A stretch of 37,320 nucleotides of DNA from a virus, in IMG/VR virus record IMGVR_UViG_3300029286_003653, positions 1 to 37,320 of that record, one strand, 5' to 3'. This document shows, piece after piece, positions 1 to 37,320 of this stretch (positions are counted from its first letter, which is position 1; every line of letters starts with the position of its first letter). The notes beneath the pieces are model-generated. The model was not told where the DNA came from and searched no databases. It saw nothing but the letters and a program-made list of their open reading frames with translations. A program made the translations under genes and the position numbers.

Positions 1-1695
1 ATGAAGAAACAAAAATTACGCGTAGCTATAGCGCAAATAAACTGCGTTGTAGGCGATCTTAATGGCAACAGCGAAAAAATATGCCGGTTTGTTAAAGATG
101 CGAAGCGGATCGGCGCTGATATTGTAGCATTTCCAGAGCTTGCCATAACCGGATATCCGCCTGAAGACCTTTTGATTAAGCCGAAATTTATTAAAGATAA
201 TATAAAAGCGCTTAAACGCGCGGCTGATTGTGTTGACGAAAATATTGTTGCGATTATAGGCTTTGTAGACGCGAAAGCCGATAAAATTTATAATGCGGCT
301 GCCGTTATATATAAAAAGAGGATAGTAGGAATATACCATAAGATGCTTTTGCCTAATTATGGCGTTTTTGATGAACAGCGCTATTTTAAAACAGGAAGCG
401 ATCTTGTTATGTTTAGGTTTGGTGATATAATTTTTGGCGTAGATGTATGCGAAGATATATGGCATAAAGAAGGCCCTGCCAGGCTTCAGGCCGCGTGCGG
501 AGCAGGGCTTATTATAAATATCAATTCCTCCCCTTATTATGCCGGTAAAGTTAAGGTAAGAGAAAATATACTCAAGGCGCAGGCAAAAGCAAATAATGTT
601 TCTATTGTTTACGCAAACCTGGTAGGCGGCCAGGATGAGCTTGTTTTTGACGGCCAAAGCATGATAGTTGCAAACAGCGGAAAGGTTTTAAACCGCGGCA
701 GCGCATTCACCGAAGATTTGATAGTTACGGATTTGGATGTATTGGTGAAAAAAGCAAAACCACGGATAAGGCTTATTAAAATTGCGGATAAATTTGTTCC
801 AACAGAAAAACCTGCGCTTAACATGAGAAGAGTAACAGCGCCGGGGCCTGTTGAAGAAATTTACCAGGCATTGATGTTGGGCCTGAAGGATTATGTAAAT
901 AAAAATGGATTCAAAAAAGTAGCCATTGGCATAAGCGGCGGGATTGATTCAGGCCTCGTGGCTGTTTTAGCCGTTGATGCATTAGGTAAAGAGAATGTTT
1001 GCGGGGTATTTATGCCGTCGCGTTATTCTTCGCTTGACTCAAGAGAAGACTCCGAGTTGCTAGCACAGAATTTAGGCATAAAACTTATGAATATTTCCAT
1101 AGAAGATGTTTATAAAATATATTTAGAGGCGCTTAAGCCGTGTTTCGCGGGGGCTGAAGAAAATATAGCTGAGGAAAATTTGCAGGCGCGCATAAGAGGC
1201 AATATGCTTATGGCGTTGTCCAATAAATTTGGCTGGCTTATTCTTACAACAGGAAATAAATCAGAGATGAGCACCGGATATGCCACTCTTTACGGAGATA
1301 TGGCAGGCGGTTTTGCGGTTATAAAAGATGTGCCTAAGACATTGGTTTATAAATTAGCGAAATATAGAAACATAAAAGGCATCGTGATTCCTGAGCGCAT
1401 GATTACAAAAGAGCCGACAGCGGAATTAAAGCATAATCAGAAAGACTCAGACAGTTTGCCTGTTTACGAAATTCTTGACCCTGTACTTAAGGCATATGTT
1501 GAATTAGATAAGGATTTAAATAGTATAGTTTCAATGGGATTTGATAAACAAACCGTTGCCAAAGTGTTAAGCTTAGTAGACAAAAGCGAATATAAACGCA
1601 GACAGTCTCCGCCAGGAATAAAGATTACGCCAAAGGCATTTGGCAAGGATAGGCGCATGCCTATTACAAATAAATATATCAATAGCTCAAGTTAG
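1..1695 (+). CDS. nadE: Glutamine-dependent NAD+ synthetase
   Basis: This enzyme makes NAD+ from nicotinic acid adenine dinucleotide, ATP and glutamine in the last step of cytosolic NAD synthesis. The 564-residue protein has the two expected domains. The N-terminal nitrilase-like amidase (about 1-260) frees ammonia from glutamine and shows the Glu-Lys-Cys triad at E46 (FPELAITGYPPEDLL), K114 (HKMLLPNYG) and C150 (VDVCEDIWH). The C-terminal synthetase domain has the ATP-pyrophosphatase loop SGGIDS at 312-317 and the TTGNKSE motif further on. Length is normal for the fused, glutamine-using form. The start is the first base of the window, so its ribosome site cannot be seen. It is a housekeeping gene on the host side of the attachment site, followed after 17 bp by a tRNA gene. 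Confidence 0.96.
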   Translation: MKKQKLRVAIAQINCVVGDLNGNSEKICRFVKDAKRIGADIVAFPELAITGYPPEDLLIKPKFIKDNIKALKRAADCVDENIVAIIGFVDAKADKIYNAAAVIYKKRIVGIYHKMLLPNYGVFDEQRYFKTGSDLVMFRFGDIIFGVDVCEDIWHKEGPARLQAACGAGLIININSSPYYAGKVKVRENILKAQAKANNVSIVYANLVGGQDELVFDGQSMIVANSGKVLNRGSAFTEDLIVTDLDVLVKKAKPRIRLIKIADKFVPTEKPALNMRRVTAPGPVEEIYQALMLGLKDYVNKNGFKKVAIGISGGIDSGLVAVLAVDALGKENVCGVFMPSRYSSLDSREDSELLAQNLGIKLMNISIEDVYKIYLEALKPCFAGAEENIAEENLQARIRGNMLMALSNKFGWLILTTGNKSEMSTGYATLYGDMAGGFAVIKDVPKTLVYKLAKYRNIKGIVIPERMITKEPTAELKHNQKDSDSLPVYEILDPVLKAYVELDKDLNSIVSMGFDKQTVAKVLSLVDKSEYKRRQSPPGIKITPKAFGKDRRMPITNKYINSSS

Positions 1696-1712
1696 AAAAA
1701 ATATGGCAATTC

Positions 1713-1802
1713 GGAAGGTTGGCAGAGTGGTCGAATGCGCACGCCTCGAAAGCGTGTGAGCCTGAAAGGGTTCCGAAGGTTCAAATCCTTCACCTTCCGC
1801 CA
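1713..1802 (+). tRNA. tRNA-Ser (anticodon CGA)
   Basis: The sequence folds as a class II tRNA. The 7-bp acceptor stem pairs GGAAGGT (1713-1719) with ACCTTCC (1792-1798), followed by discriminator G1799 and encoded CCA (1800-1802). The D stem is GCA/TGC. The anticodon stem CACGC/GCGTG (1740-1744/1752-1756) holds the loop CTCGAAA with anticodon CGA at 1747-1749, which reads UCG. A long variable arm and the T loop TTCAAATC complete it. It is transcribed with nadE or just after it. The CCA overlaps the first bases of the downstream hairpin. Confidence 0.96.
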
Positions 1803-1879
1803 TACTTTGCCGCCAGATTGAAATAGCTTGCGGCAAAGTATGATCCTGTTTTTCCAGTTATCACGAGTATAAAAACAGG
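1801..1879 (+). repeat. Two-hairpin unit 1 after tRNA-Ser(CGA)
   Basis: A perfect 13-bp stem (1801-1813 with 1830-1842) encloses a loop ending ATAGCTT. Two bases later a second 9-bp stem pairs CCTGTTTTT (1845-1853) with AAAAACAGG (1871-1879), its loop beginning CCAGT. The first hairpin followed by a T run could act as the tRNA terminator. The same two-hairpin plan with different stem sequences recurs at 1941-2015. Confidence 0.6.
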
Positions 1880-1940
1880 ACCTGTGAGCATAGGTTTAAT
1901 AATTGTGTGATATTTGATAATTTGAAGTGGAGTCATAAGG

Positions 1941-2015
1941 TACTGTTTTGCTGCTGGAGATAGCTTGCAAAACAGTATCGATTTTTCCAGTAAAAATATT
2001 CTAATAGAAAAATCG
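1941..2015 (+). repeat. Two-hairpin unit 2 before tRNA-Ser(GGA)
   Basis: A perfect 11-bp stem (1941-1951 with 1967-1977) has a loop ending ATAGCTT, as in unit 1. It is followed by a 9-bp stem CGATTTTTC (1979-1987) with GAAAAATCG (2007-2015), whose 5' side runs into CAGT. Stem sequences differ from unit 1 while pairing and loop words are kept. The hairpin plus T run resembles a terminator, but the last paired base is the first base of the next tRNA, so it could also mark processing. Confidence 0.55.
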
Positions 2016-3731
2016 GAGAGGTCGCATAGTCCGGCTTAGTGCGCGCGCTTGGAAAGCGCGTAACCTCAAAAGGGTTCCAGGGTTCGAATCCCTGCCTCTC
2101 CGCCATTGTTGACGCTCAGGCGAACCCTGTTCATTGCTGGTAACAGCAACGGGCAGGGTTTCCTGTTTTTTAGGGTCAATTTGGCAGGTTAGTTCCTCGA
2201 ACGGTTCCCCGATGTACATCCGCATTATTACGTGGTCATCATGGACGTCTATGGCTTTAATTAGGGCTTTTAGCAGGGTTATCTGAGCCTCGGCAGGGGC
2301 TTTGTCCAGATGTGCCATGGCAAACCGCAGGTTTGAATACAAATACTCGCTGGAGTGGATCGACATGTCAGCGGCCCTTCGGCGCGCTACCGCTTTAGAC
2401 AATTTATCTTCCAATATGGTAACTTCCTTTTCAAGCGCGTCCATTTTGTCTGAGTAGGTGACGCCTTTTGAGATCACTTTTTCGATGGCAAGGTTTAATA
2501 GTTTAGTCGCCGCTTTTTTGGCTACATCGAGCTTCTTTTGCAGGGTTTTGACTTCTTTGTCGTAGATGTCCAGCTTGGTCGCATTGTCTTTGATCGCATT
2601 TCCCATCGCCTTCACGATGATTTCCTGATCCTTTGACGCCCGCCTAAAGAAGGCAATCACCGCTTCATCAAACGCCGTAGCGGATATCCGCTTGGTGTCA
2701 CACCCAAGTCTTTGTCTCGCCCGGCTACATTCATAATAATAAAAAATGTTTCCATTATGGCTATGAGCTATGGTGCAGACGAGGCTACTCCCGCATTTTC
2801 CGCATCGCAATAATCCCTTCAAACGGTTGTTATAATCCTTGGCTATTTTCTTGAATCTGTGACCGGGCAGGTTCGCCGTGATCACCCGGTTCGCTTTATC
2901 CCAGAGTTCATCATCAACAATTGCTTGGTGTGTGCCTTTGTGCAGTTCTCCGGAGTAGGAGATTGTGCCTTTATAGAACGGATTCTTTAAGATTTTGGCT
3001 ACGGTTTGTTTTCGCCACAGCATTTTCTTTGCGGTCGGCACTTCGTTTTGTATGAGGGTGTGTCCGATTTCGCTCAAGCTTTTATTCTCAGCGGCCAGCT
3101 CAAAAATGCGCCTTATGTGCGGCGCGATTGTTTCATCGATTTCATTCTTATGCGGCTGTCTGCCGTTTGGAAGTGGCTCGCCGTCTTTGACTTGCTTATA
3201 GCCAAATGGCGGTTTTCCGGCAACCCATTTACCTTGCCTTGCCCGGGCGATCTGGGAGGCTTTGACACGTTCGCCGGTTAGTTCACGCTCGAAAGCGGAG
3301 AGCAGACCGATGATGCCGATAACAACCCGGCCGATGGCGGTTGAGCTGTCAAGATTCTCACGGACGGATAAGAAGGCAACTTCTTTGGCATTGAAAATAT
3401 CAATCATGCTGTAAAGGTCACGGGGGTTGCGGGTGAGGCGGTCGAGGCGGAAGAAGATAATGCCATCAAAGGACTTCGTTTTTTGAATGTCTTTGAGTAT
3501 GGCTTGGATGCCGGGACGATTCAGGTCTTTTCCGGAATAGCCGTCGTCGTTAATTACACCGTTATCACCGAAGCTTGCTAGTTCGTAACCGAAGGCATCC
3601 ATCATGTTTTTGCAGTGATGGGCCTGCGCGTCAAGTGTCGTGTAGTCGCCTTGCGCCTGATCATCGGTAGAACATCGGGTATAAATGACGAATCGTTTTC
3701 TTTTCTTGTCTTGAACTATTGGTGCGATCAT
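2001..3731 (-). CDS. Large serine recombinase (phage integrase)
   Basis: This protein probably catalyses integration and excision of the prophage. The 576-residue protein starts with a resolvase catalytic domain: the nucleophile is S21 in YTRCSTDDQ, and FFRLDRLTRNPRDLY and the AFERELTGERVKASQIARARQGKW helix follow. Next come a recombinase domain, a zinc ribbon (CGKCGSSLVC and later Cys residues) and a long coiled coil, as in large serine integrases. The start is supported by an AAAGGAG site just upstream on the minus strand. The last 34 residues (543-576) are translated from the reverse complement of tRNA-Ser(GGA), so the natural C-terminus in the free phage genome probably differs. It is transcribed away from the early phage genes. 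Confidence 0.93.
   Translation of the reverse strand: MIAPIVQDKKRKRFVIYTRCSTDDQAQGDYTTLDAQAHHCKNMMDAFGYELASFGDNGVINDDGYSGKDLNRPGIQAILKDIQKTKSFDGIIFFRLDRLTRNPRDLYSMIDIFNAKEVAFLSVRENLDSSTAIGRVVIGIIGLLSAFERELTGERVKASQIARARQGKWVAGKPPFGYKQVKDGEPLPNGRQPHKNEIDETIAPHIRRIFELAAENKSLSEIGHTLIQNEVPTAKKMLWRKQTVAKILKNPFYKGTISYSGELHKGTHQAIVDDELWDKANRVITANLPGHRFKKIAKDYNNRLKGLLRCGKCGSSLVCTIAHSHNGNIFYYYECSRARQRLGCDTKRISATAFDEAVIAFFRRASKDQEIIVKAMGNAIKDNATKLDIYDKEVKTLQKKLDVAKKAATKLLNLAIEKVISKGVTYSDKMDALEKEVTILEDKLSKAVARRRAADMSIHSSEYLYSNLRFAMAHLDKAPAEAQITLLKALIKAIDVHDDHVIMRMYIGEPFEELTCQIDPKKQETLPVAVTSNEQGSPERQQWRRGRDSNPGTLLRLRAFQARALSRTMRPLRFFY
2015..2105 (+). tRNA. tRNA-Ser (anticodon GGA), prophage target
   Basis: This is a class II tRNA. 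Acceptor GGAGAGG (2015-2021) pairs with CCTCTCC (2095-2101), followed by G2102 and encoded CCA (2103-2105). The D stem is GCA/TGC. The anticodon stem CGCGC/GCGCG (2044-2048/2056-2060) has loop TTGGAAA and anticodon GGA at 2051-2053, reading UCC and UCU. It has a long variable arm and the T loop TTCGAATC. The gene is intact, so it should still work. The serine recombinase reading frame on the other strand covers all of it, which marks its 3' part as the integration target. Confidence 0.96.
2054..2105. other. Putative left attachment site (att) in the 3' part of tRNA-Ser(GGA)
   Basis: Phage-type genes begin right after the tRNA CCA end, and the nearest one is a site-specific recombinase pointing at the tRNA, the usual arrangement at an attachment site. 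The exact crossover cannot be fixed because I found no second copy of the tRNA 3' end elsewhere in the window, so the right-hand site must lie further on. The coordinates bracket the anticodon-to-CCA part and are an inference. Confidence 0.4.
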
Positions 3732-3854
3732 TGTTCTCCTTTCTTATCTGCTTTACAACAACCCCTATAACAACCCCTCGGACAAGTCAAGCTATATTGA
3801 CCCCGCCAGTCGTTTGTTCGGCCTAATTGTATATTCCGGTTTTCTTGAGTTTTT

Positions 3855-3871
3855 GTCGGAATATTTCCGAC
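3855..3871. promoter_or_regulatory. Palindrome in the divergent control region, possible operator
   Basis: GTCGGAA (3855-3861), a 3-bp TAT centre and TTCCGAC (3865-3871) form a perfect 7-bp dyad between the leftward integrase gene and the first rightward gene. Further TTCCG words lie close by at about 3833 and 3885. Its right arm is the first part of the 35-bp repeat. The location suits a lysogeny or early operator, but no cognate repressor is visible in the window. Confidence 0.4.
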
Positions 3872-3899
3872 ACTTTTCGGGACTTTCCGGAATGTACGC
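3865..3899 (+). repeat. 35-bp direct repeat, copy 1 (leader element)
   Basis: This copy is identical over 35 bp to 4830-4864 and ends five bases before the ribosome site of the gene at 3918. It starts TTCCGACAC and ends AATGTACGC, with an internal TTCCG...CGGAA inverted repeat. The flanks of the two copies are unrelated. It could be a shared promoter, an operator or an RNA leader element. Confidence 0.7.
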
Positions 3900-3917
3900 C
3901 CTAGAGGTGAAAACCAA

Positions 3918-4142
3918 ATGGGCAAGCCGTTAGTTAGTCAATTTCAAAAACGCTTTAGAGATCGGATCACTGTGGTCTACGCGGACAAGCCCCGCACCGC
4001 TGTTGAACAACAAGTGCAAGGGGAGACTTTGGCAAAAGCCGTTACGCAGGTGATTACAGGGATCCTTAAGCGTGAACCCACGCAGGAGGAGTTGCTCGGG
4101 ATTGTTGATATATCCGAAGTGACTTCTCGTCGGAAAACCTAA
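3918..4142 (+). CDS. Small early phage protein, function unknown
   Basis: This is a 74-residue soluble protein that I do not recognise. The first half is basic and the second half is helical (LAKAVTQVITGILKREPTQEELLGIVDISEV), which would suit a small adaptor or regulator. The start is supported by a GAGGTGA ribosome site ten bases upstream and by the 35-bp repeat directly in front of that. It is the first rightward gene of the prophage and is followed by a hairpin terminator-like structure, so it may be expressed as its own unit. With no repressor recognised elsewhere, it is one of the few candidates for a lysogeny regulator, though it shows no clear helix-turn-helix. Confidence 0.7.
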   Translation: MGKPLVSQFQKRFRDRITVVYADKPRTAVEQQVQGETLAKAVTQVITGILKREPTQEELLGIVDISEVTSRRKT

Positions 4143-4165
4143 ATCACGGAGCCCTCCGTGATTTT
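4141..4165 (+). terminator. Hairpin terminator after the first early gene
   Basis: AAATCACGGA (4141-4150) pairs with TCCGTGATTT (4155-4164) around the tetraloop GCCC, starting at the stop codon of the preceding gene. The following T run is short, so termination may be partial. Confidence 0.55.
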
Positions 4166-4206
4166 GTGAGGGGGTTAAAAGGGCTATCCTTTAGTTGAGC
4201 TCATTT

Positions 4207-4241
4207 GAGACACCGCAAAAAAAAGAAAGCGGAGGTGTCTC
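4207..4241 (+). promoter_or_regulatory. Hairpin hiding the ribosome site of the sigma-like gene
   Basis: GAGACACC (4207-4214) pairs with GGTGTCTC (4234-4241), and the shorter words CCGC and GCGG inside can also pair around an A-rich loop. The 3' arm contains part of the GGAGG ribosome site (4231-4235) and ends at the base before the ATG at 4242. Translation of the sigma-like factor could therefore depend on opening this hairpin. Confidence 0.5.
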
Positions 4242-4823
4242 ATGATGAGTCCAAGGTACGAAGGTTTGTTTGAAGATTGGGAAATCGGAGTAGCAAAGAA
4301 AGTAATTGAGCGGTTCAGAAGGCAGTGGAAATGTTTAGAGCTGGAAGGGTTTGATGATCTCTTGCAGGAGTGCCTTACTGACTGGCACTTCTCAAAGGAT
4401 GATTACAATCCTTCGGCCGGAGCAAATGTTCGGACGTTTATGTCCCGGGTTGTGGAGCATAAACTTCAGCACCTTGTTGAAAAATTTACCGCAGGAAAAC
4501 GTAAGGCTGGGATTGATAACGTTTCATTAGACCAGCCGATCTCTGATGAAGAAGACGCGCCTACCTATTTAGACCGGCTTTCAGAAGATGAAAGCCAGAC
4601 CTCAAATCTGCATATCAGCGCAGAACTCAAAATTGATATTTCCCGAACGATCGAAAAGCTAACGCCGCAACAGCGTGAGCTTTGCCGCCTTTTGGCTGAG
4701 GAAGGCTTGAGCATTAAAGAAGCCAGTGAAGTGCTCAATAAGCCTCGCGGCACTCTCTACGAAGACATCAAGCGCATCAAGGCCATATTCCAGAAAGCGA
4801 ACCTCAATGAATATCTCGATTAA
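4242..4823 (+). CDS. Phage sigma-70-like factor (region 2 and region 4)
   Basis: This 193-residue protein probably redirects host RNA polymerase to phage promoters. Residues about 18-85 resemble sigma region 2, including DDLLQECLTDWHFSKDDY and a following helix with ANVRTFMSRVVEHKL. A spacer of about 45 acidic residues follows. Residues 133-183 form region 4, with a helix-turn-helix at LSIKEASEVLNKPRGTLYED. The size matches small ECF-like or phage sigma factors. The start has GGAGG six bases upstream, inside a hairpin; a second in-frame ATG follows at once. It is flanked by the two 35-bp repeats, which are candidates for its target sites. A role as a plain DNA-binding regulator cannot be excluded. 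Confidence 0.75.
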   Translation: MMSPRYEGLFEDWEIGVAKKVIERFRRQWKCLELEGFDDLLQECLTDWHFSKDDYNPSAGANVRTFMSRVVEHKLQHLVEKFTAGKRKAGIDNVSLDQPISDEEDAPTYLDRLSEDESQTSNLHISAELKIDISRTIEKLTPQQRELCRLLAEEGLSIKEASEVLNKPRGTLYEDIKRIKAIFQKANLNEYLD

Positions 4824-4829
4824 AAAAAG

Positions 4830-4864
4830 TTCCGACACTTTTCGGGACTTTCCGGAATGTACGC
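4830..4864 (+). repeat. 35-bp direct repeat, copy 2 (leader element)
   Basis: This is a perfect copy of 3865-3899, lying between the sigma-like gene and the ribosome site of the gene at 4881. An ATG inside the repeat (4857) happens to be in frame here but is out of frame in copy 1, so the repeat is conserved as DNA or RNA and not as coding sequence. Confidence 0.7.
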
Positions 4865-4880
4865 AGTGAGGAGAAAAAAG

Positions 4881-5156
4881 ATGACTGAGGTTTGCAGGTT
4901 CAAGTTCAAGGAAGGCATCAGCAAGGCAATGATCGAGGAGCAGGTTGCTATGGCGATCATCACAGCCGAATGCACGTTCGGTCAAGCCAGAGTACGGCTT
5001 CATGCCAGCTATGCGGCTTCTGACGGCAAAGCAGTCATCGATGTGGCGAGCGATGTCGGTGAGCAGATCGCACAAGTTTTTACAGGGTTAATGATTCGCA
5101 AGATCGGGGAAGAAAATTTCACCGTAGAGCGGATCAGAAAAAAGGAAGACGTATGA
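4881..5156 (+). CDS. Hypothetical early phage protein (91 aa)
   Basis: I do not recognise this family. The start at 4881 (MTEVCRF) is chosen over an upstream in-frame ATG at 4857 because a GAGGAG ribosome site lies just before it and the upstream ATG falls within the 35-bp repeat. The protein is a compact alpha/beta sequence with alternating strands (RVRLHASYAAS, AVIDVASDV) and no membrane segment or cysteine cluster. Its stop overlaps the start of the next small gene as ATGA, so the two are probably translated together in the operon leading to the SNF2-type helicase. Confidence 0.7.
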   Translation: MTEVCRFKFKEGISKAMIEEQVAMAIITAECTFGQARVRLHASYAASDGKAVIDVASDVGEQIAQVFTGLMIRKIGEENFTVERIRKKEDV

Positions 5157-5281
5157 AAGTCGATCGTGGACTCAAGAAACTTTATAAGGGCCTCAGCTGG
5201 TACAACCGCCGCAAGTTGACCGAAGCGAATCGTCCGTGCGGTAAGCAGAAAAGGAAGGCGGGCGATGGAAAGTCTTTATAA
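5153..5281 (+). CDS. Small basic protein (42 aa), translationally coupled
   Basis: This is a short frame of 42 codons, beginning at an ATG that overlaps the previous stop (ATGA) and ending 17 bp inside the helicase gene. The product is very rich in Lys and Arg (VDRGLKKLYKGLSWYNRRKL) and could bind nucleic acid. The tight overlaps on both sides argue for a real gene bridging two coupled neighbours, since without it a gap of about 108 bp would break the compact operon. No family is recognised. Confidence 0.5.
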   Translation: MKVDRGLKKLYKGLSWYNRRKLTEANRPCGKQKRKAGDGKSL

Positions 5282-6725
5282 ACACCAGCGTATGGCGGTT
5301 GATTTCGCCGTTGGGAATCAGGGCTGTTCCGCTCTGTTTCATGATCCCGGGTTAGGCAAGACGCGGACATGCCTTGAGATATTCAGCCATTACCGCGCGT
5401 ATCAGCCGAACCTCAGGCTATTTGTGGTGTGTCCGTTGTCGCTGGTCAATGCCGCGTGGGGTGAGGATATAAAGAGGTTCACGAGTTTCAGCTACGCGCC
5501 TTTCAAGGAATTAAAGGATAAGGTTCCGGACATAGTTGTCATTAACTATGAGGCGTTGATTTCAAAACGCTACCTACCAGCGGTTGAGCGGCTTATTCGG
5601 ACGCACAACTTCATGTGTGTATTGGATGAGAGTTCGCGGCTTAAGAACAACAAGAGCATTACCACAAAGACGCTTCTCGAACTCGCGGATGATTTCAGGT
5701 ATCGGATTGTCGCTTCTGGTACGCCTATGCCGAACAGCGAGCTTGAGCTATGGGGGCAGGTGCGATTTATCCAGCCGGATGTTTTGCCTACGTCGTTTTA
5801 CGCATTCCGCAATATCTACTTCCACCTTGAGCGTTATGGGCAGGTCATGCATTTGGCTGGGCAGTACGTAAGCCGCGATCAGATGCGGGAGTATCTCAGT
5901 TCGGGTTGGAAATACGTTATTTCGTCCGAGAACCGGCGCAGGTTAATGGAGGAGATCAAGCCATTCACCAACTGGGTCAAGAAAGAGGAAGCGTTGGATC
6001 TGCCCGAGAAGATTGATGAGGTGCGGGAGGTCGAGCTTAACGCCAAAGAGCAAAAAGCATACGACGAGATGCGTGACTTCTTAATCACCGAGATTGAAGG
6101 CGAGGAGATCACCGCGCAGGTCGCCTTGGCAAAACTAATGAAACTTCGTCAGGCGACGGCGGGATTTTTTTACTCCGAAACCGGCGCAGCCGTGGAAATC
6201 GGACATGCGACGAAACTCAAAGAGCTTGAGGAAATCTTGGAGGATCTCGGGCCCCAGCCGGTCATCATCTGGGTTCAATTCCATCACGAGGTCAGAGTTA
6301 TAGAAAAAATGATCGCCGCGAAGTACGGCGCAGATCAGGTGGCGACGCTTTATTCGGAGACCAAAGACAAAGAAGGTTCGATCAATCGTTTTAAGAATAG
6401 TCAGGTTCGTTATCTGATCGCGCATCCTAAGTCCGCGGGTCATGGGCTCACCTTCGTCAACTGCAGTGTCATGGTTTTTTACAGTCTTGATTATTCCTAC
6501 GAGTCACACGCTCAGGCGAGAGATCGCATTCACCGGATTGGCCAGAAGAAAAGCTGTCTTTATCTCTACATCGTAGCGCGGGACACAATCGACGAAGAAC
6601 TTGTGAAAGTTTTGCAGAAGAAAAAAGGTCTGCAGGAGGCGGTCTATGCCCTTGTCAGAGACAAAGCTAAAAAACAAGGTCATTCAATTCATAAGAAGGC
6701 AATACCCGGACACGTGGCTTTATAA
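5265..6725 (+). CDS. SNF2-family DNA helicase/translocase
   Basis: This is a superfamily 2 ATPase expected to move along double-stranded DNA in phage replication or recombination. Motifs in its 486 residues are Walker A HDPGLGKT (26-33), Walker B VLDESS (119-124, DESS in place of DEAH), motif III ASGTPMPN (150-157), and the C-terminal SNF2 motifs with QARDRIHRIGQ at 417-427. Both RecA-like lobes are present and the length is normal for phage members, which lack the extra domains of chromatin remodellers. The start has an AAGGCGGGCG-type purine stretch and overlaps the previous small gene. The 3' end overlaps the VRR-NUC gene by 80 bp, a frequent pairing in phages. Confidence 0.92.
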   Translation: MESLYKHQRMAVDFAVGNQGCSALFHDPGLGKTRTCLEIFSHYRAYQPNLRLFVVCPLSLVNAAWGEDIKRFTSFSYAPFKELKDKVPDIVVINYEALISKRYLPAVERLIRTHNFMCVLDESSRLKNNKSITTKTLLELADDFRYRIVASGTPMPNSELELWGQVRFIQPDVLPTSFYAFRNIYFHLERYGQVMHLAGQYVSRDQMREYLSSGWKYVISSENRRRLMEEIKPFTNWVKKEEALDLPEKIDEVREVELNAKEQKAYDEMRDFLITEIEGEEITAQVALAKLMKLRQATAGFFYSETGAAVEIGHATKLKELEEILEDLGPQPVIIWVQFHHEVRVIEKMIAAKYGADQVATLYSETKDKEGSINRFKNSQVRYLIAHPKSAGHGLTFVNCSVMVFYSLDYSYESHAQARDRIHRIGQKKSCLYLYIVARDTIDEELVKVLQKKKGLQEAVYALVRDKAKKQGHSIHKKAIPGHVAL

Positions 6726-6996
6726 AGCGGCGGATCGCTTTACGTCAGGCATTCCGGATTTGCTTCTATGCAAGAAAGGAAGGTTTTATGCGATTGAGCT
6801 TAAAGTCGGTTCTAACGATACTTTTCCCATTCAAGAGTTTGTTATGCGGGAGATCAAAAAAGCAGGCGGGCGCGCATGCGTCTGCAGAAGTGTTGAAGAA
6901 GTCAGAAACTTTATCGGGAAAGGAGGTGGGAACAATGTTGAAAATCGGAGACAAGATCACAGTGCCAGTCAAGATCGTCCAGATCATTCTGGATGA
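6646..6996 (+). CDS. VRR-NUC domain nuclease
   Basis: This is a small PD-(D/E)xK nuclease of the VRR-NUC family (116 residues), probably a structure-specific nuclease or Holliday-junction-type enzyme working with the SNF2 helicase just upstream. The catalytic pattern is visible: GIPDLL at 35-40 supplies the Asp, ELK at 51-53 supplies Glu and Lys, and an early helix carries E5. It starts 80 bp inside the helicase gene in another frame. The tail after about residue 98 is low in structure and is encoded over the start of the next gene. Stand-alone single-domain forms of this size are typical of phages. Confidence 0.9.
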   Translation: MPLSETKLKNKVIQFIRRQYPDTWLYKAADRFTSGIPDLLLCKKGRFYAIELKVGSNDTFPIQEFVMREIKKAGGRACVCRSVEEVRNFIGKGGGNNVENRRQDHSASQDRPDHSG

Positions 6997-7081
6997 AGGC
7001 GGCGTGCATTACGTGGTCGTGCCTGTTAAAGGCGCAAGCTACAACACAATGAAGATCACCGAAAAAGACTTTGTCGAATAA
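6935..7081 (+). CDS. Small beta-rich phage protein (48 aa)
   Basis: An ATG at 6935 with a strong AAAGGAGG site (6919-6926) opens a 48-codon frame that overlaps the end of the nuclease gene by 62 bp. The product (LKIGDKITVPVKIVQIILDE onward) looks like one small SH3-like or beta-barrel fold. A longer version in the same frame from 6788 has no ribosome site and is rejected. The next gene follows after 10 bp with its ribosome site overlapping this stop. The function is unknown. Confidence 0.7.
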   Translation: MLKIGDKITVPVKIVQIILDEGGVHYVVVPVKGASYNTMKITEKDFVE

Positions 7082-7091
7082 GGAGGACGCA

Positions 7092-7493
7092 ATGAATAAA
7101 GCAACAGAGAGGGACTTGGTCTTGCAGTTCAAATGCGCCAAGGAAAAGCGTGAGGCTCTTAAAGAGGAGCTGAAGCAGGCGCAGGAGGAATACGAAAAGA
7201 CCGAGTTTGCTGTAATCGAGTATCTGGAATCGAATTCGGCGGTATCAACGGCCAACTATGAAGGCTTGGGATACGCACAGATTCAAAAGCCGAGGCTCTA
7301 TGCGAGTTGCAAAGAAGAGAACCTTCAGGAGTTGTTTGATTTCCTCAAAGATCATGGCAGGGAGGATTTGATTAAGACGATAGTCTTGCCTCAGAGCCTT
7401 TCGAGCTTCACGAGCGAATGCATAGAAAACGGCGATGAGATTCCAGAGTGTATCAGTTACTACCTAAAACCATCACTAAGGCTTTACTCGTAA
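7092..7493 (+). CDS. Hypothetical phage protein with N-terminal coiled coil
   Basis: The start at 7092 is fixed by AAGGAGG immediately over the previous stop; an in-frame ATG at 7071 lacks a site. The 133-residue product begins with a charged helix likely to form a coiled coil (about 5-45, FKCAKEKREALKEELKQAQE), followed by a mixed alpha/beta part. The family is not recognised. Its place between the nuclease/helicase genes and the gene at 7506 suggests a role in phage DNA metabolism, perhaps as partner of the 242-residue neighbour. Confidence 0.75.
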   Translation: MNKATERDLVLQFKCAKEKREALKEELKQAQEEYEKTEFAVIEYLESNSAVSTANYEGLGYAQIQKPRLYASCKEENLQELFDFLKDHGREDLIKTIVLPQSLSSFTSECIENGDEIPECISYYLKPSLRLYS

Positions 7494-7505
7494 AGGAGGC
7501 ATGAC

Positions 7506-8234
7506 ATGTCACAGGAAATAGCAAAAGTTCAAAGCGGCGCATTGATGCAGGCGGAAGGCGTTCAAAGAGGTTTCGAGGGCGGAGTGGATCGTGAGGATCT
7601 CATTATTCCTCGCGCGAAACTGATCCAGGCGTTGTCACCTGAATTAACGGAAGGACTCGAAGGTGTCAAAGTGGGGTCGGTTATTAATTCGCTCACCAAA
7701 GAGGTATTACCGCAGGAGTTTATTCCGATCTTCACGTTTAAGAATTACATCCGGTTTAATCCACGCAGTAAGGATGACCCGAATTTTGACTCGGAGTTCG
7801 CCCCGGGCGCGGTCATCTGGAAGTCAACGGATCCGCTGGACCCGAAAGTTAAAGCCGAGGCGAGGTTCGGGCCTAATGGGGAGAAGCCGGTTGCGACCAC
7901 GTTCATTAACTTCTTCTCGTACTTTCCGGGCGTTCCTATGCCGATCATCGTGAGTTTCTCAAAGACAAGTTACAGGGCGGGAAAGAATCTGTTGTCGCTG
8001 GCGAAGTTTCGCGGAGGCGATATGTTCTCGCGCAAATACAAGCTGGTGTCGCAGATGGAAACGAACGACATCGCGACCTATGCGGTATTCAAGGTTGCGC
8101 CGGTCGGTGACGCGCTGGCCGAGGAGTATGCGGTTTGTGAGCGGTTGTGGAATGACTTCGCATCGAAGGTGGATGCAATTCAGGTTCACGAGGAGGATGC
8201 ACAGGAAGATGTCGCGGAAAAAAGACCGTATTGA
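7506..8234 (+). CDS. Early phage protein, possible DNA-binding protein
   Basis: This soluble 242-residue protein has a GGAGG site six bases upstream. The core (about 40-200) is rich in beta strands and aromatic residues (FIPIFTFKNYIRFNP, TFINFFSYFPG, FSRKYKLVSQ), and the C-terminus is acidic (HEEDAQEDVAEK). A beta-rich core plus an acidic tail is the layout of phage single-stranded-DNA-binding proteins, and the gene sits between a helicase/nuclease pair and a primase-helicase. That role is an inference from shape and position; I cannot name the family with confidence. A strong terminator follows. Confidence 0.72.
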   Translation: MSQEIAKVQSGALMQAEGVQRGFEGGVDREDLIIPRAKLIQALSPELTEGLEGVKVGSVINSLTKEVLPQEFIPIFTFKNYIRFNPRSKDDPNFDSEFAPGAVIWKSTDPLDPKVKAEARFGPNGEKPVATTFINFFSYFPGVPMPIIVSFSKTSYRAGKNLLSLAKFRGGDMFSRKYKLVSQMETNDIATYAVFKVAPVGDALAEEYAVCERLWNDFASKVDAIQVHEEDAQEDVAEKRPY

Positions 8235-8241
8235 TAACCGA

Positions 8242-8270
8242 AGGGGGCGGTGTAATGCCGCCCCCTTTTC
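8242..8270 (+). terminator. Strong intrinsic terminator
   Basis: GGGGGCGG (8244-8251) pairs with CCGCCCCC (8259-8266) around a 7-base loop and is followed by TTTT. The stem extends by two A-T pairs. It closes the early operon before the primase-helicase gene. Confidence 0.85.
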
Positions 8271-8291
8271 AAATAGATTTGAGGTCAACGA

Positions 8292-10415
8292 ATGCTTGAA
8301 CAGGCTTTATTTTATGCTAGACGAGGATGGTCGGTATTCCCATGCAAAAACAAGATTCCTTTAACGCCACGCGGATTTAAGGACGCATCAGCCGATGAAG
8401 CGGTTATCAGGCAGTTATTCAACGGCCATAACGGCGCGAATATCGCTATCGCAACCGGCAAAGTGTCAGGGATATTTGTTGTCGATATTGACGTTAAGAA
8501 CGGCGCGACAGGCGATGAATCATTAAAGGATCTTGAACGCGAGTTTGGGGAGATACCGCATACCGTAGAAGCCCTCACGTGGAGCGGCGGAAGGCATATT
8601 TTCTTTCGCTATCCCGAGAACGGTGTTGGGTGTAAGACAGGCGTTCGCCCGGGTATCGATATCCGTGGTGACGGTGGTTATGTAATTGCGCCACCCAGCG
8701 TTATTGAGGACAGGTCATACGAATGGGAGGCGGCGCATCATCCTGATGAGACGATGATCGCTGAAGCCCCTGAGTGGTTGGTTGAGCTTTTAAGTGAGAA
8801 ACAGCCGGTTGTCGACCTGTCCGATAAGGGCGCGAAGATCACCGAGAACCGCAACAATTCGCTCATGCTCATGGGTGTGAAGTTGCGCAAGATGGGAATC
8901 GATCACCCGCAGATCGAGATGATGCTTCATTCGATAAACGACAGCCGTTGCTTGCCGCCCCTGCCTAAGAAGGAAGTTTCAACGATCGCCGCGAGTGTTT
9001 CGCGTTACAGCACTGAAGATGAGGATAAAACTAAGGCGCAGGCGAAAGAACCGTTTACGGATGTTTGGAACGCTGGTTTGTTTTTGGAGAAGTATGGCGA
9101 CAGCATTAAATATTGCGATTCCCTTGGCGGGTGGTTTATTTGGGATGGTACGAGGTGGGAACGTGATGAGAAATTCCAGATTTTAAAGCTGGCAAAAAAC
9201 ACCGCTAAGCAGATGTATCAGATGGCCAAGGTCGCGAACGACAAGTTTTTATTTAAGCATGCGGTAAGAAGCGAATCGGAAGCGCGGCTTAAAGCGATGA
9301 TCAGCCTCGTGCGAAGCGAAGGTGTTGCCGCGACAAGCGAAGATTTCGACAAAGATTTGTTTTTGCTTAACTGCAAGAACGGCACGCTGAGCCTTGAAAC
9401 TGGCGAGCTTAAACCGCACAGCAAAGATGATTACATTTCGCGTCGTGTCGAGCTTGGGTATCACAAAGACGCGGAGTGTCAGGAGTGGCGGCGTTTCTTG
9501 ATGACGATATTTCAGGGCGACATGCAGTTGATTGATTTTATGCAGAAGGCAGTGGGATATTCACTGTCCGGATCAACAAAAGAGCAGTGCGTCTTTATTC
9601 TTTATGGCGTGGGCATGAACGGCAAGTCCACGTTCTTAAAACATATTTTTAGGATTCTCGGCGATTACGCAATCAACACGCCAGCAACGACCTTGATGGA
9701 GAAGTACAACGATTCCATTCCGAATGATGTGGCGCGGCTTAAAGGCACGCGTTTTGTTACCGCTCTTGAGGCAGGGAAATCGAAGTCTTTAGCTGAGGCG
9801 CAAATCAAGCAGTTGACTGGTGATGATCCGATATCGGCGCGGTATCTGCATAGAGAGTATTTTGATTTCTTCGCCACGTTCAAGATTTTCTTCGCAACAA
9901 ATCATAAGCCCAATATTTCAGGAACGGACAAAGGCATTTGGCGGCGCATTGTCACCATTCCGTTTGAGCGCGTCATTCAACCCAATGAACGTGATCCCAA
10001 GCTGGATGAGAAGCTGTCGGCTGAATATGAGGGCATTCTGAATTGGGCTGTTGAAGGCTTTCAGGCTTGGCAGAAGCAGGGTTTAGGCAGACCGGACAAG
10101 GTTGTGGCGGCTACGAATGAGTATCAAGAGGAATCGGATCTGATCGGCAATTACATTGAGGAACGATGTGTGTTAGGGCAGGAGTGCAAGGTTCAGTCAG
10201 GTGTCATTCTCAAAGATATTCAGCAATGGGCAAAGGATATTGGCCTTCGTTATATCAACCGCAATGAGTTTATCGATTATATGAAGAAGCGCGGGTTTGT
10301 GAAGGAAAGGATCACTCATGGCGGAGACAAAGGCAATCTTTACTGGTTTGGGGTGGGGTTAAAGGCAGGCGAGAATCAGATGAGCGCCGATTTTAACGAG
10401 CCAAGGCCGTTTTGA
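8292..10415 (+). CDS. Bifunctional primase-polymerase / D5-type replicative helicase
   Basis: This is a 707-residue replication initiator of the P4-like phage/plasmid primase family. The N-terminal prim-pol domain (about 1-165) has the metal-binding pair D65 and D67 in VVDIDVK and the nucleotide-binding GGRHIFFRYP with H102. A middle region of unknown role leads to a D5 N-terminal-like part (about 355-430). The superfamily 3 ATPase follows with Walker A GVGMNGKST at 439-447 and downstream FFATNHKP and RRI motifs. The C-terminal part probably contains a winged helix. The protein should open the origin, unwind DNA and prime synthesis alone. Candidate origin iterons follow directly behind the gene. 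The start uses a GAGG site about nine bases upstream. Confidence 0.93.
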   Translation: MLEQALFYARRGWSVFPCKNKIPLTPRGFKDASADEAVIRQLFNGHNGANIAIATGKVSGIFVVDIDVKNGATGDESLKDLEREFGEIPHTVEALTWSGGRHIFFRYPENGVGCKTGVRPGIDIRGDGGYVIAPPSVIEDRSYEWEAAHHPDETMIAEAPEWLVELLSEKQPVVDLSDKGAKITENRNNSLMLMGVKLRKMGIDHPQIEMMLHSINDSRCLPPLPKKEVSTIAASVSRYSTEDEDKTKAQAKEPFTDVWNAGLFLEKYGDSIKYCDSLGGWFIWDGTRWERDEKFQILKLAKNTAKQMYQMAKVANDKFLFKHAVRSESEARLKAMISLVRSEGVAATSEDFDKDLFLLNCKNGTLSLETGELKPHSKDDYISRRVELGYHKDAECQEWRRFLMTIFQGDMQLIDFMQKAVGYSLSGSTKEQCVFILYGVGMNGKSTFLKHIFRILGDYAINTPATTLMEKYNDSIPNDVARLKGTRFVTALEAGKSKSLAEAQIKQLTGDDPISARYLHREYFDFFATFKIFFATNHKPNISGTDKGIWRRIVTIPFERVIQPNERDPKLDEKLSAEYEGILNWAVEGFQAWQKQGLGRPDKVVAATNEYQEESDLIGNYIEERCVLGQECKVQSGVILKDIQQWAKDIGLRYINRNEFIDYMKKRGFVKERITHGGDKGNLYWFGVGLKAGENQMSADFNEPRPF

Positions 10416-10569
10416 GTGAAAGAAGTGAAGGAAAAGTGAAGATATTTTATCGAAGTTTCACCGCGTAAATGCTTATCAAACAAGCAGTTGGGTAGGCAGT
10501 GAAGGAAGTGAAAGAAGTTTTTCTCTTTATATAAAGACTAAAAAATAAAAAAATAAATAAATTATATAT
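10416..10569. other. Candidate phage replication origin (iterons plus AT-rich stretch)
   Basis: Nine-base words GTGAARGAA occur at 10416, 10425, 10499 and 10508, in the order A/G then G/A, with a related word at 10436 and an inverted TTTCAC at about 10457. They are followed by about 50 bases of nearly pure A/T (10517-10569), which could melt easily. The segment lies directly behind the replicative primase-helicase, where P4-type enzymes often find their origin. It may also carry the promoter of the next gene. Confidence 0.45.
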
Positions 10570-10843
10570 GAGCATAAACAGAAACAATCTTCACTATCTT
10601 CACTCGGACGAAGCAGTGCGCTTCGATAAGTACAAAGCATTGTACAAGAGGTTCATCGATGGCACGAGGTGGATCAACGACAAGATGGCAGAAGGCATTA
10701 ATGCAGATCAGGACAAGGAAGACTTCAATCGTTTAGTTGTTGAGCCTATGGACGCTATGTGGGCTGGGTTCATGGATGAGGAGAAGGACTATTGGATTAA
10801 GGTCAACGATGCAGTACGAATCTTTAACGGAAGGATAGTGTGA
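10568..10843 (+). CDS. Hypothetical phage protein (91 aa)
   Basis: This is a 91-residue, mostly helical, charged protein with many aromatic residues (YKALYKRFIDGTRWIND, MWAGFMDEEKDYWIKV). I do not recognise the family. No good ribosome site precedes the ATG; the upstream sequence is A/T only, so the message may be almost leaderless or the start may differ. It follows the candidate origin and is coupled by TGATG to the small membrane protein that comes next. Confidence 0.65.
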   Translation: MSINRNNLHYLHSDEAVRFDKYKALYKRFIDGTRWINDKMAEGINADQDKEDFNRLVVEPMDAMWAGFMDEEKDYWIKVNDAVRIFNGRIV

Positions 10844-10977
10844 TGGAGAAGGTATTCCCTTTGGTTTTGATCGTGCTCGATCTCTTAGCGGCATGTGTCT
10901 ATGGATGGCAGGGCGACGTGCGTCATGCAGTCTATTGGCTGAGTGCGGGGGTGTTGACTGTATGCGTGACGTTTTGA
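10843..10977 (+). CDS. Small single-span membrane protein (44 aa)
   Basis: The start overlaps the previous stop as TGATG. The product has an N-terminal hydrophobic segment (VFPLVLIVLDLLAACVYG), a short polar link and a second hydrophobic stretch (AVYWLSAGVLTVCVTF), so it should sit in the inner membrane. Proteins of this shape are common in siphoviruses just ahead of the methylase and terminase genes; their function is not known. The 190 bp after it hold no convincing gene. Confidence 0.65.
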   Translation: MEKVFPLVLIVLDLLAACVYGWQGDVRHAVYWLSAGVLTVCVTF

Positions 10978-11168
10978 TTTTACGGGTCCTTGGAAGGGGG
11001 TGTCGGCTGCGGGTCAGGCGAGGCGACCGCCTTCAGTGATATTAGATTTTAAAAATGTCGTGTCGTGGTCGTAAAGGGCATTTTATGGGTAAGGGTTGGG
11101 AAACGCTCGGAAAGGCGTCCCCCGTCGTTAAAACAGGGCAAGAACAGGTCAAAAAGGGAGGTATGTCG

Positions 11169-12467
11169 ATGGCAAATATCAATGTAAAACCGGACATTTG
11201 TGATGTCCGAATGTCCGATATAAGACCGGCACCTTATAACCCAAGGGAGATATCCCCGGAATCGTTGGCTGGGTTGCGGCAGTCGCTTGAAAAGTTCGGA
11301 ATGGTTGATCTTCTTGTGATTAATAAACGCAACATGCATATCATTTCAGGACACCAGCGGTTCAAGATTTTGCAGGAGGAGGGTGTTGAGAGCGTTGAGG
11401 CGATTATGGTCGATGTGGATGAAGTAACTGAAATGGCCATGAACGTCACGCTTAATTCGCAGGAGGTCACTGGTCGGTGGACAGCGGCTTTGATTCCGTT
11501 ATTGGAGAAGTTAAGGACAGAAGACGCCGGAGGGTATATTGACCTTCGTATGAAAGAGCTACGCCAGCAGGTAGCGGATTTGGAAATTGAGAACATGGGC
11601 GATGGAAAGACCTTGCCGGATGATATTCCTGAACCACCTAAAGAGGCAATCACAAAAAAAGGTGATTTATGGATCTTGGGTGAGCACCGGCTTCTTTGCG
11701 GCGATAGCACTATCGATGAGGATGTGTCGCGGCTCATGGATGGCCAGAAGGCCGCTTTGTGGGCTACGGATCCGCCATATTGCGTTGACTATACCGGAGC
11801 GAATCGTCCGAACGGCGGGAGGGATTGGTCGAACGTTTACCACGAAATTGATATCCCTGATGCGGTGGATTTCATGCGCAAGTTTCTTACTGTGGGGCTT
11901 AAGCACATTCAGGAAAAGACGGCTTTGTATATGTGGCACGCTTCGAAGCGAAAGTCGGACATCGAGGGCGTGTGCAAAGAGCTGGGTATTCTTATCCATC
12001 AGGAAATCGTTTGGGTTAAACCGTGCGTGATTCTGACCTTTTCATTTTATTCGTGGCGGCATGAGCCGTGCCTTTTGATGTGGGTTAAAGGGCATAAGCC
12101 GGACTATAAACCAAAGAATAAATCTATCGGCAGTGTGTGGACTGTGGGTTTCTTGAGGTCAGGCGATCCGACTACTCCTGAATATCACACTGATGTTTGG
12201 GAACTTGATTGGGAAGGCAAGAAGCGCAATTCCGGACTGGATCATCCTACTGTTAAGCCGACCGAGGTTTTCGCGATTCCTATGCGGGTGCATACGACCC
12301 CGGGTGATATTTGTTATGAACCGTTTAGCGGATCTGGATCGCAGATTATCGCGGGTGAGCGTTTGAATAGGCGCGTGTTTGCAATGGAGTTAGAGCCAGT
12401 CTTTTGTGATGTGGCGGTGCGGCGTTGGGAAGAATTCACTGGGAAGAAGGCAATCTTAAATGGCTGA
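11169..12467 (+). CDS. ParB-like domain fused to DNA methyltransferase (N4/N6 type)
   Basis: This 432-residue enzyme modifies bases in phage DNA. Residues about 10-140 form a ParB/sulfiredoxin-like domain with GHQR at 61-64. A methyltransferase follows with catalytic motif IV DPPY at 201-204 and the AdoMet motif FSGSGS at 386-391. This order (IV, target recognition, I) makes it a beta-class N6-adenine or N4-cytosine methylase. Phages carry this fusion to protect their DNA against host restriction, often beside the terminase. The start at 11169 gives a seven-base gap from GGAGG (11157-11161); ATGs at 11163 and 11055 fit worse. No restriction partner is next to it. The 3' end overlaps the terminase small subunit gene by 8 bp. 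Confidence 0.9.
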   Translation: MANINVKPDICDVRMSDIRPAPYNPREISPESLAGLRQSLEKFGMVDLLVINKRNMHIISGHQRFKILQEEGVESVEAIMVDVDEVTEMAMNVTLNSQEVTGRWTAALIPLLEKLRTEDAGGYIDLRMKELRQQVADLEIENMGDGKTLPDDIPEPPKEAITKKGDLWILGEHRLLCGDSTIDEDVSRLMDGQKAALWATDPPYCVDYTGANRPNGGRDWSNVYHEIDIPDAVDFMRKFLTVGLKHIQEKTALYMWHASKRKSDIEGVCKELGILIHQEIVWVKPCVILTFSFYSWRHEPCLLMWVKGHKPDYKPKNKSIGSVWTVGFLRSGDPTTPEYHTDVWELDWEGKKRNSGLDHPTVKPTEVFAIPMRVHTTPGDICYEPFSGSGSQIIAGERLNRRVFAMELEPVFCDVAVRRWEEFTGKKAILNG

Positions 12468-13149
12468 TCAGAAACAAAGCTTGGCTGATATCGCGCGGAA
12501 GAAGCGGCACCTGCATTTGATCGAAAAAATGCATGGCGGCGCGCCGTTGACTAAGCCCGAGATTGCAGAACTTGAACTATTCGAGGCAGAGCCGCTTGCG
12601 CCGACAGTTGTAAAAACGATTGAGGAGGTTGCCAAGGTGATGGACGTGTCGTATCGCACTGTCCAGCGTTGGAAGCAGGATGGCATGCCAACGACCAAAG
12701 ACGGATTCTATGACCTTGATGAGATTAAGGTGTGGCATACATCGCGGAATGAGGATGGCTCAAGTGAATTTAAAGAACGCAAGGAATACTGGGAAGATAA
12801 AATTCTTGAGTATAAAGCGACGAGGCTAGAGCTGGAATTGAAAAAAGCGACTGCCGAGGTTGTTTCGAGGGAGGAAGTTGAAAAAGGTCAAATTGCTCGG
12901 ATCATCATGGTGAAGCGTGAGTTTTTGGCATTGCCGAGAATTATGGCGCCTAAACTTGCAATGCGGGAACCGCGCGAAATTGAAGCCGAACTTTATGAAA
13001 CGATAAGTGGAATCATAGATGATTTCTCAGGAGTGAAAGATGCTGTTGAAAACGGAAAAGAAAATGCTGAGCCAGTCGGAACGTCAGGCATGGATGAGGC
13101 CGCTTCCGATAACGGTGAGCCAGTGGGCGGATCAGTATCGGATTCTTAA
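12460..13149 (+). CDS. Terminase small subunit (Nu1-like)
   Basis: This is the DNA-recognition subunit of the packaging motor. The 229-residue protein has a helix-turn-helix in the middle (EEVAKVMDVSYRTVQRWKQD GM, about 55-75) like lambda Nu1, then a long charged helix (about 105-150) likely to mediate assembly and binding to the large subunit. The C-terminal 30 residues or so are disordered and acidic (EPVGTSGMDEAASDNGEPVG), and they are encoded in the stretch shared with the large-subunit gene. The gene overlaps the methylase upstream by 8 bp and the large subunit downstream by 110 bp. Confidence 0.85.
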   Translation: MADQKQSLADIARKKRHLHLIEKMHGGAPLTKPEIAELELFEAEPLAPTVVKTIEEVAKVMDVSYRTVQRWKQDGMPTTKDGFYDLDEIKVWHTSRNEDGSSEFKERKEYWEDKILEYKATRLELELKKATAEVVSREEVEKGQIARIIMVKREFLALPRIMAPKLAMREPREIEAELYETISGIIDDFSGVKDAVENGKENAEPVGTSGMDEAASDNGEPVGGSVSDS

Positions 13150-14914
13150 TACGATCACATCTGCAGAGCCGGGGCGGTGGAAGACAGGCCGGACGCCGTA
13201 CTTAAAAGGTGTCATGGATGCTTTCACGGATCCACTGGTTGAAGAAATTACTGTTATGGCGGCTTCGCAGGTTGGCAAGACCGAGGGCATGTATAACATG
13301 CTTGGGTACCTCATTGATCAGGATCCGGGCCCTACGCTGATGGTTCTGCCGCGTGAAAGCGACGCAAAGAGCGTTTCCTATAACCGCGTTCTTCCAATGA
13401 TTGAGGGTGCCGGTGTTTTAAGATCGCACATCAATGAACTATCCGATGATATCACAAAGCTCGAATATCATTTAGACCGTATGATCCTTTATTTCGCCGG
13501 ATCGAACAGTCCGGCAGATTTGGCGTCACGGCCGATCCGTTATTTGTTTTTAGATGAAGTTGACAAATATCCGAGATTCTCAGGGCGCGAGGCTGACCCG
13601 ATTAAGCTGGCATCTGAGCGGCAGAAGACTTTTTGGAATAAAAAGACAGTTAAGGTTTCGACGCCAACAACCCGGGATGGATATATCTTCCGTGAATATG
13701 ACAGGTCGGATAAGCGCAAGTATTACGTTCCGTGTCCGCATTGCGGAAAGTATCAAGTTTTTGTTTTTGGCCAGATCAAATGGCCTAACAGTGAGCGGTC
13801 GGCCGAGAAGATAAAAAATGAGCGACTCGCTTGGTATGAGTGCGTGTATTGCAAAAAGCGGATCGAGGATTATCACAAAAACAAAATACTACCTCTGGGG
13901 CATTGGGTGCCGGAGGGCGCAGACATTGCGGATGACGGGACGATCACCGGCGACGTTATAAAAAGCAAGCACCGAGGTTTTTGGATCAATTCGCTTTATT
14001 CGCCATGGCTGACGTGGAGTGATATCGCTTCGGAATTCTTAAAGTCAAAAGATTATATCGAACTCTTGATGAATTTTGTCAACTCTTGGCTTGCTGAGGT
14101 TTGGGAAGAAAAGATTGAGGAAACAACGGTTGATAAAGTCCGTAATTTGTCGCGTGATTATGATGCAGGGGTTATCACGGACGATGTGTTTGTTTTGACA
14201 GCCGGAGTGGATGTTCAGAAAGATCATTTTTATTACGTGATTCGAGGTTGGGGATACTGTGAAGAGTCGTGGCTTATTAAGGCTGAACGGGTTGAATACT
14301 GGGAGGACATTGTTGATCGTTTGTTCAAAACTGAATATAAGCGCATCGGGAGCGAAGAAACCCTGTCGGTTTATTTAACGTGTGTCGATTCCGGATACCG
14401 CACAGATGAGGTTTACCAGTTCTGCCGATTTTGGCATGACAAAACAAAAGCGATTAAAGGTCAGGATCAGTTAACAGACGGTAGATTTTATCGCGCGACA
14501 AAGATTGATATTAATTCCCGCACGGGAAGCGTGATTCATAACGGACTTGTTTTGTGGAACATCAACACGATGCAGTACAAAGATAAGATTAACCGGCTGG
14601 TTAATTCTAAAGATCCGGTTAAATGGCATCTGTTCAAAAATATATCAGACGAGTATCTCTCACAGTTTACCGCAGAGCATAAAGTTTTGATTAGGAACAG
14701 AAACACCGGCGCGGCCAAAGAGGTTTGGCAGAAAAAACGAGAAGCAATCGCAAATCATTATCTCGATGCGGAAGTTTACGCGGTTGCCGCGGCAGATATC
14801 ATCAGAGCTTTGAATATCAGGCGCGAGGAAGGGGCAAAACAGCAACGCGTGGTCAATGATCAGCTTAACGCGAAGCAAATCTGGATCAGAAAGCGGGAAG
14901 GGTCTTGGCTGTAA
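13040..14914 (+). CDS. Terminase large subunit (GpA family)
   Basis: This is the ATPase and nuclease that cuts and pumps phage DNA into the prohead. The 624-residue protein is of the lambda GpA type. Walker A is ASQVGKTE (75-82), Walker B with the catalytic carboxylate is LFLDEVDKYP (169-178), and paired cysteines follow as CPHC and CVYC (about 234-280), typical of GpA proteins. The C-terminal half carries the RNase-H-like nuclease, with candidate acidic residues in TAGVDVQKDHFYYVIRGWG. The start at 13040 has CAGGAG about seven bases upstream, although it lies 110 bp inside the small-subunit gene; 13064 is an alternative. The GpA type predicts cohesive-end packaging. Confidence 0.95.
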   Translation: MLLKTEKKMLSQSERQAWMRPLPITVSQWADQYRILNTITSAEPGRWKTGRTPYLKGVMDAFTDPLVEEITVMAASQVGKTEGMYNMLGYLIDQDPGPTLMVLPRESDAKSVSYNRVLPMIEGAGVLRSHINELSDDITKLEYHLDRMILYFAGSNSPADLASRPIRYLFLDEVDKYPRFSGREADPIKLASERQKTFWNKKTVKVSTPTTRDGYIFREYDRSDKRKYYVPCPHCGKYQVFVFGQIKWPNSERSAEKIKNERLAWYECVYCKKRIEDYHKNKILPLGHWVPEGADIADDGTITGDVIKSKHRGFWINSLYSPWLTWSDIASEFLKSKDYIELLMNFVNSWLAEVWEEKIEETTVDKVRNLSRDYDAGVITDDVFVLTAGVDVQKDHFYYVIRGWGYCEESWLIKAERVEYWEDIVDRLFKTEYKRIGSEETLSVYLTCVDSGYRTDEVYQFCRFWHDKTKAIKGQDQLTDGRFYRATKIDINSRTGSVIHNGLVLWNINTMQYKDKINRLVNSKDPVKWHLFKNISDEYLSQFTAEHKVLIRNRNTGAAKEVWQKKREAIANHYLDAEVYAVAAADIIRALNIRREEGAKQQRVVNDQLNAKQIWIRKREGSWL

Positions 14915-15159
14915 TGGGAAGATGGCTCGAACGAAAATCAAATTGGCTAAAAAACGACAGACAGCAAGAGAATGTCCGACAGGCAGGGCGTCCGGTAAAC
15001 AACAGTGAGGATTACGGCGTGCGATATATTCCTATTCGTTGCCCAAAGTGCCGAAGCAAAGACAATAAATGCTATGCAAGCCGCCCGCCTATCAGGTATC
15101 ACGTTTGTAATAAATGCGGGCATAATTTCAAATCAGTTGAGGCGAACGATGAAAAATAA
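14914..15159 (+). CDS. Zinc-ribbon protein (Com-like)
   Basis: This 81-residue protein begins at an ATG overlapping the terminase stop (TAATG). Two CxxC pairs (CPKC and CNKC) about 25 residues apart, with aromatic residues between, form a zinc ribbon resembling the Mu Com translational activator and related phage proteins. The N-terminal part is basic (GRWLERKSNWLKNDRQQ). It probably binds nucleic acid. In Mu the Com gene precedes a DNA-modification gene, but here only a very short frame and a terminator follow. The regulatory role is inferred from family and position. Confidence 0.7.
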   Translation: MGRWLERKSNWLKNDRQQENVRQAGRPVNNSEDYGVRYIPIRCPKCRSKDNKCYASRPPIRYHVCNKCGHNFKSVEANDEK

Positions 15160-15223
15160 TTATTACCAATTTGTGGTAACGACCCCATTGTCAAAAAACG
15201 TAGTTAAGGTAATATTGAAGTAG
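15149..15223 (+). CDS. Possible tiny ORF (24 aa) after the zinc-ribbon gene
   Basis: An ATG at 15149 lies six bases after GAGG and overlaps the stop of the zinc-ribbon gene. The frame reads 24 codons (KNNYYQFVVTTPLSKNVVKV) with no known family. It could be a real leader-type peptide, the remnant of a longer lost gene, or chance. Confidence 0.25.
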   Translation: MKNNYYQFVVTTPLSKNVVKVILK

Positions 15224-15260
15224 AAAACTTATAGCGGGACAGCTGATCACTGTTGCCGCA

Positions 15261-15318
15261 CCCAATAGCAGTAAAAGCCATCTCCAGTCGACTGGCGGGA
15301 GATGGCTTTTTTATTGGG
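15261..15318 (+). terminator. Intrinsic terminator between packaging and head genes
   Basis: A 13-bp stem (15273-15285 with 15298-15310) ends in a T-rich stretch. An outer pair CCCAATA/TATTGGG (15261-15267/15312-15318) extends it. Transcription of the terminase block should stop here, or be regulated, before the head operon. Confidence 0.8.
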
Positions 15319-15334
15319 ATGATGAGGGGAAGAA

Positions 15335-15550
15335 ATGGCCGCGCCGACAAAACAGGAAATGCTCGAAAATGTTGAGAATGCCATCAACGCCAGGATGACT
15401 GGCGGGGCTGTCACGTCATATTCTATCGGCGGAAGAAATCTCCAGTATATAAGCCTTGATGAGCTCTTAAAACTGCGCGGCCAGCTGCGCAGAGAAATCG
15501 CAGGATCAAGCGATACCACCACATACGCAAAGTTCGATAAGCCGTCATGA
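15335..15550 (+). CDS. gpW-like head-tail joining protein
   Basis: This 71-residue protein is of the size and type of lambda gpW, which stabilises the packaged head and joins it to the tail. The pattern is typical: an N-terminal helix (PTKQEMLENVENAINARM), a beta hairpin (VTSYSIGGRNLQYIS) and a second helix (LDELLKLRGQLRREIA). A GAGGGGA ribosome site lies just upstream. Its stop overlaps the portal gene start by four bases, as in lambda where W precedes the portal gene B. Confidence 0.85.
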   Translation: MAAPTKQEMLENVENAINARMTGGAVTSYSIGGRNLQYISLDELLKLRGQLRREIAGSSDTTTYAKFDKPS

Positions 15551-17292
15551 AGACTAAAAATAAATTCTCAGAGAACATAATAACCGCGGTAGACAATATC
15601 GTTTCGTTCTTTTCTCCCAAGGCCGGGTTCAAGCGCAGGATGTACCGGGAGGCAATCAATATTTCGCAGAAGTTCGGCGCTTATAAAGGCGCAAGCAGGG
15701 ATCGTTTAAGATCGTCATGGATTCCCGGAGGGGGCTCAGCAGACCAGGATTTACTTTCAGAACTGGGTGATATTCGGGAGCGCAGCCGTGATTTAAATAG
15801 GAACGACGCGCATGCTGCAGGGATAACTTCTACGATGACAGTAAATGTCATCGGCACAGGCATTAGACCGCAGAGCAGGGTGGATAAGGAAGAACTCGGT
15901 ATAAGCGACGGGTTAACAGAGGAATTCCAAAGAAAAGCCGAAAGGGTATGGAAACGCTGGACTCCTTATGCCGATGCCGGAGAGCGCATGGATTTCTACG
16001 AAATCCAGCAGTTGGTGGACAGACAGATACTTGAGAACGGGGAGGCAATAATCGTTCCTTTAAGGTTAAAGGACAAAGAGAGATCGTACCCATTGGCCCT
16101 GCAGGTGGTTGAGTCAGATAGGCTCAATACCCCGCCCGATAGAAAAAGCGACAAGTCAGTCAGGTCTGGGGTAAGGATAGGCGAAAACGGAGAACCGGTT
16201 TCATACTTTATTCAAAAGACACACCCCGGAGATATCTATCACAGGCAGGCAGAAGAAGCAAGGCAATATGCGGAAATCCAGGCTAAAGATGATCTGGGTA
16301 GAAGAAATATTTTTCATTTGTATTATGTTCTGCGTTCAGGACAGACAAGGGGAGTTCCTTTCTTTGCGCCGGTATTGACATATTTTAAAGATTTAGCCGA
16401 ATATGCCGAGGCAGAGCTTGTGGCCAGCCGTATTGCCGCGTGTTTCTCGCTTTTCATTACATCGGAATCCTCGATGGATGTGGCAGTTAATTCCGCATAC
16501 GAAAGAAACCAGTCCGGGCAGTTAATAGAATCGCTTGAGCCAGGAATGATCAAACACCTGATGCCCGGCGAGACCATCACTTCGTTTAATCCCCAGAGGC
16601 CGAGTGCAACTTTTGAGCCGTTCGTAGACAGGATATTAAAAGCAATATCCGCGGCCTTGGGCCTTCCGTATGAATTAGTGGCAAAAGACTTTTCCAAAAC
16701 GAATTATTCCAGCGCCCGGGCAGCGTTATTGGAAGCCAGGAGATATTTTAAGGTTAGGCAGGAATGGTTCTCACAAAAACTCTGTCAGCCGGTTTGGGAA
16801 ATGCTTTTAGAGGAAGCTTATTTGAAGGGCGATATAGATGCCGCGAACTTCTATGAAAACGGAAGGCCTAAATCAGCTTGGACGAGAGCGCGGTGGATCG
16901 CTCCCGGCTGGTCCTGGGTGGATCCGCTCAAAGAGGTCAAGGCTTCCAGGGAAGCCATCGCTGGAAATATTTCAAGCTTAGCGGACGAAGCGGCCGGGCA
17001 GGGCAAGGACTGGGAGGAGATCTTAGAGCAGAGGGCGCGGGAAGAGCAGAAAAGAAAAGAGCTCAATCTTCCGGAAATGACTGACGGCGCTAAAACTCCT
17101 AAAGACGAGGAAGATGAGGAAGCGAAACAGGAAGAAGAAATCCGTCAGATTCTGGAAGGCGCCGAAGAGGTAACGAAGAGAAATGAGAAACTGAGCAATG
17201 AGCTTGTGAAACTGGAAAACGGCAACAGCATCTTGAAAAAAGAATTATCCGGCATAAAAACCAGGCTCGATGAGGTTTTGATCAATGGATAA
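15547..17292 (+). CDS. Portal protein (lambda gpB family)
   Basis: This protein forms the ring at the unique head vertex through which DNA enters and leaves. The 581-residue protein follows the lambda-type portal pattern: an N-terminal clip/wing part with SRDLNRNDAHAAGITSTMTVNVIGTGIRPQ, the RVWKRWTPYADAGERMDFYEIQQLVDRQILENGEA core, and the stem part with AAISAALGLPYELVAKDFSKTNYSSARAALLEARR. The last 60 residues or so form an acidic coiled coil (EEDEEAKQEEEIRQIL onward), which may contact the next product. It overlaps neighbours by 4 bp upstream and 8 bp downstream, so head genes are translated as a coupled set. Confidence 0.94.
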   Translation: MKTKNKFSENIITAVDNIVSFFSPKAGFKRRMYREAINISQKFGAYKGASRDRLRSSWIPGGGSADQDLLSELGDIRERSRDLNRNDAHAAGITSTMTVNVIGTGIRPQSRVDKEELGISDGLTEEFQRKAERVWKRWTPYADAGERMDFYEIQQLVDRQILENGEAIIVPLRLKDKERSYPLALQVVESDRLNTPPDRKSDKSVRSGVRIGENGEPVSYFIQKTHPGDIYHRQAEEARQYAEIQAKDDLGRRNIFHLYYVLRSGQTRGVPFFAPVLTYFKDLAEYAEAELVASRIAACFSLFITSESSMDVAVNSAYERNQSGQLIESLEPGMIKHLMPGETITSFNPQRPSATFEPFVDRILKAISAALGLPYELVAKDFSKTNYSSARAALLEARRYFKVRQEWFSQKLCQPVWEMLLEEAYLKGDIDAANFYENGRPKSAWTRARWIAPGWSWVDPLKEVKASREAIAGNISSLADEAAGQGKDWEEILEQRAREEQKRKELNLPEMTDGAKTPKDEEDEEAKQEEEIRQILEGAEEVTKRNEKLSNELVKLENGNSILKKELSGIKTRLDEVLING

Positions 17293-18337
17293 GAAAGATA
17301 TCCTTTTAGAAAGAAACAAAATAAGCAGGTTATTGGGTACCGAAACTGAGGACGGTAACTTGGAGAGGAATCTTTTTCTGCTTAAGTCTTTGGATATGCA
17401 GAAAGATATCGCCGGTATCATAAGCAAGGTTTACACGCTGATAAAGCAGGGGCAGGAGGATTGCCAGGGGCTTAAGGATGTCAAAGAAGAGATTCGCGTG
17501 CTCTTAGCTGCCTTGGACAAATACCAGGACGCCTTCGGCAAAGAGGTGAAGGTATTCGTTAGTAATTTTCCGGATGGTGTCAAAGAGGTAAAGGTATCCA
17601 ATACAGAAGATTTCAAGCAGGAACATCCCAAGGAGATAAGAGTTTCTAATTTAAAAGAAATAAAGCCCGAGAAACCTCCCGATGAGATAAGCATCAAGAA
17701 ACCTGTTTGGTATAAAGAATTTGATTTTGACAAGCTGTTCAAGTTTTCCAAAGAGTCAAGCACTGGATTTTTTAATCAAATCAAGGCGGGGATATTCAAC
17801 AGCTTTATTAAGAACGCAAAACCTAAAGAGGCAATACCGGTCAGGTTGGTTACAGAAGACGGGGAAAAGTTTTACCGGGCAGGAAATGTTTTTGTCGGGA
17901 GCGGCGGCGCAGGCGGAACGGATCCTATCGGGATAAAGGATGCATTGGGGGCAAAAATCAACCCTGCCAAAGAAGACGGGGTACTGCAGACAATATCCGA
18001 TGATATAAGAAATGCGCAGCCCAGAAACGTTGCCAAGAAAATTTTAAAGAAAACCATAACGCTTTCATCTTCCGGCATAGTGCATACTCCGGCAGCAAAT
18101 AAAAAGATTAATTTATTCTCGGTTAAATTCTCCTTATCAGCTGATATGAGTGCTGTTTCATTAAGGTGGACTGCTGGCGGAGCAGATTTTGAAAAATATC
18201 TTTCTCCTAAAACAGGCGGACTTTACGGGACAAATAACCACCCGGATTATATCGAAGGCGGTATTGACGAGCCGTTGTACTGCAATATCACCGGCTCAGG
18301 CAATGTCCAGGTAAACATGGATTATTTAGAGATATGA
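17285..18337 (+). CDS. Head-region protein with C-terminal beta domain
   Basis: This is a 350-residue protein of unrecognised family. Residues 1-90 are helical and may form a coiled coil. A repetitive linker follows (KEVKVSNTEDF..., KEIRVSNLKEIKPEKP), then a hydrophobic amphipathic stretch (about 160-178), a beta segment with GEKFYRAGNVFVGSGGAGGTD, and a C-terminal beta domain (about 265-350) resembling, distantly, the single-domain protein at 18554 and both halves of the protein at 18910. Position between portal and protease suggests a virion protein, perhaps a neck or head fibre anchor. It overlaps portal and the next gene by a few bases. Confidence 0.65.
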   Translation: MDKKDILLERNKISRLLGTETEDGNLERNLFLLKSLDMQKDIAGIISKVYTLIKQGQEDCQGLKDVKEEIRVLLAALDKYQDAFGKEVKVFVSNFPDGVKEVKVSNTEDFKQEHPKEIRVSNLKEIKPEKPPDEISIKKPVWYKEFDFDKLFKFSKESSTGFFNQIKAGIFNSFIKNAKPKEAIPVRLVTEDGEKFYRAGNVFVGSGGAGGTDPIGIKDALGAKINPAKEDGVLQTISDDIRNAQPRNVAKKILKKTITLSSSGIVHTPAANKKINLFSVKFSLSADMSAVSLRWTAGGADFEKYLSPKTGGLYGTNNHPDYIEGGIDEPLYCNITGSGNVQVNMDYLEI

Positions 18338-18561
18338 AATATATAGAAGGCGCGGCTAACGACCTAAAGATTAAAGGCATCAGGAAATCAAACGGCGAAT
18401 TTGTCATTGATGCGGAAATGAACAATCAGGCTGAGACAGTCAGGCTGAAAGAGTTTTTGACGGAAGCCCAGATCAGCAAAACAGAAATTCTATTAAGCCA
18501 GGTATTTTACGAGATTCTGCCGGTATTGGCAGAAAAAATAACAAAGGAGACCCATGGCTAA
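18334..18561 (+). CDS. Small head-region protein (75 aa), unknown
   Basis: This 75-residue protein starts with a short beta part (NDLKIKGIRKSNGEFVIDAEM) and continues as a helix (TVRLKEFLTEAQISKTEILLSQVFYEIL). The start overlaps the previous stop as ATGA, and its 3' end overlaps the next gene by 8 bp, so it belongs to the same coupled set. I recognise no family. It could be a chaperone or adaptor for the beta-domain proteins around it. Confidence 0.65.
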   Translation: MKYIEGAANDLKIKGIRKSNGEFVIDAEMNNQAETVRLKEFLTEAQISKTEILLSQVFYEILPVLAEKITKETHG

Positions 18562-18907
18562 CATACAATTCGGAGCAATCACTACTACAACTACGACCGC
18601 AAGGCAGGATATCTTGAATTACACTCCGGGCGCATCTTCAAAATTAAAACTGATTGTGGTGGCCGGGTATTACACCACTTGGTCAGCGACAGAGGCTAAC
18701 CTGGGGACGGTTTACATTGTTGTCGACGGCGTAGATAAGTTTGAGTTCAGAATTCAAAACACAGACAACGACACTTTGGCAGGACTAGTGATACTGCCTT
18801 TCGGAGACGGGATACAGTTTTCAGGGGCTGAGCCGGTTGTAGTAGAAGTTACGCCAGCTTCAACTACTTCGATGCGCTGGACAGCGACGCAGGTCTACGA
18901 CCAATAA
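18554..18907 (+). CDS. Single beta-domain virion-type protein (117 aa)
   Basis: Almost the whole protein is one beta-sandwich-like domain: YTPGASSKLKLIVVAGYY, then a central GTVYIVVDGVDKFEFRIQN, then FGDGIQFSGAEPVVVEVTPAS and a final strand. The same order of words occurs twice in the next protein, which makes them paralogues. The AAAGGAGA ribosome site is good. A structural, surface-exposed role on the head is likely but not shown. It lacks cysteines, signal peptides and enzymatic motifs. Confidence 0.7.
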   Translation: MANIQFGAITTTTTTARQDILNYTPGASSKLKLIVVAGYYTTWSATEANLGTVYIVVDGVDKFEFRIQNTDNDTLAGLVILPFGDGIQFSGAEPVVVEVTPASTTSMRWTATQVYDQ

Positions 18908-18909
18908 AC

Positions 18910-19782
18910 ATGATTGAAAAAAGCACCATAACAATTGATTCGCAGGATAAAGAAGGGCAGATGTTTGGTCTTGACCAGCCGTGGACAACGATTTATCCGC
19001 ACAGGGCTGGTAAGACAGTCATTGGTTCTTATACGGTGCCGGTAAACAAAACCGCGGCATTAAAAGGGATCTGGGTATTCGGCCAATATGCGGACTGCGC
19101 TTATAAAATGGGGCTGGCTTCAGGCGTAATCGGGACAGTTTATTTTCAGGTGGATGCTGTGGCAAAAGCAGAATACCGCATTCAAGCAAATGCAGCTGAC
19201 TTCACTGCTTCGCCTATAACCTGCGATTTTGATATCAGCAGAAGATCCTGGAATATGTATGACGGAGCCACATTTACAGTAGGACAGATAATCAGATTGA
19301 TTGTGTCGCCAGCATCTATCTCCGGCCAAGGATCGCAGCAGGTATTATGGCTGGCCAGCTTCATAGGCAGGGACCCAGTTACGGGAGAATCCATCATTAT
19401 TAAAGCAAGAACAATAACTACTACGAAAGCAGTAAATCAGATAATCATCACTTACACAGTTCCGGCAAATGGTTTTACCTTAAGAAGTCTGTTTCTGCAG
19501 GCCTTCATGGGAGATTATTTCTTAGGCCATGCTCAATTAAGATTGAACGGCTTATTATTCGCCGAGTACCCGCTTTATGACAGCCATTTTCGTGCGGCTC
19601 CAGCCAGGGGTTCGAGAAGTGTATTTCCCTTTTATGACGGGATCTCTTTAAACGCCGGAGATAGATTAGAGGCAAGGGTTGATCCTCCTCTGTCAGTTAA
19701 TCAAAGATTTCATCTTGTTATTTGGGGTACAGAAACAGATACAGGCGCAGCTGTAACAAATATCTTTGTTTTAAGCGATTAA
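18910..19782 (+). CDS. Tandem two-domain beta protein, probable virion surface protein
   Basis: This 290-residue protein is made of two related halves. The first (about 30-155) reads IGSYTVPVNKTAALKGIWVF ... GTVYFQVDAVAKAEYRIQ ... YDGATFTVGQIIRLIVSPAS. The second (about 160-283) reads IITYTVPANGFTLRSLFLQA ... AQLRLNGLLFAEYPLYD ... YDGISLNAGDRLEARVDPPL. Each half matches the single-domain protein upstream. The fold resembles viral attachment or decoration modules. The ATG has no clear ribosome site and follows the previous stop by two bases, so translation probably depends on coupling. The function is inferred from composition and location only. Confidence 0.7.
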   Translation: MIEKSTITIDSQDKEGQMFGLDQPWTTIYPHRAGKTVIGSYTVPVNKTAALKGIWVFGQYADCAYKMGLASGVIGTVYFQVDAVAKAEYRIQANAADFTASPITCDFDISRRSWNMYDGATFTVGQIIRLIVSPASISGQGSQQVLWLASFIGRDPVTGESIIIKARTITTTKAVNQIIITYTVPANGFTLRSLFLQAFMGDYFLGHAQLRLNGLLFAEYPLYDSHFRAAPARGSRSVFPFYDGISLNAGDRLEARVDPPLSVNQRFHLVIWGTETDTGAAVTNIFVLSD

Positions 19783-19807
19783 GACAAAAAAATAGGAGGA
19801 AGGAATT

Positions 19808-20806
19808 ATGCATAATAGCAAAACCGAAAACATACCGAAATCAGCTTTGAGGTTTAAAGAGGAAGAAGTCCCTGTTGAAATTCTCGCCTCGAAGGAAGAC
19901 GGGAAGCCTGATAAACGAAAATTCAGCATGGTCGCCCACAGCGGCAAGGTCATGCTTAACCACTGGCTCTGGGGGAATCTGGCGATAGATTTGTCCGGAG
20001 TTTCAATCGGCCGGGAGAAAAAGCCTGCGTTGCGGGAACATAATTCTAACCGCATCGTCGGCTGGACTGAAGGCATAACAATAGATGAGAAAAGAGGCAT
20101 TATTGCCGACGGGATCTTCTCGGAAAAGACCGAGGACGGCAGGCAGGCCTTAGAGCTTGCCGATGAAGGCTTCCCCTGGCAGGCTTCAATTTACATCCCG
20201 CCTTTGGCAATCGAAAGAGTTAAGGATGGAGAAACAGCCGAGGTCAACGGCCAGAAACTCAAAGGGCCCGGGACGATATTCAGGAAGTCAGTTTTAAGAG
20301 AGGTTTCTTTTTGCGCTTTGGGAGCGGATGAGAATACCTCGGCGAGCGCCCTTAAGGAACGGGGCGAAATAATAGATCTGGATGTGGAGATAATTAAAAA
20401 CAAAAACGAGGAGGTGGAGAAAATGGAACTAGCAGATTTGACATTGGATATGTTAAAGGCTCAAAGGTCAGATTTAACCGGAGCGCTTTTGAAAGAAGGC
20501 AGGGAAAAGGAACGCGAAAGGGTCCTTGCCGTTTTGAAAGAGGCTAAGGGATTTGAAGGGATGGGAGAGCTTACTGTCGAGGCTATAGACAAAGGTGACA
20601 GTGTGGAAGCGGCGGTCGGAAGATTCAAGGACAAAAGGCTCGCCGAGCTGGAAAAGAGCGCGCCTTCAAACTTAGGGCCTGATGCGGATAAAGACCTGTC
20701 TAAAAAACAGAAGACGCATTTAGAGCGCGCCATGGCTTTTAAAGAGGAGCATAACTGCAGCATAACCGAAGCATTAAGGGCTACAGCGGAGAAAAATAAA
20801 CTTTAA
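19808..20806 (+). CDS. Prohead protease fused to scaffold-like domain
   Basis: The N-terminal part (about 10-185) is an HK97-type prohead serine protease that matures the capsid: the catalytic His is in ALREHNSNRIVG (H78), the Ser in GFPWQASIYIPP (S127), and the segment LREVSFCALGADENTSA ends the fold. The C-terminal part (about 200-332) is helical and charged (LKAQRSDLTGALLKEGREKERERVLAVLK) and probably serves as the scaffold that shapes the prohead before being cut away. Such fusions are known in lambda-like phages. It has an AGGAGG ribosome site. No separate scaffold gene is seen. Confidence 0.88.
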   Translation: MHNSKTENIPKSALRFKEEEVPVEILASKEDGKPDKRKFSMVAHSGKVMLNHWLWGNLAIDLSGVSIGREKKPALREHNSNRIVGWTEGITIDEKRGIIADGIFSEKTEDGRQALELADEGFPWQASIYIPPLAIERVKDGETAEVNGQKLKGPGTIFRKSVLREVSFCALGADENTSASALKERGEIIDLDVEIIKNKNEEVEKMELADLTLDMLKAQRSDLTGALLKEGREKERERVLAVLKEAKGFEGMGELTVEAIDKGDSVEAAVGRFKDKRLAELEKSAPSNLGPDADKDLSKKQKTHLERAMAFKEEHNCSITEALRATAEKNKL

Positions 20807-20824
20807 AAACGAAGGAGGACGAAA

Positions 20825-21178
20825 ATGTCGCAGTTCAATATTGGTTCAAAAGCATTTACCGCAGGAGAGGATTTAGAGGCGTACCGCAGGGTTAAGTTAG
20901 GCGCAGGAAGCGGAACGCAGGTTGTTTACGCTGACGCAGGTGAAGTTTTTATCGGCATAACCGGCGCCAGGGCAGTATCCGGAGAGATGGTATCAGTTGA
21001 TTTAAAGACTTCCGGAAGGACCTTTAAGATCACGGCAGCGGGCGCCATAGCTGTAGGAGGGAGTTTCTACGGAGCAGCTGACGGCAAGGTATCTGCCACT
21101 GTCAGCGGATCTATTCAGGGAGTGGTGCTTGAGGCAACAGCTTCAGATGGAGAAATCGTGGAAGGTTTGTTAGCGTAA
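20825..21178 (+). CDS. Capsid decoration/stabilising protein (DUF2190-like)
   Basis: This 117-residue, all-beta, glycine-rich protein resembles the DUF2190 type of capsid stabilising proteins, which act like lambda gpD. Typical are EDLEAYRRVKLGAGSGTQVV near the start, the central VFIGITGARAVSGEMVSVDL and the final VVLEATASDGEIVEGLL. It lies just before the major capsid gene, as gpD does, and has AAGGAGG about eight bases upstream, so high expression is expected. Confidence 0.85.
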   Translation: MSQFNIGSKAFTAGEDLEAYRRVKLGAGSGTQVVYADAGEVFIGITGARAVSGEMVSVDLKTSGRTFKITAAGAIAVGGSFYGAADGKVSATVSGSIQGVVLEATASDGEIVEGLLA

Positions 21179-21211
21179 TTAACCAGAGTTTTTTAGAACA
21201 GGAGGACACAA

Positions 21212-22171
21212 ATGGGAGTTGATTATCAAGGAACAAGGGCAGTACCGAGGATGGAGTTGGGAGAGGCTGCTTTGGAGTTTATCCAGCAGCAGGATGAGTT
21301 TGTCGGAACGCAGGTGCTGCCGATATTTTCTACCAAGAAAAAGGCGAGCATCTTTCCGGCAATTACCCGGGAAAGCATCACCCGCGAAGCGGACACTAAG
21401 AGAGCTCCGAGAGGCAACTACAATCGGGACGGTTTCTCAGCCAAGGACAGGCAGTATAACTGCGAGGAGTTTGGCTTAGAAGGCCCTCTGGATGACGGAG
21501 AGAGGGCTTTGTATGCTACAGACTTCGACGCGGAGCTTACCACAGTCCAGATCGTAACCCGCAGGGTTCTGCAGGCGCAGGAAAGACGTATCGCAGCGGC
21601 AGTTTTTAATACCACGACTTTTACCGGGGCTACGCTCTATACGGATAATTCCGGCTCGCCATGGGATAACATTGCTACGGATGTTACGGCGCAGGTAAGA
21701 GTGGCCCGGGAAAAGGTGCGTCAAAATAGCGGCCTTGAACCGAACGCCCTCATCGTCAGCAAAGCCAACATCGACCGGCTGCTGATAAATACCGGAATAA
21801 AGGATGCCATCAAGTACGTGGCGCGCTTGACCGAAGCAGAGATCTTAAACGCCCTGGCAGATATCTTGGGTATTAAGAAGATTATCGTCGGCAAAGGCAT
21901 TTACAATTCCGCAAAAGAGGGAAAGAGCTTCGTAAGCTCCGATATCTGGAGCGATGATTACGCGCTGGTGGCAGTAATTGATACTTCGGAGAGGCTCTCT
22001 GTGCCGAGCGTAGGCAGGACCTTCTTATGGAGTGCAGACAGCCCGGATAATGCTACGGTCGAGCAGTACCGTGATGACGCAGCCAGAAGTGACATCTTCC
22101 GCGTGCGCCAGCATGTCGATGAGGTGATCATCGACCCGTATTTTGCGCACTTGATGAAAGTCGACGCCTAA
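21212..22171 (+). CDS. Major capsid protein (HK97 fold)
   Basis: This 319-residue shell protein lies directly after the decoration gene with an AGGAGG site. Segments expected of an HK97-fold coat protein are visible: an extended N-arm (about 1-60), an E-loop-like part (APRGNYNRDGFSAKDRQYNCEEF), the long spine helix (LTTVQIVTRRVLQAQERRIAAAVF), the P/A-domain NALIVSKANIDRLLINTGIKDAI and a late beta strand before VRQHVDEVIIDPYF. The start has no cleavable delta domain of usual length; scaffolding is supplied by the protease fusion. A terminator-like hairpin follows. Confidence 0.88.
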   Translation: MGVDYQGTRAVPRMELGEAALEFIQQQDEFVGTQVLPIFSTKKKASIFPAITRESITREADTKRAPRGNYNRDGFSAKDRQYNCEEFGLEGPLDDGERALYATDFDAELTTVQIVTRRVLQAQERRIAAAVFNTTTFTGATLYTDNSGSPWDNIATDVTAQVRVAREKVRQNSGLEPNALIVSKANIDRLLINTGIKDAIKYVARLTEAEILNALADILGIKKIIVGKGIYNSAKEGKSFVSSDIWSDDYALVAVIDTSERLSVPSVGRTFLWSADSPDNATVEQYRDDAARSDIFRVRQHVDEVIIDPYFAHLMKVDA

Positions 22172-22181
22172 AAGTCAAAAG

Positions 22182-22217
22182 GCCGGGGAGCCTTAAATTG
22201 GTTCCCCGGCTTTCTTT
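22182..22217 (+). terminator. Terminator-like hairpin after the capsid gene
   Basis: GCCGGGGA (22182-22189) pairs with TCCCCGGC (22203-22210), with inner AGCC/GGTT pairing, and is followed by TTTCTTT. The next gene's GGAGG begins one base later. It is probably a partial terminator that keeps capsid transcripts in excess over tail transcripts. Confidence 0.75.
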
Positions 22218-22230
22218 GGAGGCTGTAGTT

Positions 22231-22578
22231 ATGACCTTTAAATCTCAGTTAGCGCAGGATGCTGTAAAGGTGTTTCTTGACGGAGCTGCATTTGCGGAAG
22301 ACATAACATATACGCCCAAGGCCGGAGCGCCGAAAGCGATTAAGGCTGTCATTATCCGCAAACGGCTGGATCCGGCGCATGAAGACACCGGCCGAACGCT
22401 CATTAATCAGGCGGAATTGTTTGTGGCCAATGACACTATCGCGGGCGTTACCTCGATCAATAAAGGCGGGGATGTGGTGTCGTTTGCTGAAACGATTGGC
22501 GGAGCGGCTATCAGTTGGGTTGTTGCGGATATTTTAAACCAAGACGAAGGGATTTGGCATTTGCTGGTGCAGAAATGA
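22231..22578 (+). CDS. Head-tail connector region protein (115 aa)
   Basis: The start at 22231 is chosen because GGAGG lies eight bases upstream; an earlier in-frame ATG at 22198 lies within the terminator. The 115-residue protein is beta-rich (AFAEDITYTPKAGAPKAIKAVII, LFVANDTIAGVTSINKGGDVVSF). Its place between capsid and gp10-like gene, and this strand pattern, fit the head completion or FII-like adaptor proteins that close the head and receive the tail. The family is not certain. It overlaps the next gene as ATGA. Confidence 0.72.
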   Translation: MTFKSQLAQDAVKVFLDGAAFAEDITYTPKAGAPKAIKAVIIRKRLDPAHEDTGRTLINQAELFVANDTIAGVTSINKGGDVVSFAETIGGAAISWVVADILNQDEGIWHLLVQK

Positions 22579-23183
22579 GCGAATTAACTGTTGAGATAAA
22601 CACTAAGAACCTCGACCGTGCGCTTCGGCTTTTCCCGAAGGACTTAAAATTCGAGATTGCCGACGGGATGGATCATATCAGCCGCAAGTTCTTGAAGGTA
22701 TTTCGACAGGAGAGATTGCAGGGACCTCCGGGTATTCGCGGTAGACCCCACGGCATATTCACGCATTTTAGCCGGGCAAGTCTTGTTTCTCAGGACATTG
22801 AAGGCATGGGGATGGTGATTTTCTCGGACTCCAAGATCGCGCGTATGCACGAGGAAGGTGCCACGGTAAAGAACCCGGGTGGAGGAAGGCTCGCGGTGCC
22901 GCTTTCGGCGAGGCGCGAGTTGTTTACCGCTGACGGTCGTCTTAAGAAGCAATACAGACAGCCGCGGTTAATCAAGAACGTGATTCCTATTCAGCTAAGA
23001 GGCAAGACGTTCTTGGCCAAGGTAAAAAAGAAATTACGGCAGATTCTGCCGCTTTTTGTTTTGAAGAACAGCGTGCGGATAAGACCGAGGCTGATGTTCT
23101 ACAAGACGTGGGACGACATGCAAAACGAACGGATTAAGATTCTTAATCAATCAATACGCAAGACATTGGATAAAACTAAATGA
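22575..23183 (+). CDS. Minor tail/tail completion protein (HK97 gp10 / lambda gpZ-like)
   Basis: The start at 22575 overlaps the previous stop (ATGA). The 202-residue basic protein has the look of the gp10-like family: an N-terminal ELTVEINTKNLDRALRLFP, a helix with MDHISRKFLKVFRQERLQ, a GIFTHFSRASLV segment, ARMHEEGATVKNP and a helical C-terminus. In lambda, gpZ works at the tail top near gpU. Here too the gene precedes a tail-terminator-like gene. The longer version from 22515 is rejected as read-in from another frame. Confidence 0.75.
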   Translation: MSELTVEINTKNLDRALRLFPKDLKFEIADGMDHISRKFLKVFRQERLQGPPGIRGRPHGIFTHFSRASLVSQDIEGMGMVIFSDSKIARMHEEGATVKNPGGGRLAVPLSARRELFTADGRLKKQYRQPRLIKNVIPIQLRGKTFLAKVKKKLRQILPLFVLKNSVRIRPRLMFYKTWDDMQNERIKILNQSIRKTLDKTK

Positions 23184-23644
23184 GCACTTCGATACGAGAA
23201 AACATTCTAGCAGAACTAAAAACAACCCTTGAGGCGATTACAATTGCCCATGGGTATACCAATACAATTTCCAGCGTGCAGCGGTGGAATCAGCGCGGGA
23301 ATTCTTTAGCGTTAGTGCCTTGCATTGTTATTAATTCCGGGCAAGAAGAGAAACGCCCGGAGCCGAACCCTCAGGCGACGTGTAAATTTACCATATATCT
23401 TGATATATGGTATAGGCAAGATGACGATGAAACAAGGCCATCAGATCAGATAATAAGCGGCCTTTTAGCAGATGTCGAAAAGGCGTTAATGGTAGATCCT
23501 ACGCGCGGAGGTAATGCGGAGGATACTAATATACTGAATAATGTTACCTTTGAAACCGTTGAGGGGCAACCGAGTTTTGGGATTATTGTTGAACTCGAAA
23601 TTGTGTATAAACATAAACTAACTGACCCGACGGTGTACGTATAG
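23180..23644 (+). CDS. Tail terminator protein (gpU-like)
   Basis: This 154-residue protein is coupled to the gp10-like gene by ATGA. The pattern is a helix (IRENILAELKTTLEAITIAHG), strands (LVPCIVINSGQEEKR, TCKFTIYLDIWYR), a helix (SDQIISGLLADVEKALMVDP) and late strands (IIVELEIVYKHK). It agrees with tail terminators that cap the tail tube and join it to the head. Assignment rests on fold pattern and on position just before the tail tube gene. Confidence 0.75.
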   Translation: MSTSIRENILAELKTTLEAITIAHGYTNTISSVQRWNQRGNSLALVPCIVINSGQEEKRPEPNPQATCKFTIYLDIWYRQDDDETRPSDQIISGLLADVEKALMVDPTRGGNAEDTNILNNVTFETVEGQPSFGIIVELEIVYKHKLTDPTVYV

Positions 23645-23683
23645 TTTAATTCACGTTAAATAAATTAACCAAGGAGGATTGCG

Positions 23684-24823
23684 ATGTTAGTCAGAAAGCG
23701 TCAGTTAGCGGCGAAAATCGAAGGCACAGAAGGTACAGCGGAGACTTTAACCGCAGCCGAAGCCAAATTTTTGGTTTATAACCCCAAGGTTGCACATGAA
23801 ATAGAAATGTTCACCCGGGATCCGGTACGGTCTTCTTTTTCCGGTATGGGTAAAATCGCCGGAAAGAGGCCTGCAGGGCTTTCATTCCGTTTGGAATTGA
23901 GAGGATCCGGCACCAAAACTACTGACCCGGCATGGATAACCCTATTGAAAGGCTGTGGATTTGAATCAAACGTCCTTAAGTCTATCAATATCGGCGCGAT
24001 TACCGGAGGTCCTTTTCAGCATGGCGAAACTATTACCGGCGGGACATCAGCCGGAAAAGGACGCGTGATTTTTAATACAGCCACCGGTGCAACTAAGGTT
24101 TACTACGTAGTTATTTCCGGAGTACTTCAAACCGGCGAAGTGCTTACCGGAGGCATTTCCGCGGCAACATCCACATCTTCAGGTGCTCCAGTAACTGAGG
24201 GGCAAGAATATAGGCCAATTAGCACTAACGTATCATCGTTAACGTTGGGATGTTATGAAGATGGTGTGCTTAAATTAATCAAGGGCGCCCGCGGTAATGT
24301 GAAATTTGGTTTTAAGAGTGGTGAACCGGTAATGCTTGATTTTAGCTTCCAAGGGGTTGAGGCGGGGATTACAGATGTTGCTTTATTGACCGCTATCTCC
24401 CACGAGACGCAAAAACCGCCTTCTTTGTTGTCGGCGACCTTGTTACTCGACGCTTATGCCGCTCGAATAGGAGAGATGAATATCAGTGTTAATAATACCC
24501 TGGCCGCCAGGGACGACATAAATGATAGTCGTGGTCTTCTGTCTTTCCAGATTACAGATCGAAACATATCTGGTGAGCTTAATCCGGAGATGGTTACTGT
24601 GGCCACATACGATTTTTTCACGAAGTTTTTTGGCAATACAGATATTACGCTTGCACTTAATGCGGGCGCGGCGACCGGAAATATGTTTAAGTTCTATTCA
24701 CCGCGGCTACAGATCACAAAGATTAATGATGAGGACAGGGAAGGGCTGCAATTGGCCAAGTGCTCCTTTGATTTGAATGGTAGCGTTAACGGGGAAGACG
24801 AGTTTAGTTTTGTTCAACTTTAA
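23684..24823 (+). CDS. Major tail tube protein with inserted beta domain
   Basis: This 379-residue protein is the likely tail tube subunit. It begins VRKRQLAAKIEGTEGTAETL as in many siphovirus tube proteins, and the core resumes in LTLGCYEDGVLKLIKGARGNVKFGFKSGEPVMLDFSFQGVEA. An insertion at about 101-172 holds two copies of a hairpin word (FQHGETITGGTSAGKG, LQTGEVLTGGISAATS), probably an exposed domain on the tail surface. It has an AAGGAGG site. It stands in the usual order: terminator, tube, chaperones, tape measure. Confidence 0.85.
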   Translation: MLVRKRQLAAKIEGTEGTAETLTAAEAKFLVYNPKVAHEIEMFTRDPVRSSFSGMGKIAGKRPAGLSFRLELRGSGTKTTDPAWITLLKGCGFESNVLKSINIGAITGGPFQHGETITGGTSAGKGRVIFNTATGATKVYYVVISGVLQTGEVLTGGISAATSTSSGAPVTEGQEYRPISTNVSSLTLGCYEDGVLKLIKGARGNVKFGFKSGEPVMLDFSFQGVEAGITDVALLTAISHETQKPPSLLSATLLLDAYAARIGEMNISVNNTLAARDDINDSRGLLSFQITDRNISGELNPEMVTVATYDFFTKFFGNTDITLALNAGAATGNMFKFYSPRLQITKINDEDREGLQLAKCSFDLNGSVNGEDEFSFVQL

Positions 24824-24839
24824 TTGAGGAGGTAGAGAA

Positions 24840-25265
24840 ATGTTGACTGGAATAAATATATACGAATCAAAGCCCTATGTTTCAAAGTATGATCCGGACA
24901 AAAGCAACCCCACGACTTTTCACATTGGGGCACTGGATCCATTTTTGAGATCTTATATAGAGGATCAAACAACCTCTTTGAAGATCAGTTCAAAGAACCC
25001 CAACGACATGGCGGAGGCGAATATTTTAGTAAGCAAGCGCGGCATATTGGCGATTAAATTCGGAATGCGCGGACTTGATAATTTTACAGATCCTCAGACA
25101 CAGAAGCCGGTCAAATTCGAAACCATCAGCACTTCTATAAATGGCAAGAATTTCCCCGCAGTTTCTGATGAAATAATAAGGATGATGCCTAAGGACCTGA
25201 TCGACGAATTGGCGGAGGTTATTCTTTCGGCTAATAAATTGACTGAGGAAGAATCAAAAAACTGA
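24840..25265 (+). CDS. Tail assembly chaperone, G-like
   Basis: This 141-residue protein lies between tail tube and tape measure, where lambda gpG is found. It should coat the tape measure during tube assembly. It has a GAGGAGG site. The last codons are TCA AAA AAC TGA, which contain a canonical -1 slippery heptamer at 25256-25262. A ribosome slipping there would pass the stop and continue into the next frame, giving a 250-residue G-GT fusion. The sequence itself is mixed alpha/beta with a helical C-terminus (DLIDELAEVILSANKL). Confidence 0.82.
   Translation: MLTGINIYESKPYVSKYDPDKSNPTTFHIGALDPFLRSYIEDQTTSLKISSKNPNDMAEANILVSKRGILAIKFGMRGLDNFTDPQTQKPVKFETISTSINGKNFPAVSDEIIRMMPKDLIDELAEVILSANKLTEEESKN
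25256..25262 (+). promoter_or_regulatory. Programmed -1 ribosomal frameshift site (A AAA AAC)
   Basis: The heptamer has the form X XXY YYZ in the reading frame of the upstream gene and lies directly before its stop codon. After slipping, reading goes on CTG ATC ATG GCA, exactly in frame with the gene at 25268, which has no ribosome site of its own. Confidence 0.85.
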
Positions 25266-25267
25266 TC

Positions 25268-25591
25268 ATGGCAGTTCAGGTTATGGATGCCGGACTGGAT
25301 TGCCGCAGATGTACCAATGATCAAAAGATTGAACGCGGGTGTGAACAAGATTCACCGATACCCGGATTTTGGAAGTTTGATGATTTCGAAACAAGTCGAT
25401 GTCCGGTAAAGCTGATAACTAAGGTAAGCGTTAAATTATTAGAAGCATTTTTATATTTTAAGCAAGGGTATTTGCCGAATGCCGGGGGATGGATGGATCA
25501 ACCGGCAAAATTATTTGAGGCACTCGAAGTAATCGAAACGGAAATACTTAAGATCCGGGACAAGAAGGAAAAGGAAGATGCCCACCAATAG
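25268..25591 (+). CDS. Tail assembly chaperone T-like part, made by -1 frameshift
   Basis: This 107-codon frame (109 with the two read before the ATG) is probably expressed mainly as the C-terminal part of the frameshift product. No ribosome site precedes the ATG at 25268. Cysteines occur in the first half (CRRCTNDQKIERGCEQ, then C after about 40 residues), suggesting a small metal-binding knuckle. The second half contains SVKLLEAFLYFKQGYLPNAGGWMDQPAKLFEALEVIETEIL, typical of phage T-region proteins that bind tail tube subunits. The gene overlaps the tape measure start by 14 bp. Confidence 0.78.
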   Translation: MAVQVMDAGLDCRRCTNDQKIERGCEQDSPIPGFWKFDDFETSRCPVKLITKVSVKLLEAFLYFKQGYLPNAGGWMDQPAKLFEALEVIETEILKIRDKKEKEDAHQ

Positions 25592-27071
25592 AGAATTAGA
25601 AATAATAATGAAGCTTAAGGACGAGATTTCCAAGAAACTTCAGGGTATTGAGGGCGGATTGCGTAAGTTTTCTAATTCTGCCCGTGATCTGGGGCAAACC
25701 TTGAGATCTACCGGCAAGGAGATGTCCCAACTGGGGAGTGTTACAACAATGCTGGGGGCGAGTATTACGGGGCCTATGCTGCTTGCGTTTAAGAATGCAG
25801 AGCAATATTCAGCCTCGGTATCTACCCAGATACAGCGCATGAAAGGCGCAACCTTACAGTTTCAAATATCCGTAGCCAATGCTTTGGTTCCTATAATGGA
25901 GAAATTTACCAACATTCTAGGTAATTTATTAAATGCCTGGAATGACCTGGGGCTGGTGGTACAGCAGCAGATAGTTCAAGGTGCGTTTATGGTTGGAACC
26001 TTTCTTACCATGGCCGGGGGGGCTGTTTGGCTTATCGGAAAATTAACGGCATTGACCGGTACAGTTATTGATTTGGGCGCTAAATTCTTAGGCCTCATGC
26101 TTGCCAATATCCCGCTTACTATCATTATTATATCCGTCACAATTCTTATCGCATTAATGTTTAAATTTAAGGCCGTGGCTGATGTGGTGATGAGCACGCT
26201 AGAAGTATTATTCTTATTCTTTATGAACGGCGTTGAGGCTATCCGGTTAGTTTTTTCGCGCGCCATCGCTTTTATCTTAGGAGGACTTGAGAAATTATAC
26301 ACGGTGCTTGGTAAGATTCCCGGGCCGATGGGAAAGATGTACCAGTCTATTGCCGCAGGAGTAAAAAAAGCGCGCGAGGAATTAGATAAATTTGGTAACC
26401 AAGCCTTACCCAATATTGAGAGGAATACTAAAAAAATAGGTCAAATATTCTCTACCGGCGAAGGCGACTGGTCCCGGGGATTTGATAACTTGAAAGAGGG
26501 GATTAGCGGAGCTGCTGATTGGCTTGGAAAATTGGGTAATAAATTTACCGACATAAAAACAACCATATATGATTGGGGAATGGCCGTAAAAGACATTGTG
26601 CGGAATCTCGCCCAAGGTATGGAAACGGCAATGTCGGATCTATTTTTTAATATTATTACGGGTAAATTTGATGAACTGGGAAAGATTCTGTCTGACTTTG
26701 GAAACCAAATGCTCAAGATGATCGTTCAGGTTTTAATGAAGATGATTTTAATAAACACTGTTGGGCAGATTGGACTGGGGAGCTATGGGAAACTTGCTCA
26801 ATATTTTCATAGCGGAGGTATAGTCCGGGCACACAGTGGTTTAGCGGTGGATGAGGTGCCGATTATAGCGCAAACAGGTGAAAGGATATTATCCAGGTCT
26901 CAGAATGCCGAATACGAGAAAGGTGGCGGCAAGCAAGCGCCAACAGTGGTGGTTATACAGGCGTGGGATACTCAAGATATCATGCGTAACCGCAAGTCAA
27001 TCGAAGGGGTCATAATCAATGCGCTAAAAAACAATTCCGGCGTAAGAGGGGCGGTTAAAACCTATGGCTAA
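25578..27071 (+). CDS. Tape measure protein
   Basis: This 497-residue protein sets tail length and probably leaves the tube during DNA injection. The N-terminal part is amphipathic and helical (MKLKDEISKKLQGIEGGLRK). Three long hydrophobic stretches lie at about 130-160, 175-200 and 205-235. A helical part follows, and the C-terminus has the common ending YFHSGGIVRAHSGLAVDEVPIIAQTGERILSRSQ. At the usual 1.5 angstrom per residue it predicts a tail of about 75 nm, short for a siphovirus. No lytic domain is seen within it. The gene begins before the T-like frame ends. Confidence 0.9.
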   Translation: MPTNRELEIIMKLKDEISKKLQGIEGGLRKFSNSARDLGQTLRSTGKEMSQLGSVTTMLGASITGPMLLAFKNAEQYSASVSTQIQRMKGATLQFQISVANALVPIMEKFTNILGNLLNAWNDLGLVVQQQIVQGAFMVGTFLTMAGGAVWLIGKLTALTGTVIDLGAKFLGLMLANIPLTIIIISVTILIALMFKFKAVADVVMSTLEVLFLFFMNGVEAIRLVFSRAIAFILGGLEKLYTVLGKIPGPMGKMYQSIAAGVKKAREELDKFGNQALPNIERNTKKIGQIFSTGEGDWSRGFDNLKEGISGAADWLGKLGNKFTDIKTTIYDWGMAVKDIVRNLAQGMETAMSDLFFNIITGKFDELGKILSDFGNQMLKMIVQVLMKMILINTVGQIGLGSYGKLAQYFHSGGIVRAHSGLAVDEVPIIAQTGERILSRSQNAEYEKGGGKQAPTVVVIQAWDTQDIMRNRKSIEGVIINALKNNSGVRGAVKTYG

Positions 27072-27405
27072 CGATCTGATTCTAAAACCGGATTATGTAT
27101 TCGATGAAAACCCCCAGTATAAAACTTTGATTTCCCAGTTTGAGAATGGGGCAGAACAACGCCGCGCAAAGCGGTCGAGCGCTATTACGGAGTATAGGTT
27201 AGTTTATAAAAACAGAACCGCAACTGACCTGGGAACCATAACAACCCTATTTAATAGCAAAAAAGGCGCCCTAACCTCGTTTACCTGGACACATCCCATC
27301 AGCGCTTCAACATTAACGGTAAGGTTTAAGGAAGATAGCTTAACCTATAGCAACACGAGCTATGGGCTATATGATTTTGAATTTACATTGATAAGTATTT
27401 TATAA
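27064..27405 (+). CDS. Minor tail protein (gpM-like)
   Basis: This 113-residue beta protein starts 8 bp inside the tape measure gene. SRTSAI-like patterns (AKRSSAITEYRLVYKNRTATDL), the loop FNSKKGALTSFTWTHP and the final strand GLYDFEFTLISIL agree with lambda gpM-type distal tail proteins, which follow the tape measure and join the tail tip. It is identified by order and fold pattern. Confidence 0.78.
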   Translation: MANDLILKPDYVFDENPQYKTLISQFENGAEQRRAKRSSAITEYRLVYKNRTATDLGTITTLFNSKKGALTSFTWTHPISASTLTVRFKEDSLTYSNTSYGLYDFEFTLISIL

Positions 27406-27407
27406 CC

Positions 27408-28016
27408 ATGTACACACAAAACAGTACTTTTAAGTCAGAGAAAAACAAGCCATCCAATCAACCAATATATCTTTATTCTATCGAAAGTTATAACGGCAGC
27501 TCCGATCTAAACCTTGCCGAATGGGATACCGATATTACCTACGACGGCGTAACCTATACCAAGTTCCCCATTAAACACGATGAAATAGGCGAGAATTCGC
27601 AAGGCGAGATTGATAATTTTAGGGTGACAGTTGCCAATGTTAACCGGGTTATACAAGCATACCTTGAGGGCTATGATTTACGCGGTAAAAAAGTAACCGT
27701 CACATTAGTGTGGGCGAATCAATTAAGCGATACTGATGCAAATATTAAATTTATTTATTACATAGACAATTATACGGCTACGCAAGACGTGGTTGAATTT
27801 GTGTTATCAAGTAAATACGACATCATAGATTTACCTTTACCCACTGGAATTTTTAACCGTAACTATTGCCGGCATAAATTTAAGTCAACGGAGTGTGGAT
27901 ATGCGGGGGCGCAAACCACCTGCGATAAGCGCAAGGCCACCTGCAGGGACACCATGAGCAATATCGCCCGGATCGGTTGTTTTCCTTCAGTGCCAACAGG
28001 AAGATTATTCACATGA
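27408..28016 (+). CDS. Minor tail protein L-like, with cysteine cluster
   Basis: This 202-residue protein matches lambda gpL in place and layout. A beta-rich N-terminal domain (AEWDTDITYDGVTYTKFPI, EIDNFRVTVANVNR) is followed by a C-terminal cysteine region with Cys at 154, 163, 172, 179 and 191 (FNRNYCRHKF, ECGYAG, TTCDKRKATCR). In lambda gpL such cysteines bind an iron-sulfur cluster, and the same is expected here. No ribosome site stands before the ATG, which follows the previous stop by two bases. The 3' end overlaps the peptidase gene as ATGA. Confidence 0.88.
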   Translation: MYTQNSTFKSEKNKPSNQPIYLYSIESYNGSSDLNLAEWDTDITYDGVTYTKFPIKHDEIGENSQGEIDNFRVTVANVNRVIQAYLEGYDLRGKKVTVTLVWANQLSDTDANIKFIYYIDNYTATQDVVEFVLSSKYDIIDLPLPTGIFNRNYCRHKFKSTECGYAGAQTTCDKRKATCRDTMSNIARIGCFPSVPTGRLFT

Positions 28017-28420
28017 TGACAGAACAAGATATTATTACGCGTTATTTGGGCGTGCCATATAAGCATCAGGGGCGGGACTTATCGGGCATTGATTGTTATG
28101 GATTAGTGATTGCCATATACGCCGACTTGGGAATTAAATTATTCGACATTGAAGAAGATTATACCCCTGATTGGAGCTGGAAAAATAAGAATTACTTTTT
28201 AGAGAACGCGCATAAGGATTGGCAAGAGGTACACATGGCGCAGATTCTCGATGTAGCTACTTTTAAGAACGGCAAGGACGTAATGAACCACGCTGGAATA
28301 ATGCTTGATGGTGATAGGTTTATAAGCGCATGCAAAATGGGGGTAGTTGTTTGTAGGGTAAGTGCGCCAAAATGGCAAAAGAGATTTTGCGGATCTTATA
28401 GATATAAAGGATTAATTTAA
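28013..28420 (+). CDS. NlpC/P60 tail peptidase (gpK-like)
   Basis: This 135-residue cysteine peptidase probably cuts cell-wall peptides during entry. The catalytic Cys is C28 in LSGIDCYGLV, and the His is H93 in MNHAGIMLDG. Lambda gpK also has an N-terminal JAB metallopeptidase domain; it is missing here. The start at 28013 overlaps the previous stop, and the next codon is also ATG; an upstream in-frame ATG at 27977 lies deep in the L-like gene. It directly precedes the tail tip gene, as K precedes I and J. Confidence 0.87.
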   Translation: MMTEQDIITRYLGVPYKHQGRDLSGIDCYGLVIAIYADLGIKLFDIEEDYTPDWSWKNKNYFLENAHKDWQEVHMAQILDVATFKNGKDVMNHAGIMLDGDRFISACKMGVVVCRVSAPKWQKRFCGSYRYKGLI

Positions 28421-31400
28421 ATGATACTTTTAAAATACATACCCAGCATACTTAAAGACGAAGGACGCATAGCCCAAGAGTTGCCTTTTGTTGCGGATAA
28501 GACCCTGCAAGAATATCTTGCCGAAACAGGGTTTGAGTTAAACGAAAGCAAGGTTATTGTTACCGGGGAGGTGGCAAAAGATTTTTCCGCTACGCTTAAA
28601 GATGGCGATGAGGTTATTGTTACCCCGGAGATAAAAATACCAGCCGCATTTTTTGTTTGGTTGGGTTTTTCTGCTGCAACCGCGGCAACCTTAGCAGGTA
28701 TATCGGTTGCTGTTGGATGGGCACTTACAATTCTATCCTTAGCATACTCCATTTATTCATATTGCCAAAAACCAAAAACACCTAACTTTGGAACTACCGG
28801 AGATGGACTTGATGAGGGGTCGCCCACGTATGGATGGGACGGGATAACCAATACCCAGGATGTCGGAGTTCCGATACCGGTGGTCTATGGTGAGCATAGG
28901 GTAGGCGGGAATATCATTAACCAGTTTATCCGCACAGACGGCGATAAGGAATATCTTAATATGCTCCTTGCTTTGAGTGAAGGAGAAATCGAAAGCATAG
29001 ATTCCATTGAAATAAACCAAAACCCGTCAACGAATTTCGACGGCATAATTTTAACGAAGAGATATGGCACCAACGCACAGGCACAGATAGCAAACTTTAA
29101 TGACAGCCACGACTTAAAAACACTTAGTGTTAACCTTACGCAAAACAATGCTTATGTTTACACTACAGTGAATACAGATATAACCGCCTTTGAATTAAAA
29201 CTTACTTGCGTGGGGGGATTATTCCAGCAGGGCAGTGGCGGTGCGTTAGAAAGCTGGGCGGTAACTTATAAAGTCGAATATAAGCTGCATACCGATGGGA
29301 GCTATATAGATCTGGGATCTACTACCATAGACGGTAAATCGCGCACAGATTTAAGGCGCGTATTCCGTAAGGCCGACCTTGTAGCAGGACAATACGATAT
29401 TAGGATCACACGTACGTCTGATGATAGCAGTTTAGATCCGATGAGGCAGGGGGATCTTTACTTTAAGGGCGTTGATGAAATAGCTCAAGATGAACCGCTC
29501 ATCTATCCTAATTTAGCCTTATTAGGGGTAGAAGCACTAGCCACGGATCAGTTAAACGGCAGTACACCCACCATTACCTCTTTAGTTAAGGGAAGGAAGG
29601 TGAGTATTCCGGCTGTATTGACTGCGTTAGGCGGTGATGCGGTTGCGTGGGACCTGTATTATTGGGACAGCGTAAATAGTCTATTTAAACTATTAGCCGA
29701 TAACACGGCATTGTATTGGGATGGGGCTACCTACACAACCGCATATTCCGCTAATCCGATATGGTGTTTAAAAGACTTGCTTTCCAATACGCGATACGGA
29801 TTAGGTGATTATATAACCACTTCAATGATGGATACGACGCAGTTATTGGAGATGGCATTATATTGCGAAGAAAATGTAAGTGATGGCGATGGAGGATATG
29901 AGAAGCGCTTTCGGATGGACGTAGTCATAGATAGCAGCACAAAGGCAATTGACATGATCACTCAATTAGCCGGAACATTCAGATGTTTTACTTTTTATTC
30001 CGGCGGCGCGATCAAGTTAAAGATAGACAAGGCCGAAAGCCCTGTCCAGATGTTCGGGATGGGAAATATTATATCTGAAAGCTTTATCCAGTCATGGAAG
30101 TCTATCAAGGAAATCCCGAACGTGATCGAAGTCCAATTTATGAATAAGGATTTTAATTATAAGCAAGAAACTATTGCGGTAATGGATGAGGTATCTATTG
30201 CCGCGGGTGATCCAATTCGCAAGAAATCATTGCGTTTGTTCTGCACGCGCATCAGCCAGGCGGTAAGAGAAGGCAAGTACGCGCTCAATGTAGCCAAGTG
30301 TATCCAGCGCACAGTCACGCTTAAGGCTGGAATTGACGCTATTGCTTGCCAGGCCGGAGATATCATAAATGTGGCCCACGATGTGCCACAATGGGGTTTT
30401 AGTGGGAGGGTGCAAGAAGGGAGTACCACAACTAAGGTTAAGTTAGATCAGCCAATTACTATAACCGCGGGGAAGACATATAAAATACGGGTACGCTTTG
30501 CTGACGATACGCAGGTAGAAAAAACGGTGAGTGATGAGGCTGGCACTTATACGGAGGTAAATGTATCAAGTGCCTTTGCTAATGCGCCCGCGAGCTACGA
30601 TGTTTATTCTTTTGGGGAGGAGAATAAGGTTGTGGCGCCTTACAGAATAATATCAATGAGGCGGGCAGAGAATAGCGAGGTTGAGATCATCGCGCTAGAA
30701 TACGATGCTGACGTCTATGACACCGATACAATACTATTGCCGGATAACAACTATTCCGCGCTGTCTTTTACCATACCGCCAGTAGAGAACCTGACACTAA
30801 CCGAGAGCGTAATCACCTTAAATGATGGTTCAATTGAAAACGCAATAGATGTTTGGTTTACGAAGCCGCTAGTTACCGGATATGTCCTCAAGCGATATAA
30901 CAGGGCCCGGATATATTTGTCTGATAATGCAGGGGCATCCTATTCATATAGAGGCGAAACAACCGCGGAGAGTTTTAAAATCCAGGGTGGTTTAATCAAC
31001 GCAACTTACAAAGTTTTGGTTGTGTCGGTTTCAGACAGTAATGTGGAAAATGCCAGAAGCGCCAGCCCTTCAGCATCAATTACTTTGGTGGGCAAGGATT
31101 CAAATCCCAATGACGTTACTAATTTTGTATACACTTTCCTTAATGCCCTTGTTTTTGCTTGGGATAAGAATACAGACAAGGATCTCCTGGGTTATGAAAT
31201 AAGAGATGCAAACTCAAACTGGGGAGTTCAAAACGCTAACCTTATCTACCGCGGCCTTGCAAACACATTTACAGTAGTTGCGCCTGCGTCAAGGGCCCCT
31301 GCAACCTATTATATTTGCGCTTTTGATACATCAGGCAATTACTCAGCCACTCCCGCGAGTGTTACCCCAACCAACGCTGCACCCTCAGCGCCGTCAATAG

Positions 31401-32605
31401 CAGCCACACAATGGTTTGGATATGCAAAGATAGAATGGACTGATAGCGTAGATACGGATTTGAGGTATTACGAGGTTTATAAATCCAACACTAACGCTTG
31501 GGCCGGAGAGGAAACATTAGAGGCAAGAATATCCGGGAAGATGGTCACTGTCCAGGGGAATGCGCCGGTTGACGCGGTTGCGGCTTCACCTGACAGCACA
31601 AGTATAACGGACGCTGCCTTAATCGGCAAAGGAGTTAATTACTTCGTTGGGGACGTCTTACTGCAAACAAGCGGAACATATATCGGACAAGAAGCGATAG
31701 TAACCGCTTTTAATAATGCGACAGGACAGGTTTCAGTGGCCAGCTGGCCGTCCGGGACGCCCACTGCCCTCGATAAATTTGTTATAAAGGACAGGGCATA
31801 CTATAAGGTTAGGGGTGCGGATACTTATGGCCCGGGTAATTTTTCTTCCGCGGTAACGATTAACTTTACCCCTCTAACTGCATCTGAAATAGGGGATGCG
31901 ATAATCTCTGCACGCAAACTTATTGCCGGAGAGTTAATAACCTTGTCCGCTCAGATAAAAGATTTAATAGTAACCAACGCCAAAATAAGTGATTTGGATG
32001 GCGGAAAAATAACGGCGCAGTCAATAACGCTTTCAAAGCTCGCATCGGAAGCCGTGCCTCCAAAAACATACTATCAAGACGACGCGCCAACGACAGGAAT
32101 GAATGAAGGTGATTATTGGATCGATACAAACGATAGCAATAAACTTTATGTCTATCAGAGTTCGGCATGGGTAGTAATATCACAAAGCGGCGGCGGAGGT
32201 GGGATAACTGTTTTTAAACAGGCCGCTATTCCTGTTTCTTTGTCCATCGCCGACTTGTGGATAGATACCGACGACAGCGATAAGTTATACAGGGCAGCAA
32301 GTGTCGGTGCAGATCAAATTGCATCCGGGGAGTGGGAATTGATAAACGCGGCAACTGCTACCGGCTGGGCTCACGGTTCTGATATCACCAAGATTGACGG
32401 CGGGAAGATTTATACGGATTCCATTACCGCCGATAAGATAAATGTCAATCAATTGGACGCGTTATCGACGAACACCGGAACATTAACGGTTGACGAGTCT
32501 ATCAGCGTGGGCGCGGGAAGAATTGTAATAGATGGCGCTAATAATATCATTAAAGTTTATGACAACAGCGCTAATCTTAGAGTTGAATTAGGAGACCTTC
32601 CTTAA
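28421..32605 (+). CDS. Tail tip/host specificity protein J with N-terminal gpI-like domain
   Basis: This 1394-residue central tail fibre recognises the host. Residues 1-70 look like the ubiquitin-type beta-grasp of tail assembly protein I (LQEYLAETGFELNESKVIVTG, LKDGDEVIVTPEI), and 74-113 are two hydrophobic segments as in gpI. From about 130 the gpJ core begins (GVPIPVVYGEHRVGGNIINQ). About 780-1000 holds fibronectin-III-like domains. Near the C-terminus come two copies of a DYWIDTNDSNKLYVYQ / DLWIDTDDSDKLYRAA module and the final ISVGAGRIVIDGANNIIKVYD. It has an AAAGG site ten bases upstream. The fusion replaces separate I and J genes. Confidence 0.88.
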   Translation: MILLKYIPSILKDEGRIAQELPFVADKTLQEYLAETGFELNESKVIVTGEVAKDFSATLKDGDEVIVTPEIKIPAAFFVWLGFSAATAATLAGISVAVGWALTILSLAYSIYSYCQKPKTPNFGTTGDGLDEGSPTYGWDGITNTQDVGVPIPVVYGEHRVGGNIINQFIRTDGDKEYLNMLLALSEGEIESIDSIEINQNPSTNFDGIILTKRYGTNAQAQIANFNDSHDLKTLSVNLTQNNAYVYTTVNTDITAFELKLTCVGGLFQQGSGGALESWAVTYKVEYKLHTDGSYIDLGSTTIDGKSRTDLRRVFRKADLVAGQYDIRITRTSDDSSLDPMRQGDLYFKGVDEIAQDEPLIYPNLALLGVEALATDQLNGSTPTITSLVKGRKVSIPAVLTALGGDAVAWDLYYWDSVNSLFKLLADNTALYWDGATYTTAYSANPIWCLKDLLSNTRYGLGDYITTSMMDTTQLLEMALYCEENVSDGDGGYEKRFRMDVVIDSSTKAIDMITQLAGTFRCFTFYSGGAIKLKIDKAESPVQMFGMGNIISESFIQSWKSIKEIPNVIEVQFMNKDFNYKQETIAVMDEVSIAAGDPIRKKSLRLFCTRISQAVREGKYALNVAKCIQRTVTLKAGIDAIACQAGDIINVAHDVPQWGFSGRVQEGSTTTKVKLDQPITITAGKTYKIRVRFADDTQVEKTVSDEAGTYTEVNVSSAFANAPASYDVYSFGEENKVVAPYRIISMRRAENSEVEIIALEYDADVYDTDTILLPDNNYSALSFTIPPVENLTLTESVITLNDGSIENAIDVWFTKPLVTGYVLKRYNRARIYLSDNAGASYSYRGETTAESFKIQGGLINATYKVLVVSVSDSNVENARSASPSASITLVGKDSNPNDVTNFVYTFLNALVFAWDKNTDKDLLGYEIRDANSNWGVQNANLIYRGLANTFTVVAPASRAPATYYICAFDTSGNYSATPASVTPTNAAPSAPSIAATQWFGYAKIEWTDSVDTDLRYYEVYKSNTNAWAGEETLEARISGKMVTVQGNAPVDAVAASPDSTSITDAALIGKGVNYFVGDVLLQTSGTYIGQEAIVTAFNNATGQVSVASWPSGTPTALDKFVIKDRAYYKVRGADTYGPGNFSSAVTINFTPLTASEIGDAIISARKLIAGELITLSAQIKDLIVTNAKISDLDGGKITAQSITLSKLASEAVPPKTYYQDDAPTTGMNEGDYWIDTNDSNKLYVYQSSAWVVISQSGGGGGITVFKQAAIPVSLSIADLWIDTDDSDKLYRAASVGADQIASGEWELINAATATGWAHGSDITKIDGGKIYTDSITADKINVNQLDALSTNTGTLTVDESISVGAGRIVIDGANNIIKVYDNSANLRVELGDLP

Positions 32606-32892
32606 TGGCTTACGGACTGAGAGTAAAAGATGCGAGTGGGAACGTTAAACTTGATACTTCCCATCGAATATCAAGATTACGATACGTTACTTATGTATCT
32701 GCCGGAGCGTCGGGTAGTGTTGACTTGGCAGACATAGCCGGACTATCTTCGCTGGAATTCGGCATAGCGGTTAACGGGACGGGAGTTTCTCATACTGTGA
32801 CGCGGGCCGGAACTACGATATCTTGGTCACCTAATAACGGGACTAGATTTTCTTCAGCCGACACGCTGGTATACGTTTTTTTATATACTTGA
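32605..32892 (+). CDS. Tail-tip accessory protein with GYGLR domain (95 aa)
   Basis: The start overlaps the stop of the tail fibre gene (TAATG) with GGAG ten bases upstream. The N-terminal 25 residues (AYGLRVKDASGNVKLDTSHR) are the same type of domain found twice in the next protein and in known phage tail proteins of the DUF6453 kind. The rest is beta-rich (SGSVDLADIAGLSSLEFGIAV). It probably binds the tail fibre tip and tunes host range. The family assignment rests on the short motif. Confidence 0.7.
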   Translation: MAYGLRVKDASGNVKLDTSHRISRLRYVTYVSAGASGSVDLADIAGLSSLEFGIAVNGTGVSHTVTRAGTTISWSPNNGTRFSSADTLVYVFLYT

Positions 32893-32899
32893 GGTAAAT

Positions 32900-33604
32900 A
32901 TGGGATATGGACTAAGAGTCAGGAACGCAGCCGGAGAAATACAGATAGATAGTCAGTATAGAAACATGGAATATACTGAAGGGGCTACCGGTGTCAGCCT
33001 TGCCGGTTCTGCGTCCATTGCAATAGCATCGTCCCCCTTGCCGCCTTTAATTTTAATTAGGCCAAACACAGATTATGCCTGCAGCAATGCTTTTCTCACT
33101 TTAAGTTCAGGGAATTATACTAATTTTGGTATGGGCTGCCAGTATAACGCGACAACGACTTTTGATTGGAGGTGCTATCGGCAGACCATTACAAATAGCA
33201 GCGGGTACGGGCTGAGAATAAAAGATCCTTCCGGGAACTTAGTATTTCATTCTGCCGCAAGTTATTTCAAGATCAAGTCGATCAACTCTGTTTCGGTATC
33301 CGCTCCATCTTTTTCATCTATCTATAACAATAGCCCGCCTTATACCGACGTAACTCATTCTAACGACAGTAATCCTTATTATATCCTTCAGCCAAACGGG
33401 TTTTGGATAACTGACGCTCAGGAATTCTGGCAGGGGTTTGCCGTTTGGAAGTTTTTTAATTGCAGGATAGGGATCAAGAAGTTGAGCGCTACGTCCGTAA
33501 GGGTTACTTGGTACCCGATTATTTTATACACGATACCCGGCAATCCCTCGGGAGTTAATACGGGATGGAATCCTACTTATAAATTAGTCGTATGCGAGAT
33601 ATGA
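32900..33604 (+). CDS. Tail-tip protein with two GYGLR domains (234 aa)
   Basis: This protein has two tandem units, each opened by the same word: GYGLRVRNAAGEIQIDSQYR at 2-21 and GYGLRIKDPSGNLVFHSAAS at 102-121. After each comes a beta-rich, aromatic and Ser/Asn-rich part. The second unit looks like a once separate gene of the 32605 type now joined in frame. It has a GAGG site eight bases upstream. It is probably an exposed tail-tip component. The stop overlaps the lipoprotein gene by four bases. Confidence 0.7.
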   Translation: MGYGLRVRNAAGEIQIDSQYRNMEYTEGATGVSLAGSASIAIASSPLPPLILIRPNTDYACSNAFLTLSSGNYTNFGMGCQYNATTTFDWRCYRQTITNSSGYGLRIKDPSGNLVFHSAASYFKIKSINSVSVSAPSFSSIYNNSPPYTDVTHSNDSNPYYILQPNGFWITDAQEFWQGFAVWKFFNCRIGIKKLSATSVRVTWYPIILYTIPGNPSGVNTGWNPTYKLVVCEI

Positions 33605-33831
33605 CGAAAAAGTTATTGTGTTTATTCTTTCTATTCTTTATGGCAGGCTGTGCTTCTGTTGGAAATTGTTCTTTCAGTAGTTATTACATTAAGAAAAAGA
33701 ACCTTATGTTTTATCAACCCAAGGGAGCGGAATTTTACGACTTAAAAGATAAGATCAGCAAGCAGGAATATAGGCGGCTGCCATCTTATTTACAGGATTG
33801 TTACGAAAACGAGGAAATAAATGAATGGTGA
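33601..33831 (+). CDS. Small lipoprotein
   Basis: This 76-residue protein starts at 33601 (ATGA overlap with the previous stop; an earlier in-frame ATG at 33592 is possible). It has a lipoprotein signal: KK, a hydrophobic core (LLCLFFLFF) and a lipobox MAGC, so the mature part should be lipid-anchored from about residue 17. The mature part is tyrosine-rich and helical. It may be an outer-membrane spanin or an exclusion lipoprotein; a paired inner-membrane spanin is not evident. The lipoprotein suggests a host with two membranes or at least lipoprotein sorting. Confidence 0.75.
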   Translation: MTKKLLCLFFLFFMAGCASVGNCSFSSYYIKKKNLMFYQPKGAEFYDLKDKISKQEYRRLPSYLQDCYENEEINEW

Positions 33832-34045
33832 AATCAAGGTGAGATTAAAAGCAGGGCTTTTGGGAGCGGTTATTACTTTGGTTTTCACTCTTGCCGGTAT
33901 TGCCTTTGGCTACGGGCAGCTGAATAACAGGGTGGATGCGATGGAATCAAGGGTAAGCTGTATCGAGGATATCAGGGAACGTCTGGTAAGGGTTGAAACG
34001 CTGGTAGAGCGGATAGACAAAAAAATTGAGGAGGTGAAGCAATGA
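33821..34045 (+). CDS. Membrane protein with coiled coil (holin- or XhlA-like)
   Basis: This 74-residue protein has one membrane segment (about 12-32, GLLGAVITLVFTLAGIAFGYG) followed by a coiled coil (NNRVDAMESRVSCIEDIRERLVRVETLVERIDKKIEEVK). The layout resembles XhlA/hemolysin-type or other phage lysis accessory proteins with reversed order of segments. It overlaps the lipoprotein gene by 11 bp and the next small gene by 4 bp, in a cluster of tiny membrane proteins. The lysis role is inferred. Confidence 0.7.
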   Translation: MNGEIKVRLKAGLLGAVITLVFTLAGIAFGYGQLNNRVDAMESRVSCIEDIRERLVRVETLVERIDKKIEEVKQ

Positions 34046-34152
34046 AAGTATTGATAGCTTTTATTCTCGGGAATATCGTAGGCGGCTTAGGGATGTTTTT
34101 CTATTTGTGGCTGAAAGGCAAGGTGCAGGATGGCGGAAAACGAAAGATTTAG
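34042..34152 (+). CDS. Tiny membrane protein (36 aa)
   Basis: This 36-codon frame starts ATGA over the previous stop, with GAGGAGG about six bases upstream, a better ribosome site than many longer genes here. The product is one membrane span (VLIAFILGNIVGGLGMFFYLWL) with a short basic tail. It overlaps the next gene by 23 bp. Size and context suit a holin, antiholin or lysis modulator. Confidence 0.65.
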   Translation: MKVLIAFILGNIVGGLGMFFYLWLKGKVQDGGKRKI

Positions 34153-34462
34153 TTTACTTAAATTCGCCGGAAGTTTCTTTCAGTTTTTGCCGTGGGTGAA
34201 AACTCTACGTTATGCGGCAGGGATCGCTTTGGTTGGTTTCGTTGGGCTTACGATATATCGTGCGTTTTTCATGCCGACAGAATCGACCAAGCAGGAGACT
34301 CATATCATCGCTCAGCCGGGCGCACAGGTGACCATAGATCAGAAGAAAGTGGAGAAGAAATCCGGTGTCGAAGTCAGTCCTTTCGTAGAAGGATATGGAT
34401 TCGCTGAATCTGATAATCGCAAGGGCGTGGGTGGTAAGGCTGGCGTGCGAGTGGAATTTTAG
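34130..34462 (+). CDS. Membrane-anchored protein (110 aa), unknown
   Basis: This 110-residue protein has one membrane segment (about 24-46, WVKTLRYAAGIALVGFVGLTIYRAFF) and a soluble C-terminal part with strands (THIIAQPGAQVTIDQKKVEKK, GVEVSPFVEGYGFAES, GKAGVRVEF). No family is recognised. It closes the set of membrane proteins; an i-spanin-like or envelope-anchored role is possible, but the predicted long coiled coil of spanins is absent. Confidence 0.65.
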   Translation: MAENERFSLLKFAGSFFQFLPWVKTLRYAAGIALVGFVGLTIYRAFFMPTESTKQETHIIAQPGAQVTIDQKKVEKKSGVEVSPFVEGYGFAESDNRKGVGGKAGVRVEF

Positions 34463-34503
34463 AAGAAACGCCTTGCCAACTATTAAACGTTATGGCCTAC
34501 TCA

Positions 34504-34527
34504 CTCCTCGAAAGGAGGGGATTTTTT
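34504..34527 (+). promoter_or_regulatory. Small hairpin over the ribosome site, with T run
   Basis: CTCCT (34504-34508) pairs with AGGAG (34513-34517) around a CGAA loop; the 3' arm is the ribosome site of the gene at 34528, and TTTTTT follows shortly after. It can be read as a weak terminator of the membrane-protein operon or as a translation switch. Confidence 0.4.
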
Positions 34528-34794
34528 ATGGTTCGTGAAAATATGACGGAGAAAAAGAGCCGGTATATCAGCATCCGTAATGCTGGCGAGGAGACGTATG
34601 TCGAGAATATCCCTGTGTCCAGGCGCATGCGCGATCATCTTCCGGCCGCCAAGTTACGCTTGCGGGAGATCCAGCGGGTTATGCCGTTGGGCAAGTGGTC
34701 GATCACGATTGAACAGCAATGGAAGGATGCGGGCGTTACGCACTTTCAGATGCTGGATGTCGTGACCGGAAAATTGCAGGAGTCGGTGCTGTAA
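34528..34794 (+). CDS. Hypothetical phage protein (88 aa)
   Basis: The start at 34528 is set by AGGAGGGG ten bases upstream; an earlier ATG at 34492 has no site. The product is basic in the middle (VSRRMRDHLPAAKLRLREIQRVMP) and ends in strands (KWSITIEQQWKDAG, HFQMLDVVTGKLQESVL). I recognise no family. Together with the next gene it forms a small two-gene unit between the membrane-protein cluster and the restriction-modification cargo. Confidence 0.65.
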   Translation: MVRENMTEKKSRYISIRNAGEETYVENIPVSRRMRDHLPAAKLRLREIQRVMPLGKWSITIEQQWKDAGVTHFQMLDVVTGKLQESVL

Positions 34795-34813
34795 ATTAAA
34801 GGAGGATATCGCA

Positions 34814-35092
34814 ATGGCTAAAAAAGCTAAAAAGCAAAAGGTCGCAGAAAATAAAAAGGTTTCAGCTGAAAGTTTAGCATCTCCCAAAGAAGGGATTGTT
34901 ATGCATGCAGGGGCTTCTCGTAATGAGCTTATGATGACGGTCAAGGAGCGAGGGGTTAAAAACTTCCGGGTTCTAAATAAGCAGGAGTTGAGCGAAGTGT
35001 TAAAAAATATTGGGGATCAGAAAGCTGTTGATGTGATTGTGGCTGGAGCTGTTACCAGATGGAAGGCGGGTTGGGGCAAGAAAAAAGTTTAA
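34814..35092 (+). CDS. Small basic protein (92 aa), unknown
   Basis: The gene has a perfect AAAGGAGG site eight to ten bases before the ATG. The N-terminus is a lysine-rich tail (AKKAKKQKVAENKKV) and the rest is one alpha/beta unit (NELMMTVKERGVKNFRVLNK, LSEVLKNIGDQKAVDVIVAG) ending in a second basic patch (RWKAGWGKKK). It probably binds nucleic acid. No family is recognised. It is the last gene before the restriction-modification promoter. Confidence 0.68.
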   Translation: MAKKAKKQKVAENKKVSAESLASPKEGIVMHAGASRNELMMTVKERGVKNFRVLNKQELSEVLKNIGDQKAVDVIVAGAVTRWKAGWGKKKV

Positions 35093-35113
35093 TAAAAGAT
35101 TATTCACTCTGCT

Positions 35114-35137
35114 TTATATTACCTGATGTGATATAAT
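35114..35137 (+). promoter_or_regulatory. Extended -10 promoter with overlapping dyad, for the restriction-modification module
   Basis: TATAAT at 35132-35137 is preceded by TG one base upstream (TGATATAAT), an extended -10 element; no good -35 is seen. TTATAT (35114-35119) and ATATAA (35131-35136) form a dyad with further inner matches, covering the promoter as an autoregulatory operator would. It lies about 43 bp before the helix-turn-helix gene. Confidence 0.55.
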
Positions 35138-35179
35138 ATGCTCTGTTGGGCAAGAAACCTCTCACAATAGGGACTTGTT

Positions 35180-35362
35180 ATGGAAGATAGGTGGTATTCG
35201 GTAGACGAAATTGCGAACTACCTTGGAATAAAAAAAGATACTGTTTATAAATGGATTATTCGCAGAGGTCTTCCTGCGCATAAGGCTGGGAAATTGTGGA
35301 AGTTTACTAAAAATGAAATTGATCGTTGGGTTCGTCAAGGATCCGATAAAATTAACGTGTGA
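35180..35362 (+). CDS. Helix-turn-helix protein (excisionase/MerR-like), possible controller of the R-M genes
   Basis: This 60-residue protein is essentially one winged helix-turn-helix of the excisionase family: WYSVDEIANYLGIKKDTVYKWIIRRG followed by PAHKAGKLWKFTKNEIDRW. Such small proteins often stand before methyltransferase genes. Given the dyad over its promoter it may regulate itself and the methylase, as C proteins do in type II systems, though it is not of the usual C-protein family. A role as phage excisionase is the main alternative. The methylase starts 7 bp after its stop. Confidence 0.78.
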   Translation: MEDRWYSVDEIANYLGIKKDTVYKWIIRRGLPAHKAGKLWKFTKNEIDRWVRQGSDKINV

Positions 35363-35369
35363 CAGGCCT

Positions 35370-36410
35370 ATGAATAAAATAGCATCATTAAAACTCCCAC
35401 GAACAAGTACCGTTGGAAGAGGAAAAACCTTTTCCTTAGACACGAAGCCCGACTCTAATGTTTGGAAGAATGATTATGTGACATTATTTCACGGCGATTC
35501 GTTAGATTATTATGCAAAATGGAAAAGTCCAACAGTTATTGTTTCTGATGGCGGCTACGGAATTTTAGGGTTTGAAGGCGACACATCTGATCACATTGGG
35601 CTTCCAGCATGGTATGAACCACATATTAAAGTTTGGGCAGAGCGGGCTTTACCTGAAACAACATTATGGTTTTGGAATTCCGAGATCGGATGGGCTGTCG
35701 TTCATCCAATATTAGAAAAATACGGATGGAGATATCAAAATTGCAACATTTGGAATAAAGGTTTATCTCACATCGCTGGGAATGTAAATACAAAAAGAAT
35801 TAGGCGATTTCCAGTTGTTTCTGAAGTTTGTGTCCAATATGTTTTCGATGTCAGAATTAATGGGATGTTGCTGAAACAGTGGCTGAAGCATGAATGGCAA
35901 CGAACAGGCTTGCCCCTAAGAAAAGCTAACGAGGCTTGTGGTGTTGCCGATGCGGCTGTTAGAAAATATTTAGATCAGGGGCATTTATGGTACTTTCCTC
36001 CCCCTGAGATGTTTGAAAAATTACAAAAATATGCAAATTGCCATGGAGATACAAAAGGTAGGCCTTACTTTTGTATTACGAACGAAGTGCCCGGGACAGT
36101 TCAAGAATGGGAAAAGATGCGTTCAAAATTTAATTGTCCACATGGCGTTACAAATATCTGGGATCGACCCCCTGTGAATGGTGGTGAGAGGATCAAAGCT
36201 CCCTCGGGTAAGGCGGCGCATTTAAATCAGAAACCTATGGATTTGATGACAAGAATTATAAAGGCCTCAAGTGAAGAAGGTGATGTTGTTTGGGAACCTT
36301 TTGGTGGGCTTTTTTCAGCTTCTTATGCGGCGAATAAACTAAAGCGTTACGCTTTTAGTGCAGAGATTGATTCTTCTTATTATCAATATGGTGTTAAGAG
36401 ATTTACTTAA
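35370..36410 (+). CDS. Type II DNA methyltransferase with unusual motif IV
   Basis: This 346-residue methylase probably protects the site cut by the neighbour. Motif IV is SDGGYG at 59-64, in place of the usual DPPYG; related enzymes, as I recall them, have SDGPYG. The AdoMet motif comes late as VWEPFGGLFSAS (about 307-318), so the order is beta class. A middle helix-turn-helix-like part (GLPLRKANEACGVADAAVRKYL) may be part of the target recognition domain. The start at 35370 follows the previous stop; the frame is open further upstream but without support. The 3' end overlaps the endonuclease gene by 8 bp in convergent orientation. Confidence 0.85.
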   Translation: MNKIASLKLPRTSTVGRGKTFSLDTKPDSNVWKNDYVTLFHGDSLDYYAKWKSPTVIVSDGGYGILGFEGDTSDHIGLPAWYEPHIKVWAERALPETTLWFWNSEIGWAVVHPILEKYGWRYQNCNIWNKGLSHIAGNVNTKRIRRFPVVSEVCVQYVFDVRINGMLLKQWLKHEWQRTGLPLRKANEACGVADAAVRKYLDQGHLWYFPPPEMFEKLQKYANCHGDTKGRPYFCITNEVPGTVQEWEKMRSKFNCPHGVTNIWDRPPVNGGERIKAPSGKAAHLNQKPMDLMTRIIKASSEEGDVVWEPFGGLFSASYAANKLKRYAFSAEIDSSYYQYGVKRFT

Positions 36411-37320
36411 TAATCGCGCTACTGTCTTCATCTTTTATTTTAAATCTATTTTCTAGTTCACGCTTTATCATTAACGAATCTTCCGAAGAAAGAATTCTGC
36501 TCCATTCACCAATCGTTTTTCCGTGACAATTAATATTGAGAACTTTTGTTTTGAAATCTTCGATACCTGCATGGACGATTCTGTCCATTTTGGCAAAGTT
36601 CGTATCCAAACGATAGGGGAAGCGCGAGATCAATTCTCTTAATTTCATTTGATACTCTGCCGTAGGCTTGTATTTTTTCCCTTCTACACCCCAGTTGGAA
36701 ACAATTTTCTCCGCTTTATTAAACTGTTCCGGAGTTCCTTGCCACTTGTAGCCATTCGTGTTTGTTTGCTGAAGATTGCGTGTTCGTGAAGATGTATCTT
36801 CTGGCTCCAACACCAAATAATCCGGAGGATTGTGGTAATGAGCATCTCGAGCACTAGAGACAGATTTTCCAGATACAACGCAAACATCTAATATTATTGG
36901 TTTCCCGAAGATTAGCTGTTCGGGTAGCCAAGCGAGAAGCGCAACGTGCGTTTGATCATTTATAAAATGATTTTGGGAATCTTTAAATCGCGCGGTTATC
37001 TCAGTGGCTAATGGGAACCACGCTTTTATTTCAAATCCCGGAGTGGGGGTAATTGAGCCTTGAAAAATTGCATCTGGGAATCCCGGATCCTGCCTTAGCC
37101 ATTTCCCATAGGGGGCAAATTCTTTTTGGTCATTAAGATATTCAACCGTGTTGAATTCGATTAAATTCCCAAGGATAGGAGATAATTTTGATACGACCTT
37201 GCTAAGGTTTACTGCGGCATCTGGAGAAATAGGCTTTGAAACACTCAAAACATCAAATGCATGTCCTTGCATTGATGTTAGGTGCTTTGTCGCAATTTTT
37301 ATTACATCTTGTGTCTTCAT
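36403..37320 (-). CDS. Type II restriction endonuclease (PD-(D/E)xK)
   Basis: This 305-residue protein faces the methylase gene. The nuclease pattern is clear: PD at 82-83 (GFPDAIFQ), then 13 residues, then EIK at 97-99 (GFEIKAWFPLATEITARF). A conserved-looking HYHNPPDYLVLEPEDT and NLQQTNTNGYKWQG follow. Together with the methylase this makes a complete type II system, probably acting as a cargo that defends the lysogen against other phages. The ATG is at the very edge of the window, so a few residues or its promoter may lie outside; it must have its own promoter on that side. Confidence 0.82.
   Translation of the reverse strand: MKTQDVIKIATKHLTSMQGHAFDVLSVSKPISPDAAVNLSKVVSKLSPILGNLIEFNTVEYLNDQKEFAPYGKWLRQDPGFPDAIFQGSITPTPGFEIKAWFPLATEITARFKDSQNHFINDQTHVALLAWLPEQLIFGKPIILDVCVVSGKSVSSARDAHYHNPPDYLVLEPEDTSSRTRNLQQTNTNGYKWQGTPEQFNKAEKIVSNWGVEGKKYKPTAEYQMKLRELISRFPYRLDTNFAKMDRIVHAGIEDFKTKVLNINCHGKTIGEWSRILSSEDSLMIKRELENRFKIKDEDSSAIIK

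Follow-up and report, generated by a model that had tools for sequence, protein, structure and literature searches.

The window analysed here, a stretch of 37,320 nucleotides from IMG/VR virus record IMGVR_UViG_3300029286_003653, is a prophage of the Omnitrophota type, Omnitrophota being an uncultured bacterial phylum. Its head module has the same order as that of lambda (gpB portal, gpC protease, gpD and gpE), with a PF05136 portal, a gpW-like adaptor, a protease, a decoration-like protein and an MCP. Four closely packed, partly overlapping genes, here called A, p75, B and C (Table 1), separate the portal from the protease; A overlaps the portal gene by 8 bases. The positions of A, B and C had been given correctly in an earlier note made from the sequence alone; the 75-residue ORF at 18334–18561 had been passed over. 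All four are real genes under purifying selection, since their dN/dS values against relatives are 0.03–0.13; one comparison for p75 reached saturation at synonymous sites.

Table 1. Features of the portal–protease interval in the window.
Feature	Position	Strand	Evidence
Portal, lambda-type	15547–17292		PF05136, E 1e-106
Portal C-terminal extension (codons 515–581), heptad-repeat coiled coil, only in block-carrying phages	17089–17289	+	Portal lengths, heptads
Gene A, 350 aa, putative base protein of the structure	17285–18337	+	ORF, alignments of relatives
Conserved part of A, residues 1–207: helical N-terminus, VSN-rich stretch, helical neck	17285–17905	+	Alignment; low-confidence secondary structure
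Nearly invariant linker KPKEAIPVRLVTEDGEKFYRAGNVFVG, directly 5' of the exchange point	17819–17905	+	Alignment of relatives, DNA breakpoints
Exchangeable cassette	17915–19821	.	DNA homology to type II/III relatives ends at 17915–17918 and returns at 19788–19821
A linker, residues 213–243 (DPIGI...INPAKED...), like the N-terminus of the stand-alone fibre adaptor in L058	17921–18013	+	11/19 identical; short
A C-terminal beta domain, residues 253–350, type I-specific	18041–18334	+	AlphaFold model, comparison with relatives
p75, 75-aa protein, type I-specific	18334–18561	+	Overlaps of a few bases with A and B
Gene B, 117 aa, single beta-domain protein	18554–18907	+	Domain comparison, dN/dS 0.03–0.05
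Gene C, 290 aa, tandem pair of B's domain	18910–19782	+	Domain comparison
Domain C1	18970–19374	+	Smith–Waterman, hhalign
Domain C2, more divergent	19393–19779	+	Smith–Waterman, hhalign
Head maturation protease, right-hand cassette flank	19808–20806	+	phrog_3244, E 1e-28

Profile searches of Pfam, PHROGs and NCBIfam assigned none of the four proteins to a named family. C had no match in phage or plasmid records and occurred in 0 of 384 Omnitrophota genomes, while A was present in three of the same set; the type I linker and C-terminus of A had no tblastn match in phages. Several candidate matches were rejected: that of B to Erwinia phage Ep030 (E 0.6) spans the start of a dihydrofolate reductase-like ORF, identified by eye, and is due to chance; those of A, B and C to the SEP domain, a transglycosylase, IHF alpha and methylmalonyl-CoA mutase in Pfam, NCBIfam and PHROG were far under the cut-offs or had E > 0.01; and PDB profile matches to NDUA11, adiponectin and LRRC8D reached E 0.17 or worse.

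The block is an addition between portal and protease, as the earlier note had proposed. In 50 sister phages the protease directly follows the portal, the lambda-type phages examined likewise have no A-like block at this position, and carriers are found in one clade only. The portals differ as well: in block carriers full-length portals have 578–584 residues and end in heptads, whereas those of sister phages mostly end at about 521–541 residues without a coil. At every locus with both ends visible, the portal coil and A occur together; both the portal tail and A score as heptad-rich, with only the portal tail clearly exceeding shuffled sequences. Because sister phages have neither the block nor a coiled-coil tail on the portal, we conclude that the block was acquired as a cassette.

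Within the carrier clade, residues 1–207 of A are 72–84% identical across some 20 relatives (73–84% identical to the window in an alignment of 11 sequences). From about codon 210 of A to the start of the protease gene, everything is replaced in phages of two other types, II and III, whose main flanking genes are 70–93% identical to those of the window; residues 208–350 of A are unmatched there. In seven type II/III records compared, TerL, the portal, the N-terminal part of A and the protease are 72–87% identical, whereas the C-terminal part of A, p75, B and C gave no tblastn match in any of them. For example, G131, which carries a type II cassette, shares with the window 93% identity in the MCP, 91% in a DUF2190-like protein and 83% in the protease. 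Type I is nested within type II in the portal tree, where the window, the type I phage L001 and G131 form one starred group (98/98), and phages of types I and III share 60% identity in the tail-tip protein J. The DNA breakpoints are identical in three comparisons, and the exchange always takes in the A C-terminus in frame, at one point. These sequence comparisons show that phages alike in other respects exchange the C-terminal domain of A, together with every gene as far as the protease, as a single cassette. At least three cassette versions can be distinguished by sequence, the beta-domain proteins of the window representing one of them (type I). This exchangeability, with its three or more versions, had been beyond the view of the earlier note. 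Since its N-terminus is conserved and its C-terminus replaceable, A is probably a fixed base, in support of the anchor role suggested for it earlier.

B and the two domains of C form one domain family by alignment scores, with homology beyond chance. Similarity is strong between B and C1 (Smith–Waterman z 8.7, 1000 shuffles), good between C1 and C2 (7.3) and weaker between B and C2 (4.85), and hhalign gave E-values of 4.5e-8, 1.4e-3 and 2.8e-3 for the domain pairs. The proposal that a single domain type is spread over three genes is thus supported for B, with one copy, and for C, with two in tandem, but not for the reduced fourth copy at the A C-terminus, for which z was −0.1 against C1, 1.7 against C2 and 2.1 against B and hhalign aligned just three columns. 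The words said to be shared are approximate: YTVP is found in C1 and C2, with YTPG instead in B; EYRIQ appears as E[YF]RIQ in B and C1, with EYPLY in C2; DGI is found in B and C2, and VxPxS, as VxPAS, in B and C1. Residues 253–350 of A are modelled by AlphaFold as a beta domain (pLDDT about 60–75 over most of it) whose weak structural matches are jelly-roll folds. The model of C (pLDDT 41) was too poor for fold comparison, and its Foldseek matches were discarded. Searches with Pfam, PHROG, NCBIfam, PDB profiles and Foldseek revealed no homology of B or C to known fibre, spike or receptor-binding proteins, nor was any detected to the second proteins of types II and III. Neither B nor C is a long trimeric fibre protein.

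In types II and III, the variable segment holds an adaptor domain that is phrog_26903-like and of the YDYIALTYV type, absent from the A protein of the window. It is directly followed by a fibre-like gene with the conserved N-terminal peptide M..KFNP.TGKLD, a start found in neither p75 nor B of the window. Type II also carries a glycosyltransferase; most other cassette proteins have no family match. Unrelated phages carry the adaptor and fibre pair too, in many cases within clusters of head genes, and of 26 further viral loci tested, 22 have a KFNP.TGKLD gene directly after the adaptor. In L065 the module lies between portal and MCP; in L083 it is found downstream of the portal, in L060 between portal/MuF and protease, and in L058, L062 and L086 after the MCP. 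Its partners include a tail fibre (phrog_18345), tailspike or virion structural proteins (phrog_4636/6002), a YadA_head protein and the tail-fibre gene of Synechococcus phage S-B28, whose gp09/gp08 pair is exactly the arrangement carried by type II/III cassettes. For types II and III, the tie to known fibre and spike proteins is thus an indirect one, by way of the common adaptor and docking peptide. The window, in contrast, has the beta domain of A, p75, B and C in place of this pair; what ties it to the S-B28-like arrangement is the base A, common to all three types, together with the linker motif.

These data favour the earlier suggestion of a surface role, since sister lineages have in this slot an adaptor and a fibre-like gene of the kind found with tail fibres elsewhere. 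The comparison recovers one feature of modular phage adhesins, a conserved base with an exchangeable distal part. We therefore lean towards the block encoding a modular, virion-exposed adhesin or decoration; for B and C themselves, an adhesin role is suggested by their position in the slot of fibre genes. A would serve as the base of the structure. Its last domain in types II and III, the adaptor, may be where the product of the next gene docks through its M..KFNP.TGKLD peptide. In type I the beta domain of A, together with B and C, would take the place of adaptor and fibre, and the one and two domain copies of B and C would make up the distal part, which probably contacts carbohydrates or cells. 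As their genes lie among those for the head, the cassette proteins would be produced alongside the portal, protease and capsid protein, with assembly on the head or neck, and cassette exchange would alter surface specificity while leaving the tail-tip protein J untouched. The type II glycosyltransferase may modify the fibre, the capsid or the host surface. More tentatively, the Omnitrophota phage clade may have gained, in one step, the portal coil and the base protein of an adhesion structure on the head or neck, separate from the tail and with tips that can be exchanged, B and C being one type of tip; we regard this fuller scenario as possible rather than probable.

Fibres of the cyanopodovirus type sit near the portal, and the adhesin might instead be a displaced side tail fibre or neck appendage, located on the neck or tail with only its genes among the head genes. 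The adaptor and KFNP pair is indeed found in the tail-fibre clusters of cyanopodovirus S-B28 and of the similar contigs L053, L072 and L085, and the window has no recognisable gene for a separate side tail fibre. However, gene J and two distal proteins already occupy the normal tail position, and the module is embedded among head genes in L065, L060, L062, L058 and L086, which makes this alternative unlikely.

Proteins of the MuF type also follow the portal directly and combine a conserved N-terminus with a variable C-terminus, the same layout as in A. A might accordingly bind the portal coil in the procapsid as a lumenal or ejected minor head protein, in a slot tentatively comparable to that of gp7 of SPP1 or gpF of Mu, with its variable C-terminus and the accessory genes as cargo. 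The constant company of portal coil and A, the heptad-rich character of both and the overlap of their genes agree with such an internal protein, as does the portal C-terminal crown, which lies at the inner capsid surface (PMC10721106, PMC10359639). By this topology, the coil acquired together with A is predicted to lie inside the capsid, a point against an adhesin. The coil next to which the earlier note had anchored the structure is thus real and specific to carriers, but its anchoring of an external structure is doubtful, because portal topology puts it inside the head. Against an internal protein, A has no match to MuF (Pfam, PHROGs) or another Pfam domain above cut-off, and its variable partners in types II and III are fibre modules rather than effectors; we consider this reading rather improbable. 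Least credible are moron-like accessory genes without a virion role, such as host-modifying proteins in a head operon fused to A by chance: glycosyltransferases like that of type II are frequent cargo and most other proteins lack a family match, but the in-frame exchange at a single point of A, the tight overlapping packing under purifying selection and the adaptor and fibre homologues in other loci speak against them.

If the modular adhesin reading is true, these phages would vary cell contact by exchanging a cassette among the head genes, not by changing the tail tip, and the cassette would be a host-specificity marker for phages of an uncultured phylum. As a general adaptor and docking-peptide module, the YDYIALTYV domain followed by M..KFNP.TGKLD would allow virion fibre genes to be recognised in unannotated phages. 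Modular receptor-binding proteins (RBPs) with a conserved N-terminal anchor and an exchangeable distal part are known from Klebsiella phages (PMC6872550) and from the branched tailspikes of Ackermannviridae (PMC11414711). They resemble the present system in their conserved base, docking or branching segments and horizontally exchanged distal modules. Here, however, the base has a gene of its own, next after the portal among the head genes, the exchanged unit comprises the base C-terminus and three more genes, and no depolymerase or known receptor-binding fold was recognised. A precedent for head-borne fibres is provided by the head spikes of the Rhodobacter capsulatus gene transfer agent (RcGTA), which bind cell-surface polysaccharide on a siphovirus-like particle (PMC7296036, PMC10218006). 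The proteins differ from those of the window, and no sequence relation is claimed. The RcGTA head spike gene also differs in position from the window block.

The four genes lying between the portal and protease genes (A, the gene of a 75-aa protein, B and C) are packed almost without gaps, and comparison with related loci argues that this block is an insertion, as the earlier note had held. A search with the portal family returned 80 loci, and A is absent in 64 of the 70 that were newly fetched; in the 50 A-less loci with a protease gene in reach, the latter starts -74 to +391 bases from the end of the portal match. Protease likewise adjoins portal in Lily, KLER1-1 and SNW-1, annotated phages with related portals. 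Full-length portals of block-carrying phages measure 578-584 aa and end in a heptad-rich coil, whereas most sister portals stop after 521-541 aa and have a short tail free of such a coil; for this reason, the portal coil tail and the block seem to have been acquired together.

Features of the window discussed in the text
Feature	Position	Remarks
Host flank	1-2105	NAD synthetase-like gene and two tRNA-Ser
tRNA-Ser, first	1713-1802	
tRNA-Ser, second	2015-2105	overlaps 3' end of serine recombinase gene on opposite strand
ParB-like and DNA methyltransferase protein	11055-12467	just 5' of terminase genes; identified by eye
Portal	15547-17292	
A	17285-18337	350 aa
75-aa protein	18334-18561	
B	18554-18907	117 aa
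C	18910-19782	290 aa; halves C1 (18970-19374) and C2 (19393-19779)
Protease	19808-20806	
DNA methyltransferase-like gene and 305-aa ORF	35313-37320	convergent, ORF on minus strand; record end

Over A residues 1-207, aligned relatives share 73-84% identity with the window, and they hardly vary in the stretch KPKEAIPVRLVTEDGE(K)FYRAGNV. Downstream of A codon ~210, the cassette occurs in three versions. Type I, with the A beta domain, the 75-aa protein, B and C, is found in three loci (the window, L001 and L024), one of which is incomplete in C. Type II (L004, L005, L007, L008, L015, L016, L022, L023, L035-L037 and G131, also listed as L046), some contigs of which stop inside the cassette, has an adaptor domain ending A, followed by a 165-aa protein, a 399-aa GT4 glycosyltransferase and a 116-aa protein. 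Type III (L009-L014) shares this adaptor, which is followed by proteins of 196, ~361 and ~200 aa. DNA alignments of the window to the contigs G131, L022 and G004 all break at 17915-17918 and pick up again at 19788-19821, where the protease starts. In G131, the major capsid protein, decoration-like protein and protease are 93, 91 and 83% identical to those of the window, and the cassette is nonetheless of type II, which makes this contig the clearest instance of exchange. Type I is nested within type II in the portal tree, where the window, L001 (type I) and G131 (type II) group together (support 98/98). Between the window and the type III contigs G005 and G004, the tail-tip protein J retains 60% identity, indicating that the tail tip is kept when the cassette is replaced. 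These comparisons show a cassette that is exchanged as a unit between similar phages. Separately, the head protease of some type II phages (L007 11071-12393, L036 4199-5431) carries an extra N-terminal domain of ~100 residues, absent from the window.

The type II/III adaptor, which resembles phrog_26903, is also present in other phages, mostly as a small stand-alone protein. Scans with exact peptide patterns, which distant relatives may escape, returned 41 stretches matching YDYIxLTYV. At 22 of 26 loci outside the family, the adaptor is followed at a distance of -4 to +2 bases by a gene that opens with M..K[FL]NP.TGKLD or a variant close to it; among ORFs of 80 aa or more in these loci, which are not all independent, 19 of 418 begin in this way. 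L060 has a similar gene start outside the strict pattern. Partners include a tail fibre (phrog_18345), a tailspike/virion structural protein (phrog_4636/6002) and a YadA head-repeat protein; in Synechococcus phage S-B28, gp09 and the tail-fibre gp08 directly after it make up the pair. In L065 and L083, as in A, a larger protein 3' of portal ends in the adaptor; L060 reads portal/MuF end, adaptor, 1191-aa protein, protease; and in L058, L062 and L086 the pair lies 3' of the probable major capsid protein. This two-gene module, a YDYIALTYV-type adaptor immediately followed by the fibre gene, is widespread in viral contigs L053-L086 and is a candidate for a general system of adaptor and docking peptide in phage fibres. 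Because the adaptor pairs with fibre genes in other phages, type II/III cassettes are best read as a putative base, adaptor and docked fibre.

The GT4-family glycosyltransferase of type II (L007, L022, L023, L036, G131 and others) lies between portal and protease. Near the pair, the unrelated locus L065 likewise has glycosyltransferase-like genes with Pfam support; in L062 and L083, such genes were recognised by eye, without a Pfam match. These neighbours hint that the fibre or capsid may be glycosylated.

In the window, the type I cassette occupies the corresponding slot, and A retains a linker, DPIGI....INPA.ED, that resembles the L058 adaptor. By gene position, B and C would be alternative distal proteins; they show no homology to the second proteins of types II/III and matched no named family in domain and family database searches. 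The proposal of one domain in B and twice in C held up in Smith-Waterman comparisons against 1000 shuffles (z 8.7 for B-C1, 7.3 for C1-C2 and 4.85 for B-C2) and in hhalign (E 4.5e-8, 1.4e-3 and 2.8e-3, respectively). A reduced copy at the end of A, also claimed, was not recovered (z -0.1 to 2.1; no hhalign alignment). For A 253-350, AlphaFold does predict a beta domain, the structural neighbours of which are weak and jelly-roll-like, and it gives ~7 strands per half of C, the model of which is too poor for a fold search; a fold common to both is possible. All block genes are under purifying selection, with the strongest constraint on B (dN/dS 0.03-0.05).

Head placement through the portal coil had also been proposed. 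The gene position is compatible with a head or neck structure; the coil fits less well. The lambda portal C-terminal crown comprises residues 453-511 (PMC10721106) and such crowns are exposed on the inner capsid surface (PMC10359639); by analogy, the coil of block-carrier portals should therefore lie inside the head. A may itself lie inside, in part or entirely; alternatively, the coil may serve some other purpose, such as assembly, with A attached elsewhere. On the gene comparisons, we lean modestly towards the cassette product being an external adhesin or decoration, whether attached to head, neck or tail. An internal portal-bound A, which the crown topology would suit, appears unlikely.

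An external product of this kind would have precedents. Phage receptor-binding proteins are known to combine a conserved base with exchangeable distal modules (PMC6872550, PMC11414711), the arrangement proposed for this cassette, and RcGTA bears receptor-binding spikes on its head (PMC7296036, PMC10218006). Our literature searches found no description of the block's gene position, exchange unit, link to the portal tail or B/C proteins, nor an A/B/C-type system in accounts of Omnitrophota phages; relative to that literature, these features appear new.

The left end of the 37.3-kb record lies within a host NAD synthetase-like gene, and the flank with the tRNA-Ser pair is probably the attachment site; the serine recombinase reading frame passes through the second tRNA. 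The record carries this recombinase-like gene, replication genes, terminase and head genes (lambda-type large terminase, phrog_15; gpW-like adaptor; portal; protease; small decoration-like protein; major capsid protein) and siphovirus-type tail genes ending with a J-type central fibre. Since relatives with the same genes are present in the Omnitrophota MAGs RIFCSPHIGHO2_02_FULL_51_18, GWF2_43_52 and DeMMO4_7, the host is most likely a member of this phylum. The ParB-like/methyltransferase protein is kept across the phage family at 67-77%, and the convergent genes at the record end are possibly a restriction-modification pair carried on the prophage.
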